A stretch of DNA of 37,230 bases from Aquisalimonas sp. (GTDB lineage Bacteria; Pseudomonadota; Gammaproteobacteria; Nitrococcales; Aquisalimonadaceae). Where the stretch lies: positions 1-37,230 of the forward strand of contig NZ_SKOG01000064.1 in NCBI RefSeq assembly GCF_007120195.1. The letters are read 5' to 3'. The notes below the pieces were generated by a model. That model had not been told where the DNA came from and did not search any database. It was given only the letters and a program-made list of their open reading frames with translations. Both the position numbers and the translations under genes were made by a program. This document shows positions 1-37,230 of this stretch, piece by piece; position 1 is the first letter of the stretch; every line of letters starts with the position of its first letter.

Positions 1-1
1 C

Positions 2-181
2 ACCGTTCGCGTCATGGGGCGCGTGTGGATCGGGCAGCGTCCCCTCGCCCCGGCGATTGACCGCGGCGAGATCCGCGTGCACGGCCGGGTCGATCTCGCC
101 CGCAGCCTCCCCAGGTGGATGATGCTGTCCGTGATCACCGAGGAGGCAACGCGGCAGCAGGCCAGGTTAGTGCCTGCGTAG
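2..181 (+). CDS. C-terminal end of a transcriptional regulator, probably HxlR-like with SCP2-like tail (partial)
   Basis: The frame is open from the window edge to a TAG at 179-181, giving 59 visible residues. The segment WIGQRPLAPAIDRGEIRVHG followed by a RSLPRWM motif resembles the C-terminal sterol-carrier-like part of longer HxlR-family winged-helix repressors, in which a W-[IL]-G, an A-[IL]-x-x-G and a final FPRW-type motif are common. The DNA-binding domain would lie upstream of the window, so the family assignment rests only on this tail. Such regulators often sit beside hydrolase or oxidoreductase genes, as here. It could instead be the tail of another protein with an SCP2-like domain. 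Confidence 0.5.
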   Translation, partial: TVRVMGRVWIGQRPLAPAIDRGEIRVHGRVDLARSLPRWMMLSVITEEATRQQARLVPA

Positions 182-325
182 CCCGGCTCATTCCGTTATA
201 TTTTACGAACGCATTGTCCGGGACTTCCCCGCTACGCTGTTCCATGGGGCTTTCCCCCTCTCCGGGGGCCGCTTTGGAGAAGCACCTGACAGGTGCGGTC
301 ATCCCGCTGTCAGCGACGCACGAAC

Positions 326-1174
326 ATGCGCCAGAGAATCGACATCATTCGCTCCCGGGACGGCGTCAGGCTTGCTTGTGCACAGTCCGGCACTGGCCCG
401 CCCCTGGTGCGCGCGGCAACCTGGATGACTCATACCGAATATGACTGGCACGGCCCGGTCTGGCAGCACTGGCTTCGCTTTCTCTCCAGCCGCCATCGGT
501 TGATCCGTTACGACCAGCGCGGCTCCGGGCTCTCGGATCGACAGCCCGAGGATGTCAGTTTCGAGGACTGCACCACCGACCTGGAGAGCGTAGTCGACGC
601 ACTTGGGCTGCAACGGTTTGCACTGTTCGGAATGTCCCACGGAGCGGCGGTGGCAGCCGAGTATGCCGCACGGCATCCGCAGCGCGTCGAGCGGCTGCTG
701 CTGTACGGCGGGTTCGCCGCCGGCTGGCATTACGGTCAGGAGGCCGACCGCCGGATCTGGACCGCCCTTCACGACTTGGCGGCGCTGGGTTGGGACGTTG
801 GCCATCCCGCCTTCCGTGACATTTTCGGACGCCTTTTCGCACCCGAGAGCAGCGCTACACAGCGCGAGTGGTTCGCCGACGTGGCCCGGCGGACGACCTC
901 AGGAGTGAATGCGGCGGCGACCATCCGGATGCTTGGCGCCCTGAACGTCCTCTCGCGGCTCGAGTACGTACGCTGCCCGACGCTCGTCATCCACGCGGAA
1001 CGGGATGCAGTCGTGCCCCTCAAAGCGGCGCGCGCGCTGGCGAGTGGCATTCCCGGCGCCGAACTCGCAACCCTTGACAGTTGCAACCACATCCTTCTGG
1101 AAGAGCCCTTCTTCCCCAGGAAGAATGCAACCACTGCCTCATGCGGCGCTGCCGCTCTCTGCGCAGCATGGTAA
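326..1174 (+). CDS. alpha/beta hydrolase, possibly with altered C-terminus
   Basis: An alpha/beta hydrolase-fold enzyme of 282 residues; the substrate cannot be told. The start at 326 (MRQRID) is chosen because the fold begins there, while an in-frame start at 293 adds only eleven unlikely residues. The nucleophile elbow is GMSHG with Ser104. Asp227 in HAERDAVVP and His255 in SCNHIL complete a plausible triad, and RYDQRGSGLSD is the usual oxyanion-side motif. No signal peptide is seen, so it is probably cytoplasmic. After EEPFFPR the C-terminus loses family resemblance (Cys/Ala-rich), suggesting a late frameshift that leaves the triad intact. It lies 145 bases after the regulator fragment and 29 bases before another hydrolase frame. 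Confidence 0.75.
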   Translation: MRQRIDIIRSRDGVRLACAQSGTGPPLVRAATWMTHTEYDWHGPVWQHWLRFLSSRHRLIRYDQRGSGLSDRQPEDVSFEDCTTDLESVVDALGLQRFALFGMSHGAAVAAEYAARHPQRVERLLLYGGFAAGWHYGQEADRRIWTALHDLAALGWDVGHPAFRDIFGRLFAPESSATQREWFADVARRTTSGVNAAATIRMLGALNVLSRLEYVRCPTLVIHAERDAVVPLKAARALASGIPGAELATLDSCNHILLEEPFFPRKNATTASCGAAALCAAW

Positions 1175-1203
1175 TGGAAACCACCCACGGAGGAGGATCC
1201 GCC

Positions 1204-2118
1204 ATGAACACACTGAAACTGGCACTCGCCCTGAGCCTGTTCCCGATGCTGACCACCGGCCAGTTACACGCCAAAGAGATGAGCACCGTCACGGGAGCAA
1301 ACGGTGTGGACCTTGCCGTCTACGAGTCGGGCAACCCGGAAGGGCCCGCCATCCTCTTCATTCACGGCTTCACCGTTAACTCCCTGGCCTGGGAACCACA
1401 GTACTCAGTATAGCTCGCGGAGCATTTCCGGCTTGTCGCCGTGGACCTACGCGGACACGGTGGGTCTGATAAGCCCCTGGAGCCCGAACAGTATGCGGCA
1501 CCAGAGCTCTGGACTACGGACATCGACGCGGTCATTCACGCCATGGAGCTGGAGAATCCAGCGCTGGTCGGCTGGTCCATGGCTGGCTCGATCATTGCCG
1601 ATTACGTGCACCGGTACGGTGACGAGGACATCGGCGCCCTGGCATTCGTCGGCGCCTTCACGAGCCGCGAGACAGCCGAAGGGCAAGGCGTGATTCACGA
1701 CGAGGCGCTCACTCAGTTTCGCGGCATGGCCTCGCACGACCCCCGGACCAACATCACATCGACCCGCACCTTCGTCGACATGCTAACGGCCGATGACCTG
1801 GACCGTGAGCGGTTCGCGACCATATTCGGCAGCTCCATGATGGTGCCACCCGAAGTGCGCGGGGCCATTCTCGGCCGCGAGCGACAGGACAGCTACGCCG
1901 CACTGGCCGACGTTCAGACCCCCGCGCTCGTCGTGCATGGAACCGAAGACCAGATCGTGCGGCTGGAAGCCTCCGAGTACACCGCCTAGATACTCCCAAG
2001 TGCCGAGCTGCGAGTCTACGAAGGGATCGGCCACACACCGCAACTGGAAGCCGCCGACCAATTCAACCAAGACCTGAGGGCGTTCCTGCAGCGAACGTTC
2101 GCGACCACTTCAAATTAG
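1204..2118 (+). pseudogene. exported alpha/beta hydrolase interrupted by two in-frame TAG codons
   Basis: A single frame from ATG 1204 to TAG 2116-2118 reads as one alpha/beta hydrolase of about 300 residues, but TAG codons occur at 1411-1413 (codon 70) and 1987-1989 (codon 262). A strong GGAGGAGG ribosome binding site precedes the start, and residues 1-24 look like a signal peptide. Family motifs continue across both stops: FIHGF before the first, then VAVDLRGHGGSDKP, the elbow GWSMAG (Ser125; Ala where Gly is usual), Asp249 in HGTEDQIV, and His277 in GIGHTPQ after the second. Neither truncated product could hold a full triad. CAG to TAG changes would explain both stops. Conventional decay is more likely than recoding, because TAG ends intact genes in this window. 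Confidence 0.8.
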
Positions 2119-2153
2119 TCCTGTAGCCCGGCAAGCCGGCCCGGGACCAACCA

Positions 2154-2183
2154 AACGGCCCCGCGCGATCCTGCGGGGCCGTT
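2154..2183 (+). terminator. Strong hairpin, probable terminator after the hydrolase pseudogene
   Basis: An 11-base perfect stem (AACGGCCCCGC with GCGGGGCCGTT) encloses an 8-base loop. It lies 35 bases after the last stop of the broken hydrolase. The A-rich start and T-bearing end fit an intrinsic terminator, though the T-tract is short. Confidence 0.65.
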
Positions 2184-2212
2184 GTCTCGTCCTGCAAACA
2201 CGGCCATGGATC

Positions 2213-2229
2213 GGTTCAGAATCTGAACC
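2213..2229. promoter_or_regulatory. Palindrome upstream of the monooxygenase gene, possible operator
   Basis: GGTTCAG and CTGAACC form a perfect 7-base inverted repeat with a 3-base spacer. It lies about 150 bases before the flavin monooxygenase start, in an otherwise gene-free stretch. The size and symmetry suit a dimeric repressor, but no partner can be named. Confidence 0.3.
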
Positions 2230-2380
2230 AGACAGATCACCCTCCCAACGTTTAGGCTGCTGAGGGTAGGCGGGTCACCGTGACAAGTCACGCCGCACGA
2301 GGCCCGCCGTCAGCTCGCAGAGGCCTCGTAGCGGACCCTAGAACGGGTTCCCCAAATGCCCCGAACCTGGGGATGTGTGC

Positions 2381-3268
2381 ATGGATGAAAGACGGCAAAG
2401 GCGGGCATGCATCATCGGCGCCGGTGTCGCCGGACTGGTGACCGCGAAGGTGGTCAAAAACGACGGATTCCACGTCAGCATCTTCGAGAAGAACGCCACC
2501 GTTGGCGGTGTCTGGGCGCCGACACGTGCATATCCCGGACTTCGAACCAACAACCCGCGTGAGACCTACGCCTTCTCCGACTTCCCCTACCCCGAGACAA
2601 CCGGCGACTTTCCGACCGCTTCGCAAGTGATGGACGACCTCGCATCCTACGCGGAGCATTTCCGGCTGACGCCGCATCTCCACCTCGACACAGAGATCCT
2701 CTCGGTCTCCCGCACGGCTGCCAAGAGTAATGCACCACATGCGGGCTTCGAGGTCCGATCCCGGCGTGTGTACGCTTCAGCGGACGAGACAAGACAACAT
2801 TTCGATTTCGTCGTGATTTGCAATGGCGTTTTCTCGGTGCCGCGACTACCGCAGATCGATGGCATCCAGCGCTTCGCCGGGCCGGTGCTGCACTCAAGCC
2901 AGATACGCAAGCCCGACGTGCTTCGGGGGCAACGTGTCGTCGTTGTCGGCGCGGGGAAATCGGCGCTCGACTGTGCGAGCTTCGCAGCAAAGGAGGGCAC
3001 ATCATCCACCCTGGTGTTCCGGTCGCCGCACTGGATGCTGCCGCGATACATCGGCCGCGTCCGCGTCGACCGGTTTGCCTTCCTCCGAGTCTCTGTAGCG
3101 CCGTACTACCCGCCGTATCATGCGGTGGGCCGGACGGAGCGGGCCTTGCGCGCTGTAGCGGCACCTCTGCTGTGGCTCGGGCGCAAGGCAGCAAGCCGGC
3201 TTGTCGTTCGCCTCAGCGGCATGCCCGCCGTGATGGTGCCGGACTACCCACACGTTGCGGGCGCATAG
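2381..3268 (+). pseudogene. flavin-containing monooxygenase, C-terminus lost to an IS91-type remnant
   Basis: The protein begins as a flavin-dependent monooxygenase. An FAD Rossmann motif GAGVAG lies near residue 13, FAGPVLHSS matches the FxGxxxHSS signature of the FMO/Baeyer-Villiger families, and VVVVGAGKSALDC is the NAD(P)H-binding motif. Start 2381 is preceded by GGGGA at suitable spacing; a GTG two codons earlier is too close to it. Family members usually have about 450-500 residues, but this frame stops after 295. Its last residues and TAG stop come from the conserved end of the IS91-type remnant at 3261 (GCGCATAGGC). The substrate-domain half is therefore missing and activity is doubtful. 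Confidence 0.8.
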
Positions 3269-3634
3269 GCAGCATAAACCACCTTTTCGGTGGCTCGCAG
3301 CGGGTACTCTTGCCTGATCGGCGTCGGCACCTGCCGTGGGCAGGCCGCTCCGGCTCGCCCATCAGCATGCAGACCGGCATCACGGCCCCGAAGTCGCCCC
3401 AGCGACAGCCTCGCCGGCGCACTTCTTGCCCTGCCGCCGCTTTTCCGGACAAGCGACGCCGTTGCCGCGCCGCTGGCGGCACAGCCCAAACGACGTCAGC
3501 GTGGGCTCACCCCGTATCGTCGAACTGCCCCCGCGCCAGCCGGCGAAGGCAACATGATCGCATTTTTGCGAAGTCGTCTTGCGGCTCACGGTATCAGACT
3601 AAGTGGCTTGCGAAGGGCAGCACGACGAAGCTCG
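3261..3634 (-). mobile_element. Internally deleted IS91-family remnant with both outer ends (copy A)
   Basis: The left 267 or so bases match 8104-8371 with roughly 18 mismatches by eye and no obvious gaps. The right 100 bases match 5852-5950. The join is near 3525-3537. On the minus strand the element therefore runs from the end beside an IS91-type transposase start (as at 5950) straight to the opposite end, with the whole transposase removed. A short CCACC/GGTGG hairpin near 3280 lies close to the conserved GCGCATAGGCAGC end. It looks like a non-autonomous derivative of the family represented by copies B and C. Both flanking genes are broken at its ends. Confidence 0.75.
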
Positions 3635-3639
3635 GATGA

Positions 3640-3895
3640 CAGCAGCGCATCGCCTTCGAGGCCCAGCTGGAGCTAGCCGCAAACCTCGGCCTGCCCGTGT
3701 TCCTGCACGGGCGCGACGCCCACCACGACTTCGCCCAGATCGATCCTGCGACGCTGGCGCGATCGGGTGCCGGCCGCCGTGGTGCTCGGCGAATACGCGG
3801 CCACGCTCCGTGACGAGAGTCCCGAAGGCCTCGCCGCCCACACCACCGCCACGGCCCGCACCTTCTACTACCTCCCCGAAACCACTGAGGCCTGA
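3640..3895 (+). pseudogene. TatD-family metal-dependent DNase remnant
   Basis: Directly after the IS91-type end, one frame gives [20 protein letters not shown] followed by RDAH, the mid-N-terminal TatD motif with its metal-binding His. The frame then shifts near 3740 to read [14 protein letters not shown], the next stretch of TatD proteins. It then jumps to a C-terminal segment ending EGLAAHTTATARTFYYLPE and a TGA at 3893-3895. The N-terminal third, the central HCF motif and the later metal ligands are absent. It is a decayed gene lacking its start, frameshifted and internally deleted. TatD enzymes are normally about 255-265 residues. Confidence 0.7.
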
Positions 3896-4006
3896 CGCCA
3901 TCCAACCGAGGGCAAAAGGCAAGGTCCGACCCCATGCCCTTGGTCATGCCCTCGTGGCCTAGGTTGACTCTGAGGCCCGTTCATGCGCGGCCTTGAGCGG
4001 TCTGTT

Positions 4007-4036
4007 CTACTCGTCGTGGTCCTACTCGTCGTGGTC
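4007..4036. repeat. Perfect 15-base tandem duplication over a stop codon
   Basis: CTACTCGTCGTGGTC occurs twice back to back, at 4007-4021 and 4022-4036. On the minus strand each copy encodes Asp-His-Asp-Glu-stop, so the end of the gene at 4022 has been duplicated just behind its own stop. Confidence 0.9.
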
Positions 4037-4450
4037 CGCCGGATGCCTGAGAACGATCTCTGTCCGGATGTCGTCTCCACCATAGACCGTGACGACGAAC
4101 TCGCCGGCGGGGATTTGTTCCGCGCGGGAGAATTCTTCGTTCTTGGGCGTATCCTCCGAGCTGGCCTCGATCGGTTCTTGCTGGCCATCCCAGTCGATCG
4201 AGTAGCCGAGTACCTTGTTCGGATCGCCATCGTCGAGTTCAAAGACCAGTACCTGGTTGAAGGAGGACAACTCGAAACGCCACTCCCCTTCTCCCGAGAC
4301 CATCTCGTCGGCGATCACGTGGGTCTCACCCTCGGTGATATCGAAAGCGTCGCCGGCTGCGGGGGCCTCGTCGTCGCTCGCGGTGACTCCTCCGAGCCAG
4401 ATGAAGATCAGGACCGCGGGGCCAAGCGTTCGCAACACTCGATACGTCAT
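4022..4450 (-). CDS. small exported acidic protein of unknown function
   Basis: A 142-residue protein. Start 4450 is chosen because GGAGTG precedes it and the signal peptide begins there: positively charged MTYRVLR, a hydrophobic stretch to about residue 21, then an acidic Asp/Glu-rich region. The mature part is probably a beta-sandwich-like secreted or periplasmic domain, with alternating strands such as EWRFELSSFNQVLVFELDDG and EFVVTVYGGDDIRTEIVLRH. No lipobox Cys is present and I do not recognise a family. It is convergent with the TatD remnant and followed by the tandem repeat copying its last codons. Acidic secreted proteins suit a halophilic host, but that is only suggestive. Confidence 0.65.
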   Translation of the reverse strand: MTYRVLRTLGPAVLIFIWLGGVTASDDEAPAAGDAFDITEGETHVIADEMVSGEGEWRFELSSFNQVLVFELDDGDPNKVLGYSIDWDGQQEPIEASSEDTPKNEEFSRAEQIPAGEFVVTVYGGDDIRTEIVLRHPADHDE

Positions 4451-5087
4451 GGTTTCACTCCTCCCGTTCGCAAAGACATCTGCGGATAGGGCACGTCTCG
4501 CCATGGGTACCCACATCAACGCTCGAATTCAAGTTGCCAATCGGGCCGCGTCCAGCTGCCCGAACGGCCGATGCTCCAACCTCCGGACAAGAAAAGCGAG
4601 TCAACCTGCCGCCAGCAATTCGGTTCCCGCCCCCAATTCGCGTCGGCTTTACAAGCGCGCCCTTGACGAAAACCCGTTCCGTTACTGGACTCCAGAGGAG
4701 GTCGCTTTCGCCGCATGGTGGCGAGTTCGATTGATGCGACCCCTCTCCACCCGCGTGCAGTGAAATCATTTCATGGTTTTAACCCCAGACTTTGTCCGCG
4801 CGGCGGCCTGCGCTTTGCCCCTTGACCTTGCCCTAGTCCGCCTGCAACAGTCCAAACGGAGACGAGGCCGCCAGCTCGGCGGACGACGAGCGGGGCGAGG
4901 GCAACCCCCAAGCGTCGACTGCGACGTTTCCCGGTGCCGAGTTCCATCTCCACCGGGTCGAATGCCGCGAGCAGTTCGAACACGAGCCGTCGAAATCGTG
5001 GGCATCGCCGAGGATCCTCGCCCCGCCGCAGGCCTGGCAGGTGTCATCGGGTACATCCCTGTACCCGACCGTCTCGCGGCAGTCCGC
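4451..5087. other. Stretch without a recognisable gene
   Basis: Frames are open on both strands but none shows a family motif. On the minus strand 4771-5087 continues from the 119-base repeat. It reads CQACGG and CSNC pairs in one frame and FELLAAFDPVEMELGTG in another, which may be the frameshifted remains of a gene. An inverted repeat TCGGGTAC/GTACCCGA lies at about 5046-5070. Confidence 0.4.
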
Positions 5088-5206
5088 GGCTGTGCAAATC
5101 GGCACGCCAGCCGATTTGTCGATCTCGATGCCGACCAAATCGCCTGGAGCGATTTGGAACCGCCGCGGGCTGGCCCGAAGGGCGGAGGGCAGGACGCCCG
5201 GGGTAA
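5088..5206. repeat. 119-base structured repeat, copy 1
   Basis: This segment matches 8409-8527 over exactly 119 bases with about 10 mismatches by eye, no gaps and abrupt edges (GGCTG to GTAA). It contains a perfect CCAAATCGC/GCGATTTGG stem with a 5-base loop, an AAATCGGC/GCCGATTT stem with a 6-base loop, and a GGGC/GCCC stem. On the minus strand one frame reads LPSALRA then FQIAPGDLVGIEID in both copies, so a coding origin is also possible. Both copies lie against IS91-type sequence. Confidence 0.65.
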
Positions 5207-5950
5207 CATGACGTGCGGCGTGCCGTCTCGCTACGGCGTCTTCAGCTGGTAACGCACGTTGCCGTTCGGATGCTCGACGTTCACCCCGTCGAGGAACAGC
5301 ATGTGGAAGTCAACGATGAGGTTGAGCGCGCTGCCGAAGCGCTGGATCAGGGTGACCGCGCCGGTCTGGGCCGTGTTACGTGAGAACCCCGCCTTCTTGA
5401 TCAGGTGCGTGGCGATGCAGCGATAAACGATGCCTCGCACCCGGTCCATCACGGCAGGGCGGCTGGCGAACAGGAAACGCAACGGGTACGGGACGCTCGG
5501 CACCCACTGCCGAACCGGCTGTTCGGGAAATACCTCATCGACCAGCAGCGCCGCACTCTCGGCCATGCGCCGGGCGCCGGTGCTGGGTCAAAAGCCGCGC
5601 TTCTCGGAGCTGAAAGCAACTGCTCGGCATGGCAACTGTCGCAGCGCACCCGTAGAAAACCGTGGTCGAGACGCCCGCACTTGAGGTAGTCCTCGAACTC
5701 TCGTTCAACATACCCGGGGAGATACGTGCCCTGCGCCGCCAGATGCGCCTTGAACGCCAGGTAATACTCCTCGACAAGTTGAGAAAGTAGGGCCCGCTCC
5801 GGGCGGTGGCGCACATATGGCGGCGCGCCGCCACCCAAACTGGCTTCCCTGCCAGCCGGCGAAGGCAACATGATCGCATCCTTGCGAAGTCGTCCTGCGG
5901 CTCAGGGTATCAGGCTGAGTGGCTTGCGAAGGGCAGCACGACGAAGCTCG
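5207..5950 (-). mobile_element. IS91-family remnant with broken transposase (copy B)
   Basis: The right end at 5950 shares about 100 bases with the end of copy A. Inside, on the minus strand, is an IS91-type transposase that is frameshifted, stopped and internally deleted. The left side is cut at the 119-base repeat, so the ori-side tail seen in copies A and C is missing. The short-chain dehydrogenase remnant on the right begins directly at the element end. Confidence 0.75.
5231..5871 (-). pseudogene. IS91-family transposase, frameshifted and internally deleted
   Basis: From ATG 5871 the minus strand reads an IS91-type N-terminus: EEYYLAFKAHLAAQGTYLPG, then YVEREFEDYLKCGRL and the zinc-site start RVRCDSCHAEQLL. 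A frameshift near 5620 follows. In the shifted frame RGF is followed by TGA where Cys is expected, and a further Cys is replaced, so the zinc-binding motif is destroyed. The frame resumes as MAESAALLVDEVFPEQPVRQ, VPYPLRFLFASRP and HMLFLDGV, then jumps directly to NVRYQLKTP, which normally lies far downstream. The Y2 catalytic region is therefore deleted. TAG 5231-5233 replaces a Tyr codon. Single-strand transposition by this copy is excluded. Confidence 0.85.
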
Positions 5951-5954
5951 CCAT

Positions 5955-6231
5955 ATGACTGTCTCCCTGGCCCGGCGCCTGGGACCGGAGCTGCGTATCA
6001 ACACAGTCCGCCCGGGTTTCGTTGAGACCGGACGGTTCAAGGCGGGCCTGAAAACCACGAGAAGCAGCGTGACGGGTACGCCACCGCCAGCACCTTGCAC
6101 CCTCTCGGGATGTGATCCAGCACCAGGGCGTAGCCGAGACAGTAACCTCGCTGCTCACCGGGGCGGGCAAGACCACTGGCGAGACTATCCTGGTGGATGC
6201 CCGCATCCGCCAGGGCCCGGCGGGACGGTGA
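5955..6231 (+). pseudogene. short-chain dehydrogenase/reductase remnant
   Basis: Immediately after the element end the plus strand reads SLARRLGPELRINTVRPGFV followed by ETGRF, the post-catalytic PG region of classical SDR enzymes. A frame change gives EKQRDGYATASTLHPLGM, and another gives GVAETVTSLLTG then KTTGETILVDAR and a TGA at 6229-6231, the usual C-terminus. The N-terminal Rossmann motif and the Tyr-Lys site are missing, and at least two frameshifts are present. The gene was probably cut by the IS91-type insertion and then decayed. Confidence 0.75.
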
Positions 6232-6317
6232 TACCACTGGACCAATCCGACAGAGCCAGGCGCAGCCCCCGATAGCCACAGCTACAATCAACCCAGACGA
6301 TAAAAAATGGATACGCC

Positions 6318-6683
6318 ATGTACTACGACGCCATTACGCGGCACGGATTCACGGGCCGGATCATGCTACGGACCCTGACTGTCACTGGCGCCTCGTTGAT
6401 GCTCGTCGCCTGCGCCGGACCGCCATATGGGGACTATGGGGCGGCGTCGGACCAGGAGCGGCACGAGCTCACCGGCACCATCGTGTCCATCGATCCCCAG
6501 GAGCGGGCCTGGTACGTGGATCATAAGGAGATACCGGGCTACATGGACGCCATGGTCATGGCATTCCCGGTACCTGAAAAGTACTGGACCGACGATTTGG
6601 CCGTAGACCAGAACATAGGTGCCATCATGGTGGCGGACGACGAGGGCTACTGGCTGGAGGACGTGGAGATCCTGGCGGACTGA
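6318..6683 (+). CDS. CusF-like copper-binding lipoprotein
   Basis: A protein of 121 residues, or 106 if translation starts at 6363. From Met 6363 there is a classical lipoprotein signal, with a hydrophobic stretch ending LMLVAC (lipidated Cys 17 of the short form). The 6318 start has a weak GGA at suitable spacing, the shorter form has none. The mature part follows the CusF pattern: TGTIVSIDPQERAWYVDHK, then IPGYMDAMVMAFPV, then a closing strand YWLEDVEIL. In the CusF family the H-x-x-IPG-x-M-x-x-M-x-M stretch carries the His and Met copper ligands, of which the His and several Met remain. It is probably anchored in the outer membrane and handles periplasmic Cu(I) or Ag(I). No partner efflux gene is adjacent. 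Confidence 0.7.
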   Translation: MYYDAITRHGFTGRIMLRTLTVTGASLMLVACAGPPYGDYGAASDQERHELTGTIVSIDPQERAWYVDHKEIPGYMDAMVMAFPVPEKYWTDDLAVDQNIGAIMVADDEGYWLEDVEILAD

Positions 6684-6797
6684 CCAGTCTCCGGGTCGTA
6701 GCTGACCCAGCCATCCTTCTGCGCCCTAGCCCGCGCCGCCCCGGGGAACGGACTGCTACCGGTTCACGGCTGCTGCCAGAACCCCTAGCAGGACACT

Positions 6798-6847
6798 AGA
6801 TCAAGCACTTGTAGGGCTTGATCTGCGGCCGGACATCCCTGTCCGGC
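6798..6847. other. Two adjacent hairpins upstream of the nuclease-like gene
   Basis: AGATCAAGC/GCTTGATCT (6798-6824, 9-base stem, 9-base loop) is followed three bases later by GCCGGACA/TGTCCGGC (6828-6847, 8-base stem, 4-base loop). They lie about 115 bases after the CusF-like gene and 80 before the next gene. They may end the former transcript; no T-tract is seen. Confidence 0.4.
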
Positions 6848-6926
6848 TCTAGCAGGCGTATTTGCTGGCAGATAATGAGGTGTTAATCTGCTCGGGCAGA
6901 CGCCTAGGGGGGAAAGGTGGACGGCT

Positions 6927-8069
6927 ATGGGGGACAACACCGCGGTGACTAAGCGGGCACGGGCACTCGTCGTCGGAATTCTGTTGGCCGCGTTGGTTGC
7001 AATCGCGATCGGCCCGGCCGCGTCGCAGGGGCCGCCCGAAGACGGCGAGCACGAACGGACGGTCACGGTCATGACGCGCAACCTATACCTCGGCGCGAGC
7101 CTGTCGCCCCTGTTCGAGGCCGAGACGCCAAATGAGCTCCTGAAAGCCGTCGACGAGGTCTGGAGGCAGGTGCTCGCCACCAACTTCCCCGAGCGCGCCG
7201 GCGCGCTCGCCGACGAAATCGCGGACCATCGGCCCGATCTCGTTGGCCTGCAGGAGGTGACCTTGTGGCGGTCCGGACCGATCACCACCACCGAGCAGTA
7301 TGTCGAGGAGGTCGAGTTCGACTTCCTCGACATATTGCTCGATGCGCTCGCCGACCGCGGGCTCGCCTACGATCCAGTCGCGTCAGTCAACCTGTTGGAT
7401 GAGCAGCTGGACAACCCGTTGACCGGCCGCGCGCTGCGCATGACCGACCGGGGGGTAGTCCTGGCTCGCGCCGACGTCCGCACCGCCGACCTGAAGCTCG
7501 CGAACCCGCAGTCGGGTACGTTCACCACGAGCCTCGAGCTGCCGCTCGTCGACGAGACGATCAGCGTGCCCCGCGGCTGGACGTCGGTGGACGCCAAGGT
7601 CCGGGGGAAGCAGTTCCGCTTTCTGAACACGCATCTGGAGGCCTTCGAACCCGAGGTCCGCTTCCCGCAGGCCACCGAGCTCCTCGCCGGGCCCGCCGAC
7701 ACCGACCTGCCGGTCGTGCTCGTCGGCGACGTCAACTCCCCCGGCCCACCGGGGCACACGCCCGGCAAGACGTATGAGCTGCTCACCGATGCGGGCTTCG
7801 TCGACGCGTGGACGCTCGACCAGCCGGGTGCGGACGGCTTCACGTGCTGCCACGACCCGGATTTGATGAACGACGAGCCGACCCTCGGGCTCCGGATCGA
7901 CGTGGCGCTATTCCGCGGGCCGTTCGACGTCGCCGGCACCGCCATTGTCGGCGCCGACCCGGCTGAGCGGACGGCGTCTGGCCTGTGGCCCAGCGACCAC
8001 GCCGGTGCCATCACGACGCTCTTCATCCCGCCCGACCGGCCCTCGGGACGAGCTGCCCCCGGCCGGTGA
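6927..8069 (+). CDS. exported endonuclease/exonuclease/phosphatase-family protein
   Basis: A 380-residue EEP-superfamily phosphodiesterase or nuclease. GGTGG precedes ATG 6927. Residues 10-34 form a signal peptide or membrane anchor, so it acts outside the cytoplasm. Catalytic motifs appear in family order: TRNLYLG (residues 50-56), GLQEV with Glu110 as metal ligand, NTHLEAF with His236, VLVGDVNS with Asp268 and Asn270, RIDVALF with Asp325, and SDHAGAI with Asp357 and His358. All key residues are present. It ends 34 bases before an IS91-type end, so the gene lies between IS91 remnants and was probably brought in with this block. The target (DNA, phospholipid or inositol phosphate) cannot be decided. 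Confidence 0.8.
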   Translation: MGDNTAVTKRARALVVGILLAALVAIAIGPAASQGPPEDGEHERTVTVMTRNLYLGASLSPLFEAETPNELLKAVDEVWRQVLATNFPERAGALADEIADHRPDLVGLQEVTLWRSGPITTTEQYVEEVEFDFLDILLDALADRGLAYDPVASVNLLDEQLDNPLTGRALRMTDRGVVLARADVRTADLKLANPQSGTFTTSLELPLVDETISVPRGWTSVDAKVRGKQFRFLNTHLEAFEPEVRFPQATELLAGPADTDLPVVLVGDVNSPGPPGHTPGKTYELLTDAGFVDAWTLDQPGADGFTCCHDPDLMNDEPTLGLRIDVALFRGPFDVAGTAIVGADPAERTASGLWPSDHAGAITTLFIPPDRPSGRAAPGR

Positions 8070-8103
8070 CCCCTGTTACGGGCATGAACGACGTCGAGCG
8101 CTC

Positions 8104-8400
8104 GCGCATAGGCAGCATAAACCACCTTTTCGGCGGCTCGCAGCGGGTACTCTTGCCTGATCGGCGTCGGTACCTGCCGTCGGCAGGCCGCTCCGGCTCG
8201 CCCATCAGCGTGCAGAGCGGCATCACGGCCCCGAAGTCACCCCGGCGACAGCCTCGCCGGCGCACTGCTCCCCCTCCCGCCGCTTTTGTGGACAAGCGAC
8301 GTCGTTGCCGAGCCGCTGACGGCACAGCCCAAACGACGTCAGCGTGGGCTCACCCCGTCTCGTCGAACAGCCCCCGCTGCGGCGGCGCTCGGCACGGCGG
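8104..8400 (-). mobile_element. IS91-family remnant, ori-side tail with transposase C-terminus (copy C)
   Basis: The segment 8104-8371 matches the left part of copy A, including the conserved GCGCATAGGCAGC end and the CCACC-TTTTC hairpin region. On the minus strand, just before the tail, RAPPQRGLFDETG and a TGA at 8350-8352 resemble the last residues of IS91-type transposases. The rest of the transposase is gone; upstream on that strand lies the 119-base repeat after a short unmatched stretch. Confidence 0.7.
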
Positions 8401-8408
8401 CGGCCTTC

Positions 8409-8527
8409 GGCTGTGCGAATCGGCACTCCTGCCGATCTGTCGATCTCGATGCCGACCAAATCGCCTGGAGCTATTTGGAACAGCCGCAGGCGGGCCCGAA
8501 GGGCGGAGGGCAGGATGCCCGGAGTAA
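8409..8527. repeat. 119-base structured repeat, copy 2
   Basis: This is the partner of 5088-5206. The stems are kept with small changes: CCAAATCGC/GCTATTTGG has one mismatch, and ATCGGCA/TGCCGAT has shifted by one pair. The flanks differ completely from those of copy 1. Confidence 0.65.
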
Positions 8528-8608
8528 TCCGGCGACCTTAACGACCCCGTCATCGAACGGCTCGCCACAGGACGGCAGCCTCTCGAAGCGTGAACACCTT
8601 GCGGCCCT

Positions 8609-8866
8609 GTGCCGCCCGACGGCGATACGGTCGGTGATCGACGAACCCAGGAGCTGCTCCGCCTAACGCCGGTGCGGCCGACGACGAAGGAACAAATCCG
8701 TGCCCTGCGCGAGCGGGAGAGCGTGAGCCAGGCCGTCTTCGCCCGGCACCTGAATGTTGCGACGGATCTGGTCAGCCAGTGGGAACGAGGCGATAAGAAG
8801 CCGGTGCGCGCATCGCTGAAGCTGCTGACGCTGGTGCACTAAAAGGGTCTCGACGCGATTGCGTGA
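8609..8866 (+). pseudogene. XRE-type antitoxin-like DNA-binding protein, degraded at both ends
   Basis: The frame reads a single HTH domain of the HigA/NadS-like antitoxin type: TKEQIRALRERESVSQAVFA followed by RHLNVATDLVSQWERGDKKP. A TAA at 8840-8842 stops the frame after LKLLTLVH, but the next codons, KGLDAIA and TGA at 8864-8866, are the usual end of this family, so the TAA replaces one Lys codon. The N-terminal part normally present is not recognisable, and the region before it belongs to the IS91/repeat block. No toxin gene is adjacent. A protein lacking eight C-terminal residues might still bind DNA, but the missing N-terminus argues for a remnant. Confidence 0.6.
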
Positions 8867-9044
8867 CGGCCGCCCGCTCCGGCTCTTGTTGGGGGTTTAC
8901 ACGGTGATGCTGCGCGACGCCTAGGCCACGACCGTGACGATGCAGTGCAGCGCCTGCTGGGTGGATCGGTTCAATGCCTTCGACTGATGGTGCGGGGCGT
9001 GAGGCGGAATGTTCAGCAGCTTTGTCGGGATCCCTGGCTGGTGT

Positions 9045-9998
9045 TTATCCGCTGCTGAACCGACTCCAGATTCCACCCGCCTCGTGGTCCCACTCAACTC
9101 CAACTCGATCACGCCCGTTGGCTTTCGCCTGGTAGAGAGACGCATCGGCGGCTTTCAACAGGGTCTTGCTTGATAACCGAGCCTGATCGTCGAACTGATC
9201 GCTGCCCGCAATCCCAAAGCTCGCAGTGACCCGCACCTGTTCCTTGCCATACTTTAGCTCAAGGGCCGCGACCGCCAGACGCATGCGTTCCGCGATGACC
9301 CACGCGTCGGTGGACGCCGTGTGCCGCAGAATGATTGCGAACTCTTCGCCGCCATAGCGGCAAACCACGTCGCTTTCCCGCGAGATGTCGTTGAAGACCC
9401 CCGCAATACGCTGTATGACGGCGTCGCCGAAGGGGTGACTGTAGGTATCGTTGATGGGCTTGAAGTGATCGATATCCGCCATCAGCAGGGAAATGAGACG
9501 GCCACCGCGCTTCAGCAGCGAGATCTCGATTGCCAGCTGATCATTGAAATAGCCCCGATTCCACAGGCCGGTCAGGGCGTCGATCTGCGCCTTGGTCACC
9601 AAGAGGTCGTGGTAGCGCTTGGTGCGCAGGGCCGAACGCACCCGGGCCTTGAGCTCCACGGCGTCAAAGGGCTTGGTGACGTAATCCACGGCACCGAGGT
9701 CGAAGGCCTGAACCTTGGTGGACAAATCAATGGTGCCGGTGAGGAAAATCACCGGTATTTGTACTAACGCGGCGTCTTCCTTGAGCTGACGGCATAGCGT
9801 CATGCCGTCGGTCCCCGGCATATCCAAGTCCAGCAAGACCAGATCGGGCAGCTCCTGGCGGGCCATCTCCAAGCCTTCCGTGGCGTCATAGGCGTGCAAA
9901 AAGCTCAGCCTTTCGGAACTGAGCCGGGCGCCGACAAGCTGGTGGATGTCCGCCGAGTCGTCGATAACGAGGACCGATTGCGCCGTTGCCTTGATCAT
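9045..9998 (-). CDS. response regulator with REC and GGDEF domains (diguanylate cyclase)
   Basis: A 317-residue cytoplasmic enzyme predicted to make cyclic di-GMP when phosphorylated. Start 9998 (MIKATAQ) has a GAGAAGGG ribosome binding site; an upstream in-frame start would overlap the kinase gene and adds no domain. The REC domain (about 6-125) has Asp13-Asp14, phospho-acceptor Asp57 in LLDLDMPG and Lys109. The GGDEF domain (about 135-305) has DIDHFKPIND, an active GGEEF site at 216-220 and an inhibitory RxxD site, RESD, at 207-210, so product inhibition is expected. It starts 16 bases after the hybrid kinase gene in the same direction, so the two form an operon and the kinase Hpt domain is the likely phosphodonor. 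Confidence 0.92.
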   Translation of the reverse strand: MIKATAQSVLVIDDSADIHQLVGARLSSERLSFLHAYDATEGLEMARQELPDLVLLDLDMPGTDGMTLCRQLKEDAALVQIPVIFLTGTIDLSTKVQAFDLGAVDYVTKPFDAVELKARVRSALRTKRYHDLLVTKAQIDALTGLWNRGYFNDQLAIEISLLKRGGRLISLLMADIDHFKPINDTYSHPFGDAVIQRIAGVFNDISRESDVVCRYGGEEFAIILRHTASTDAWVIAERMRLAVAALELKYGKEQVRVTASFGIAGSDQFDDQARLSSKTLLKAADASLYQAKANGRDRVGVEWDHEAGGIWSRFSSG

Positions 9999-10014
9999 AG
10001 TCTGCCCTTCTCCA

Positions 10015-12147
10015 CTAGCCGCTGCGTACCCGGTCACAGAGGCTGGCGAGGCGATTGACGGCGTCATTCACGTCACCGGCCTGAGTCGCCTCGCGTGCCG
10101 CCGCTTCAAGCGACTCCGCCTCCCGGCTTATGGGCATGAACCCGTAACCGCCGGCCGCACCTTTGAGCTGGTGCGCAAGACGCTTGAGGTGGTCGAATTC
10201 GCCGTCCGCGGCGACTGAACGCATAGCGCGGATTTGCGCGGGTAGGCGTTCCACGAAACCAGCCACCACATCCGCCATATCCGGGTCGTCGGCGTAGCTG
10301 CTTTGGAGAGGGCTCGTGCTGTCATCCAGCCCGCTTTCGGAAGCCAGCGCAACGGTTGGGGCCGGCGCCGGAGGGTCGCGCAGCAGGTAAGACTCGACTG
10401 CGGCAAGAAGCTCCTGCCGGGCGATGGGTTTGCTGAGGTAATCATTGCAGCCCGCCGCCATGCAGCGTTCGCGCTCGCCAGCCATGGCATGGGCGGTCAG
10501 CGCGACAATCGGCCCCGAATATCGCTTGCTGCGAAGCTTGGCCGTGGCGCCGTAGCCGTCCAGCTTCGGCATCTGCATATCCATGAGAATGAGATCGAAG
10601 GGCGCGCTGTTGTTGAGAGCCTCCAGCGCGTGCGCGACAGCGTCCTCGCCATTTTCGGCAATTGCGACCTCCAACCCCCGACGGCGAAGGATGGTCGATA
10701 ACAGCAGCTGATTGTCGACACCGTCCTCGGCCAGGAGAATCCGCCCGTTGAGCCTCCGCGAGGCTTCCGTGGCTTGACCATCGGCCTCCAGCTGATCGGC
10801 TGTCACGGACGGCGCGTCGACCATCTCGGCATGCGCGTCGATCGGCTGATAAAGGGTAAACGTGAACGTGCTGCCTTCTCCCGGGGCGCTGCGAACGTGG
10901 ATCTCTCCACCCAGCACCTCGGCCAGCGACCGGCAGATGGCGAGTCCCAGGCCGCTCCCCCCGTACTGCCGGGTGGTGGACGGATTTGCCTGGTGGAAGG
11001 GCTGGAACAGCTCATCGATCTCGGCGTCGCTCAGGCCGATGCCGGTGTCGGTAACGGCAAGCTCAAGCCGGGATGAATCCGTACCTGGGTCAAGGCAGCG
11101 CGCGCTCAGCACCACCCCACCCTGCCCCGTGAACTTGATGGCATTACTGAGCAGGTTGAGCAGGATCTGGCGCACCCGCATGGGGTCGCTGTGGATAAGC
11201 GCCGGAATAGGCGTCTCGTAGATCAGATCGAACTTCAGGCCCTTGTCGTAGGCGCGCACCTGCATCGCCGAGGCGACCTCGTGCAGTACCTGATGCAACG
11301 AGCATTCAACGTACTCGACCTCGAGCTTGTTGGCGTTGATCTTGGATAAATCGAGCACATCGCCGATCAGCGCCAAAAGATGCTCCCCGTTGCGCCGCAC
11401 CGACTGTATATAGTTGAGCCGGTCGCTTTCAGTGAGCTCCGGCTCCAGCAGCAGGTCGGCGAAACCCAGCACGGCGGACAGCGGCGTGCGGATTTCATGG
11501 CTCATGTTGGCCAGGAATTCACTCTTGGCGCGGCTCTTAGCCTCCGCACTCTCACGCGCGTTCCGCTCCTGTTCCGCGCGCTTTATGCCGGTGATGTCGT
11601 GAAACACCACAACGGCGCCCACCTGAGTTCCATCCCGGCCCCACAAGGGTCTGGCGCTCACCGAGATATAGCCTTCGGCGGGGCGCGCCGGGGTTCGAAT
11701 CACCAGCTCTTTGTCATCGATCGACGCCCCCTGCAATGACCGACTGAGCGGCAACTCCGCCGCCGGGCAGGGCGTCACGCCATCGGCAAGGAACAGACCG
11801 AACTCCTCGCTCCAGGCCTCGGGGCCCGCGTCTGTCGGCCCCCGCCCCAGCAGATCCCTGGCGGCTTGATTGAAGACGAGGAACCGCCCGTCCATATCGG
11901 CCACGACCACGCCCTCGACCATGGCCTCCAGGACAGTGCGCAGTATCGCCTGCTCCCGCAGCGCCTTGAATGTTTCTCCCGCCGGTCTTCCACTGGGAAC
12001 CAGCGCCTGAAGCTGGGATTCGAGCGCCGTGAGATCGGCGTCCAAGCCCTCAATGGGATCACCGTCGCCGATCGCCCCGCCCGACCCCTCGGGCAGCCAG
12101 TTCCGTATACGACGCCGTATGGCGGCGATTCTTGGGTCCGATTGCAT
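10015..12147 (-). CDS. hybrid sensor histidine kinase (PAS, HisKA, HATPase, REC, Hpt)
   Basis: A 710-residue phosphorelay kinase. GAGG lies eight bases before the start. A PAS domain covers about 65-190. HisKA has MSHEIRTPL with His217. HATPase shows the N box [10 protein letters not shown] (Asn335), DTGIG near 367-371 and GGSGLGLAI near 397-404. A REC domain (about 468-585) has Asp523 in LMDMQMP. A C-terminal Hpt domain has His659 in [12 protein letters not shown]. No membrane segment is evident, so sensing is probably cytoplasmic through the PAS domain. The layout resembles BarA/ArcB-type tripartite kinases without their membrane part. The gene precedes the GGDEF response regulator, pointing to a complete input-to-cyclic-di-GMP pathway. 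Confidence 0.92.
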
Positions 12148-12613
12148 CGCGTTTTCCTCAAGCGCAAGCCGCCATGCGCGTTCCGCCGTCCGACAACGGC
12201 AAACGCCACCCTGCCTCGTTCATGACGACCCCGTCGCTGCCTGCAGCCGGCGGCCTTTCGGCAGCCTTAAGCGCGTTATCCAGCCCGAATACCCTGCCGA
12301 GGTGGCCTACTGGCTGGCAAAGGCGATGCTGCCACGCAGCATCTGAACCTCGTCCACCGACTCCCGACGCCACCCGGGCACAGGTGCACAGTGCCGGTCG
12401 GATCCAGCTCAATCTGTGCTCCGTGTCACCAATTGCCGCGACGGCTTATCCCGGCTCCCGCGTCGCACGCATCTGCTCGCGCTGCCTCTTCCTTCTGCCC
12501 GACTACGCTGGATCTTTCCGGAAACTGCAGTACTGGAACGCCTGGATCGCGCCAGTGGGTGTCCAGCGTTCTTCGGGCGGTGCCTACTGCGTCCAAAGCG
12601 GTAAATCCAACCG
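12148..12613. other. Intergenic stretch without a supported gene
   Basis: It separates the kinase operon from the next minus-strand gene. Short frames exist on both strands but lack family motifs, and their codon use does not stand out. It probably holds the promoter of the kinase operon near 12150-12300; no clear boxes were found. Confidence 0.4.
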
Positions 12614-13255
12614 CTACCTTTGTTCTTTCAGCCAATGTTTGACAGTCTTCCGGCTTCGCCGTGAAACCATCTGCTGAGTGTTGACGTCCGACGGTTTCAG
12701 TCGGACGCCTTGCTCGCCATCCAATAACCGGAATACGCGGGAAGCGGCGATCGGATCATCCTCAGGCCCGTAAATCGCGATCGCTACAATCTCGATGGAT
12801 GTGACGCTGATCGCATCGAAGTCCAGGCAGTTCTCGTCCTCGGCCATTGGCAACCGACGATACCGACCAATTGTTTTTATGACGTCACGGAACGTGCCTA
12901 TATCCATGTAGTTGCCTGATTTCACGGGGCCTTGCAAGGTGCCCTGGCCCAGGCCAACGGGCCCCTCTTCACTGACCGGGGGCTTAAAATCGGTAATCGG
13001 CGCTGTGAACCGGCCCCGCTCCGTCTCCACGGTGCCGAAAATGTTCTCGATATGGATGGCCTCCTGGCTCATGTTGCTGAGCAGGCAGCGGGAGTCGAGT
13101 TCTGTCCCAAGGCCTTGGTTGATCACCAGCTTGGGCCGGCGCTGGCGGCGAAAATTGCTGAGCAGGAGCTGGGCGTAGAAAATCCACACAAACACGGTTG
13201 CAAGGCCTATAGCCACGTCGAAGACGTCTGCGTATTCCTCTAGCCACTCCAGCAT
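12614..13255 (-). CDS. membrane-anchored protein of unknown function
   Basis: A 213-residue protein with one N-terminal membrane segment (about residues 12-33, FDVAIGLATVFVWIFYAQLL) followed by a basic stop-transfer stretch RRQRRPK. The rest is soluble and most likely cytoplasmic by the positive-inside rule. The C-terminus is very basic (RRSRKTVKHWLKEQR). No known family is recognised. AAGG lies eight bases before the start. It overlaps the DUF892 gene upstream by 16 bases, so translation may be coupled and the two products may work together under stress. It ends in TAG. Confidence 0.65.
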   Translation of the reverse strand: MLEWLEEYADVFDVAIGLATVFVWIFYAQLLLSNFRRQRRPKLVINQGLGTELDSRCLLSNMSQEAIHIENIFGTVETERGRFTAPITDFKPPVSEEGPVGLGQGTLQGPVKSGNYMDIGTFRDVIKTIGRYRRLPMAEDENCLDFDAISVTSIEIVAIAIYGPEDDPIAASRVFRLLDGEQGVRLKPSDVNTQQMVSRRSRKTVKHWLKEQR

Positions 13256-13878
13256 GAATCAGGCCTTGTTACCGTTGTGAAAAAACCGGTGCGCGGAGAT
13301 CCCCGCCATTTGGTCACTACGCCGAGCGTGTAATCGGCTGCGCTGTGCGCGAACGCGACTTCGCTGGCACAGGGTCGTGAGGCCGGATAGACATACGATT
13401 CCGCGACTTCGGTCAACTTCGAGTCGGCGCTTTTTCCCTTATCCGGGGTGGCCTGGAGTTGTTCGCCAGTCTGGTTTTGCCCGAGCTGCTGAGCCAGGGT
13501 CGGCGCCGTACAATAACCCGCGATCTCGTAAAGCTCGATCTGTTGAGCGGCTGCGATCAAACCAGCATCCCGCAACGAGTCGTCGCCTTTGGCCCCGATC
13601 ATCTCTTCGCCTTTGCTGATCAGGCTCTTCATTGCCTCGCCGGTCTCGCGTTCAGGCTGCTTGCCGAGGCCCATGAAGATCCCGTCAAGCCACTCGATCT
13701 GTTTTTCCGAATCTTTCAGGTGGTCATCGAAAAGGCTACAAAGTTTGTCCGAGTTTGCTGCATCAATCGTTTTCTGGAGTGCTTTAGTAAGGCGTTTCTC
13801 GGCGTCGTAAAAGTCTTGCAACTGATGCATGAAAAGATCATCCATGGATTCGAAATTCTCTGATCCCATGATTCCCAT
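13240..13878 (-). CDS. DUF892/YciF-type ferritin-like protein with unusual C-terminal extension
   Basis: A 212-residue protein. Residues 8-165 match the YciF/DUF892 four-helix family: SMDDLFMHQLQDFYDAEKRL, then EKQIEWLDGIF, DAGLIAAAQQIELYEIAGY and a closing helix ADSKLTEVAES. Glu and His residues at helix positions typical of a di-metal site are present. YciF proteins respond to osmotic and oxidative stress, but their reaction is not settled. The usual length is about 165-170 residues. Here some 45 extra residues of unlike composition follow YVYPAS and run 16 bases into the next gene. A frameshift that removed the normal stop is the simplest explanation. Start 13878 has GGGA upstream; Met 13869 is the alternative. 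Confidence 0.78.
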   Translation of the reverse strand: MGIMGSENFESMDDLFMHQLQDFYDAEKRLTKALQKTIDAANSDKLCSLFDDHLKDSEKQIEWLDGIFMGLGKQPERETGEAMKSLISKGEEMIGAKGDDSLRDAGLIAAAQQIELYEIAGYCTAPTLAQQLGQNQTGEQLQATPDKGKSADSKLTEVAESYVYPASRPCASEVAFAHSAADYTLGVVTKWRGSPRTGFFTTVTRPDSCWSG

Positions 13879-14327
13879 AATGTAGCGTCCCGCTGATTAC
13901 TTAAAGACTTTCCAGCGCTTCAACTATTGCTTCCTAAGAGAACTTGAGCATCCGTCATGAAGATGGGTGGCGAGCTCTCTGCTCGAAGGCCCGACCGCGG
14001 CGATGCCTCACCTGAACGGCCGCTACAAGACTTACGCCGAGGCCCGGGAATCGTTCCAAGTAAGAAAGCATGTGTATACCGGGAGCCCCCAATTTCCGCA
14101 CGTCGGCACCCACTTTTTGAACAGGCGGCGGTCATCGTGGGCAGGGAGTTTGGGGCCGACCAGCAAGCGGCGGCAACAAACAACGCTGGTGATCATAAGT
14201 GCTGGGGCCTGCGCCGGCCCTGTGACGGGCATCTCGTCTCCTGTGTTGGGTATCGCTTCGCTCAACCTAACCTACGATCTTGTATCGCAGGTTAGAGTAT
14301 CCGTTTGAATCCCGCGCCCCCGGGTCC
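13879..14327. other. Gene-free stretch
   Basis: No frame here shows a recognisable family, signal peptide or convincing ribosome binding site. Part of it must carry the promoter of the DUF892 operon, which reads leftward from 13878. Confidence 0.4.
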
Positions 14328-14360
14328 GGGCGGCGGCCGTTGAGGCAAGGCCTGCCGCCC
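14328..14360 (-). terminator. Strong bulged hairpin after the lipoprotein gene
   Basis: GGGCGGC-GGCC pairs with GGCC-T-GCCGCCC, an 11-base-pair stem with one bulged T and a 10-base loop. It lies ten bases beyond the minus-strand lipoprotein stop. There is no clear T-tract, so termination is probable rather than certain. Confidence 0.5.
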
Positions 14361-14369
14361 ACAAGCGAC

Positions 14370-14753
14370 TCATCGCGTACTTAACTCTTCAGGAGTGATT
14401 TCGAGTCCCGGGTACCTGACACGAAAACGCCGTTCGGCCTCGCGCAACAGCATGCTGCCCTCGGCCACCTCGCTGTTGCCCTGCTCGATCTGCGCCGCCC
14501 CCTTGCGCAGATTCTCCTGGGCCGCCTGGACCATCTTTTCTCCATTCGTGATCTTTCGGTTGCCCGAATCGACCAGTTTCTGGCCACTGTCCCAATCGCC
14601 TGCGATCTCGGACTGGAGATCCGCCCGTGCGCGATCGTCGGAGGCATGACCACGCATACGGTCAGCGGCCGTCGGGGAATGGGTTGCGCAGCCGGCAAGC
14701 GTCGCCAGGGCGACAGCAACTACCAGACCACGGGGAATACTGAAGTGACTCAT
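14370..14753 (-). CDS. small coiled-coil lipoprotein of unknown function
   Basis: A 127-residue lipoprotein. MSHFSIPRGLVVAVALATLA ends in the lipobox LAGC with Cys22. The next residues THSPT carry no Asp at +2, so outer-membrane sorting is expected. The mature part is mostly one long helix rich in Glu, Gln and Arg (about 50-110: QKLVDSGNRKITNGEKMVQA, then EQGNSEVAEGSMLLREAERR), suggesting a coiled coil. GGAG precedes the start. It stands alone between two gene-free stretches, with a hairpin just behind it. No catalytic residues are seen. Confidence 0.75.
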   Translation of the reverse strand: MSHFSIPRGLVVAVALATLAGCATHSPTAADRMRGHASDDRARADLQSEIAGDWDSGQKLVDSGNRKITNGEKMVQAAQENLRKGAAQIEQGNSEVAEGSMLLREAERRFRVRYPGLEITPEELSTR

Positions 14754-15271
14754 GATTGCTTTGCTCCATTCGATACATCAATCGATAATGCTGTAAGCCG
14801 GATGGACCAACGCACGAACCATTCGCCACAGGACATTCGGGTGGGGGGCTGCCGTACCGACGCTCGACGTACAGGCCTGATCGGTTCCGGGCTTGCTGCG
14901 GGAACATCGGACACGCACTGGCAGATCGGATGCGGACCACCCGCGTCGCGCGCTGGTGATCCGGCGCCAACAACCCTGTATGGAAGTATAGCACTTCCAG
15001 CGTAAACTACCGGGTATTTCGTAACCGCATCGCGTGCTATAGAAGGTCAGCCCCCGACGGTCGAGGTACAGGCAGGTCCTGGGAACGCCCGACGCCCGCA
15101 CCCATGGATCCCGCAACCGCGATGCCGGGATGACCGCTTTCGGGTCGGTAAATCTATTGTCTGGTCGGAATCGGGCAGGTTGAAGTCTCGGCCTCAAGGC
15201 CGCGAACAGCGGTTTAGTTCAACGCCTCGGTGCAGGCGCGCGGGGCACAAGCAGTGGTGTGCAACCGAAGG
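14754..15271. other. Gene-free stretch
   Basis: About 500 bases between two minus-strand genes. A minus-strand frame crosses it but is rich in Arg, Cys and Ser without any motif. A short CGGCC/GGCCG hairpin near 15188-15202 may end nearby transcription. Nothing else was recognised. Confidence 0.4.
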
Positions 15272-15757
15272 TTATGTGCAATCATTGCCTTCCACCGGAA
15301 TATCAAAATGCAGCACATCTTCTCGGGTCCCAAGCTTGGTATAAAGGGCAATGGCCGCTTCGTCTTCAACCCCGGTATCGGCTTGCACGAAGATGACGTA
15401 GGCTCCACGCGAAGCCGCGATGTGCTTGAGTTCTTGTATCAACGCAGTCGCGATTCCTTGGCGCCTGTGCTCTTCCCTGACAGCCAAATCATAGATATAG
15501 ATCTCACTGCGCGGCTGCTCAAACTTCTTCAATTCATAAGCAGCGATGCCCCCGACGACCGCACTGCCCTTCAATGCGACAAGTGCGATGAAATAGTCAC
15601 CGCCGAGCAATCGCCGCATATATCCCGCATCAGGCCGGTTACTGACGTAGGTCTCGACCTCGTCGAACACCTCACCGAAGGTCAGCAACAGCGCATCCAT
15701 CAGCACCAAGTCATCTGGAGTGAGCTGTCGAATTGTGCAGTCAACTTGCGTCGACAC
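15272..15757 (-). CDS. GNAT acetyltransferase of the aminoglycoside AAC(3)-I family
   Basis: A 161-residue cytoplasmic GNAT enzyme. The GTG start at 15757 is chosen because a perfect AGGAGG lies five bases upstream. The core [16 protein letters not shown], then [13 protein letters not shown] (acetyl-CoA-binding RRQGIA at 98-103), and [16 protein letters not shown] are the hallmark stretches of AAC(3)-I enzymes such as the integron-borne AacC1. Those acetylate the 3-amino group of gentamicin-class aminoglycosides and are about 154-177 residues long. I recall these motifs from the family; no search was run. Whether this member accepts aminoglycosides or is an environmental relative is open. It is transcribed away from the ether-lipid operon, with no integron attC or IS beside it. 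Confidence 0.85.
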
Positions 15758-16185
15758 CGTTTCCTCCTGGGCCACAGAACAGGGTTTCTGCTCGCCGGTG
15801 CTCGCCCTAGCGTAGCCTTCCCCGTCTGTGTAGGGGATGCCACAAGTGCGTCGCCGAACCCGATGCAAGCTCAGCTACACCGTCCCCATGACCCCGTGTC
15901 GTCCACCTACCATCCATTCATAATGACCCGCACTTGGACGCGGATCGAGCAAAAGGCCGCGCCGCCTCAGCGGCTGACGCCGCTGGCTCGCCGTTGCGCC
16001 CGTGCAACCAATATGTGACTATCGCTACGCGTCGCATTTGTGCGAACCGTTAGATACCATTGATCCGGAAATCGCCCCCATTCGACGAACCCGTTTGCGC
16101 ACGATGGAGGCATTCCTGTGATGATGGCGCGCGCGGAGCACATCCCCGCGCCGGCGCAATTGATTCGCCGACGAGGCCGCCGCTC
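15758..16185. other. Divergent intergenic region between acetyltransferase and ether-lipid operon
   Basis: It must hold the promoters of both the minus-strand acetyltransferase gene and the plus-strand lipid operon. A plus-strand frame runs through it into the reductase gene, but its codons before 16186 lack family resemblance. No clear promoter boxes or operator were found. Confidence 0.4.
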
Positions 16186-18546
16186 ATGCGCGACATGATG
16201 GGGTATTATGAAGGCCAGACCCTGTTGCTGACCGGCGCAACGGGTTTCCTCGGCAAGGTGCTGCTCGAAACGATCCTCAGGAACTTGCCTGAGGTGAAGA
16301 AGATCTACGTTCTCCTGCGGCCGCGCGGTAACGGCTCGGCCCAGAACGGGTCGTCTTGGGAAGCGCTGCAAGCGCGCATTCTCAACACATCGGCCTTCGA
16401 GCGGCTACGCGAGCGCCACGGTCGCGGCTTCGATGCCTTCGCCAAGCAACGCCTCGAGCCAGTCGCCGGCGATCTGTCCCGGCCCGCGCTCGGACTGGAG
16501 CCGGCGGTCTACGCGAGGATCCGCGGCGAGGTCGATGTAGTGATCAACAGCGGTGCGCTCGCGGTCTTCGACGCGCCCCTCGATGAGGCGCTGCAATCCA
16601 ACGCACTGGCACCGCTACGCGCGCTGGAACTGGCTCAGGGAGCCCCGCGCGCACCGCTTTTCGTACACGTCTCCACCTGCTACGTGAACAATGCCGCGGG
16701 GCCGGCATTCGAAACGCCGCTAGACCCGCGCACCGCCTCGGCGTCGGCGCCGAGCGGCAACGCGCCGCTCGACGCGGAGCGCGAGGTCGAAGCACTGCTG
16801 GAGCAGAGCGAGCAACTGCGCAACGGCTCGCACAGTCTGGAAACAGCTCGCAAACGTCTCGTCGACCACGGTCTACGCCGCGCGCGGGCCTGGGGCTGGA
16901 ACGACACCTACACGTTCACCAAGGCCCTAGGCGAGCAACTCCTTGAGCGCCATCGCGGCAACGTGCCGACGTTGATCCTGCGGCCCTCCATCATCGAGAG
17001 CGCGCTGCGCACACCGGCCCCCGGTTGGATTGACGGCTTTCGGATGATGGATCCGGTCATTGTTGGTATGGGCCGCGGCTTGATCACGGAGTTTCCCGGC
17101 AACCCTGATACCGTCTTGGACGTGGTCCCGGTCGACGCCGTGGCCAATGCGCTATTGATGGCCGTCCCGTCGGTGCACAGCCAGAGCGGGCGCGAGATCT
17201 TTCATGTGGCCACCGGGATGGAACGCCCGCTGCTGGTCAAGGACTGCCACACGCTGCTGGCAGACTACTTCGAGCGCTACCCGTTGCGGCGCAACGGTGA
17301 AAAACGGCGCTTGCCCGACTTCGCCTTCCCCGATCTCGACGACTACTTGCTGCGTTTGGACTATCGCTATCTCTACCCTCTGGCTGCGTTGGAGCCAATG
17401 CTCACGCCCCTTGCGCGTACCACCTGGGGCCGGCGCAAGGGCATCGAGGTCAAGGCCCGGCGGAGCCGGCTGCAGCGGCTGCGACACATCGCCGCCACCT
17501 ATGGCCGCTACGCGGCCGGACGCACACGCTTCGTCAACTTCAATACCAAGGCCCTGTGGGACGGGCTTTCGGAACGCGAACGCGAACTCTTTCCCTTCTG
17601 CTTGGAAGGCCTCGACTGGCGGCGTTACCTGCACGAGGTGCACCTGCCAGGTATCGAAAACTATCTGCTACATATGCACCGCACCCAGCCCAAGCCCTTG
17701 GACGCGCACGTGCCCCGGCGCGTGACTGCCCGAGAGCGCGCCGGCGGGGACGCGGGCAAGAACGGCGCGCGGTGGGGCAAGGCATCTCAGCTCATCGCGC
17801 TAACGCGCAAGGACCCGAGCATAAGCCTGCACGGCTGGCGAGCCCCTGGCTACCTGCGCGCGCTCAAGCGCACCAACTTCGCAATGATGCGCATGGTTGC
17901 CAAGCACTACCTGAGATTGCAGTGCAGCGGCTGGCAGCACGTGCCGCAGAAGGGCCCGTTCATCGTGGCCGCCAACCATAGCAGTCACATCGACACGGGC
18001 GTGTTGCTCTGCGCGCTCGGCTCCCGCGCCCACAAGGTTCACCCGATCGCCGCCGCCGACTATTGGTTCCGCAACCGAATGCTCAGCTGGGTATTGCATG
18101 CGAGCCTCGAAGCGATCCCCTTCGATCGCTGGTCTCGGAACATCCCCAAATCCATCTCGCTCCCCGTCGAGGTGCTGCGCCAGGGTCACTCGCTGATCTT
18201 CTACCCCGAGGGCTCGCGTAGCCCCGACGGCGAGATGCAGCCGTTCAAGAACACCGTCGGGTTGCTGGTACTGGCCTCGGGGGCACCGATCTTGCCGGCG
18301 TATGTATCGGGCACCCATCAGGCCCTGCCCAAGGGCAAGGCCTTGATGCGACCTCATCCCGTGCGGGTGCATTTCGGGCCGGTGACGCCCGTCGAGCCGT
18401 ATCTGCAGCGGTTGGAAACCGAGACGGTCTCTAGCGTCACCCGCGGTCTGGCGCAGGACGCGCGGGCCAAGGTGGCAAAGCTCAAAGAATATGACGATGA
18501 TGAAACCATGCGGGTCTACCGCACTGATAATCCCAGGGCTCCCTGA
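16186..18546 (+). CDS. fatty acyl reductase fused to PlsC-type acyltransferase
   Basis: A 786-residue two-part enzyme. Residues 1-500 form an alcohol-forming fatty acyl-CoA reductase: NADP-binding TGATGFLG (16-23), a VSTCYV stretch with Ser163, the catalytic pair Tyr242-x-x-x-Lys246 in YTFTK, then a FAR_C-like region. Residues about 560-786 are a glycerophospholipid acyltransferase with motif I NHSSHID (His598, Asp603), motif III FYPEGSRS (672-679) and motif IV PAYV. Both catalytic sets are intact. The start at 16186 has GAGG nine bases upstream and lies just before the fold. With the two next genes it suggests that the reductase makes the fatty alcohol and the acyltransferase makes acyl-DHAP for ether-lipid synthesis. 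Wax-ester or ordinary phospholipid synthesis is the alternative. Confidence 0.85.
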   Translation: MRDMMGYYEGQTLLLTGATGFLGKVLLETILRNLPEVKKIYVLLRPRGNGSAQNGSSWEALQARILNTSAFERLRERHGRGFDAFAKQRLEPVAGDLSRPALGLEPAVYARIRGEVDVVINSGALAVFDAPLDEALQSNALAPLRALELAQGAPRAPLFVHVSTCYVNNAAGPAFETPLDPRTASASAPSGNAPLDAEREVEALLEQSEQLRNGSHSLETARKRLVDHGLRRARAWGWNDTYTFTKALGEQLLERHRGNVPTLILRPSIIESALRTPAPGWIDGFRMMDPVIVGMGRGLITEFPGNPDTVLDVVPVDAVANALLMAVPSVHSQSGREIFHVATGMERPLLVKDCHTLLADYFERYPLRRNGEKRRLPDFAFPDLDDYLLRLDYRYLYPLAALEPMLTPLARTTWGRRKGIEVKARRSRLQRLRHIAATYGRYAAGRTRFVNFNTKALWDGLSERERELFPFCLEGLDWRRYLHEVHLPGIENYLLHMHRTQPKPLDAHVPRRVTARERAGGDAGKNGARWGKASQLIALTRKDPSISLHGWRAPGYLRALKRTNFAMMRMVAKHYLRLQCSGWQHVPQKGPFIVAANHSSHIDTGVLLCALGSRAHKVHPIAAADYWFRNRMLSWVLHASLEAIPFDRWSRNIPKSISLPVEVLRQGHSLIFYPEGSRSPDGEMQPFKNTVGLLVLASGAPILPAYVSGTHQALPKGKALMRPHPVRVHFGPVTPVEPYLQRLETETVSSVTRGLAQDARAKVAKLKEYDDDETMRVYRTDNPRAP

Positions 18547-18570
18547 ACCGTCAACACGCAAGGAGCCGCT

Positions 18571-18636
18571 TTGGCCATCACTCTGACGACTGTGGTCCTG
18601 CTCGCAGTGGCCGCTGGTTGGGCAATCGTGCCCTGA
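18571..18636 (+). CDS. 21-residue membrane peptide, or severed leader of the next gene
   Basis: A TTG start at 18571 has AAGGAG five bases upstream, the best ribosome binding site of this operon. It encodes 21 mostly hydrophobic residues (ITLTTVVLLAVAAGWAIVP) and ends in TGA at 18634. The frame is the same as that of the FAD enzyme whose start is seven codons further on, and no stop other than this TGA separates them. Most likely the peptide is the membrane anchor of the FAD enzyme, cut off by a nonsense change such as TGG to TGA; it could also be an independent small membrane peptide. Confidence 0.5.
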   Translation: MAITLTTVVLLAVAAGWAIVP

Positions 18637-18654
18637 GACCGACGGGGACGCACC

Positions 18655-20415
18655 TTGGAAACCTCCTACGACCCGGCGCCGGGCGAGCGCTTCGAGCATT
18701 TGTGGGGTTATCGGGACACGCGCTTCGAGTTCTGTGGCGAGACCACGGTGCGCGTGACCGGCGACCGCTACCCGCTCTCGGGCGCGCCGCTGCCCCACTT
18801 CATCCCATTCGCCGAAAAGATCCTCGGCGTGGCGCTGCGCCCGCAGGAGCTGGGCAGCACCAAGGCCCCTCCGACGTTGCCCCTGCCCGAGCGCCACAGC
18901 GGGTTTCTCGAAGACCTGGAGCGGCATTTCGACGCCGGGCAAATGAGCGCCGAGGACCACCAGCGCCTGTCCCACAGTCACGGCCAGCTCAGCGTCGACG
19001 AGGTCTATCGCATCGTCTCCGGCCGCGCTCCCGAGCGGGTCGTCGATCTTGTCGTCTACCCGGAGAGTGAGGCGCAACTCCTGGAGCTCGTGCGCCTGGC
19101 CGACGACCACGGCGTTGTGCTTATCCCCTATGGCGGCGGTACCAACGTCTCCGGGGCTTTGCTCTGCCCGGGGGGGGAGCGGCGCATGGTCGTGTCGGTG
19201 AACATGAGCCGCCTGAATCGTATTCTCGAGCTGGACCGGGCGAACAATCGGGCTGTGGTCCAGGCCGGGATCACTGGCAAGGAGCTGGAACAACAATTGG
19301 CCGAGGCGGGGCTGACCTGCGGCCATATCCCCGACAGCGTGGAGCTTTCCACCCTCGGCGGCTGGATCGCCACCTATGCCAGCGGCATGAAGCGCAATCG
19401 CTACGGGAACATCGAAGACATCGTGCTCGATGCCACACTGATCAGCCCACGCGGCGAGCTGCGGACAGTGCCAGTGAACCCCCGGGCCTCTCTCGGGATC
19501 GATCCGCGCCGGTTGCTCTTCGGTAGCGAGGGGTGCCTGGGTGTGATCACCCGCGCGGTCATCCAGGTCCATCCCCTGCCAGCGGTGCGCCGCTATGCTT
19601 CGTTCGTGTTCGCCGACCTGTCCGCCGGGCTCGCCTTCCTGCGCGCAGTGCAAGGCAGCGCGGTGCGCCCGGCGAGCATACGCTTGGCCAGCAATATCGA
19701 GTTTCGCCTCGGCCAGGCGCTCAAGCGCGAGGAAAGCCGCAGTCAGGCCCTTCTGTCCCGGCTCAAGAGCTTCTACCTGCTGCGGGTCAAGGGCTTCGAC
19801 CCGCAGCAGCTGGTCGCCGGCACGCTGGTGCTCGAGGGAAGCCCTCAGGAGGTGCGCCACCAATGGCGCGTGCTGGCGCGACTGCTGCGCGACATGGGTG
19901 GGGTCTCCGCTGGCGCCGAGGCAGGCCGGCGAGGCTACCAGCTGACCTTCGCCATCGCCTACATCCGCGATTTCCTCAGCCGCTTCGACATTCTTGGCGA
20001 GACCTTCGAGACCTCGGCGCTCTGGGATCGTGTGCCGGCGATCACCGACGCGGTGGAGCGAGAGTTGCACGAGCAATGCCGCGCCCACGGTGTCCCCGGA
20101 CGGCCGTATCTGTCGTTTCGCGTCTCCCAGAGCTATCACACCGGGGCCTGCATCTACTTCACCATGGGTTTCTCGGGGCGTGGCCTGGAGCGCGCCGATG
20201 AGATCTACCAACGCATCGAGCATCGCCTGCGGGAGGTCATTCTCGAGCAGGGGGGCTCGCTGTCGCATCATCACGGCATCGGCAAGGTACGCCAAGCATT
20301 CGTGCCGCGCGTGCACTCGCCGGAGGCGATCGGCGCCCTGCGGGCGGTCAAACAGCGCTTGGATCCCAACAACGTCTTCGGCGCCGGAAACAACTGCTTC
20401 GGGGGCGATTCGTGA
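18655..20415 (+). CDS. FAD-linked oxidase, probable alkyl-dihydroxyacetonephosphate synthase
   Basis: A 586-residue protein of the FAD-binding PCMH/oxidase superfamily. The FAD domain shows PYGGGTNVSGA (158-168), LSTLGGWIAT then YASGMKRNRYGNIED (to 255), and SEGCLGVIT (291-299). The stretch YHTGACIYF (Tyr494) and the triple-His motif SLSHHHGIGK (538-540) are the AGPS hallmarks, where the Tyr and His residues work in the exchange of an acyl for an alkyl group on DHAP; DPNNVFG near the end is also AGPS-like. D-lactate or glycolate oxidases share the fold but usually lack the triple-His motif. The TTG start at 18655 has only a weak GGGGACG before it. The real start may be TTG 18571, with a TGA between. 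It overlaps the next gene by four bases. Confidence 0.85.
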   Translation: METSYDPAPGERFEHLWGYRDTRFEFCGETTVRVTGDRYPLSGAPLPHFIPFAEKILGVALRPQELGSTKAPPTLPLPERHSGFLEDLERHFDAGQMSAEDHQRLSHSHGQLSVDEVYRIVSGRAPERVVDLVVYPESEAQLLELVRLADDHGVVLIPYGGGTNVSGALLCPGGERRMVVSVNMSRLNRILELDRANNRAVVQAGITGKELEQQLAEAGLTCGHIPDSVELSTLGGWIATYASGMKRNRYGNIEDIVLDATLISPRGELRTVPVNPRASLGIDPRRLLFGSEGCLGVITRAVIQVHPLPAVRRYASFVFADLSAGLAFLRAVQGSAVRPASIRLASNIEFRLGQALKREESRSQALLSRLKSFYLLRVKGFDPQQLVAGTLVLEGSPQEVRHQWRVLARLLRDMGGVSAGAEAGRRGYQLTFAIAYIRDFLSRFDILGETFETSALWDRVPAITDAVERELHEQCRAHGVPGRPYLSFRVSQSYHTGACIYFTMGFSGRGLERADEIYQRIEHRLREVILEQGGSLSHHHGIGKVRQAFVPRVHSPEAIGALRAVKQRLDPNNVFGAGNNCFGGDS

Positions 20416-21251
20416 GCCGAGCGCCGCAGGCCGAGGCGTTCGCGAACCGGGCGGTGGTGGTCACCGGCGCCTCCTCCGGGCTGGGCGCCTCTTTGGCCGC
20501 CGCGCTTGCCGGCGCCGGCGCCAACCTCGCGCTCTCGGGGCGCTGCGAGCAGCGCCTGGAGGCGGTGGCGGCGCGCTGCCGGGAGGCCGGTGGCGAAGCG
20601 CTCGTGGTGCCCGGTGACCTCTCGATCCCGGCGTGCGGGGCCGAGCTGGTCTCCACGGCCGTCGCCCGCTTCGGCCGCCTGGACATGCTGCTCGCCTGCG
20701 CTGGCATGAGCATGTGGAGCCGCTTCGACGAGCTGCACGACCCGGATGCGCTGCGGCGACTTATGGATGCCAACTACTGGGCGCTGGTACAGCCGAGCTA
20801 CCATGCCCTGCCCCATCTCAAGAAGAGCGCCGGCATCCTGGTCGCCGTCTCCTCGATCCAGGGCAAGGTGGGCGTCCCGTACCACACCGGCTACGCTGCC
20901 TCCAAGCACGCCGTGCAAGGGTTCTGCGATTCGCTGCGCAGCGAGCTGCGCGCTAGCGGCGTAGACGTGCTCACGGTGTTGGTCCATTGGATCCGCGGCA
21001 CACGGCTGCGCGAGCGCGCCCTGGGCCCGAACGGCCGCGCCCAAGGCGAGCGCGCCGCCCGCCATGGCGCTTCCGCGCTGTCTCTCGAGGTCGCCACGCG
21101 GGAGATCCTGCAAGCGGCGGCTCGGCGCAAGCCCCGGCTCTACCTCCCCGCCAAACTGCGCCTGCTGGCGCTGCTGGCAGAACTCTCGCCGCGGCTCGCC
21201 GAACGGCTGATCACGCGACACGTCGAGCGCGAGAACGCACGAACGAGCTGA
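20412..21251 (+). CDS. short-chain reductase, probable acyl/alkyl-DHAP reductase (DHRS7B-like)
   Basis: A 279-residue NADP(H)-type SDR. TGASSGLG (18-25) binds the cofactor, and VAVSSIQGKVGVPY with YAASKHAVQGF gives the Ser148, Tyr161, Lys165 catalytic set. The SSIQGK and YAASKHA-x-Q-x-F-x-D-x-LR-x-E pattern closely resembles human DHRS7B (PexRAP), the peroxisomal acyl/alkyl-DHAP reductase. The C-terminus has a hydrophobic stretch (PAKLRLLALLAELSPRLAER) that could lie on the membrane. The usual PG motif after the last strand is replaced by VHWIRG (191-196), which may alter cofactor binding. The GTG start overlaps the AGPS-like stop as GTGA, so translation is coupled. It is expected to reduce alkyl-DHAP to 1-alkyl-glycerol-3-phosphate. 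Confidence 0.85.
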   Translation: MSRAPQAEAFANRAVVVTGASSGLGASLAAALAGAGANLALSGRCEQRLEAVAARCREAGGEALVVPGDLSIPACGAELVSTAVARFGRLDMLLACAGMSMWSRFDELHDPDALRRLMDANYWALVQPSYHALPHLKKSAGILVAVSSIQGKVGVPYHTGYAASKHAVQGFCDSLRSELRASGVDVLTVLVHWIRGTRLRERALGPNGRAQGERAARHGASALSLEVATREILQAAARRKPRLYLPAKLRLLALLAELSPRLAERLITRHVERENARTS

Positions 21252-21335
21252 ACCGACGCCCTGGAGGCCTGGATACCGGCGAGCGTGACAGGGTCCCGAC
21301 TCGAACGGGAAGTCCTTGACGAATATTCGCCGCGC

Positions 21336-21365
21336 CCCCTTGGCAGCCGGCGAACCGCCAAGGGG
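21336..21365 (+). terminator. Hairpin after the ether-lipid operon
   Basis: CCCCTTGGC pairs perfectly with GCCAAGGGG around a 12-base loop, 85 bases beyond the reductase stop. No T-tract follows, so it may act as a terminator or only stabilise the transcript end. Confidence 0.45.
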
Positions 21366-21576
21366 CAGAGCGCGAGGTGGGCCTTCGTCATGAACCGCCC
21401 TGGGCGGACCCGCATGCCCGGTGGTGTCAGGTCGACCACCTTGTATCGCTTTGGCAGGGACCGATGTTGTGTCCGTTGTCTTCGGTTGTTGGCGAATGGC
21501 TTAGGAATTCCACGTATATCAATGCCCCAAGACTATCGAATAGCGTGACGATTTTCGCGACCGGGAGCGAGCACCG

Positions 21577-21969
21577 ATGGACCAGCGGTTGGGCGTGAGC
21601 TTGTTCGTATTGCGGCTGAGTGTCTTCGTGGTAATGGTCATGTGGAGTATTGACAAGCTGCTCGATCCCGAGGGCTCGGCAAGGATCTTCGAGTCCTTCT
21701 ACCACATCGGGGGGCTGGAAGCAGGGGCCATGTACGCCATCGGGCTGGCCCAGATCGCCATCGAGATCGCATTCGTGCTCGGAGTCGCCCGGTTCTGGAC
21801 GTACGGCTTCGTGCTAGTCACCCACGGGATATCGACACTGTCCTCGTGGCAGCAATACCTAAGCCCCTTCGACCACATGATGTTCCTGGCGGCAATACCC
21901 ATGCTGGCCGCCTGCGTGACGCTGTTCCTCTTGCGTGATCGGGACAACCTCTTCTCGCTTGGACGCTGA
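21577..21969 (+). CDS. DoxX-like four-helix membrane protein
   Basis: A 130-residue integral membrane protein with four predicted segments: VSLFVLRLSVFVVMVMWSID, the region EAGAMYAIGLAQIAIEIAFV, YGFVLVTHGIS and HMMFLAAIPMLAACVTLFLL. The N-terminal LRL-x-x-x-x-x-x-W-x-x-DK pattern and overall size fit the DoxX/DoxD-like families, whose members take part in redox or thiol metabolism in only a few cases. GGGAGC precedes ATG 21577. It stands about 130 bases before the metal sensor and reads in the same direction, but the sensor has its own promoter. No specific function can be assigned. Confidence 0.6.
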   Translation: MDQRLGVSLFVLRLSVFVVMVMWSIDKLLDPEGSARIFESFYHIGGLEAGAMYAIGLAQIAIEIAFVLGVARFWTYGFVLVTHGISTLSSWQQYLSPFDHMMFLAAIPMLAACVTLFLLRDRDNLFSLGR

Positions 21970-22032
21970 AGCGGCCCACATCTTGGCCGCGTTGCTCGCG
22001 CGTTGCGAGACCGGTTTTGACCGCGCTCTGCT

Positions 22033-22061
22033 TTGCTTGCAGCGATCCTTATAGATACTAT
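22033..22061 (+). promoter_or_regulatory. Probable sigma-70 promoter of the metal sensor/exporter operon
   Basis: TTGCTT (22033-22038) and TACTAT (22056-22061) are 17 bases apart. The -10 box lies inside the operator described next, as expected for a repressed promoter. Confidence 0.5.
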
Positions 22062-22076
22062 ACAGGGGTATACTAC
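22055..22076 (+). promoter_or_regulatory. FrmR/RcnR-type operator
   Basis: ATACTATACAGGGGTATACT is a dyad with a central G-tract. Known FrmR and RcnR operators have the same design, with AT-rich arms TATAC/TACT flanking a run of G. It lies 21 bases before the start of the RcnR-like gene and overlaps the -10 box, so autorepression is expected, released by bound metal. Confidence 0.75.
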
Positions 22077-22096
22077 ATAACAGCACGAGAGGGGCC

Positions 22097-22372
22097 GTGG
22101 CGCACACAATCAAGGACAAGAAGAAGCTTCTCACGCGCATTCGCCGGGTGCGCGGCCAAACAGAAGCGCTGGAACGAGCCCTTGAGCGCGAGGACGAGTG
22201 CACCGCCATCCTCCAGCAGATCGCGGCGATCCGCGGGGCCGTCAATGGGCTGATGGGCAAGGTCTTGGAGGAGCATGTGCGCGAGCACCTCGGCACCGAC
22301 GATGCGCCCGCGGCACAGCGCAAAGAGGATGTCGAGCAGGTTGTAGCCGCGCTTCACTCCTATCTCAAGTGA
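22097..22372 (+). CDS. RcnR-like Ni/Co-responsive repressor (CsoR/RcnR family)
   Basis: A 91-residue all-helical repressor. The GTG start has GAGAGGGG upstream. Residues His3, Cys35, His60 and His64 stand exactly where RcnR holds its Ni/Co ligands (MAHTIKDKKKL; DECTAILQQIAAIRGAVNG; EEHVREH). FrmR-type formaldehyde sensors share Cys35 and His60 but lack His3 and His64, so metal sensing is favoured. It should bind the operator at 22055 and repress itself and the exporter gene behind it, 31 bases away. Ni, Co or a related metal would relieve repression. The assignment is strong at family level; the exact metal is inferred. Confidence 0.88.
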   Translation: MAHTIKDKKKLLTRIRRVRGQTEALERALEREDECTAILQQIAAIRGAVNGLMGKVLEEHVREHLGTDDAPAAQRKEDVEQVVAALHSYLK

Positions 22373-22403
22373 CACAGCGGGTGTGCAAAGGACGGACGGC
22401 TCG

Positions 22404-23126
22404 ATGACAGCGGGACTGATCATTGCGGTCGCCGGCATCGGTTTGCTGCATGGCGTCTTGCCGGACCACGGCTGGCCCATCGCGGCGACGTACGCGCTGC
22501 GCCAAAGACGTCGTTACGTCGCGGGCATCGTCGCGGGGCTGATTATCGGTATTGGCCACCTGTTGAGCAGTATCGCCCTCGTCGTCATTTTTGTTTGGAT
22601 GAGTGACACGTTTGGCTGGGCCGACACCGACTGGCTGAAGATTGGCGCGGGCGTTCTGCTCATCGGGCTCGGCATTCGGGAGTACCGGCACGGTCATCAT
22701 CCCCATCACCACGACAACGGCCACAGTTCCGGCCACGGCCACAGTGTTCACCCTGTGCACGGTGCCGCGTCGCCAACGACGGGACATTGGATGGGTTGGA
22801 TCACGTGGATTCGCTCGCGTTGCCAGTTCGGGCCCGCGAGCGAGCGTGGGCTGCCGCAGCTTGCCGCGGTGGCCGTGCTGCTCGGCATCGCCCATGAGGA
22901 ACCGGTACAGATCCTCGCCATCTGCGCGGGCACCGCTTACTGCCTCGAGCTTATGCTGGTTTATTCTGCGGCGGTGATCGTGGCTATCCTGGTGCCCACA
23001 CTGCTGCTGATCGCCGGTTACGAGCGCCACCGCGCGACCGTCGAACGGTTTACGCCCCACCTGTCGAAGGTGACTGCCGCACTGCTGATCGGGATTGGAA
23101 CGCTGTTCATCACCGGGATTCTCTGA
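22404..23126 (+). CDS. RcnA/NicO-like nickel-cobalt efflux permease
   Basis: A 240-residue membrane protein with about six segments. HGVLPDH (16-22) in the first helix is the HxxxxDH-type metal motif of NicO/RcnA exporters. GHLLSS (51-56) and GIAHEEP (162-168) are further polar residues in the membrane. A His-rich loop (about 96-128, with more than a dozen His) lies between helices, as in RcnA. Start ATG 22404 is preceded by AAGGA; a GTG seven codons earlier is possible. It lies directly behind the RcnR-like gene under the same operator, supporting metal export across the inner membrane. Sequence outside these motifs is divergent, so a related cation is possible. Confidence 0.78.
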   Translation: MTAGLIIAVAGIGLLHGVLPDHGWPIAATYALRQRRRYVAGIVAGLIIGIGHLLSSIALVVIFVWMSDTFGWADTDWLKIGAGVLLIGLGIREYRHGHHPHHHDNGHSSGHGHSVHPVHGAASPTTGHWMGWITWIRSRCQFGPASERGLPQLAAVAVLLGIAHEEPVQILAICAGTAYCLELMLVYSAAVIVAILVPTLLLIAGYERHRATVERFTPHLSKVTAALLIGIGTLFITGIL

Positions 23127-23204
23127 CCATGGCGCGGCCCCTGCCGACAGCGGCAACGACGATCGCAAGCGGACCCCCACCCTCATGCGAATAGGAGCAA
23201 CGCA

Positions 23205-23419
23205 ATGACACATCAGGCCACACCGGCAATCGGGGGAATGCACCGTGATGGCTGCGTTCGGGTGGTCCAGTTCGTGCTGGAACGCGTGCCCGGCGGTACG
23301 CGCTGCAGCGGCTCGCTGGAAAACGGCCATGCCGAGGTGAGCCACGACTCGGCCGCGGGTGGTAGGCTTCGCAACGCGTGGCATTCTGCGCAAGGTCCAC
23401 CAACTGGCAGGAACTCGGC
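23205..23419 (+). pseudogene. small HMA metal-chaperone gene, degraded
   Basis: AGGAG lies seven bases before ATG 23205. The frame reads IGGMHRDGCVRVVQFVLERV and TRCSGSLENGHAEVSHDSA, an HMA ferredoxin-like domain. The metal motif normally MxCxxC is MHRDGC, so the first Cys is Arg. After SHDSA the family sequence continues in another frame as GFATRGILRKVHQ, the expected domain end, showing a frameshift and a small deletion. CopZ-type chaperones have about 65-70 residues. A Cys change together with a broken frame makes this a pseudogene. Its place behind a metal exporter suits a former metal-handling role. Confidence 0.6.
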
Positions 23420-24622
23420 ATGGATCAAACCAAGCTCGTCGCCCGCCTACCATTCGTACGAGACCGCACGAGGGGCCTTGGTTGGCTACTCCTGGGCGCG
23501 TGATGGAGCGAAACGCCGGGCGCGGTCACCACGGGTGTCGGCGGTTTCGTCCTCGCGCTCGCCGCTGCGCTGCTTCTGGAGGATATCGCCAAGGGCGAAC
23601 GCTGGGCGTTCGTCTCGCTGGTCCTGCTCATCTTCCTCTACGCCGGTGTGAACGCACTTCGCCATCACGCTGTAAACCACGCTCATCAACGGGAAGTGCG
23701 CCGGATGGTCCAGACTATCCAGGAGGTTCGGGACGAAGCCTTGCTCATGCCACCTGAACACTTCCTTGACCAGTATCAGCGCAGCCACAAGCGCATTCAG
23801 GGTTTCGCCGAGTCAAACGCGGACTTCTGGCTCGCCTCCCCGCTCGAACAGGCGACGCAACGTGAAGATATTGCGCGCTCCATACGCTCCGTCCTCGACA
23901 TGATGCTCAATCTCGCCTGGATCTGGGACCGGCAGGAAACCGGCAGCGGCTCGCTCTACCGGGCCAACATCATGCGGCGGCGCCCGGCTAGCGAGCTGCA
24001 CAACGAGGTCGCCGTATTGGAGCACATCGAGCAGGGACTGGGACTGTTCTCCCAGGAGATGCGCGATGACATCTTCGACTATGCGCCAGCCTTCGTGGCC
24101 CTGGACCGGGATCTCACGACAAACTCCCTCGTCTTTGAACAACCCGAGCGCGATGACCTGTAGCCCATTGCCTTTCCGGTCTTCGATCACGAAGACGCGT
24201 GCTTCATCAACGTTCAAGGGGCGGCAATGGCCGTTGCCACCATGAAGCCATCCTACGCCGACAGCACGGAGGACATTGCCCGGGATATCGATTGGCGGGG
24301 CGGCTTCGACGCAAACACCCGGGAGCATTTCCAGGCCTATTACCGGGACAACACCATGGCCCGGAGCCTGCTCTCATTGCCAATCAGCCAGTACGACCCA
24401 CACGGTGAGCCCCAAGCCATCTTCGGTGTGCTCAGCATCTACGCCAATCGCCAGTCGATTCTTGGCTCCGAACAAAGGGCTTTGCGCTTCGCGATGCTCT
24501 GCGGTCCATTGCTCTCAACGCTTGCGACACTTCTGAACAACTACTGGCTGGCGGAGCAGGCCGAGCGCGAGATGCGCCACGACGCGGGAGAATCTTGCGA
24601 GCCTCGGCCGAGGACCCCATAA
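23420..24622 (+). pseudogene. membrane protein with C-terminal GAF-like domain, two in-frame stops
   Basis: One frame of 400 codons runs from ATG 23420 (AGGA seven bases upstream) to TAA at 24620-24622, broken by TGA at 23501-23503 and TAG at 24161-24163. Before and after the stops the sequence reads as one protein: two hydrophobic segments (GVGGFVLALAAALLLE; FVSLVLLIFLYAG), a helical linker HQREVRRMVQTIQEVRDEAL, then a sensor-like domain of about 250 residues with FPVFDHEDACFINVQGAAMA and GVLSIYANRQSILGSEQRAL, the latter typical of GAF domains. No kinase or cyclase domain follows. TGG to TGA and CAG to TAG would explain the stops. It may have been a membrane sensor. The longest intact part is 23648-24160. 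Confidence 0.65.
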
Positions 24623-24648
24623 TCAACTATGGCGAGGAGGGAGTGCAG

Positions 24649-24831
24649 ATGAAGCGCGATATCAGCCGCAATCCGCATGCGCATCGCAGGGATCCACACA
24701 GCTTCGAGCGCATGAACGAGTATCGGCGCATGTCGGCCGAGGAGCGCGCACGTGTCATTGACGCCGGCGTGAAGTCCACCGGCGAGTATGTCAACCGAGT
24801 GCGCAAGCTGCTCCTGGCCGGGCGAATGTAG
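24649..24831 (+). CDS. small basic protein of unknown function
   Basis: A 60-residue soluble protein. GAGGAGGG stands just before ATG 24649, which decides the start over one 18 codons earlier. It is rich in Arg, His and Glu (MKRDISRNPHAHRRDPHSFE, then MSAEERARVIDAGVKSTGEY) and likely helical. No family is recognised. It begins 26 bases after the GAF-like pseudogene and may have been in its operon. Confidence 0.55.
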   Translation: MKRDISRNPHAHRRDPHSFERMNEYRRMSAEERARVIDAGVKSTGEYVNRVRKLLLAGRM

Positions 24832-24849
24832 GCGTGCGGGGCAGACCAA

Positions 24850-25289
24850 TGCCGGTGATGACGGCCACTGGCGTATTGGCACCGAGCGCCAATGTTTCGT
24901 TTACCCGGTATTTCATTGGCCATTGACCCATTGAAGAAACCCCCATTCCGGGATCTGGCGGGTACCCATCGGAGCCGGTTACCGACAGCGAGCACGGCCA
25001 CCCGCGCATCCGACAGGGGGACTACATCCGCATCCTGTCAATCAAGGGCGGCATCGCGGATCACCCCGTGCACCCCATGACCCCCAGTGCTGGAAGGCGG
25101 CCGAGGACGGCAAACCCCTGCCGTACCCCATCAAGCTCAATATGGTGCCACTGCCGGCGTTCGGTCACACGTATGTGACAGCCGAGCGCGTGGACCCGGA
25201 TGCCCGATGTGCTGCGTTGATCGGCAACCCGGGCATAATGGTGGGCCGGGACGCCCGGGAAGGCTGCGGCCTCCCGCGGGGCGGGGGCG
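24850..25289 (+). pseudogene. possible decayed gene, family unknown
   Basis: From ATG 24850 a frame continues through a TGA at 24926-24928 to about 25090 (PIEETPIPGSGGYPSE, then RQGDYIRILSIKGGIADHPV). After a frame change it continues as QCWKAAEDGKPLPYPIKLNM then VPLPAFGHTYVTAERV, which reads like ordinary protein. The end runs out of frame into the next gene. I do not recognise the family, and the reading is tentative. Confidence 0.3.
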
Positions 25290-25304
25290 ATGACGGAGAA
25301 CGCA

Positions 25305-25880
25305 ATGCTCGGTGCACTACCCAACTGGCATCCGATTTTCGTGCACTTTACCGTGGCGCTGCTGACGGTCGCCGTGCTGCTGTTCATCGTCGCCCATTTC
25401 AGTCCGCCCGGCGCTTTTGGTCGCACGGTGCGCCTGGTCGCTCGGGTCAATCTGATGCTCGGCGCACTGTTTACCATCGGCACCGTGCTGACCGGCTGGT
25501 ACGCCTACAACACGGTGCCGCACGACGCCGCCTCCCATGAGGTCATGACTATCCACCGTAACTGGGCACTGATCGCCGCGGCGACGTTTGCCCTGCTCGC
25601 GCTGTGGTGCGTACGGAACTGGCTATCCAACCGCCGCGAAGGCACCGCCTTCGTGCTGGCGACGCTACTGGCCGCCACGCCCCTGGTCATGGCTGGCCAC
25701 TATGGTGGCACGCTGGTCTATGGCTACGGTGTTGGCGTGCAGCAGCTGCCGGATACGGAAGGCCATGCCCATAACGACCATGGCCACGGGCATGACCATG
25801 GCGATGACGATCATGGGCACAACGACGATCATCACGAGGGTCACGGCGACGGCGAGGACCACAATCACCACGAGCACTGA
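25305..25880 (+). CDS. DUF2231-type membrane protein with His-rich tail
   Basis: A 191-residue membrane protein of the DUF2231 type: LPNWHPIFVHFTVALLTVAV with two His in the first helix, then three more segments (NLMLGALFTIGTVLTGWYA; WALIAAATFALLALWC; FVLATLLAATPLVMAGHYGG). The last 45 residues are almost only His, Asp, Gly and Glu (GHAHNDHGHGHDHGDDDHGH and more), a clear metal-binding tail. Start 25305 has GGAG six bases upstream; ATG 25290 adds only five residues. The conserved His pairs in DUF2231 proteins may bind heme or metal, which is not established. The tail and the RcnR/RcnA neighbours suggest metal buffering or transport. Confidence 0.78.
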   Translation: MLGALPNWHPIFVHFTVALLTVAVLLFIVAHFSPPGAFGRTVRLVARVNLMLGALFTIGTVLTGWYAYNTVPHDAASHEVMTIHRNWALIAAATFALLALWCVRNWLSNRREGTAFVLATLLAATPLVMAGHYGGTLVYGYGVGVQQLPDTEGHAHNDHGHGHDHGDDDHGHNDDHHEGHGDGEDHNHHEH

Positions 25881-26319
25881 AGTCCCCGGCCCGGTGGCGG
25901 CTGAAGATCGTGTCGGTCGCCATTGGCTGTACGGACCGGCTGCCGTGGAGAATCGGAATGCTCGGGGCTATCCGTCAAAGCGGGCTTGGTCCGAATCAAT
26001 ACAGTGAACCCGTCACCCGAATCCAGTGATGCGATCAGTGGCCCGCCTCCTGGCTCTGAGCAGAGCCATGGACCAGCGCGGTACCGATCATCTGGGCACC
26101 GCTGCCACCGCGCTCGCCGCAGCGCGAGCGACTGGCAGCTACTGATGGTGCACGAGGCCTGCGGGCAGGGGGTGAAAGCCGCTTGACCTTCCAACCGCTG
26201 GAAGCCTCATGCTTCGTGGCCCAGGAAGCGGGCCTACAGGCGCCAGCAGCGCGTCAGCGTCCATGCCCGGGCTCTCGACACGACGCCGGCCGCCAACACG
26301 CGGCGCAGGGGAACCGAAC
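25881..26319. other. Gene-free stretch
   Basis: No supported gene. A TGGCTCT/AGAGCCA hairpin lies at about 26051-26068. The final 40 bases hold an AGGGG ribosome binding site for the next gene. Confidence 0.4.
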
Positions 26320-26543
26320 ATGATGATGAATGAAGGGTATTTGGCACTGCACACACTCTCGATGGCGCTTTTTGCGCTGGTGGTCATCGTGCCTTTCTGG
26401 AGGATGTGCACCAAAGCAGGATTTGCGGGCTGGTGGAGCCTGTTGGTCGTCATCCCCCTGGTCAACTTAGTGTTTCTCTATTTCTGGCGTTCTCTCAATG
26501 GCCGGTTCACCAGGAGTCGCAATCTGGCGGGGCTAATCGCTAA
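26320..26543 (+). pseudogene. small inner-membrane protein with a one-base frameshift
   Basis: From ATG 26320 (AGGGG eight bases upstream) the frame reads MMMNEGYLALHTLSMALFAL, VVIVPFWRMCTKAGFAGWWS and LLVVIPLVNLVFLYF, two membrane segments of a common small protein type. Near 26487 the family continuation LAFSQWPVHQESQSGG lies in the next frame, ending at TAA 26541-26543. One missing C would explain this. In the restored frame the stop overlaps the next start as TAATG, a normal coupling arrangement. Read as it stands, the frame instead ends at 26571 with an unrelated tail. Either a recent mutation or a base-call error is possible. Confidence 0.65.
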
Positions 26544-27217
26544 TGCAGGAGTCGCTGACCACAGAGGCTAACGAACACGTCGTTACGCTGTGTCTCAGAG
26601 CGCCCGTGATGGGCCGTGACTACTGGGCCGGAATCATCCGCAGCACCCTGAAGCGGCCGCGCGGGATCGACGGCGTCGAGACGAACACTGCAAGTCACCG
26701 TGTGACGTTGGCTCCAGGCGGCCTCGAGGAGGAGGCGCTGTGGGCTGCTGTGGAGAGAGCCGAGTATGACGTGGCCGCGGTGCGCACTGAGGACGCGCAG
26801 GAGGACATTTCCATGAACGACCTGTTCGAGATGGGCCGGAGGATCTTCAAGGCACAACCGTTCAGCGGACTGATCGGGGCCGAGCTAACGGGGCTGGAGA
26901 CAGGCAAAGCGGAAATATCTTTGACGATACGCGACGAGCTAAAGCAACAGCACGGCTACGTGCATGGCGGGGTCCTGAGTTACATGGTGGATAACTGTCT
27001 GACCTTCGCGGGAGGATCAACACTTGGGGATGCGGTCACCATGGAATACAAGGTCAACTACGTTCGTCCTGCCATCGGTGAGAAGCTGGTCGCGCGGGCT
27101 TCGGTCCTGGCAGCCGGGAAAACCCAGGCTGTCTGCAGTTGCCAATTGCTGTGCGTCACCGACCACGACGAGACTTTGGTGGCGACCGCCCTGGGCACCA
27201 TCCGCCGGAGCGACTGA
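26543..27217 (+). CDS. HMA-like domain joined to PaaI-type hotdog thioesterase
   Basis: A continuous 224-residue frame. Residues 12-80 look like an HMA ferredoxin-like domain (VTLCLRAPVMGRDYW, then GIDGVETNTASHRVTLAPGG, then AVERAEYDVAAV) without the CxxC metal motif. Residues 91-224 are a PaaI/YigI-type thioesterase (HGYVHGGVLSYMVDNC; MEYKVNYVRPAIGEKLVARA), which hydrolyses acyl-CoA as a hotdog-fold oligomer; HGG is the usual active-site stretch. A perfect AGGAGG at 26799-26804 stands eight bases before Met91 (26813), so the 134-residue thioesterase is probably also made alone. The first start overlaps the stop of the previous gene. Confidence 0.75.
   Translation: MQESLTTEANEHVVTLCLRAPVMGRDYWAGIIRSTLKRPRGIDGVETNTASHRVTLAPGGLEEEALWAAVERAEYDVAAVRTEDAQEDISMNDLFEMGRRIFKAQPFSGLIGAELTGLETGKAEISLTIRDELKQQHGYVHGGVLSYMVDNCLTFAGGSTLGDAVTMEYKVNYVRPAIGEKLVARASVLAAGKTQAVCSCQLLCVTDHDETLVATALGTIRRSD
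26799..26815 (+). promoter_or_regulatory. Internal ribosome binding site before the thioesterase domain
   Basis: AGGAGG, eight bases, then ATG 26813 within the longer frame. It is stronger than the site of the outer start and marks the exact beginning of the thioesterase domain. Confidence 0.65.
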
Positions 27218-27470
27218 ACACTGCCGTCGCCTCTCAAGCAGGCGCCAGGTTGGGTAGCCGGCGCATGGCGGGTGGCGCGCTCACCAGGCCCGGAGTCCCA
27301 GGCTGCGCTGGTGCCGTGATGGCCTCGGGATGCAAGCCGCACATGGCCCTGTCGACGAGATCCTGTTCAGCCACACGTGCGTCCCCGTGTATACACAGTC
27401 GCGAGCCGGCGGCGCGCCCATCGCCGACATTGGCGGAGTATGCCCGCTGCGCCCCGCTCAGGGAGGCCCC

Positions 27471-28181
27471 ATGCAGATCGCCATCGTTGTCTACCCCGGG
27501 CTGACAGCGCTCGACGCTGTCGGGCCCTACGAGGTACTGCGCTTCACCGACCACGAGATTCGTTTCGTCGCCGCGCAGCCCGGACCGGTCGTCGCGGACA
27601 GCGGCGTGCTGGTGCTGGGTGCAACCCATGGATTCGATGAGACACCGGCACCGGATCTGGTCATCGTGCCCGGCTCGGAAGCGAATACGGCGACCGCCAT
27701 GGCGGATGGAGCGCTGATTCGCTGGCTGCGGCGAGCTCACGAAACCAGCCAATGGACGGTGTCCGTGTGCTCAGGTGCGCTGATTCTGGGCGCCGCCGGC
27801 ATTCTGGACGGGCACCCGGCCACCACCCACTGGGTGGCGCAGGACAAGCTGGCCGCCTTCAGCGCCCGCGCGTGCCGGAACCAGCGCGTTGTTCGCTCCG
27901 GAAAGATCGCCACGGCCGCAGGGGTGTCGGCGGGCATCGACCTGGCGCTCTGGCTGGTCGGCGAGCTCTGTGGTGCGCATCGAGCCAGGGAGATCCAGCT
28001 GCTGATCGAATACGATCCACAACCGCCGTACGATGCGGGCCACCCGGATAAAGCCCCCAGCGCCACCACCGACGCCGCCCGGGAAGAGATGCTCCGCCGG
28101 GCAAGGAACCCCCGCAACGCGCTGTCCATTCCAACGGTGGCCTGGCGCCGCATGCTCGCCTCACTCCGCCGGCGCCTTTGA
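27471..28181 (+). CDS. DJ-1/PfpI-family protein, isonitrile hydratase-like
   Basis: A 236-residue cytoplasmic protein. GGGAGG four bases before ATG 27471 decides the start. The fold runs from MQIAIVVYPGLTALDAVGPY to the nucleophile elbow SVCSGALILGAAG with Cys100, and TTHW follows as in isonitrile hydratase (InhA) and the N-terminal domains of GlxA-type regulators. IQLLIEYDPQPPYDAGHP near the C-terminus is typical of the hydratase group, which adds water to isonitriles to form N-substituted formamides. No AraC-type DNA-binding domain follows, so it is an enzyme rather than a regulator. The natural substrate is unknown. Confidence 0.8.
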   Translation: MQIAIVVYPGLTALDAVGPYEVLRFTDHEIRFVAAQPGPVVADSGVLVLGATHGFDETPAPDLVIVPGSEANTATAMADGALIRWLRRAHETSQWTVSVCSGALILGAAGILDGHPATTHWVAQDKLAAFSARACRNQRVVRSGKIATAAGVSAGIDLALWLVGELCGAHRAREIQLLIEYDPQPPYDAGHPDKAPSATTDAAREEMLRRARNPRNALSIPTVAWRRMLASLRRRL

Positions 28182-28184
28182 CCA

Positions 28185-28275
28185 TTATCGCGCAAGCGGG
28201 TTGTACCACTGCACCTTCGGATATCACGCAAAGTCGGCGTCGGAGCTCACGACGGTCACGCCGTGTTCCACCGCC
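28185..28275 (-). pseudogene. VapC-type PIN toxin, C-terminal stump
   Basis: On the minus strand one frame reads LAVEHGVTVVSSDADFA, then TGA, then YPKVQWYNPLAR and TAA at 28185-28187. This is the usual end of PIN-domain toxins, with the conserved acidic pair in SSDADF; a CGA to TGA change interrupts it. Everything before it is deleted, so the catalytic centre is absent. It overlaps the last codons of the antitoxin gene. Confidence 0.7.
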
Positions 28276-28504
28276 AGTGGTCCCGTTCGTTCTCGGCGAG
28301 TACCTCGGCGACGCTGTCGAGGTTCAGGATGCGCGGCTTGCCGTCCCTGGGCCCGGTAGCATAGGGCGCCTCGCGCTGCTCGGACTGCATGGCATGCAGG
28401 CCCAACCGCAGGGCGTGATTCGTCACCTTCTTGAGGCTTCGGCCCCGGCTCAGCCTCTTGAGTCTGGCGGCGACATCGTCGTCGATCGTAAGCGTGGTGC
28501 GCAT
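28256..28504 (-). CDS. VapB-like antitoxin, orphan
   Basis: An 82-residue protein. MRTTLTIDDDVAARLKRLSR with KKVTNHALRLGL is a ribbon-helix-helix VapB domain; the C-terminal part ILNLDSVAEVLAENERDHWR is the toxin-neutralising region. VapB proteins bind their own promoter and block the VapC RNase. The last five residues WRWNTA appear to come from the join with the VapC stump, so the antitoxin end was slightly changed by the deletion that removed the toxin. It may now act only as a DNA-binding protein or protect against other VapC toxins. Confidence 0.75.
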   Translation of the reverse strand: MRTTLTIDDDVAARLKRLSRGRSLKKVTNHALRLGLHAMQSEQREAPYATGPRDGKPRILNLDSVAEVLAENERDHWRWNTA

Positions 28505-28709
28505 CGTGGCAGGACCATTACTGCATCATGATGCTTGGATTCTCACATCAAGACACCGGCAACGCCAACTCCTTAGGACGCCCCCGCCACGGCGACGAGG
28601 GCGCGCCACCAGGTCGCGTTAGGGGATCCCCAGCGAAAGCCCGACGACGTTGCCCGCCCCTCCATCGAACGGCTCCGCGCCGGCCGGCAGCGTTTGCCCG
28701 GCGCACCCA

Positions 28710-28880
28710 ATGGCACGGTTGACACTGACATTGTCCGAGGCACGCCATCGGCCGATCAAGAACGCGGCAGTGCGACGCAATCGGACGATTACGGAACTCT
28801 TTGAGCAGAGGGACGGGCGCCAAACTCGCGTCGCGGGCACTGGTCCCCGCGGCCGTTGTCTTTGGTGCCCGACCCTGTGA
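28710..28880 (+). pseudogene. second ribbon-helix-helix antitoxin remnant
   Basis: From ATG 28710 the frame reads LTLTLSEARHRPIKNAAVRR then NRTITELFEQ, which matches the N-terminus of a ribbon-helix-helix antitoxin group (usually LTLSEERHRALKEAA). After ELFEQ the resemblance ends and the frame reads on with unrelated residues to TGA at 28878. No toxin gene is next to it. Confidence 0.5.
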
Positions 28881-28885
28881 GCGCG

Positions 28886-29635
28886 CTACATCTGCCGGAA
28901 CAGGTGCGCGAATGCACGGCTGACCGTCAGGTGCTCCGGGCGACCCTTGAGGGTGATGCTCAGCCGTCCGCCGAACTCCCGGTACACGGACGCGATCTGG
29001 CTGACGTTGACGATGGTGCCGCGGTGGATCTGCCAGAACTTCTGCGGGTCGAGCTGCGTGGCGAGCGTCTTTATGGGGGTGCGGATGAAGAGTTCAGTAC
29101 CGGCGGTGAATACGCTGGTGTACTTGTCACTGGCGCTGAAATAGACCACCTCGTTGACGCCAATCAGCTGAACGCGCTCACCGACACCCGCACGAATCCA
29201 CTGCAGATACCGGGGCTCGCCGGCGGCCTGGACGCGCTCCAGCAGCTCGGTGAGTGCAGCGGGCTCCCGGTCCGTGGCGGGTGGCCGGCGCAGACGCTCG
29301 ACCGTGCGTGCGAGCCGCTCCGGCGTGATCGGCTTCAGGAGATAGTCCACCGCCTCCTGCTCGAACGCCTCGATGGCGTACTGGTCGAAGGCGGTCACGA
29401 ACACCACCCGGCAACCGCTGTCGAGCCGTTTGACGACCTCGAGCCCCGAGAGGCCCGGCATGCGGATGTCGAGAAATGCCACCTCCGGCCGCAGCTCCTG
29501 CAGCAGGGCCAGGGCCTCCGGGCCGTTGCAGGCCACGCCGACAATCTTCAGCTCCGGCCAGGCCCGCGCCAGCTCGCGCTCCAGGTGGGCGGCGAGCTCG
29601 GCCTCGTCATCGGCAATCACTGCCCGCATCGTCAT
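28886..29635 (-). CDS. LytTR-family response regulator
   Basis: A 249-residue DNA-binding response regulator. The REC domain has Asp9-Asp10, Asp56 in FLDIRMPG and Lys101 in YLLKPIT. The LytTR domain (about 145-249) shows YFSASDKYTSVFTAG, the core FWQIHRGTIVNVSQIASVYR and a final LTVSRAFAHLF. It should bind paired direct repeats upstream of its targets once phosphorylated by the kinase encoded just before it. The two genes overlap as ATGA. The operon also carries membrane and exported proteins, which may be its targets. Confidence 0.92.
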   Translation of the reverse strand: MTMRAVIADDEAELAAHLERELARAWPELKIVGVACNGPEALALLQELRPEVAFLDIRMPGLSGLEVVKRLDSGCRVVFVTAFDQYAIEAFEQEAVDYLLKPITPERLARTVERLRRPPATDREPAALTELLERVQAAGEPRYLQWIRAGVGERVQLIGVNEVVYFSASDKYTSVFTAGTELFIRTPIKTLATQLDPQKFWQIHRGTIVNVSQIASVYREFGGRLSITLKGRPEHLTVSRAFAHLFRQM

Positions 29636-30696
29636 GACTCCTCCAACGGCAGTTCGAGGCGCGCAAGCACGCCGCCGGTCGGGGCGTCCTCGATGCTGAG
29701 GCTCGCGGCGCCGCCGTAGACGGCTGCGAGGCGTTCGCGCAGGTTGGCCAGGCCAACGCCGGTTCCTGCCGCGACGGCACCCAGGCCCTGCCCCGTATCA
29801 TGGACCTCCAGGCCCAGCATACCGCGTTCGGCACGGGCACAAACCCGCACCATCCCGCCTTCGACCTTCGGCTCGACACCGTGCTTGATCGCATTCTCCA
29901 CCAGGGGCTGCAGCAGCATGGGTGGCAGAACGACGCTCGCCAGTGCATCCGGCACGTCGAACGCGTACCGCAGACGTTCACCCATGCGGATGCGGTACAT
30001 CTCCAAGTAGCTCTCCAGCAGCTTGAGCTCATCGCCGAGCGTGGTGCGCTGCTGGCGGGCGTGCAGCAGCGAGTAGCGCAGGTAGGCGATCAGATAGCCC
30101 AGCATGCGCTTGCCGCGCTCCGGATCGGTATCAATCAGGCTTTGGACGTGCGCAAGCGAGTTGAAGAGCATGTGCGGCTCGATCTGCGCCCGCAGCAGGC
30201 GCAGCTCCGTGGCCGCTCGGTCCCGCTCCGCCTCCAGCCCGCGCAATTCCTGCTCCTGCAGGCTGGCACGGGTGCGCAGCAAGCGCTCGCGGCTCATGAA
30301 GTAATAGCTGGCGATACCTCCGAACAGCAGCGCGATCAGCACCGACTGCCAGAAAATGGTGGCCGGTTCCCGCGCCCGCTCCACCACAGCACCGGTCGCA
30401 ACGACCGCGATCAACACGCCGATCACTGCCCCGGCGGCGACCGCGAGCGACAGGCCGGCCACCAGGCGGGCGCCCGAGAGCCGTCTGGACGGCACGAACT
30501 CAAGCATCGTGAAGATGCTAAGCCCGATGCACTGGGAGAAGACCATGTTGACGGCAAAGGTGCCGCCGAAGCCGATGGTGGTGAGAAAGACGGCGATCAG
30601 GCTGTTGAAGGCGAGCGTCCACAGCGCTCGCCAGTGGACGCGCATCCCACCCCATGCCAGTGGGCCGCGTGAGAGCTCGTTGAAGCGTTTCTCCAT
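29632..30696 (-). CDS. LytS/YehU-type membrane histidine kinase
   Basis: A 354-residue sensor kinase with four or so N-terminal membrane segments (residues 23-135, for example ALWTLAFNSLIAVFLTTIGF, LVAGLSLAVAAGAVIGVLIA and IFWQSVLIALLFGGIASYYF), a coiled linker, the His_kinase motif QIEPHMLFNSLAHVQ with His175, and a HATPase with LVENAIKHGVEP and DTGQGLG. There is no periplasmic domain, so it probably senses a membrane-borne signal. Start ATG 30696 has GGGG at nine bases; a GTG one codon earlier is also possible. It ends inside the start of the LytTR gene and lies 16 bases after the DUF2269 gene. Confidence 0.9.
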   Translation of the reverse strand: MEKRFNELSRGPLAWGGMRVHWRALWTLAFNSLIAVFLTTIGFGGTFAVNMVFSQCIGLSIFTMLEFVPSRRLSGARLVAGLSLAVAAGAVIGVLIAVVATGAVVERAREPATIFWQSVLIALLFGGIASYYFMSRERLLRTRASLQEQELRGLEAERDRAATELRLLRAQIEPHMLFNSLAHVQSLIDTDPERGKRMLGYLIAYLRYSLLHARQQRTTLGDELKLLESYLEMYRIRMGERLRYAFDVPDALASVVLPPMLLQPLVENAIKHGVEPKVEGGMVRVCARAERGMLGLEVHDTGQGLGAVAAGTGVGLANLRERLAAVYGGAASLSIEDAPTGGVLARLELPLEES

Positions 30697-30712
30697 CACC
30701 CATTACCCCGGG

Positions 30713-31180
30713 TCAGACCGGTTTCAGCACCATAAGAGACAAGGCGGCGAGCGGCAACACAATGGCGAGGATGCCAAAGCCCATCCACAGCGCCGCCAGC
30801 TGCCGGTAGCGCACCGGGATCTCGCCGCCACCGGCGAATGCGCGTGCCATGCGTGCCTGCACGAACTGAATCGGAATCAGCACGCCCACCCAGACGATGC
30901 CGGTGGCCAGGAACAGCGACTGCCCCCAATCCAGCCACCGGGTATCGAAACTCCACGGTCCACCGAACACCATGGCGTACCCGGTACCTCCGAGCAGCAG
31001 CACGCCGAGCGCCGTGAACACGAAATCGGTCAGCGTCACTTGCCGCTGCGCGAAGGCGACAACGCGCGGGTCCCGGGTGCAGTCCGCCATTACCTTCCAC
31101 CAAGCGGTGACGATGATGTTGCCAAGAAAGATCACCGCGCCGAGCACGTGCAGGACTTTGAGAACCCCATAGGTATCCAT
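30713..31180 (-). CDS. DUF2269-like membrane protein
   Basis: A 155-residue membrane protein with four segments: YGVLKVLHVLGAVIFLGNII, the region DFVFTALGVLLLGGTGYAMV, WGQSLFLATGIVWVGVLIPI and LAALWMGFGILAIVLPLAAL. His11 and the following G-x-x-x-x-x-N-x-x-x-x-x-W-W pattern fit the DUF2269 family, whose role is unknown. GGGGGCG precedes start 31180. It sits two bases after the truncated carotenoid-oxygenase gene and 16 before the kinase gene, so it belongs to the same operon and might supply or sense the signal for the kinase. Confidence 0.75.
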   Translation of the reverse strand: MDTYGVLKVLHVLGAVIFLGNIIVTAWWKVMADCTRDPRVVAFAQRQVTLTDFVFTALGVLLLGGTGYAMVFGGPWSFDTRWLDWGQSLFLATGIVWVGVLIPIQFVQARMARAFAGGGEIPVRYRQLAALWMGFGILAIVLPLAALSLMVLKPV

Positions 31181-31182
31181 GC

Positions 31183-31614
31183 TCACGCCCCCTTCCAATT
31201 GCCGTGAAAGCCAAGCGGTACCGGGTACGGCAGTCGCGCCTGGACCACCGGCCCGTCGGCGAGCGCTCCGGCGGCAAAGACCGAGAGCACCGAGACCTGC
31301 CGGTCGAGGTCGAGCGCGGTGCCGATCAGCCAGCCGTTGCCCTCGCAGCCGGGCACGCTGACGAAGACGTGCTTCTCGGTGATGACGTTGGCACCGAAGT
31401 CGAAGAGCGCCGCCTCCCCGGTCTCGATATCGCGACGCAGCACGGCGTTGGACAGTGGGTGTGCAGAAGAGGCGGTGCGGGCGGTCGACCGGAACTCCAG
31501 GTGCCAGTCCGGGGCGGATTGCGCGTCCACCGCGGGCGCGCTGGTCATGGACGCGGGCAGCACCAGGCCGGACCCGCCCACGCCTATCAAGCGAAGAAAA
31601 CCCGTGCGATTCAT
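31183..31614 (-). pseudogene. carotenoid oxygenase lacking its middle (signal peptide joined to C-terminus)
   Basis: A 143-residue frame. Residues 1-31 look like an export signal (MNRTGFLRLIGVGGSGLVLP). Residues about 55-143 match the C-terminal end of carotenoid cleavage dioxygenases: LRRDIETGEAALFDFGANVI, FVSVPGCEGNGWLIGTALDL, and LPYPVPLGFHGNW, whose His is one of four iron ligands. Family members have about 480-530 residues, so some 350 residues with three of four iron-binding His are missing. The join keeps the frame and the overlap with both neighbours. It cannot be an active oxygenase. It is formally open and could still be exported. Confidence 0.75.

Positions 31615-37230: not shown

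Follow-up and report, generated by a model that had tools for sequence, protein, structure and literature searches.

Three closely packed genes occupy positions 16186-21251 on the plus strand of the window (the whole stretch of 37,230 nucleotides analysed here), and encode, in this order, a FAR-acyltransferase fusion protein, an AGPS and an SDR. The order FAR-acyltransferase, AGPS-like protein and reductase had been given in the initial annotation, and it was borne out by the open reading frames and by Pfam. The start of the SDR gene overlaps the AGPS stop by four bases (GTGA). The GC3 values of the operon (0.81-0.88) lie at the upper end of the range for the window's genes (0.62-0.88), a composition that does not decide the matter of recent transfer. 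A short open reading frame for a membrane helix lies between the first two genes.

Table 1 Features of the proposed ether-lipid operon.
Feature	Position	Strand	Evidence
FAR-PlsC-class fusion, 786 aa	16186..18546	+	Pfam; PDB phmmer; motifs in 7 homologues; Foldseek
21-codon membrane-helix ORF MAITLTTVVLLAVAAGWAIVP	18571..18636	+	sequence; hydropathy 2.16; AGPS relatives
AGPS, FAD enzyme, 586 aa, TTG start	18655..20415	+	phmmer vs 4bby; alignment; tree; residue table
SDR, proposed acyl/alkyl-DHAP reductase, 279 aa, GTG start	20412..21251	+	NCBIfam; AGPS-linked SDRs; solved structures

The Pfam search of the fusion protein identified a FAR part at residues ~10-500 (NAD_binding_4, 2.4e-61; Sterile, 3.5e-10) and a PlsC-class acyltransferase at ~565-740 (Acyltransferase PF01553, 2.6e-20), confirming that an acyltransferase is joined to a FAR in one protein. 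The FAR part combines NAD_binding_4 and Sterile with the GxxGxxG and YxxxK motifs (Y242-x3-K246) of alcohol-forming FARs, and its best structure in a phmmer search of the PDB was rice FAR (DPW; 7eoz, 273 bits). On its domains, this match and the intact motifs, FAR is the best reading, as had been claimed. The acyltransferase part carries NHSSHID (597-603) and FYPEGSRS, the HX4D and EGTR/S blocks of PlsC-class PF01553, and its nearest structure was Thermotoga maritima PlsC (5kym, 58 bits). The motifs of both parts are invariant across seven homologues. An AlphaFold model of low confidence (pLDDT 61, pTM 0.44) adds little, with Foldseek matches to 7eoz and 5kym. The GNPAT activity proposed in the initial annotation did not hold up by sequence: a GNPAT/PlsB class for the fused domain was rejected, since the block reads NHSSHID and not HRSYxDF, GPAT_C was unmatched and the nearest structure is a PlsC.

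Taken together, the three genes are predicted to form a self-contained route to 1-O-alkyl-glycerol-3-phosphate, a reading to which we assign a probability of roughly 80%. The FAR domain would make a long-chain alcohol from acyl-CoA or acyl-ACP, and the fused PlsC-class domain would convert DHAP to 1-acyl-DHAP, the weakest link being its presumed specificity for DHAP. AGPS would then exchange the acyl chain for the alcohol to give 1-alkyl-DHAP, the SDR would reduce the ketone to give 1-alkyl-G3P, and acylation at sn-2 by the cell's ordinary PlsC-type enzymes, as part of phospholipid synthesis through PlsY and the other PF01553 enzymes, would yield plasmanyl phospholipids. We infer from the sequence the substrate specificities of all these enzymes, above all the use of DHAP by the PlsC-class domain, as well as the expression of the genes. 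A search of the window's genome for CarF/PEDS1 (PF10520) gave no match, whereas the same search of 150 sampled genomes of the phylum was positive in two. The predicted products are accordingly plasmanyl (alkyl) lipids and not plasmalogens.

The usual target of PlsC-class enzymes is the sn-2 position of lysophosphatidate. Because the fused domain belongs to this class and is not GNPAT-like, we infer DHAP acylation on functional grounds. Ordinary lipids do not require the fused domain, as the genome also encodes PlsY and a further six PF01553 genes. Other AGPS loci carry a variety of acyltransferases. A separate PlsC lies between FAR and AGPS in L052, a Neomarinimicrobiota locus (L062) has the arrangement PlsC/AGPS/SDR, and in G082/L081 PlsC is fused to AGPS. 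L058, L077, L089 and L090 have a FAR fused to a GNPAT/PlsB-type domain together with an epimerase-family reductase, a layout that agrees with the published description of Myxococcus xanthus MXAN_1676-1674. In G125 a GNPAT-like gene, of the GNPAT/PlsB class and with GPAT_C present, is linked to AGPS. In Latescibacterota and Gemmatimonadota, a 650-aa protein lies between FAR and AGPS (that of L024 being a divergent PlsC-fold). This protein had no match in a Pfam search; its C-terminal part contains HQSLLDH and matched PlsC in Foldseek (E 4e-4, probability 1.00; model pLDDT 70), a clearer result than the 70% probability given by profile comparison of PlsC domains with the Latescibacterota protein. 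As the slot adjoining AGPS is filled by differing acyltransferase classes, the simplest reading is that they supply acyl-DHAP.

It is unlikely, although the idea keeps real weight, that the fused domain instead acylates sn-2 of alkyl-G3P in an AGPAT-like manner, acyl-DHAP coming from PlsY or from a 503-aa PlsB-like protein encoded elsewhere in the genome (contig C129). Both the PlsC class of the domain and the presence of that PlsB-like protein would suit such a division of labour. However, a GNPAT-like domain takes the same slot in myxobacterial-type operons, the PlsC domain of G082 is fused directly to AGPS, and sn-2 is already provided for by other PlsC-type genes in the genome. DHAP acylation by the fused domain is the reading that we prefer.

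The product of the third gene has the SDR motifs TGASSGLG and S...YAASK and passes NCBIfam NF004825 (263 bits, cut-off 215), and its nearest solved structures are those of 11-beta-HSD1. AGPS-linked SDRs of other phyla reach 333 bits, as against 79 bits for the next-best SDR of the window's own genome. Of the 71 testable loci among those listed, 37 have an orthologous SDR no more than 1 kb downstream of AGPS, and these come from many phyla. From this family match, the reductase activity assigned earlier to this gene is the best reading, as a prediction. The linkage of AGPS with the SDR indicates a glycerophosphate branch, and wax synthase was not found in or beside the operon. Both observations argue against the products being neutral or storage lipids, whether alkyl-diacylglycerols or wax esters made from the FAR alcohol, in which case AGPS would supply a side branch. 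We consider this alternative improbable, even though FARs also act in wax-ester synthesis, farA/fcrA not being bound to one pathway (PMC11948995), and the alkyl triglyceride TG-1 is a product of M. xanthus (PMC9131029).

The helix ORF upstream of AGPS opens at a TTG (18571) with a good ribosome site, AAGGAG, and runs in the AGPS frame to a TGA at 18634-18636. Its position corresponds to that of the N-terminal helix of related AGPS proteins. Such a helix begins 19 of 83 related AGPS ORFs, including those of G375 (61% identical) and Wenzhouxiangella (L012), and is missing in the close relatives L015, L016 and L060. The TTG start of the window's AGPS is itself preceded by GGGGA. The TGA is either a true nonsense change that freed AGPS from its anchor, the end of a helix peptide split off from AGPS, or an artefact of the assembly. 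There is a slight chance that it marks a decaying or silent operon, the loss of the helix being a lesion after which ether lipids are no longer made; the in-frame TGA and translation of AGPS from the later TTG are what such decay would look like. Against this, each of the three proteins retains all its catalytic motifs, the genes have stayed together in L015, L016 and L060 without the helix, AGPS and SDR still overlap at GTGA, and the TGA could be a sequencing error of the assembly.

The identity of the FAD protein as AGPS is secure, and its exchange activity is predicted from it. It comprises FAD_binding_4 and FAD-oxidase_C and contains the SLSHHHGIGK motif. In phmmer searches it matched guinea-pig AGPS (4bby) with 460 bits over 564 residues (16-579) at 41% identity, Dictyostelium AGPS with 265 bits and glycolate oxidase with 93 bits. 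Residues R343, R438, T450, C499, Y501 and H538-540 align to guinea-pig R419, R515, S527, C576, Y578 and H615-617. At the positions of R419, R515, Y578 and H615-617, which have catalytic roles in the guinea-pig enzyme, the window's AGPS has the same residues as every full row of the 62 AGPS; two of these positions are the mutated sites of the solved variants 4bc7 and 4bca. The two GlcD-like paralogues of the same genome differ at all of them except the last histidine. An IQ-TREE phylogeny was rooted with these paralogues and glycolate oxidase, omitting Dictyostelium AGPS for its very long branch, and placed all AGPS sequences on one side and the outgroup on the other with 100/100 support. The AGPS assignment of the initial annotation therefore stands on bit scores (460 vs 93), catalytic residues and a tree position inside AGPS, and the phylogeny that it had called for sets the FAD protein among AGPS enzymes, apart from glycolate and D-lactate oxidases. 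An oxidase of the glycolate or D-lactate type, with which the protein has FAD_binding_4/FAD-oxidase_C in common and a GlcD-like match at residues 133-352, is refuted by GlcD model scores far under the cut-off (154 bits vs 568), by GlcD-like paralogues that fall outside the AGPS clade with full support, and by the AGPS-specific residues, leaving it a negligible probability.

AGPS loci were collected by a pattern scan with one genome per species, which gave at least 80 loci. The window's AGPS was located within a fully supported group of at least eight, with a Wenzhouxiangella MAG as its sister (99/97). The other members came from G375, of the same class, and from MAGs of Opitutales, Trueperaceae (two), Phycisphaeraceae and Hydrogenedentota, and the FAR-domain tree recovered the same eight-member group. 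Pairwise identities within the group were 58-66% for AGPS, 44-57% for FAR-AT and 42-60% for SDR. A FAR-PlsC fusion lies upstream of AGPS in all eight loci, whose record titles name five phyla. The survey for the three-gene order proposed in the initial annotation thus had a positive outcome: the SDR follows AGPS in the window, in G375 (L009) and on the MAG contigs L013, L014, L060 and L015 (where the SDR is truncated at the contig end), while L012 has an AGPS without an adjoining SDR and the contig of L016 ends there. Comparison of the flanking genes revealed nothing common to the group loci except antisense shadows of the operon. Since this identical order recurs with no common flanking gene, the gene set is not a chance association.

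AGPS was found in 4 of 369 genomes of the class Gammaproteobacteria and in 1 of 299 of the phylum, the one being the window's own genome, and was absent from 13 other genomes of its family. A search of plasmids returned only two distant Streptomyces matches (32-33%), so that plasmids offer no named cultured carrier. Of the six named contigs belonging to other records, five bear Kulunda soda lake sample names (CSSed, B1-Sed). Because the carriers are mostly MAGs on short contigs, one or more of them may be mis-binned; neither G375 nor the window's own contig of 37 kb depends on those bins. The distribution is consistent with an operon that is transferred whole.

Compared with the mammalian peroxisomal pathway (FAR1, GNPAT, AGPS and PexRAP/DHRS7B), the operon would supply the same set of activities, and its AGPS shares all the catalytic residues listed above. 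It differs in the class of the acyltransferase and in that PEDS1/CarF was not found in the window's genome. The ether-lipid genes of animals are unlinked. AGPS homologues occur in many bacterial phyla, including Proteobacteria (PMC11868695). Contrary to the initial annotation, to which no three-gene aerobic proteobacterial version was known, three genes with the same activities have been described as an operon in M. xanthus (MXAN_1676-1674: AGPS, FAR-GNPAT fusion, reductase; PMC9131029); the window's operon is therefore a new version of a known pathway. Both occur in aerobes, combine AGPS with a FAR-acyltransferase fusion and an NAD(P)-dependent reductase, and have been proposed to serve ether lipids. 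The window's operon nevertheless falls outside the MXAN_1676-1674 type in gene order (AGPS comes first in M. xanthus), acyltransferase class (GNPAT/PlsB-like in M. xanthus, PlsC-class in the window), reductase family (epimerase/dehydratase-family rather than 11-beta-HSD-like SDR) and AGPS clade, the myxobacterial-type clade being distant from the window's. The M. xanthus operon also acts together with CarF and ElbD. In support of a role for AGPS, ether lipids fall, if only slightly, when M. xanthus loses MXAN_1676 (PMC9131029).

ElbD of the M. xanthus Elb cluster (FAR/ACS/ACP/PlsC-like) likewise joins a FAR to a PlsC-like domain and is associated with alkyl ether lipids. However, it has additional acyl-CoA synthetase and ACP domains, neither of which was detected in the Pfam search of the window's fusion, and needs no AGPS; its acyltransferase activity was not seen in vitro (PMC9131029). 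In Pontiella an elbD homologue is present and ether lipids were not detected (PMC11868695), indicating that such genes are no guarantee of ether lipids. PlsA, of the anaerobic plasmalogen operon, and Ger also give rise to bacterial ether lipids, but by reducing an ester of a finished phospholipid and with unrelated proteins (PMC9702350, PMC11868695). A search of the open-access literature found no FAR-PlsC / AGPS / SDR operon, no account of its spread and no membrane-anchored AGPS, and this architecture appears to be undescribed.

If the three genes suffice, the operon would be the most compact of the complete routes to alkyl ether phospholipids, and acyltransferases of different classes would have been recruited to the DHAP-acylating step on more than one occasion. 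It would likewise point to likely sources of the alkyl glycerol ethers that have been found in sediments of saline lakes. More tentatively, and with somewhat less than even confidence, we suggest that it is a mobile and complete plasmanyl cassette, with a PlsC-class domain replacing GNPAT in the DHAP role, that is swapped between phyla in soda lakes and other saline settings, where alkyl ethers may aid membranes at high pH and salt. The closeness to the peroxisomal pathway suggested in the initial annotation does not extend to the AGPS tree, in which the guinea-pig enzyme clusters with the myxobacterial-type bacterial ones (99/99, on a long branch), away from the window's clade; this placement is relevant to how the eukaryotic pathway arose.

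Between the FAR (fatty acyl reductase) and AGPS (alkyl-DHAP synthase) genes of locus L024 lies a gene for a 650-aa protein in which a Pfam search found no domain matches, and which has homologues, among the matches listed, in L019, L025, L032, L033, L034 and L037. Its C-terminal part carries the motifs HQSLLDH and IYPMGTT and matched the Thermotoga maritima PlsC structure (5kym) with an E value of 4e-4 in Foldseek; judged from this modelled fold, it looks like a divergent PlsC-fold acyltransferase. The protein and its homologues are possibly an undescribed DHAP acyltransferase family.

Locus L010 directly joins alkyl-DHAP synthase and acyltransferase within one polypeptide. An additional AGPS-locus architecture is found in actinobacteria (L055, L059, L061 and L085; Pfam check on L055), where AGPS is followed by FAR fused to a HAD-type hydrolase.

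In the AGPS tree, guinea-pig AGPS grouped (support 99/99) with AGPS from Myxococcota and Nitrospira, from an Acidobacteria MAG and from G125, a genome with a GNPAT-like gene linked to AGPS. This grouping is a possible hint to the source of the eukaryotic enzyme, with the guinea-pig sequence on a long branch.

Features of the AGPS loci and of the window
Feature	Position	Strand	Remarks
650-aa protein	L024:5872-7893		Flanked by FAR and AGPS genes; Latescibacterota/Gemmatimonadota
PlsC-AGPS fusion protein, 822 aa	L010:283-2751	minus	Gammaproteobacterial genome; L010 same as L081
DUF892 (YciF-like) protein	window 13240-13878	minus	
GNAT acetyltransferase	window 15272-15868	minus	NCBIfam AAC(3)-I aminoglycoside acetyltransferase model

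Elsewhere in the window, the final portion of the DUF892 protein diverges from its family, which suggests a frameshift close to the C-terminus. The GNAT acetyltransferase scored above its model cut-off (228 against 200 bits), and its gene had a GC3 of 0.62, below that of neighbouring genes. The host genome is of environmental type.
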